Source: Anaeromyces robustus (lineage: Eukaryota > Neocallimastigomycota > Neocallimastigomycetes > Neocallimastigales > Neocallimastigaceae). Taken from it: DNA of 25,000 nucleotides. A model generated the notes under the pieces. It had not been told where the DNA came from, did not search any database, and saw nothing but the letters and a program-made list of their open reading frames with translations. Location of the stretch: contig MCFG01000001.1 in NCBI GenBank assembly GCA_002104895.1, forward strand, positions 1 to 25,000, read 5' to 3'. Shown piece by piece: positions 1-25,000 of the stretch. Every line of letters begins with the position of its first letter. Within the stretch, counting starts at the first letter, position 1. Made by a program: the position numbers and the translations under genes.

Positions 1-1286
1 TATTTATTTAGGTTCATATTATTATCTGCTATTATTACTATTTATTTATTATTATGATTTATTTATTATTATTATTTATTATTATTATTATCATTTATTA
101 TTATTAGTATTTATTTTTTAAAAAAAAATTAAATCTATTAGCGTGTATTTCAAAAAAAAAAAAAGAATTTTTTTTTTTCTTTAACTCACTATGAAAATTC
201 TTGTTTGGTTTTACCAATATTTATAAAACTTATTTTATTCATACAAGTCGCTAAATTAGATGAAAAAAGATATGAATAAAAAATTCTTTGTCTTACTATT
301 TCGACGTCAACTCCTTTTTAATTCTCATACATTTAAGATGTACTTTAATTTAATAATGGATCCAATATATAATAATGTTAATCAAGGAAACCTATCAATT
401 ATAATTTAGACCTTTTTTTTTTTTTTTTTTATTATCACTTTTTTTTAATTATTATTATTAAAATAATTTATTATTGATAATTTTATTAAATATTAAACAT
501 AAATTCTTTATTATATTAAATTAAATAGTTCTTTTATTTTTAATATTATACAATAAATTATTAATATATATTTTAATATTCTCATAAATTAATATTATAG
601 TATATTAAAGTATAATCAAAATATAGTAATAATTTATTATTATTATATAGCTAAATGTATTACTATATATAATAATTCATATATTATTATATAGTTAAAT
701 ATTTATTATTTTAAATAATTCTTATATTATTACTATATTCTTAATATATATATATAATATATTAGTTTATATACTTATATATAAGATATTAAATAACTAT
801 TTAAAATTATTTAATTTTTATAATTTTTTTTCTTTTTTTAAAAATTTTTCAATTTAATAATCCTTCGTCTTGGAATGGTTTAGTTCGGAGGTATTTTTCT
901 GGTTAATAAAAAAAATAATTAATAAAACAGAATTAATAAAAAATTTAAATAATAAAACAAAATAATTAATAAAATAGAATTAATAAAAAATTTAAATAAT
1001 AAAGCAAAATAATTAATAAAAGAATTAATAAAATAGAATTAATAAAGCAAATAATATAATAAAATAGAATTAAAAAATAGAATTAATAAAGCAAAAAAAA
1101 TAATAAAATAGGATTAATAAAAATTAAATAATTAATAAAACGAATTAATAAAGCAAAATAATTAATAAACAGAATTAATAAAAATTAAATAATTAATAAA
1201 AAGAATTTATACTATTAAAACCAACCAAACGCACCTATCCAATAATTTATCACATGATATGAATTAATTTAAAATTAAATATAAAT
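1..1286. other. A+T-rich spacer, no gene seen
   Basis: Low-complexity A+T-rich DNA with TTA/ATT runs, poly-T tracts near 410-430 and stop codons in all frames. I see no open frame with a signal peptide, splice sites or protein motif. Two slightly GC-richer islands, about 862-905 and 1221-1246, sit on either side of an A-rich minisatellite and are discussed as a finding. The 3' part of an unrelated gene at the far left cannot be excluded, but nothing supports it. Confidence 0.6.
903..1213. repeat. A-rich minisatellite, degenerate AATTAATAAA units
   Basis: Irregular tandem repetition of units built from AGAATTAATAAA and AATTAATAAAA with occasional AAAGC. The top strand is almost free of C and poor in G and T, giving a strong A bias over about 300 bp. 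No reading frame is preserved. It resembles the array at 11218-11530 in composition but not in exact unit. Confidence 0.7.
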
Positions 1287-1295
1287 GTATAAAAG
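1287..1295. repeat. Left 9-bp target site duplication of MITE copy 1
   Basis: GTATAAAAG, identical to 2421-2429 and in the same orientation. Confidence 0.6.
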
Positions 1296-2420
1296 GAATG
1301 TGTTGCATTTCGCAATGTTGCATTTTGCAATGTTGCATTTCGCAATATGATATGGGGCGCATATTAAATTTTTGCAATGAGGCGCATAAAAAACAAATAA
1401 AAAAATGAAAAATTTTTTAACACAAATTATGAAAGCCACGTTATGAAATAAAATAAAATAGAATTTAAAAAAATTAAATAAATAAATAAAAAATATATAT
1501 ATAAATAAATGAATAGAAAATAAACAAATAAATAAATAAATATTTCTTTTCTTATTAATTACTTACAAAAAAAAAATAAAGTAAAAAAATTAAAAAAAAA
1601 AAAGCTTATTATAAAATTAAATATATTTATATAATTTTTTTGATAAATGAATAATAATAAATAAAATAAAAGATAATAAATAATATAACAGTATTATATA
1701 TGTATTTTTATTAAAAAGACGATAACAAATAATAAATAAAAAAAATAATATAAATTTTAGAATAAAGAAAAGAAACAAATAAATAAATAAATATTTTTTT
1801 ATTAATTACTTATTTACAAAAAAAAAATATAAAAATAAAAATTCATTATAAAATTAAATATTTTTATAAAATTATTTTGATTTGAAATATTAAAAAAAAA
1901 AATTCAATATTATTAAAATATTAAATAAAAAATATAATTATAAAAAAATATTCAAAAAATATTCAATATTATTAAATTATTAAATAAAAAAAATATTCAA
2001 AAAATATTCAATATTAATTAAATAAAAAATAATGAAGAAATATTCAATATTATTAAATTATTAAATAAAAAAAATATTGAAGAAATATTCAATATCATTA
2101 AATAAAAAAAAATAATGAAGAAATATTCAATATCATTAAATAAAAAAAATAAATAAAATATTATTAAAATACTAAAAAAAATTCAATATTAAAAAAATAT
2201 TTAATATTATTAAATCATTAAATAAAAATATTATTAACTAAAAAAAAATTATTAAATAAATAATTCTTTATATTATTTTTTTATTTATTTAATTATTTAT
2301 ACAATTATGCGCCCCATTGCGAAATGCAACATTGCGAATTGCAACATTGCGAAATGCAACCTACAAATCTTTGTCATGCGCCCCATTGCGAAATGCAACA
2401 TTGCGAAATGCAACTCTCCC
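1296..2420. mobile_element. Non-autonomous DNA transposon (MITE-like), copy 1, 9-bp target duplication
   Basis: The two ends carry inverted copies of a block built on GTTGCATTTCGCAAT. The left end has three 15-bp units at 1302-1346. The right end has five units in the opposite orientation at 2316-2360 and 2385-2414. GGGGCGCAT lies next to the units on both sides. The 9-mer GTATAAAAG occurs directly outside each end (1287-1295 and 2421-2429), as expected for a target site duplication. At each end exactly nine bases separate this duplication from GCATTTCG, and the same spacing is found in copy 2. The interior is A+T-rich and non-coding, so the element must depend on a transposase encoded elsewhere. 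A 9-bp duplication and GGG/GA termini suggest the Mutator superfamily; this is inference. Confidence 0.7.
1890..2230. repeat. Degenerate tandem repeats inside MITE copy 1
   Basis: Repeated blocks of ATATTCAATATTATTAAA followed by TTAAATAAAAAA, about 30-45 bp apart, with AATATTGAAGAA variants. They lie wholly inside the element. They may reflect slippage expansion of the element interior, because copy 2 also carries internal tandem repeats, of a different sequence. Confidence 0.6.
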
Positions 2421-2429
2421 GTATAAAAG
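2421..2429. repeat. Right 9-bp target site duplication of MITE copy 1
   Basis: GTATAAAAG directly after the terminal CTCCC of the element; matches 1287-1295. Confidence 0.6.
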
Positions 2430-2525
2430 CAATACAATAAAAAATTAAAAATCAAGGCAAACATTATTATATATATATTATTAAAATATATGAATATTCA
2501 ATACAACATAAATAAAATTTTTATT

Positions 2526-2557
<32 letters not shown>

Positions 2558-2852
2558 TATATAATTTTTATTGAATAGATTTTTAATATATTACATTTTT
2601 TAATAAATTATATGCAGATGAAAATATAAACAAATATTTAAAATGAATTACAATTAATATTAATACTATATTGTATTTTAAAATAAAATAAAAAAATATT
2701 GTATAAATTTTTATTATTATTATTATTTTTTATTGTATATAATATATACAAATTAATACAAATTAATATATTAAATATAAATGTATAATAACAAATAGAT
2801 AAATTTTTATTTCTTTTTTTTTTTTTTTATATAAATTTTTTTAATTCCTTCT
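2430..2852. other. 3' flank of the LRR-CBM18 gene, A+T-rich
   Basis: Poly-AT and ATT runs, including an (AT)n stretch around 2541-2563. No coding signal. The TAA stop of the minus-strand gene is at 2853-2855, so this is where its 3' untranslated region must lie. The composition is too A+T-rich for a poly(A) signal to be informative. Confidence 0.5.
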
Positions 2853-5888
<3,036 letters not shown>

Positions 5889-5968
5889 TTTTTTTTTCTG
5901 AAATTATTTGTGTTTAAATAGTACAATAATAGTTATAAAATGGATATAATAGAATTTTTTAATGTTTA

Positions 5969-5976
5969 TTTATATA
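5969..5976 (-). promoter_or_regulatory. Possible TATA box of the LRR-CBM18 gene
   Basis: TATATAAA on the minus strand, 81 bases upstream of the ATG at 5888, in a slightly GC-richer context (CCCTC just before it). In DNA this A+T-rich such a match is weak evidence alone. Confidence 0.3.
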
Positions 5977-6582
5977 GAGGGTAATTAAAAATATAGAGAG
6001 AAATGTTTAAAAAATATTTCTTTTCTTATATAAAAATTATAAAAAAATACAAAACGTCTTTTATAATTTATATATAAGAACAAATGTTTTTTTTTTATTA
6101 TTATTTTAAAAGAAAACTTCAAATTGTATAGATTTTAATGTATATGTTTAAAATACATAGGATATATTAATTATTATATATTAACATTATTTTTTTTATT
6201 AAAAAATAACTTATTTAATATTATATTTTGAATTAATTACAATCTAATTTAAAAAAAAAAAATAAACAATAAACAATAATATATATGATTTTTTTTAAAA
6301 AAAAATAAAAAGTTTAACATATACGTTTTTCATTTATTGTTGATAATTTAGTAATTAATATTAATAATTATTAATATTAGATTAAAGTTTCTGATGATTT
6401 AATATTTCAAATAAAATAAATTTAAAAATATATAGTTTTTTGTAATTTATTTTGAATTTGAATCTTTTTTGCCACTGACCATGATTATCTCAAAATATTG
6501 TTTTTTATTTTACTATATTATATTTTTATTATTATTAAAAAATTATATATTTAAAATTAAATAATATAGCAATGATTAATAA

Positions 6583-6625
<43 letters not shown>
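6583..6625. repeat. (AAT)14 microsatellite
   Basis: Uninterrupted AAT units, followed by a short degenerate continuation to about 6650. Confidence 0.9.
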
Positions 6626-6820
6626 GAAATAAAATAATAATAATTATCATCATCATCCATTATTAGTTTTATTGTTTTTATAATTTAATGAAATTATTTT
6701 AATATACAAAAGCAACAACAACGAAAAAATATGATTTGTTTTTTTAATATATATATATGTTAATACTAAAATGGTTCAATAATTCATGATAGTTTTCTTT
6801 CCTTTCCTTTTGTAACAAAA

Positions 6821-6855
<35 letters not shown>

Positions 6856-7780
6856 TAATTCATTATAATTGTTTTTATTTATATATATTTTTTTATTTTT
6901 ATTTAATATATATATTTTTAATATGAATTATTTATTTATAATGCTTTGAAGTTTGTTTTTTTTTATATTTTCTTTTTTAAAGAAATAATTTTAATATATT
7001 TAAGTTAAAAAAAAAAAAAACATGTAAAAAAAAAAAAAAGAATGAATATTCCATAAATTTATATTACTATTTATATTACGAAAATGAAAAATTTAACAGT
7101 TTAAAGAGAAAATAATTATAATTAGTTTCAATATTATAAATATTAATAATATTCTGAAAGTTATTATCTGTTTATCTAACTAAATGATATAATATGTTCT
7201 TTTAGAATGTAATAAATAAGTTATAATATATTATGATGTTTACATTAGGTGAGAAGATTTATATTCATTGTATTAGGAATGGTTAGAGGATTGAAATTTT
7301 TGGTATATAATGTTGTCTATTATACATTTATTTGATAATGAATATTTATTTTTTATTAATATATGAAATGTTAATTAGAATAATTTAATGGGTCTAACTA
7401 TAAAAAAATTCTATAAACCTTCAATTTCTTAATCATTTTATTAATAATAAATTAACATATAAATTAAAGAAAGAAAGAAAAAATAACATATATTATATAT
7501 TATTACTTAAAAAAAAAAATGACAAGAAAAGAAAACAATGGAAATAATTTCTAATTTTTTAAAATGATAATGAAAATGAAAAATATTTTTATATTATTTA
7601 AAAAATGATTAATAAATTATTATTTTTCTGTATTACTACTATTAATATGTATTAATAGAATTATTCTTTAATTATTTAAATGTATGAAATATTAATGTAG
7701 TTTAAACTTCTTAGTATTAATATTACATATAATCTAAAATATATTATTTTATTTAAATATATATATATTTATTATTATTT

Positions 7781-7880
7781 TTTTTTCTGTTTTTTCTGTT
7801 TTTTGTCTTTTTTTTTTTTCTGTTTTTTCTGTTTTTTGTCTTTTTTTTTTTTCTGTTTTTTCTGTTTTTTGTCTTTTTTT
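7781..7880. repeat. 33-bp polypyrimidine tandem repeat, three copies
   Basis: Each unit is TTTTTTCTGTTTTTTCTG followed by TTTTTTGTC and a T run. The CTG landmarks fall at 7787, 7820 and 7853, so the period is exactly 33 bp. The array is followed by a further T run. The strand is almost pure pyrimidine apart from three G per unit. Confidence 0.85.
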
Positions 7881-9285
7881 TTTTTTTTTTTTTTTTTTAA
7901 TTCAAATTCATTTACTAATTTATTTTTATTAATAATTAATAATTAGTAGAAATATAAGAATTAATATAATTTATGGGAAGATTTAATTATAAATATTAAT
8001 TTTATGCTAGTAATAAAAGTTTAATAATTTATATTTCAGTTATATTATTAAAATAGAATTACACAAAAATTTTTTTAAATAATTTTTATTTTTTTTTTTT
8101 TTTAAAATACAGAAAGATACTCATTTTGTAATAAAAATATATGCATCTTTATATATTTTTTTATTACAAAATGGAAAAAATCAAATTATTTTTAATTATT
8201 TAATTTTTTTTATTTAAATTTATTTCCTTTTTATCTTTTTAAAGTGGATGAACTATAAATATTTTGATAAATGTATTATTAATATTATTAAAAAAATATT
8301 TTATAGTAATAAAAAGAGTTATATTTAATATTCAAATTTCTGGAAAAAAAATGAATACTTCATTAATAAAAAAATATAAACTATTATTTGTATATCATAA
8401 ATATAAAACTAAAAAAAAAAATATGTTTTAATTGTCTATAAAAAATTTTTTTTTCCAAATTAAATATAAATATTATATTTTGTATTAATATTTTGGAAAA
8501 AAAATTATATTATTTGGAACATTTGAATAGTTTATAAATTTTTAGCATAAACTTAATTAAATAATTGTGTAACCTAAAAAATAATTTAATAGAAAAAAAA
8601 AATATTTCATATAAAATTTTATAAAATATTTCTGTATTATTAATAAAATTATTCTGTATTTAAATAATTTAATTTTTTTTTTACATAAATGAAAATAAAA
8701 AAAAAAAACAAAACAAAGAAATAAAATAAAATAAAAATTAAAAATTAAATAATAATTATAAAATATTATTGAAAAGAATATAATTCTTTTTTTTAATTAT
8801 ATATTATGTAATATTTCAATAGTTTATTAATGAAAGTAAGTTTTTTAAAAATAGTAAATACATACTTTAAAAAAAAATATATTTATGTAATTGCATTGCT
8901 AAATATATAGAAAATATCTATAATTTTGAATATTATTTTTTTATTTTTATTTTAATTTTTCCTTTTTTGATATTATTTTTAATACTACAAAAGTGTTTTA
9001 ATTTACAAATTAAACCATTAATTATAATAAATTAAATTTAAAATTAAAATCTATAGAATATAAATCAAAATATGCAAAAATAAATGAAAAGAAAAAAAGA
9101 AACAAAACCAAGATAAGTCACCAAAAAAATAAAATTATAAAATAAGATTTATTATAATTAAGTTTTAATTTATAAATAATAAAGAGAATAATAAAAAATA
9201 TATTATGATAATATAAAAAAATATATAGTTAGGAATAATATTTTTTATAATATAAAAAATAATTATTTGATAGTTTTCAAAAAAG

Positions 9286-9294
9286 TATATAAGG
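9286..9294 (+). promoter_or_regulatory. Probable TATA box of the starch-binding protein gene
   Basis: TATATAAGG, 247 bases before the ATG at 9533. It is followed by a mixed-composition stretch (GATCAAAAAAGTACATTC) that stands out from the A-rich leader after it. A very similar TATATAAAGGAC lies 267 bases before the CE4 gene start. Confidence 0.4.
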
Positions 9295-9355
9295 ATCAAA
9301 AAAGTACATTCAGTTAGTTCTTTGCGATTAAAATAAAAAAAAATAAAATATATAA

Positions 9356-9386
<31 letters not shown>

Positions 9387-9532
9387 ATAAAAAATAAAAA
9401 AATAAAAATAAAAAAATAAAGTTATAATTATAATTATAATAACAAACTAATTTATTAAAAAAAAAACTTAATATAATATAATATAATTTAATAAATAAAA
9501 ATAGAATTATTATTAATAAAAATTATCTCAAA

Positions 9533-10954
9533 ATGAAATCTTTAAATACCTTGTTTTTCTTATGTACTTTCTTTTTAAGTCAGATCTTTTCTACTTATGC
9601 ATCTCCAATTTCCTTTGAAAATGAGCTTGAAAAGAGATCTTATACTCCTTTTGAATTACATACTTCTGCTATTTATTTCTTAAAACCAGAAGGTTGGGGT
9701 GATGATATTTATGCTTATCATTATTCTAATGATGCCTCAATGAACACCTCTCCATACCAAAATTGGCCAGGTACTAAAATGAGAAAAAATGAAGGTGGCT
9801 TTTATTATGATATTTTCTACAATCAATATTTTATGAATGGTAACAGAAAAGTTATTTTCACTGATGGTAAGAATCAAATTCCAGCTGCTATGCAAGAAGG
9901 TTTCAACTTAGTTATTGATGGTGTTTATAATAAAAATGGTATTATTGGTATCAGTTATTACAAGCCAGAATCTGATTCAGTCTTTAACTCTTTAAGATAT
10001 AATAATCTTGTTAAATTATATTACAAAGGTAAAGTCGGTAAAGGTTCTAAAGTTATTGCTCATTATAAAATGGATAATGGTTCATGGTCTGATGCTCTTC
10101 TTACTCCTTTTGATTCCCAAAATCGTACTGGATATTATCATTTATTACTCAATATTGGTCATGCTAAGAAATTCACCGTTGCTTTTCATAATGATCAATT
10201 CGTCGCTCCATATGACTGGGATAATGGTTATGGTGAAAACTACACTTTCGAAAGTTATTCTAACTTCATTGTTTCTCCAGAATATAAAAATGTTAAATCT
10301 GTTTCTAAGAGATCTTTTATTTCATTTGAAGCAACTACATCTGCTATTTATTTCAAGAAACCAGAAAATTGGGGTGAAGATGTTTACGTTTATCATTATT
10401 CTAATGATGCTTCAATGAATACTTATCCATACCAAGAATGGCCAGGTACTAAAATGAACAAAAAGAATGGTATTTACTTCAAAATCTTCTACAATCAATA
10501 TTTCATTAGTGGTAACAGAAAAGTTATTTTCACCGATGGTAAGAATCAAGTTCCAGCTGTTATGCAAGAAGGTTTCAATTTAGTTATTGATGCTGTTTAT
10601 AATGAAAATGGTATTATTGGTATTAGTTATGATAGACCACAATCCGATTCTATCGTTAATCATTTAAGATATGGTAATATTGCTAAATTATATTATAAGG
10701 GCAAAGTCGGTAGAGGTTCTAATGTTATTGCTCATTATCAAAAAGATAATGGTTCATGGGCCGATGCTCTTCTTACTCCTTTTGATTCTAACGGTTACAC
10801 TGGATATTACACTTCAGTTCTTGATTTAGGTAATGCTAATGAACTTAAAATTGCTTTCCACAATAAAGATTTCCAAAAGCCATATGATTGGGATAACAGT
10901 AATGGACAAAATTATAATTTCAATAAATTCTCTAACTTTGTCATTACTAATTAA
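9533..10954 (+). CDS. Secreted tandem starch-binding protein, 2x (CBM26-CBM25-like), with Lys-Arg processing sites
   Basis: 473 residues in one exon. Residues 1-23 are a signal peptide ending STYA, followed by a short acidic pro-segment and Lys-Arg at 34-35. About 225 residues are then repeated, and the second copy follows another Lys-Arg at 259-260. Each copy has a CBM26-like module (about 45-142 and 270-367) with YF-x-KP-x-x-WG, WPGTKM and KVIFTDGKNQ. Each also has a CBM25/CBM53-like module (about 158-247 and 382-471) with a GSW-x-DAL segment and a YDWDN...NY ending. These families bind starch granules and alpha-glucans and are best known as add-ons of bacterial amylases. No catalytic domain is present, so the protein itself probably only binds. 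The copies are close: 35 of 39 residues match from NRKVIFTDG onward, which indicates a fairly recent internal duplication of 675 bp. The start codon follows an A-rich leader (CTCAAAATGAAA). Cleavage at Lys-Arg would release two like units; this is inference. Confidence 0.85.
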   Translation: MKSLNTLFFLCTFFLSQIFSTYASPISFENELEKRSYTPFELHTSAIYFLKPEGWGDDIYAYHYSNDASMNTSPYQNWPGTKMRKNEGGFYYDIFYNQYFMNGNRKVIFTDGKNQIPAAMQEGFNLVIDGVYNKNGIIGISYYKPESDSVFNSLRYNNLVKLYYKGKVGKGSKVIAHYKMDNGSWSDALLTPFDSQNRTGYYHLLLNIGHAKKFTVAFHNDQFVAPYDWDNGYGENYTFESYSNFIVSPEYKNVKSVSKRSFISFEATTSAIYFKKPENWGEDVYVYHYSNDASMNTYPYQEWPGTKMNKKNGIYFKIFYNQYFISGNRKVIFTDGKNQVPAVMQEGFNLVIDAVYNENGIIGISYDRPQSDSIVNHLRYGNIAKLYYKGKVGRGSNVIAHYQKDNGSWADALLTPFDSNGYTGYYTSVLDLGNANELKIAFHNKDFQKPYDWDNSNGQNYNFNKFSNFVITN

Positions 10955-11734
10955 TAATTTTATTAATAATAAAAAACAAAAAAAAAAGGTTATTTAAATA
11001 TATAATTATATATTTAAATATGAAATAAAAAATAATTTTATAATTTATATATTTATTTATAAATTATTAAAAAAAAAATAGCATATATGCACATTTTTTA
11101 AATCAAATAATAAATTTATTATTTCAATGTCTAATGATTATATAATAATATGTTATTAATTAATCATTGACACTAAAAAAAATAAAATATTTAAAATAAC
11201 CATATTTTAATTCTAAATTATATAAAACTAAAATTATAAAAAATTAAAATAATAAAAGCAAAAAATAAAAATAATAAAATATAAAAAATAAAAACAAGAA
11301 ATAAAAATAATAGAATATAAAATAATAAAAACAAAAAATAAAAATAATAAAATATAAAACAATAAAAGCAAAAAATAAAAATAATAAAATATAAAACAAT
11401 AAAAATAATAGAATATAAAATAATAAAAAAAAAACAAAAAATAAAAATAAAAATAATAAAATATAAAACAATAAAAATAATAGAATATAAAATAATAAAA
11501 AAAAACAAAAAATAAAAATAAAAAAAAAATTTTTAACTATTAAATAAACATATATTTATTATTTTTGTAGTGTTAAATTAATTAAAAGATAATAATTAAT
11601 AATAATTGTTTTCTTTATTAATAATTAAAAACTAGAATTTATTTAAATAATAAAATTGAGGAGAATTTGTTATTAAATTATTTATATATTATTAATTAAT
11701 TATATTTTAATTATTATACATTACAAGTTTTATA
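10955..11734. other. A+T-rich spacer after the starch-binding protein gene
   Basis: This must hold the 3' untranslated region of the upstream gene, followed by A-rich minisatellite DNA. Apparent minus-strand frames at 11218-11508 read as Phe/Ile/Tyr/Leu only and come from the repeat. No other gene is seen. Confidence 0.6.
11218..11530. repeat. A-rich minisatellite (AAAATAATAAAATATAAAAC-type units)
   Basis: Tandem, imperfect repetition of units such as AAATAAAAATAATAAAATA and AAAACAATAAAAGC, with a larger period of roughly 40-50 bp. The top strand is nearly free of G and C, so long frames open on the minus strand by chance. Confidence 0.8.
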
Positions 11735-11804
<70 letters not shown>

Positions 11805-11862
11805 GTAATAATAATAGTAATAATAATAATAGTAATAATAATAATAATAAGAAGAAGAAGAA
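11735..11862. repeat. (AAT)n microsatellite with AGT variants and a GAA end
   Basis: About 35 AAT units, then interspersed AGT units, ending in GAAGAAGAAGAA. It lies 70-80 bp before the LINE insertion point. Confidence 0.9.
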
Positions 11863-11930
11863 ATATTGTAAAATATTTTATTAATTTTTTTTCATTATTT
11901 TTATGTATTTGTATATAAATAAAATTTCAA

Positions 11931-11941
11931 TATTATTTGTG
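11931..11941. repeat. 5' target site duplication of the LINE (11 bp)
   Basis: TATTATTTGTG, identical to 17041-17051 just after the A tail. The exact left limit is uncertain by one or two A because the tail is also A. Confidence 0.85.
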
Positions 11942-12612
11942 TCCCTGGGATGGAGTTTTATCCATCGAACTCCTGAGGGTATCAAGCATTGCAAATTTGG
12001 ATGCTATGGTGGTACAATTTGATATGAGTACTATATCAAATTGGGCATTATGCGCAATGATAATGTTTGGTTTTTTTTTTTTTTTTAGTACTAATTTACA
12101 AAAAAGAACCCATAATGATTTCTCGGAGGAAATCATTCTTTTTTGTATGGTACAATTATTGGCTTGCATACTGAGCCTTTAATTGGACATTATATTCAGC
12201 TATAATGTGTGGAAAAATTAAGGATTATGCGCAACGGTAATGCTTGGGAAAAATTTTCAGTATCATATAGGTTTCTTTTGTCTTTTAGTCAAATAAATCA
12301 AAAATTCTTTCTTACCCATAAAGTAATAATTATTTTAAACACACTACAAATCTATCAAATTAATGAAAATTTCAGAAGTACTACATATTTTAGAAAATAC
12401 AGCGATCAAAAAATTTACGAACTAAAGTGGAATTTACAATATCAGTGAAAATTAATATACTTACTTAATTTTTTAGTCTATCTTCAACTTAATTCTTATC
12501 AAGTTTTTCAAGTTTTTTATATTTATATTCTTAGATATATATATATATATTTATATTTTTTACATATATTTCTTTTATTATATTTTACTTCAATACTCAT
12601 TTTAAAATAATA

Positions 12613-12656
<44 letters not shown>

Positions 12657-12738
12657 ATATTTCTTTATACTTTATTCTTTACCTTTTTATTTTTTTATTA
12701 TTATAATTTTTATTTAGGATTGCTTCCAGCACTTCAAC
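11942..12738 (+). other. LINE 5' leader with hairpins and an internal A38 tract
   Basis: Non-coding leader before the first start codon of the main frame. Perfect inverted repeats are at 12015-12025/12033-12043 (11-bp stem, 7-nt loop), 12114-12122/12129-12137 (9-bp stem, 6-nt loop) and 11952-11957/11968-11973 (6-bp stem), the last enclosed by CCCT 11943-11946 and AGGG 11976-11979. A 24-bp segment is repeated with three mismatches at 12047-12070 and 12224-12247. An uninterrupted A run of 38 lies at 12616-12653. The leader ends in a T-rich stretch with TTTTTATTTAG just before GATTGC, which resembles a splice acceptor. The leader probably drives transcription of the element. Confidence 0.6.
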
Positions 12739-15700
12739 ATGAATTCTTCAAACTCTACTAATCATCAGTTATTGCGTCGTGGGTTACGATGTCATGGTTA
12801 TCTTGAACAGGAATTTGTTCTTCTTTTCATTCATGACTTACAAACTTGGACTATTAGTAGATTGTTGGATTTTCTTAGTAAACATATATCTAATATCAAC
12901 AACATCATTCATGGCATATCCAAACATTTCATTCCAAACGTAGAGAATTACTTTATAATCAGAGTTAACTATGAAGACCCTAATACCCATCTTAAACTCA
13001 TTAAATTGATAACCCAAAAACTACCTGTATCCAAGATTAAATGGTGTATTACCAATAAAATTCGTAGAGCTAAACTAGTCAACCCTCGTATTCAAAGAAT
13101 TGCTAATAATGTTCTTTCACCTCTCAATACCGAGTTTTATAAACATTTAAATCGTAGCTCACCATTCTTTAACCTTTGTGTTAATTGGAACATAAATGGC
13201 TGGAACAGTGAAAAACGAGATGGCCTCTTATATTTCAATCATATTTTCAAACCGATATGTATCTGCCTCCAAGAAGTTGGTAACAGTAAATATCTTCAAG
13301 ATCACAACGTAAAATTCCCCTTTCTTAACAATTATAAATCTTTACTCAGAAGAGCTGATCCATTAATCCCTCACATGGGAGGCCTCTGTATATGTGTTCA
13401 TTCATCTTGCTCCTTTTACTCGGATCCCTTTGAATACCAGTATATTATTTCTGTCAATATTGCATCCTTTTGGAGTTCTACTTGTTCAATTGGTAATGTT
13501 TATGTACCAGTGGCTGCCCAAAAACTTCATAGGGATAAAGCTATTTTAGAAATTAAAAAATGGTTAAATTCGCGTAAAAAAGATAAACCAGCCATCCTTG
13601 TTGGAGACTTTAATATGAAGAAAAATCAACTTTCTTCTATTATTTCCAATCTCTCTCAACATTGGACTATTATGGACATGGTTGGTCCTCAATATACAAG
13701 AGTTTCTGGACTTCATCGATCATGCATTGACTTTGCTATTATCAATGATACTTTGTTTGAACATATTAATAAAATTTCAGCTTGCAATTCTTTCCTTAAC
13801 ATCTCTGATCATCTTCCTATTCTAATTTCCTGTAACAAGAAGACTTCAGATGATTTCACTTCCCCTCCCCCGTCTAAAACTTTCAAATGGTCAAGAGAAG
13901 TATGTAAATCTAATGATAAAAAAATCGCTCTTCACAACTCCTTTTCTATTTTAGCCGAGGAATTTAATTCTAATAATCTTTCCACTGACGAGATGCTATC
14001 AAAATTTGTGCAAACTTCTAATAAAGTAGGAGATAGTATCAAGGCTCGTATTCCATCTAACCTTCAGGGTTCCTCATTTCACTGCCCTCACTATATCAAG
14101 AAGCTCTCTCACGAAAAGCATATCATGTATACTAAAATCAAAAATTTTTCCATCAACCACGATGCTTCAAATATCTCCGAATTTCTTAAACTATGTGACT
14201 CCTATAATAAAATGTGTGCAAATATTAAATCAATCAAAAAGAACATTAGAAAGAATCTCTTTCTGAACTCTGTTAAATCTGTTTGTGATGATTTTGTAAA
14301 CAAAAACATTAGGAAAGGTTGGCAAGGCTTACATAAAATAGCCAAACCATCTTTTTCTACCTCTCCCCCCCTTGATGTCATCAAAGATAGCAATGGTAGC
14401 CTTCTTTTTTCAAAGGAGGATAAGCTTCGTCGCTTTGCTGAACACTATGAACTCTTAGCTTCTGATGTTACTGGTCATAGTCTTAACAAAGAATTTTGGG
14501 AAAATAAATTTGGACCTCCTCCTCCAAACTCGTCTGAATGGAATATCAATGGTCCTATTACTATTCCTGAAATTTACGAAACTGTTTCTTCCTTGAAAAA
14601 TAATAAAGCTCCAGGTCCTGATGGTATTCCTCCTGAATTTTTCAAAGCTTTCTTTTGTGAATATTCGTCCAATAATAATCAACCTAACAATCAGACAAAC
14701 CCCTCCAACCCCGTTATTCCTGATTCTATTAGATGCCTTGAATTATTATTTAATAGAATTTGGGATGGTGATTTCCCGTCTGAATGGAATTCTGCATCGA
14801 TCATTTCTATTCCTAAAAAAGGAGACCTTTCTGATTGTAACAACTATAGAGGAATTTCTCTGATTAACGTCAGTATAAAGATCATTACAAAGATTATCAC
14901 TTACAGAATTACTAATTATGCACTTAAACATAATTTTATCCGTCCAGAACAGTTTGGTTTCCGTTATAAAGAAGAATGCATCAGTCTTTACATATCAATC
15001 CGTGAAATATGTCAAAGAAGAGCTTTTCTTAATCAATTTACTTACCTTGCTTTTCTTGATTTGAAAAAAGCCTACGATTCTGTCCCTATTTACAATATTA
15101 TAACAAAATTAAACAATCTTGGTATACGTGGTAAATGCCTCAATTTTATTACTAACCTTTACCTTACCTCGAAAGCTCGTGTCTCACTGAATAATCAACT
15201 TTCAAATGAATTCCCTATAAACCGTGGTGTTCGCCAAGGCTGCCCTTTATCCCCAATTTTATTCAATTTATTCATTAATGATATTTTGAATAATTGTTCC
15301 AACTATGGAGTTTCATGTGGTAGTTCAATCTGTTGTGGTGGTCTCTTTGCTGATGACATTGTTCTCATTGCTCCTACCAAGAGTAAACTCAGAGCACTTT
15401 TATCTCGTGTACACGATTGGGCCAAAACCAACGAAATGACCTTTGGTATCAACAAATGTGCTACAATGGTTATTAAACCACTTAAGCTCTCTCTTCCTCA
15501 TAATTATTCTGACCCGACCTTCTTTCTAGGTATCAATAAAATTCCTAAAACATCTTCCTATAAATATCTTGGTATCCCTTTTGACAATTCTCTTTCCCTT
15601 AAACCTATCATTTCTAATCTTAATTCAAAACTTAACCTGACTATAAATTCATTCTCTCGTTTTCTCCTTAACCGCAACATCCCATTGGTTCTTAAACGAA

Positions 15701-15984
15701 GAATTTTTTCTTCCCATATTATCGGTATCTTAAATTACTATTCCCCCCTTTTAGGTTCAAATAAGACTAAAACCAAAAAAGCCCAATCTATATTTAATAG
15801 AGAATTATTTTGGAGTCTTGGACATAAAATCTATCATAAAATCTATCAACATCAACCCTTAACACATGTACCTATTCCATTTCTCGCGAATTTTGGTTCA
15901 TTCCCTTCTCAGCTATTTGTGCTATTGCTCAAATTCGTTGTTTTGATAAATGGGGAAAATCTTCTTGTATTATTAAAGAACTAA
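12739..15984 (+). CDS. LINE ORF: endonuclease and reverse transcriptase (main segment)
   Basis: 1081 residues in this frame. After an N-terminal extension of about 145 residues without a recognised domain comes an apurinic-type endonuclease (about 145-367). Its motifs are NWNINGW, LQEV, VGDFN, CIDFAI and SDHLPI. The reverse transcriptase follows (about 610-900), with APGPDGIP, YRGISLI, EQFGFR, FLDLKKAYDS, RGVRQGCPLSP and the catalytic FADD near 870-873. All of these look intact. The last 35 or so residues of this frame are out of register: the conserved continuation (SAICAIAQIRCFDKW) is found in another frame from about 15882, so one base appears to be missing near 15870-15885. The protein would nick target DNA and copy the element RNA at the nick. 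As it stands the product lacks the C-terminal zinc finger. Confidence 0.9.
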   Translation: MNSSNSTNHQLLRRGLRCHGYLEQEFVLLFIHDLQTWTISRLLDFLSKHISNINNIIHGISKHFIPNVENYFIIRVNYEDPNTHLKLIKLITQKLPVSKIKWCITNKIRRAKLVNPRIQRIANNVLSPLNTEFYKHLNRSSPFFNLCVNWNINGWNSEKRDGLLYFNHIFKPICICLQEVGNSKYLQDHNVKFPFLNNYKSLLRRADPLIPHMGGLCICVHSSCSFYSDPFEYQYIISVNIASFWSSTCSIGNVYVPVAAQKLHRDKAILEIKKWLNSRKKDKPAILVGDFNMKKNQLSSIISNLSQHWTIMDMVGPQYTRVSGLHRSCIDFAIINDTLFEHINKISACNSFLNISDHLPILISCNKKTSDDFTSPPPSKTFKWSREVCKSNDKKIALHNSFSILAEEFNSNNLSTDEMLSKFVQTSNKVGDSIKARIPSNLQGSSFHCPHYIKKLSHEKHIMYTKIKNFSINHDASNISEFLKLCDSYNKMCANIKSIKKNIRKNLFLNSVKSVCDDFVNKNIRKGWQGLHKIAKPSFSTSPPLDVIKDSNGSLLFSKEDKLRRFAEHYELLASDVTGHSLNKEFWENKFGPPPPNSSEWNINGPITIPEIYETVSSLKNNKAPGPDGIPPEFFKAFFCEYSSNNNQPNNQTNPSNPVIPDSIRCLELLFNRIWDGDFPSEWNSASIISIPKKGDLSDCNNYRGISLINVSIKIITKIITYRITNYALKHNFIRPEQFGFRYKEECISLYISIREICQRRAFLNQFTYLAFLDLKKAYDSVPIYNIITKLNNLGIRGKCLNFITNLYLTSKARVSLNNQLSNEFPINRGVRQGCPLSPILFNLFINDILNNCSNYGVSCGSSICCGGLFADDIVLIAPTKSKLRALLSRVHDWAKTNEMTFGINKCATMVIKPLKLSLPHNYSDPTFFLGINKIPKTSSYKYLGIPFDNSLSLKPIISNLNSKLNLTINSFSRFLLNRNIPLVLKRRIFSSHIIGILNYYSPLLGSNKTKTKKAQSIFNRELFWSLGHKIYHKIYQHQPLTHVPIPFLANFGSFPSQLFVLLLKFVVLINGENLLVLLKN

Positions 15985-16093
15985 TCACAAATATTCCTAC
16001 TATGCCTTATTATTATTCATGGACTAAAGAATCTCGTACCCTAAAAAAGAAATTATCAGGTCTTACTAAAGAGAAATTATTGATAAGTATATA
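15867..16093 (+). pseudogene. LINE ORF middle segment in a shifted frame
   Basis: Between the main frame and the 3' segment the LINE protein continues in a third register, open to a TAA at 16091-16093, with residues such as CFDKWGKSS and YYYSWTKESR. It is joined to neither side in frame. The two breaks, near 15870-15885 and 16078-16084, are each equivalent to a loss of one base. They may be real mutations that disable this copy, or consensus errors of the assembly. Confidence 0.7.
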
Positions 16094-16102
16094 ACTAGAG
16101 AT

Positions 16103-16822
16103 GTGCTAACAAAAAATCCAGCTAAAAGAGCTTCTATATACTTGGAATGTAAATATGGACCTTCTAAAGATATACAGAATCTTGCTTTATCATACCCCCA
16201 ATACCAACTGGGGTTCTTCTGGATTATGAGAATACGCAGCGGTTTTCAGTTTAACTATAAGTTTCTACTTAAAGGTAAGTCTTCACTTGAAAACTTTCCT
16301 ACTTGCTGCCCTTGCTGTGGTGAAAAAACGCAAAGTTTCTCTCATTGGATATTCAATTGTAAGGCCTTTGAACAGGATAGAAATACTTTTATTAAACACA
16401 ATGTTGACTTAAACTCGAAGTTCACCCAAATTAATCGAACTAACTCACTGGGATTTTCTGAGGACTTAGACGAAGATTTTGAAAATAATATATATTACTT
16501 GATGCTTAACACTTTCCTTGATGGGTGTTATGCATTTGATAAACTAGATATTAAGAGGGAACGGAGATGGTGGCGTGGACAACTTTTCAAAGGTTCACCC
16601 GAGTCTCCTGTTCCGTATATTGTGGGTCTGTCGCATTTTCTTACTGTTGTCATGCCAATTGTGAATATTTCCTTTCGGATTCTTCTTAATTGGTATAATA
16701 ACAATAAGAACACTCCGGGCGGCTTCAAGGGCGTCGACGTCGAAAAGATAAGGCATGGAATTTATTCCGACACGGATTCGAATGGTATCTCATTCGTTGA
16801 ATGGGAGAGGTTAGAAGTTTAA
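16103..16822 (+). CDS. LINE ORF 3' segment: CCHC zinc finger and C-terminal tail
   Basis: 239 codons counted from a GTG at 16103, but this is not a real start: the frame is open upstream (DKYITRD precedes it) and belongs to the same LINE protein. Residues 69-86 form C-x2-C-x8-H-x4-C (within CCPCCGEKTQSFSHWIFNC), the nucleic-acid-binding finger found after the reverse transcriptase in many LINEs. The tail is rich in aromatic and basic residues. No RNase H motif is seen. The TAA stop is at 16820-16822, about 170 bp before the A tail. The segment would be translated only if the upstream frameshifts were absent or bypassed. Confidence 0.8.
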   Translation: MLTKNPAKRASIYLECKYGPSKDIQNLALSYPQYQLGFFWIMRIRSGFQFNYKFLLKGKSSLENFPTCCPCCGEKTQSFSHWIFNCKAFEQDRNTFIKHNVDLNSKFTQINRTNSLGFSEDLDEDFENNIYYLMLNTFLDGCYAFDKLDIKRERRWWRGQLFKGSPESPVPYIVGLSHFLTVVMPIVNISFRILLNWYNNNKNTPGGFKGVDVEKIRHGIYSDTDSNGISFVEWERLEV

Positions 16823-16972
16823 CTTCTTTCCTTTTTTTTTATTTAATATTTTAATTTGATTAATATCTGTAATAAATTTTATTTATTTTTTGTATCTTTT
16901 ATTACTTGTATTTAATTTACATTTCATGTAATATTTATGTCACATGTATGTTTATTTTAAATTAATAATATA

Positions 16973-16978
16973 AATAAA
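16973..16978 (+). terminator. Poly(A) signal of the LINE
   Basis: AATAAA, ending 15 nt before the start of the A tail at 16994. This is the usual spacing for a polyadenylation signal and agrees with the tail being copied from a polyadenylated RNA. Confidence 0.65.
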
Positions 16979-16990
16979 GATTAATCCTAG

Positions 16991-17040
<50 letters not shown>

Positions 17041-17043
<3 letters not shown>

Positions 17044-17051
17044 TATTTGTG
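17041..17051. repeat. 3' target site duplication of the LINE (11 bp)
   Basis: TATTATTTGTG directly after the A tail; identical to 11931-11941. Confidence 0.85.
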
Positions 17052-17415
17052 AAAATAATTTTGAAAATATATATAATTTGAAATGTTATTTATGATATAT
17101 TCCAAGAAAAATGCTTATTAATGCTAAAAATTTTTAAAAAGAATATTTTGTTAAAAAAAAATTCATAATTATAATAACTATTAAATTATTTAAGTTTTTA
17201 ATTGATGTTTTAAAGGAAATATTTAAATTTTTTTCTAGATAATGATATTATTAGTAATTTTAATAATTTTCTTTCAATAGAATAAATATTATTATAATTT
17301 ACGCTTAAATGATCTCCTATATTTTGTTACAGTGATATATATTTAGTAATATTATAGTTTTTTTAAAAAAATTTTTTTCTTATTATTAATTCAAGGATTA
17401 ATATTCCTGTTTTTT

Positions 17416-17540
17416 AAAGGATTATTAATAATCTAATATTCTTTTTTTTAAAGGATTAATAATAATCTAATATTCTTTTAAAGGATTAATAATAATCTAA
17501 TATTCTTTTAAAGGATTAATAATAATATAATATTTTTTTA
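17416..17540. repeat. 30-bp tandem repeat, four copies
   Basis: Units begin AAAGGATTAATAATAATC and end TAATATTCTTTT. The AAAGG landmarks are at 17416, 17450, 17480 and 17510, so the period is 34, then 30, then 30 bp. Each unit contains the small palindrome GATTAATAATAATC. Confidence 0.85.
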
Positions 17541-17646
17541 GTAAAAAACAAAAAATTTTAATTTGAAAATAGGTATTACAAGAATTAATGATATTATATA
17601 GAAATACAATAATGTATTAATAATAACAATGAGAATACTGTATTTA

Positions 17647-17698
17647 TTGATTGATTAAAATTAATTATTATATTAATTAATCAAATCAATCGATCAAG
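17647..17698. repeat. Imperfect palindrome
   Basis: TTGATTGATTAAAATTAATTA on the left is matched, with a few mismatches and one small bulge, by TAATTAATCAAATCAATCGA on the right around a short A+T centre. It could form a long hairpin. No function is implied. Confidence 0.5.
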
Positions 17699-19542
17699 AA
17701 ATATATCTATATTTGTTTATCGGTATTAACTTTAAATGAAAATTGAAAATAAATAATTAATAACATAATTAATAATATATTGCACATAAGAATATCATCA
17801 ACAACAACAACAACAACAATAATAATATTATATAAACATTAAACATTTAAATATTAAATTAACAAAAATTAACAAAAGGACGTATTATACATATTTGTTT
17901 TTAATTATTAATATTAATATAATAAATTTTGATTTAAATAAGCATAAATATATATAAATTCTAATAGTTAATAAAATGATTATGTATTATTCCTTACATT
18001 GTGTTTACTGTAATTAAAGTTTCAGTAGAAAGAACATTTTATTGTTATAATTATTATCGTTATTATTATTTTGTTATGTAGACCATGATAATCAATTATT
18101 GATTTCATTTTATTGGTTAAACATATATATAAAAAATCCAAGAAAAAAAACAAAAAAATTTTAATTTTTATATATCAAAATCAAAATGTAATTAACTTTT
18201 GTGAAAAATATTGATTAAAAATAAAAAAATAAAAAGAGTATATCAATGTTTGTTAATATTCAGTATTCAATATTGATTTATTATTATGTAAAGTACTTAT
18301 TAATGCTAATTATTTTTAATTTTTCATAGTGTATTATTTCAATGTTATATTTTAAATTAATATAAATCATTTTTAATTCAAATGATTAAATAAAAATGAC
18401 TTTTAATAATAAAATAGAAAAAAAAATTTTTTTATTTATATAAACATATAATCATATAAACATTTTATAACAATGAAACAATGAAAAAAACAATATAAAA
18501 TATAGGAAAATAAAACAAAAAAATAATAAACTAATGACATGAAAAATTAATAAACTAATAATTAAAGTTATTATTTATATAAATCTAATATTAAATGTTT
18601 TATTTGAATCATCATTTTTTAATTTAAATATTTACTTTTTAATAACTTAATAATCATATTAATTTAGATTATAAACTTTATTAATTATAATATTTTTAAA
18701 ATAATTAATTTATTAAATAATTTTAATTAATAATATTTTACAAATTTTTTAAGTGCTTTGCTTTTAAATTAATTTTTTTTTATTTTTTTTTTTTTTTTTT
18801 TAATTTATTAATCATGTTGATATTAAATCAAATTTATAATTTTTATATGATAATTGTGAAACATAAATAATGAAGAAGAAACAATATGCAAATAATTGAT
18901 ATTATTATAGTTTTATCATTTTTTTTTTAATAATATTAAGGAAATGAAACATAAGACCATTTTTAATATTTTAGGGAAAATAAATATAAGAGAAATATAA
19001 AAATAAAAATAATAAATATATTAAAAAAAATATGCGGTTATGTATAATATTTATATATAATAAAGTTTTTGTGATATTGACGATAACAATTTAATACATT
19101 GTTATATATATATTTTTTTAACAAAAATAACATAATTTATATCACAATCATATTATAGTTTTTTAATTTTTTAATCAGATTTATAATATATATATTATAA
19201 ATAGGAAGTAAATAATTATAATAATTTGTTAATAATAGTTAAAATATAATATCTTTTATTGTTTATTCTTCTTTATTATTTTAATTTTCTTATCATTTTT
19301 AAATATGTAACCCATACAATTATATACAAAAAACATTTCATTTCATTTATTATTTAATTAAAAAAAAGGATTTATGAATAAAAAATTAAATGAAAAAGGA
19401 TATTATATTAATTATCTCATTTAATTAAAAAAAAAAAAAAAAAAACGATATTTTTTTAAAAATTATTATTTCTAATTTATTATTATAATAAAAAATGTGT
19501 TATTAATAATTATAATACTATAATTTATTATGTATAAAAAAA

Positions 19543-19554
19543 TATATAAAGGAC
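19543..19554 (+). promoter_or_regulatory. Probable TATA box of the CE4 gene
   Basis: TATATAAAGGAC, 267 bases before the ATG at 19810 and nearly the same as TATATAAGG at 9286-9294, which lies at a similar distance before the starch-binding protein gene. Confidence 0.4.
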
Positions 19555-19809
19555 ATTTTTTCTTTTAAATTTTTTTAAATTTAATAAATAAAATTATATA
19601 TATATATATTTCATATATATAAATATATTTATTATTATAAAAATTATATAAATTGTATAACAGTCCTTTAATAAATTTGCTTTAGATTATTTTTACCTTT
19701 AAAAAAAAGTAAAATATTATTCTATTATTTATAATAATATTATATTATATATATATATAAATTAATAAAAATATTTTCTTTTATTCATTTTTAATATTTA
19801 TAGAACAAA

Positions 19810-20874
19810 ATGAAAACATTAAGTTTAGTTTTTGCTGGATTAGCTTCTTTAAGTTTAGTTAATATCACTTATGCCTGTGGAGGTGCTTGGGCACAATGTG
19901 GAGGGTAAATATATACATAAATGTATATTAATTAATAAATAAATATAAATATGATTATAATTATTATCTTAATCTAATTAAAATATAAATAAATTGTTTC
20001 TATAATTATTAGTACTGGTTTCCAAGGTGAAGCTTGTTGTACTTCTGGTTATACTTGTGTAAAACAAAATGAATGGTATTCACAATGTCAACCAGGTTCT
20101 AGTGGCGGTAGCAACAATAACAACAACAATAATAATAACAACAACAACAACAACAATAATAATAATAATAATAATAGTAATAATAATAATAATAATAATG
20201 GAGGTTCTTCAAATTATCCAAAAGGTTCTAATCTCCAATTTTACACTCAATGTAAAAAACCAATGACATGGGCTATGACTTATGATGATGGACCAACTGA
20301 ATTTGCTGATGCTATTTTAGATCTTTTAAAACAAAAGAATATTAAAGCTACTTTCTTTGTTTTAGGTAATATGTATATGAATATCAATAGTCCAGATTGG
20401 TCAAGACTTGTTAAAAGAATGTATAATGAAGGTCATGTTGTTGGTAGTCATACTTTTAGTCACAATGATTTAACTCAACTTTCATATCAACAAATTATTG
20501 ATGAAATGAAAAAACTTGAAGATGGTGTTTACAAAGCTATTGGTAAAAAACCAGCCTTTATGCGTCCACCCTATGGTTCTGGTAATGGTAATCAAAATGT
20601 TATGAATGCTCTTAAAGCTGCTGGTTATACTGCTGCAATTAATTGGAATGTTGATCCAATGGATTACAGTAATGGTGGTGATATTAATTATGCTAAGCAA
20701 GTGATTAATCAAGCTAAAGGTAAACCAATTATTACTTTAAATCATTTAAAATATAGTGGTGCTACAAAAGATGGTATTATAGCTTTAGCTAAAGCTGAAA
20801 TTGATACTATGTTAGCTAATGGTTATACTCCAGTTACTATGGAAGAATGTCTTGGTATGAGTGCCTATCAATAA
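19810..20874 (+). CDS. Secreted CBM1 + CE4 (NodB) polysaccharide deacetylase, two exons
   Basis: Exons 19810-19904 and 20013-20874 are joined by a 108-nt GT-AG intron, phase 2, that splits a Gly codon inside the CBM1. This gives 318 residues. Residues 1-22 are a signal peptide ending TYA. CBM1 (about 23-58) has the cellulose-binding cysteine pattern with AQCGG, CCTSGYTC and NEWYSQC. The linker is Gly/Ser, then 21 Asn, Ser and 7 Asn. The NodB domain starts near residue 116 and keeps the CE4 motifs: TYDDGP (Asp123 base, Asp124 metal), HTFSH (His178, His182 metal), RPPYG (216-220), DPMDY (246-250) and LNH (274-276). CE4 enzymes remove N- or O-acetyl groups with a divalent metal. With a cellulose-binding module, acetylxylan esterase is more likely than chitin deacetylase, but the motifs do not decide. 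The start is supported by the signal peptide; a start at 20263 would lose everything before the catalytic domain. Confidence 0.92.
20113..20199 (+). repeat. Coding (AAY)n tract: poly-Asn linker of the CE4 protein
   Basis: Mixed AAC and AAT codons, interrupted by one AGT, encode the linker between CBM1 and the catalytic domain. The AAC/AAT mixture shows that it is older or better constrained than the pure AAT runs outside genes. Confidence 0.9.
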
Positions 20875-21360
20875 AGCAATTTATGATTTATGACATTAAT
20901 ACAATTCAAAAAAAATATTATAAATAAATAATAAATATATATATTATGTTGATCATATATTATAGAGTATATAAAGTATATATATATTATAATTTCTTAA
21001 AATAAATAATTATAATTATTGATAATTATAATTAAATATATATAAACAAAAAAAAAGTAATTATATTTATATTAAAAATATAAATAATAATAATAATAAT
21101 AATAATAATAGTAATAATAATAATCTTGAAGATTATTATATTATTATATATAAATATAAAAATTTTTTTCTTTAAATATAAACTAATACTAACAAAAAAA
21201 AATGAATATAGAAAAAAAGGTTAATTATTAAAAAGTTTTTCTTAAAAAATCTTTTTATATATTAATAGTTTATAGCTTATTTTATATTTATAAAAAAAAA
21301 AAGAAAAAAAAAAGATTTTTGATTTCTTATAATACATGTATATATACAATTTAAAATAAA

Positions 21361-21391
<31 letters not shown>

Positions 21392-21426
21392 TTATTTTAA
21401 ATGTAAGAAAACTTAAAAAACATTTA

Positions 21427-21429
<3 letters not shown>
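20875..21429. other. 3' flank of the CE4 gene and spacer
   Basis: A+T-rich DNA with an (AAT)n tract at 21083-21124 and an A run of about 26 at 21365-21390. No coding signal. Confidence 0.6.
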
Positions 21430-21476
<47 letters not shown>

Positions 21477-21544
21477 GATTTATGTTTGAATGAAAAATAA
21501 TAATAATAATAATAATAATAAAATAAATTTATGTTAGAAAGAAA

Positions 21545-21581
<37 letters not shown>

Positions 21582-21747
21582 TTATGTTTGAATGAAAAAT
21601 AATAATAATAATAATAAAAATAAATTTATGTTTGAATGAAAAATAATAATAATAATAAAAATAAATTTATGTTTGAATGAAAAATAATATTAATAATAAA
21701 AATAAATTTATTTTTGAATGAAAAATAATAATAATAATAATAATTAT
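21430..21747. repeat. Compound minisatellite: (AAT)n alternating with AATTTATGTTTGAATGAAA
   Basis: Six blocks, each an AAT run of decreasing length followed by AATTTATGTTTGAATGAAA or a close variant, starting near 21430 and ending before TTATTAACAGTC. AAATTTATGTTT also follows the (AAT)80 tract at 22751, which suggests that both arrays come from one repeat family. Confidence 0.85.
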
Positions 21748-21911
21748 TAACAGTCAGTTAATTGGGTTTAATATTACGTCAACTTTATTAATATATTTTT
21801 ATGATAAAGAGTTACAAATATCTAAATTTTATAAATTACATGCTTTTATATTCATACAATGTGGCTCATACATTAAATCTAATACAATACATTTTAATAC
21901 ATTTAACATTG

Positions 21912-21920
21912 TTAGAATAT
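21912..21920. repeat. Left 9-bp target site duplication of MITE copy 2
   Basis: TTAGAATAT, identical to 22485-22493 and in the same orientation. Confidence 0.6.
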
Positions 21921-22484
21921 CTGAGTGTAGCATTTCGGCAATGTACATGAAATTTTTTGCATTGACAGGTCCTTTACGCCACATTTCATATTTTAAATTT
22001 ATATAAATATTTTTTGACGCCACATTTATATAAAATTTTTTTAAGAGAGTTTATATACTAGTACTTGTATATTAAAACATTTCTTATTTATTTCATAATT
22101 TAAAGAATTATAAATATAAATTTTAAATTTCACTTAATATTTTATTTATTTCATAATTTAAAGAATTATAAATATAAATTTTAAATTTCACTTAATATTT
22201 TTTTATTTCATAATTTAAAGAATTATAAATATAAATTTTAAATTTCACATAATATTTTATTTATTTCATAAGTTAAATAAAAAAAAAAAAGAAATATTAA
22301 TAAAAAGAAGATACCACTAATAAATTGGTTTCAATAAATCAATAATAAATAAAATATTGATTTTAATAATATAATAAATTTTTTATTTATTTATTTTATA
22401 AGCCACAATATAATACATTTAAATAATACGTTATTTTAATGCGCGATACATTTACGAAATACATTGCCGAAATGCACACTTCCC
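21921..22484. mobile_element. Non-autonomous DNA transposon (MITE-like), copy 2, 9-bp target duplication
   Basis: A perfect 16-bp inverted repeat, GCATTTCGGCAATGTA, lies at 21930-21945 and, inverted, at 22460-22475. Directly outside the ends is the 9-bp direct repeat TTAGAATAT (21912-21920 and 22485-22493). At both ends exactly nine bases separate this repeat from GCATTTCG, as in copy 1. The right end is TCCC in both copies. The interior is 564 bp in all, non-coding, with a 58-bp tandem repeat. The element was probably moved by a transposase acting in trans. An apparent minus-strand frame across the left end (21829-22023) has no features of a gene. Confidence 0.75.
22085..22275. repeat. 58-bp tandem repeat inside MITE copy 2, about 3.3 units
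   Basis: Units start TTTCATAATTTAAAGAATT and end with AAATTTCACTTAATATTTTA. The TTTCATAA landmarks are at 22091, 22149 and 22206, with a partial fourth copy near 22265. Units are almost identical. Confidence 0.9.
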
Positions 22485-22493
22485 TTAGAATAT
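22485..22493. repeat. Right 9-bp target site duplication of MITE copy 2
   Basis: TTAGAATAT directly after the terminal TCCC; matches 21912-21920. Confidence 0.6.
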
Positions 22494-22510
22494 ATTTCAC
22501 ATATTCTAAC

Positions 22511-23428
<918 letters not shown>

Positions 23429-25000
23429 TTATAAATCACATTTTCCAAATTCATTTTGACATCCTTTTCCACAATAATCTTTTGATTTTCCACAATAACC
23501 ATATTTACTACAACATTGACCTGATGGACATTGACCTATATTTTTACCACATTTTCCTTGAGTATCATTTTTACATTGACCATAATCTAATTGACAACCT
23601 TTTGATATTAAACAATAAGCATCTAAAGTACCACAGTATCCATATTTACTACAACATTGACCAGATGGACATTTACCTTTTCTTTACCACATTGTCCATT
23701 ATCATCAGAATTAACATCTTTATTACATTTACCAAATTCAGATTGACATCCTTTAGATATAGAACAATAATCATTTGATGTTCCACAATAACCATATCTA
23801 CTACAACATTTATCAGGTGGACATTGACCTATCTCTTTACCACATTTACCATTATCATCATAATCTTTATTACAATGACCAAATTCAGATTGACAACCTT
23901 TTGTTATGGCACAATATTCATCTGTTTTACCACAATAACCATATTTACTACAACATTGATCGAATGGACAACTACCAACATCTTTACCACATTTACCATT
24001 AATATTATAATCTTTATTACAATGACCAAATTCAGATTGACAACCTTTTGTTATAGCACAATAATCATCTGTTTTACCACAATAACCATCTTTACTACAG
24101 CATCCATTTGATGGACAACTACCAAAATCTTTACCACATTTACCTGAAGTATTAGTAGAGATTGGATATTTAGATGTTTTAGTGGTAGTAATTACAGGTT
24201 TTGTTGTAGTGGTAGAGGTAATAGTAGTTGTTACAGGCTTTGTTGTTGAAGTGGTAGTAGTTACAGGTTTTGTTGTTGAAGTGGTTGATTCAGATTTTAT
24301 TGAAGTAGTAGTAGTAGTAGTAATAGTAGTAGATGTTGTTGTTGTTGTTGATGATGATGATGAAGTAGTAGCAGTAATATTAGTACATAATTTTATTGAA
24401 GAATTACATACTAAATTTTCTATAGTACAAAGATCTTTAGTAGAAGCAATATCTCCATATGAACACATTGTAAGTTTTTTACCATTTATAGCAACCCCTT
24501 TAATATTTATATTTTTAGAAAAGTTACTAATAAATAATTAATTTATATAATATTATTATTTTGATAAATATATATATATATAAATAAAAATAAATAATTA
24601 ATCATCTTTTGTATATATTTATATAAAATCAGAAAAATTTATATGAACTATTTTAAATATATAAATAATTGTTTATAATATTAATAATATATATATATAT
24701 GGAGTATATTATTTTTTTTTTTATTTACAGATAAGTAAGTTCAGTCAATTGTTGATATGATTCAGGGATTTCATCATCAATTTGATTTTTACTCAAATCA
24801 CTATATTTAAATATAAATATGATTACATAAAATATATATATATTATTTTAATTATAAATAATAAAAATGATAAATAAGAGAATATACTTATTATAAAAAT
24901 ATATATATTAATTTAATATAATAATATAAGTTTTTTTCTTTTTCTTTTTATTTTCTTTTTTTTTTTAATTTCTTACAGGGATTTTAAATTTTTAAGTGAA
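23429..25000 (-). CDS. LRR protein with Thr-rich linker and five CBM18 modules, 3' part, frameshifted
   Basis: The gene enters from beyond the right edge. Three exons are visible: to 24977 (partial), 24800-24729 (72 nt, one LRR with DLSKNQIDDEIPES) and 24526-23429; both introns are GT-AG and phase 2. The last exon starts with a short cysteine-containing segment (TMCSYGDIAS) and then about 75 residues of Ser/Thr with TTKPVTTT repeats, a likely O-glycosylated spacer. Five CBM18 modules follow, with CCSKYGYCG or close forms. The frame breaks in the fourth: at the A run on the minus strand (23678-23681) one base is missing relative to the module pattern. The rest of module four and all of module five are intact in the next frame, ending TAA at 23431-23429. 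Without the shift the protein parallels the gene at 2853-5888, which lacks the Thr linker and has Trp where this one has Tyr. It is either a recent pseudogene or an assembly error. Confidence 0.82.

Follow-up and report, generated by a model that had tools for sequence, protein, structure and literature searches.

A family of short Mutator-like elements that almost certainly derive by internal deletion from FLYWCH-MULE transposons with stacked tandem-repeat ends

The window analysed here (the whole stretch of 25,000 nucleotides, on contig C1 of the assembly, GC content 18.7%) holds polysaccharide deacetylase and chitin-binding genes, an open reading frame resembling that of non-LTR retrotransposons at 12739-15984 (reverse transcriptase, PF00078, and endonuclease-reverse transcriptase, PF14529, just below cut-off) and two short elements bordered by exact direct repeats (Table 1). 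The first of these had been described, in a sequence-only reading of the window, as a putative Mutator-like MITE with a 9-bp target duplication. The repeat GTATAAAAG was found directly outside both of its ends, exact to the base, and the terminal sequences given in that reading were equally accurate: read inward, they are GAATGTGTT-GCATTTCG on the left and GGGAGAGTT-GCATTTCG on the right. No open reading frame of 150 aa or more is present inside the element. The low GC content and the gene content of the window fit an anaerobic fungus, the host group that the reading had in mind.

Table 1. Features of the two elements in the window, with the basis of each assignment.
Feature	Position	Strand	Basis
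Left target-site duplication GTATAAAAG	1287..1295	.	repeat and sibling-copy comparison
Family-1 non-autonomous MULE derivative, 1125 bp	1296..2420	+	copy comparison
Left end cap GAATGT	1296..1301	+	identical in sibling copies
Three tandem 15-bp units GTTGCATTTCGCAAT, the middle one with one mismatch	1302..1346	+	pattern search
5' arm common to the full-length element, where it stops about 20 nt short of the transposase ATG; right border approximate	1296..1887	+	alignment to L067/L068
3' arm, the part of the full-length element after the transposase stop; left border approximate	1888..2420	+	alignment to parent
Inner block of three 15-bp units, the middle one with one mismatch	2316..2360	-	pattern search
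Spacer module CTACAAATCTTTGTC plus ATGCGCCCC	2361..2384	-	sequence and comparison of elements
Outer block of two 15-bp units	2385..2414	-	pattern search
Right end cap, GGGAGA read inward	2415..2420	-	sibling copies and right-end pattern
Right target-site duplication GTATAAAAG	2421..2429	.	repeat and sibling-copy comparison
Duplication TTAGAATAT of the second element	21912..21920	.	exact repeat
Family-2 non-autonomous element, 564 bp	21921..22484	.	copies and MULE-bearing relatives L072, L073
Second copy of TTAGAATAT	22485..22493	.	exact repeat

A homology search of the genome assembly (70.2 Mb, 769 contigs) was performed with positions 1287-2429 as query. From 5474 first-look candidates 40 were scored, and in all 40 the match was about 690 bases long or more. 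For the 39 scored places that lie outside the window, 38 stretches were fetched; with the window copy added, both ends could be paired in 38 elements, and L010, L044 and L046, whose ends were unpaired, lie outside this set. The many copies with different flanks that the sequence-only reading had proposed to look for were thus recovered: they end at identical bases and are bordered by varied 8-9 bp sequences. An exact duplication, of varied sequence, was seen in 28 of the 38 elements, being 9 bp long in 20 and 8 bp long in 8. When the left flank of one element was paired with the right flank of another, a direct repeat of at least 8 bp was obtained in 6 of 1406 combinations, and sliding the right end yielded a direct repeat in 16 of 14085. 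Of the ten copies with no exact 8-9 bp repeat, two show one mismatch in nine; the other eight may have recombined or be misassembled.

Nearest-neighbour identity among the 38 copies was 96.9-100%, which suggests a recent spread of this family, named family 1. In two stretches, L025 (C408) and L028 (C619), the element and its near flanks are identical, and these may represent one insertion present on two contigs, as haplotigs or through segmental duplication. Across the genome the right-end pattern, with at most one mismatch, occurs at 116 places and the left-end pattern at 194, the reversed controls giving 0 in both cases; the end pattern of family 3 (see below) occurs at 60. Since one mismatch in the left-end pattern admits family-3 ends, the right ends were used to estimate copy number: the genome contains about a hundred copies of the shortened transposon.

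The inverted blocks claimed for both ends are present, and are built of stacked 15-bp units. With up to 2 mismatches allowed, the window contains 8 occurrences of the 15-mer GTTGCATTTCGCAAT, always within 1302-1346 and 2316-2414, against a chance expectation of 0.02 from shuffles. The spacer CTACAAATCTTTGTC was found near the right end in 24 of 42 two-ended elements, full-length ones among them, and in the same 42 the number of units was counted: the left outermost block has one unit in 10, two in 25 and three in 7, and the right outermost block one in 7, two in 20, three in 13 and four in 2. The two arms of element 1296-2420 match each other in inverted orientation over about 55-62 bp at 85%. 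Three fetched loci, L010, L044 and L058, have stacks of 15-bp units that differ in sequence from this one. Those in L010 and L058 resemble family-3 ends; the stack in L044 (minus strand, about position 689) consists of four units and is a further end type, from which the genome may contain more families of such elements.

The sequence-only reading had also proposed a search for a MULE transposase gene with the same termini, and full-length parents with identical ends were indeed found. A MULE-domain search of the genome gave 36 places, 35 of them above cut-off and none inside element 1296-2420; comparison of these places with those of the end motifs located parents on C141 and C277. Both L067 (3114 bp, duplication ATATTTTT) and L068 (3447 bp including a foreign insert, duplication ATAAATTAG) have ends as in the window element, and in L067 the FLYWCH domain (PF04500, E 5e-9) lies on ORF1 and the MULE domain (PF10551, E 5e-7) on ORF2. 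Eight well-preserved family-1 transposase genes were fetched, seven with the left end and six with both; L079 has the left end only, and no end was found in the stretch of L075, which stops at a contig end. The six two-ended parents are 2686-3447 bp long, and no two have the same duplication; its length is 8 bp in three of them and 9 bp in the other three.

Local alignment to the parent gave a score of 852 for the 5' arm of the window element, compared with 83-117 for six control stretches of the window, and of 524 for the 3' arm, compared with 86-148 for six control stretches. The deletion point is approximate, the sequence there consisting of AT-rich repeats and the parent having an internal duplication in its 5' region where the best 5'-arm alignment stops. 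The window element aligns with the two parental arms but does not contain the gene, and is hence an internal-deletion derivative. MITEs are short (usually under about 600-800 bp), non-coding and high in copy number. The right end of the window element occurs 116 times genome-wide, and no open reading frame of at least 150 aa lies inside it; at 1125 bp, however, the term internal-deletion derivative suits it better than that of a classical MITE, a name that the 564-bp element of family 2 fits better.

One empty site was identified. The derivative in L019 interrupts a repeat and has CTCTGGTTC on either side, and L068 contains the same repeat uninterrupted, with a single CTCTGGTTC. The site is paralogous and inside a repeat, and does not come from a related strain, where the sequence-only reading would have had it sought. 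This repeat (L068, about 515-1030, and the flanks in L019) has a 3' A-run; one copy of it interrupts the L068 parent and another hosts the L019 derivative. It contains what we take to be a tRNA-like B-box motif and is possibly a SINE; no tRNA genes were detected in L068 and L019 by ARAGORN.

The transposase of family 1 is split over two frames: the first is 271 aa long (269 counted from the ATG) and the second, which overlaps it, 237 aa, and both are open in all eight preserved copies. A single frameshift at a run of eight A residues (A8) is common to the eight genes (L067:968-2400 and those on C3, C209, C277, C324, C388, C749 and C754); the pattern used to find the site allowed a gap of 4-16 bases, and the A8 run is identical in each of its eight matches. 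Neither C569, a ninth and more decayed copy, nor C224, a partial one, matched the pattern, and both are outside this comparison. In the sister gene on C491, which is 94% identical, the region is read in one frame, and the putative catalytic aspartate and the 3' part are lost; the relatives on C662, C625 and C114 also read it in one frame. The frameshift is therefore derived and, as six frameshifted copies have different duplications, it predates at least six insertions. The eight genes show 12 differences, all singletons, of which 11 are nonsynonymous and 1 is synonymous, and in these differences no sign of selection after insertion is apparent. An intact enzyme of family 1 was not found, all eight preserved genes being frameshifted.

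An intact FLYWCH-MULE protein of 474 aa is present in a third family, located on C114 (L080/L081), with ends GGGAGAAGTGCATTTCGG and GCACCACATTC and duplication AATACTTTT. Families 1 and 3 have both end caps in common. Relative to these caps the gene is oppositely oriented in the two, its start being next to GAATGT in family 1 (L067) and next to GGGAGA in family 3 (L080/L081). In L081 the family-3 element appears, as judged by eye, to split an open protein-like coding stretch upstream.

The source of the enzyme that moved family 1 can be explained in several ways. The frameshifted gene may be functional, with slippage of the ribosome or RNA polymerase at an in-phase A AAA AAA producing a full-length transposase, as in many bacterial insertion sequences. 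The same A8 run in all eight pattern matches is consistent with this, as are the overlapping frames, open in all eight copies, and the six different duplications, by which the frameshifted form has spread. However, the shift is derived, the C491, C662, C625 and C114 genes using one frame; the RNA structure downstream of the A8 run is not unusual (z -1.06, 30 of 200 shuffles folding as well); the 11 nonsynonymous singletons against 1 synonymous carry no selection signal after insertion; and in two of its three possible phases an A8 run would by chance contain a slippery heptamer in phase. We consider functional slippage unlikely, and slightly less likely still the further proposal that it is a built-in expression control, by which a eukaryotic MULE would use two overlapping frames like bacterial insertion sequences do. 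No report of frameshifting in MULEs was found by title or start of abstract among the open-licence papers listed.

Alternatively, the eight frameshifted parents may have been moved by an intact family-1 copy that has since been lost or is absent from the assembly. It is ordinary among DNA transposons that one source spreads damaged copies passively, the assembly is in 769 contigs, and the parent copy L075 runs off a contig end; yet such a source is only postulated, and we regard it as possible but doubtful. Among the 93 ORF1 matches, those with an identity of at least 84% are the eight frameshifted genes, other copies that are broken, or fragments. The enzyme could also be supplied by family 3, through the intact C114 transposase and the same caps. 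The outermost family-3 unit at the GAATGT end is one base off the family-1 unit, and family-1 ORF1 is 71% identical to the C114 protein over residues 2-243; the other family-3 units, however, are about three bases off, and cross-mobilisation at such a distance need not work. The C114 protein is a candidate source, and its role is a serious possibility, short of a probable one.

The second element of the window had been taken for an independent copy of the first. It is flanked by a different 9-bp repeat, as stated, but belongs to a different, related family. Its assignment to family 1 was rejected because it differs from that family both at the ends and inside, and because there are MULE relatives that have family-2 ends (L072 and L073). 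Family 2 comprises 40 scored copies, including the window element, with 94-100% identity. At 20 fetched loci of these 40, the duplication of the main element was 9 bp long in 16, 8 bp in 2, longer in 1, where it falls in a microsatellite, and missing in 1. In both L072 and L073 the transposase-gene relative beside the family-2 ends is broken; in L072 one side bears a family-2 end and the other a decayed one, with GTTTCATTA directly outside both. At C42:31671-33208 a family-2 copy (31775-32327) is, by its coordinates, nested in a family-1 element. A long AAT microsatellite (about 22509-22760) lies just right of the family-2 element in the window. At least three families of this kind are present in this one genome.

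From these results, element 1296-2420 is almost certainly a non-autonomous internal-deletion derivative of a MULE cut-and-paste transposon with a FLYWCH transposase (Phantom-like domain plan) and stacked tandem-repeat ends. The membership of the Mutator superfamily claimed earlier is supported by the 8-9 bp duplications and by the MULE-bearing parents with the same ends. MULEs make duplications of 8-11 bp without fixed sequence, as found at 8-9 bp in family 1, and the MULE (DDE) domain occurs in a partner with the same ends. The N-terminal FLYWCH and MULE domains of the Phantom type were detected above cut-off in one protein in L080, L070 and L071 (PF04500 and PF10551), and in L067 they are split over two frames. 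The alignment of the relatives contains what we take to be the D, D, C-x-W-H and NNxSE motifs.

Chance could in principle account for the repeat pair and duplications in DNA so rich in AT, the low GC of the window raising the number of chance matches, and other superfamilies, namely hAT, P and Merlin, also have 8-9 bp duplications. The rate of exact duplications (28/38 against 6/1406 with swapped flanks) and the slid-end control argue against chance, and the MULE and FLYWCH domains in full-length elements with these ends, together with the motifs of their relatives, against another superfamily; we consider both explanations exceedingly improbable. A classification as foldback element was also tried. 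The ends do consist of short tandem repeats in variable number (1-3 units on the left and 1-4 on the right in the 42 elements), but the long arms that fold back are lacking, and the candidate was rejected. No solved structure matched by sequence at E up to 1. Searches for relatives in viral contigs (8 stretches) and prokaryote contigs (51) gave peptide-pattern matches only, of which 0 were confirmed by tblastn.

For the non-autonomous MULE derivative, a mechanism can be proposed whereby a FLYWCH-MULE transposase, produced from another place in the genome, would bind the stacked 15-bp units at both ends and cut at the end caps. Insertion with a 9-bp, sometimes 8-bp, stagger followed by fill-in would generate the flanking repeats. 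The derivative would in this way be mobilised in trans, and its activity may be recent or present.

The terminal inverted repeats of MULEs are typically longer than 100 bp in the excerpt of PMC5225508 used here, and the table rows covered in PMC6446971 list ends from 18 to 613 bp among MULE groups; compared with the >100-bp norm, family 1 has a shorter inverted match, supplemented by tandem modules. The closest likeness in the parts of the literature consulted is perhaps best described feature by feature. Tm1 of Meloidogyne (Mutator/Foldback, Phantom-type), as presented in sections of PMC3169594, has a FLYWCH and MULE transposase (496 aa), composite ends in which a motif of about 14 bp (here 15 bp) is present in 1-9 units, two different short end motifs, generally one per end (A2 being CCTACCC), duplications of 8-10 bp, mostly 9 bp (45/53), and MITE-like derivatives. 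It differs in host kingdom and in unit sequence, has the additional motifs B and D in the same sections, and is set apart by the frameshift that the eight preserved genes of family 1 have in common.

Muta1 of Aedes aegypti and Phantom group 20 also have, in the portions of PMC5225508 and PMC6446971 covered, duplications of 8 or 9 bp, short subterminal tandem repeats and more than 300 derivatives of variable repeat number, but Muta1 differs in its active transposase and longer TIR (PMC5225508, same portion). The fungal MULEs of group 35 (Hop/Mutyl) are likewise Mutator-like, with duplications of 9-10 bp in Mutyl; unlike the elements described here, they have CCHC, C2H2 or SWIM fingers instead of FLYWCH, and ends of 22-220 bp (PMC6446971, rows covered). 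Foldback elements, FARE of Arabidopsis among them, resemble family 1 in their tandem-repeat ends of variable number (PMC3169594, in part) and differ in that the arms of the window element match over about 55-62 bp only; the foldback label, according to the same part of that paper, denotes structure and not descent.

The kind of transposon is already known, and the families described here are new to it. The group 20 (Phantom) hosts in the rows of PMC6446971 covered are animals and an ichnovirus, with no fungi, and the main text of that paper contains no word beginning with 'neocallim'. Among open-licence papers on DNA transposons of Neocallimastigomycetes or Mutator MITEs of anaerobic fungi, none on these elements was found by title. 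The present families add FLYWCH-MULE elements whose composite ends resemble those of Tm1, from a host that is probably a fungus and lies outside the Phantom hosts in those rows, and parent and derivative elements can be paired in one genome. Protocols for gene insertion and deletion were reported in 2018 to be unavailable for anaerobic fungi (PMC5796279, in the excerpt used). If a member of these families were active, and should the host be an anaerobic fungus, it might serve as an insertion tool for this host group.
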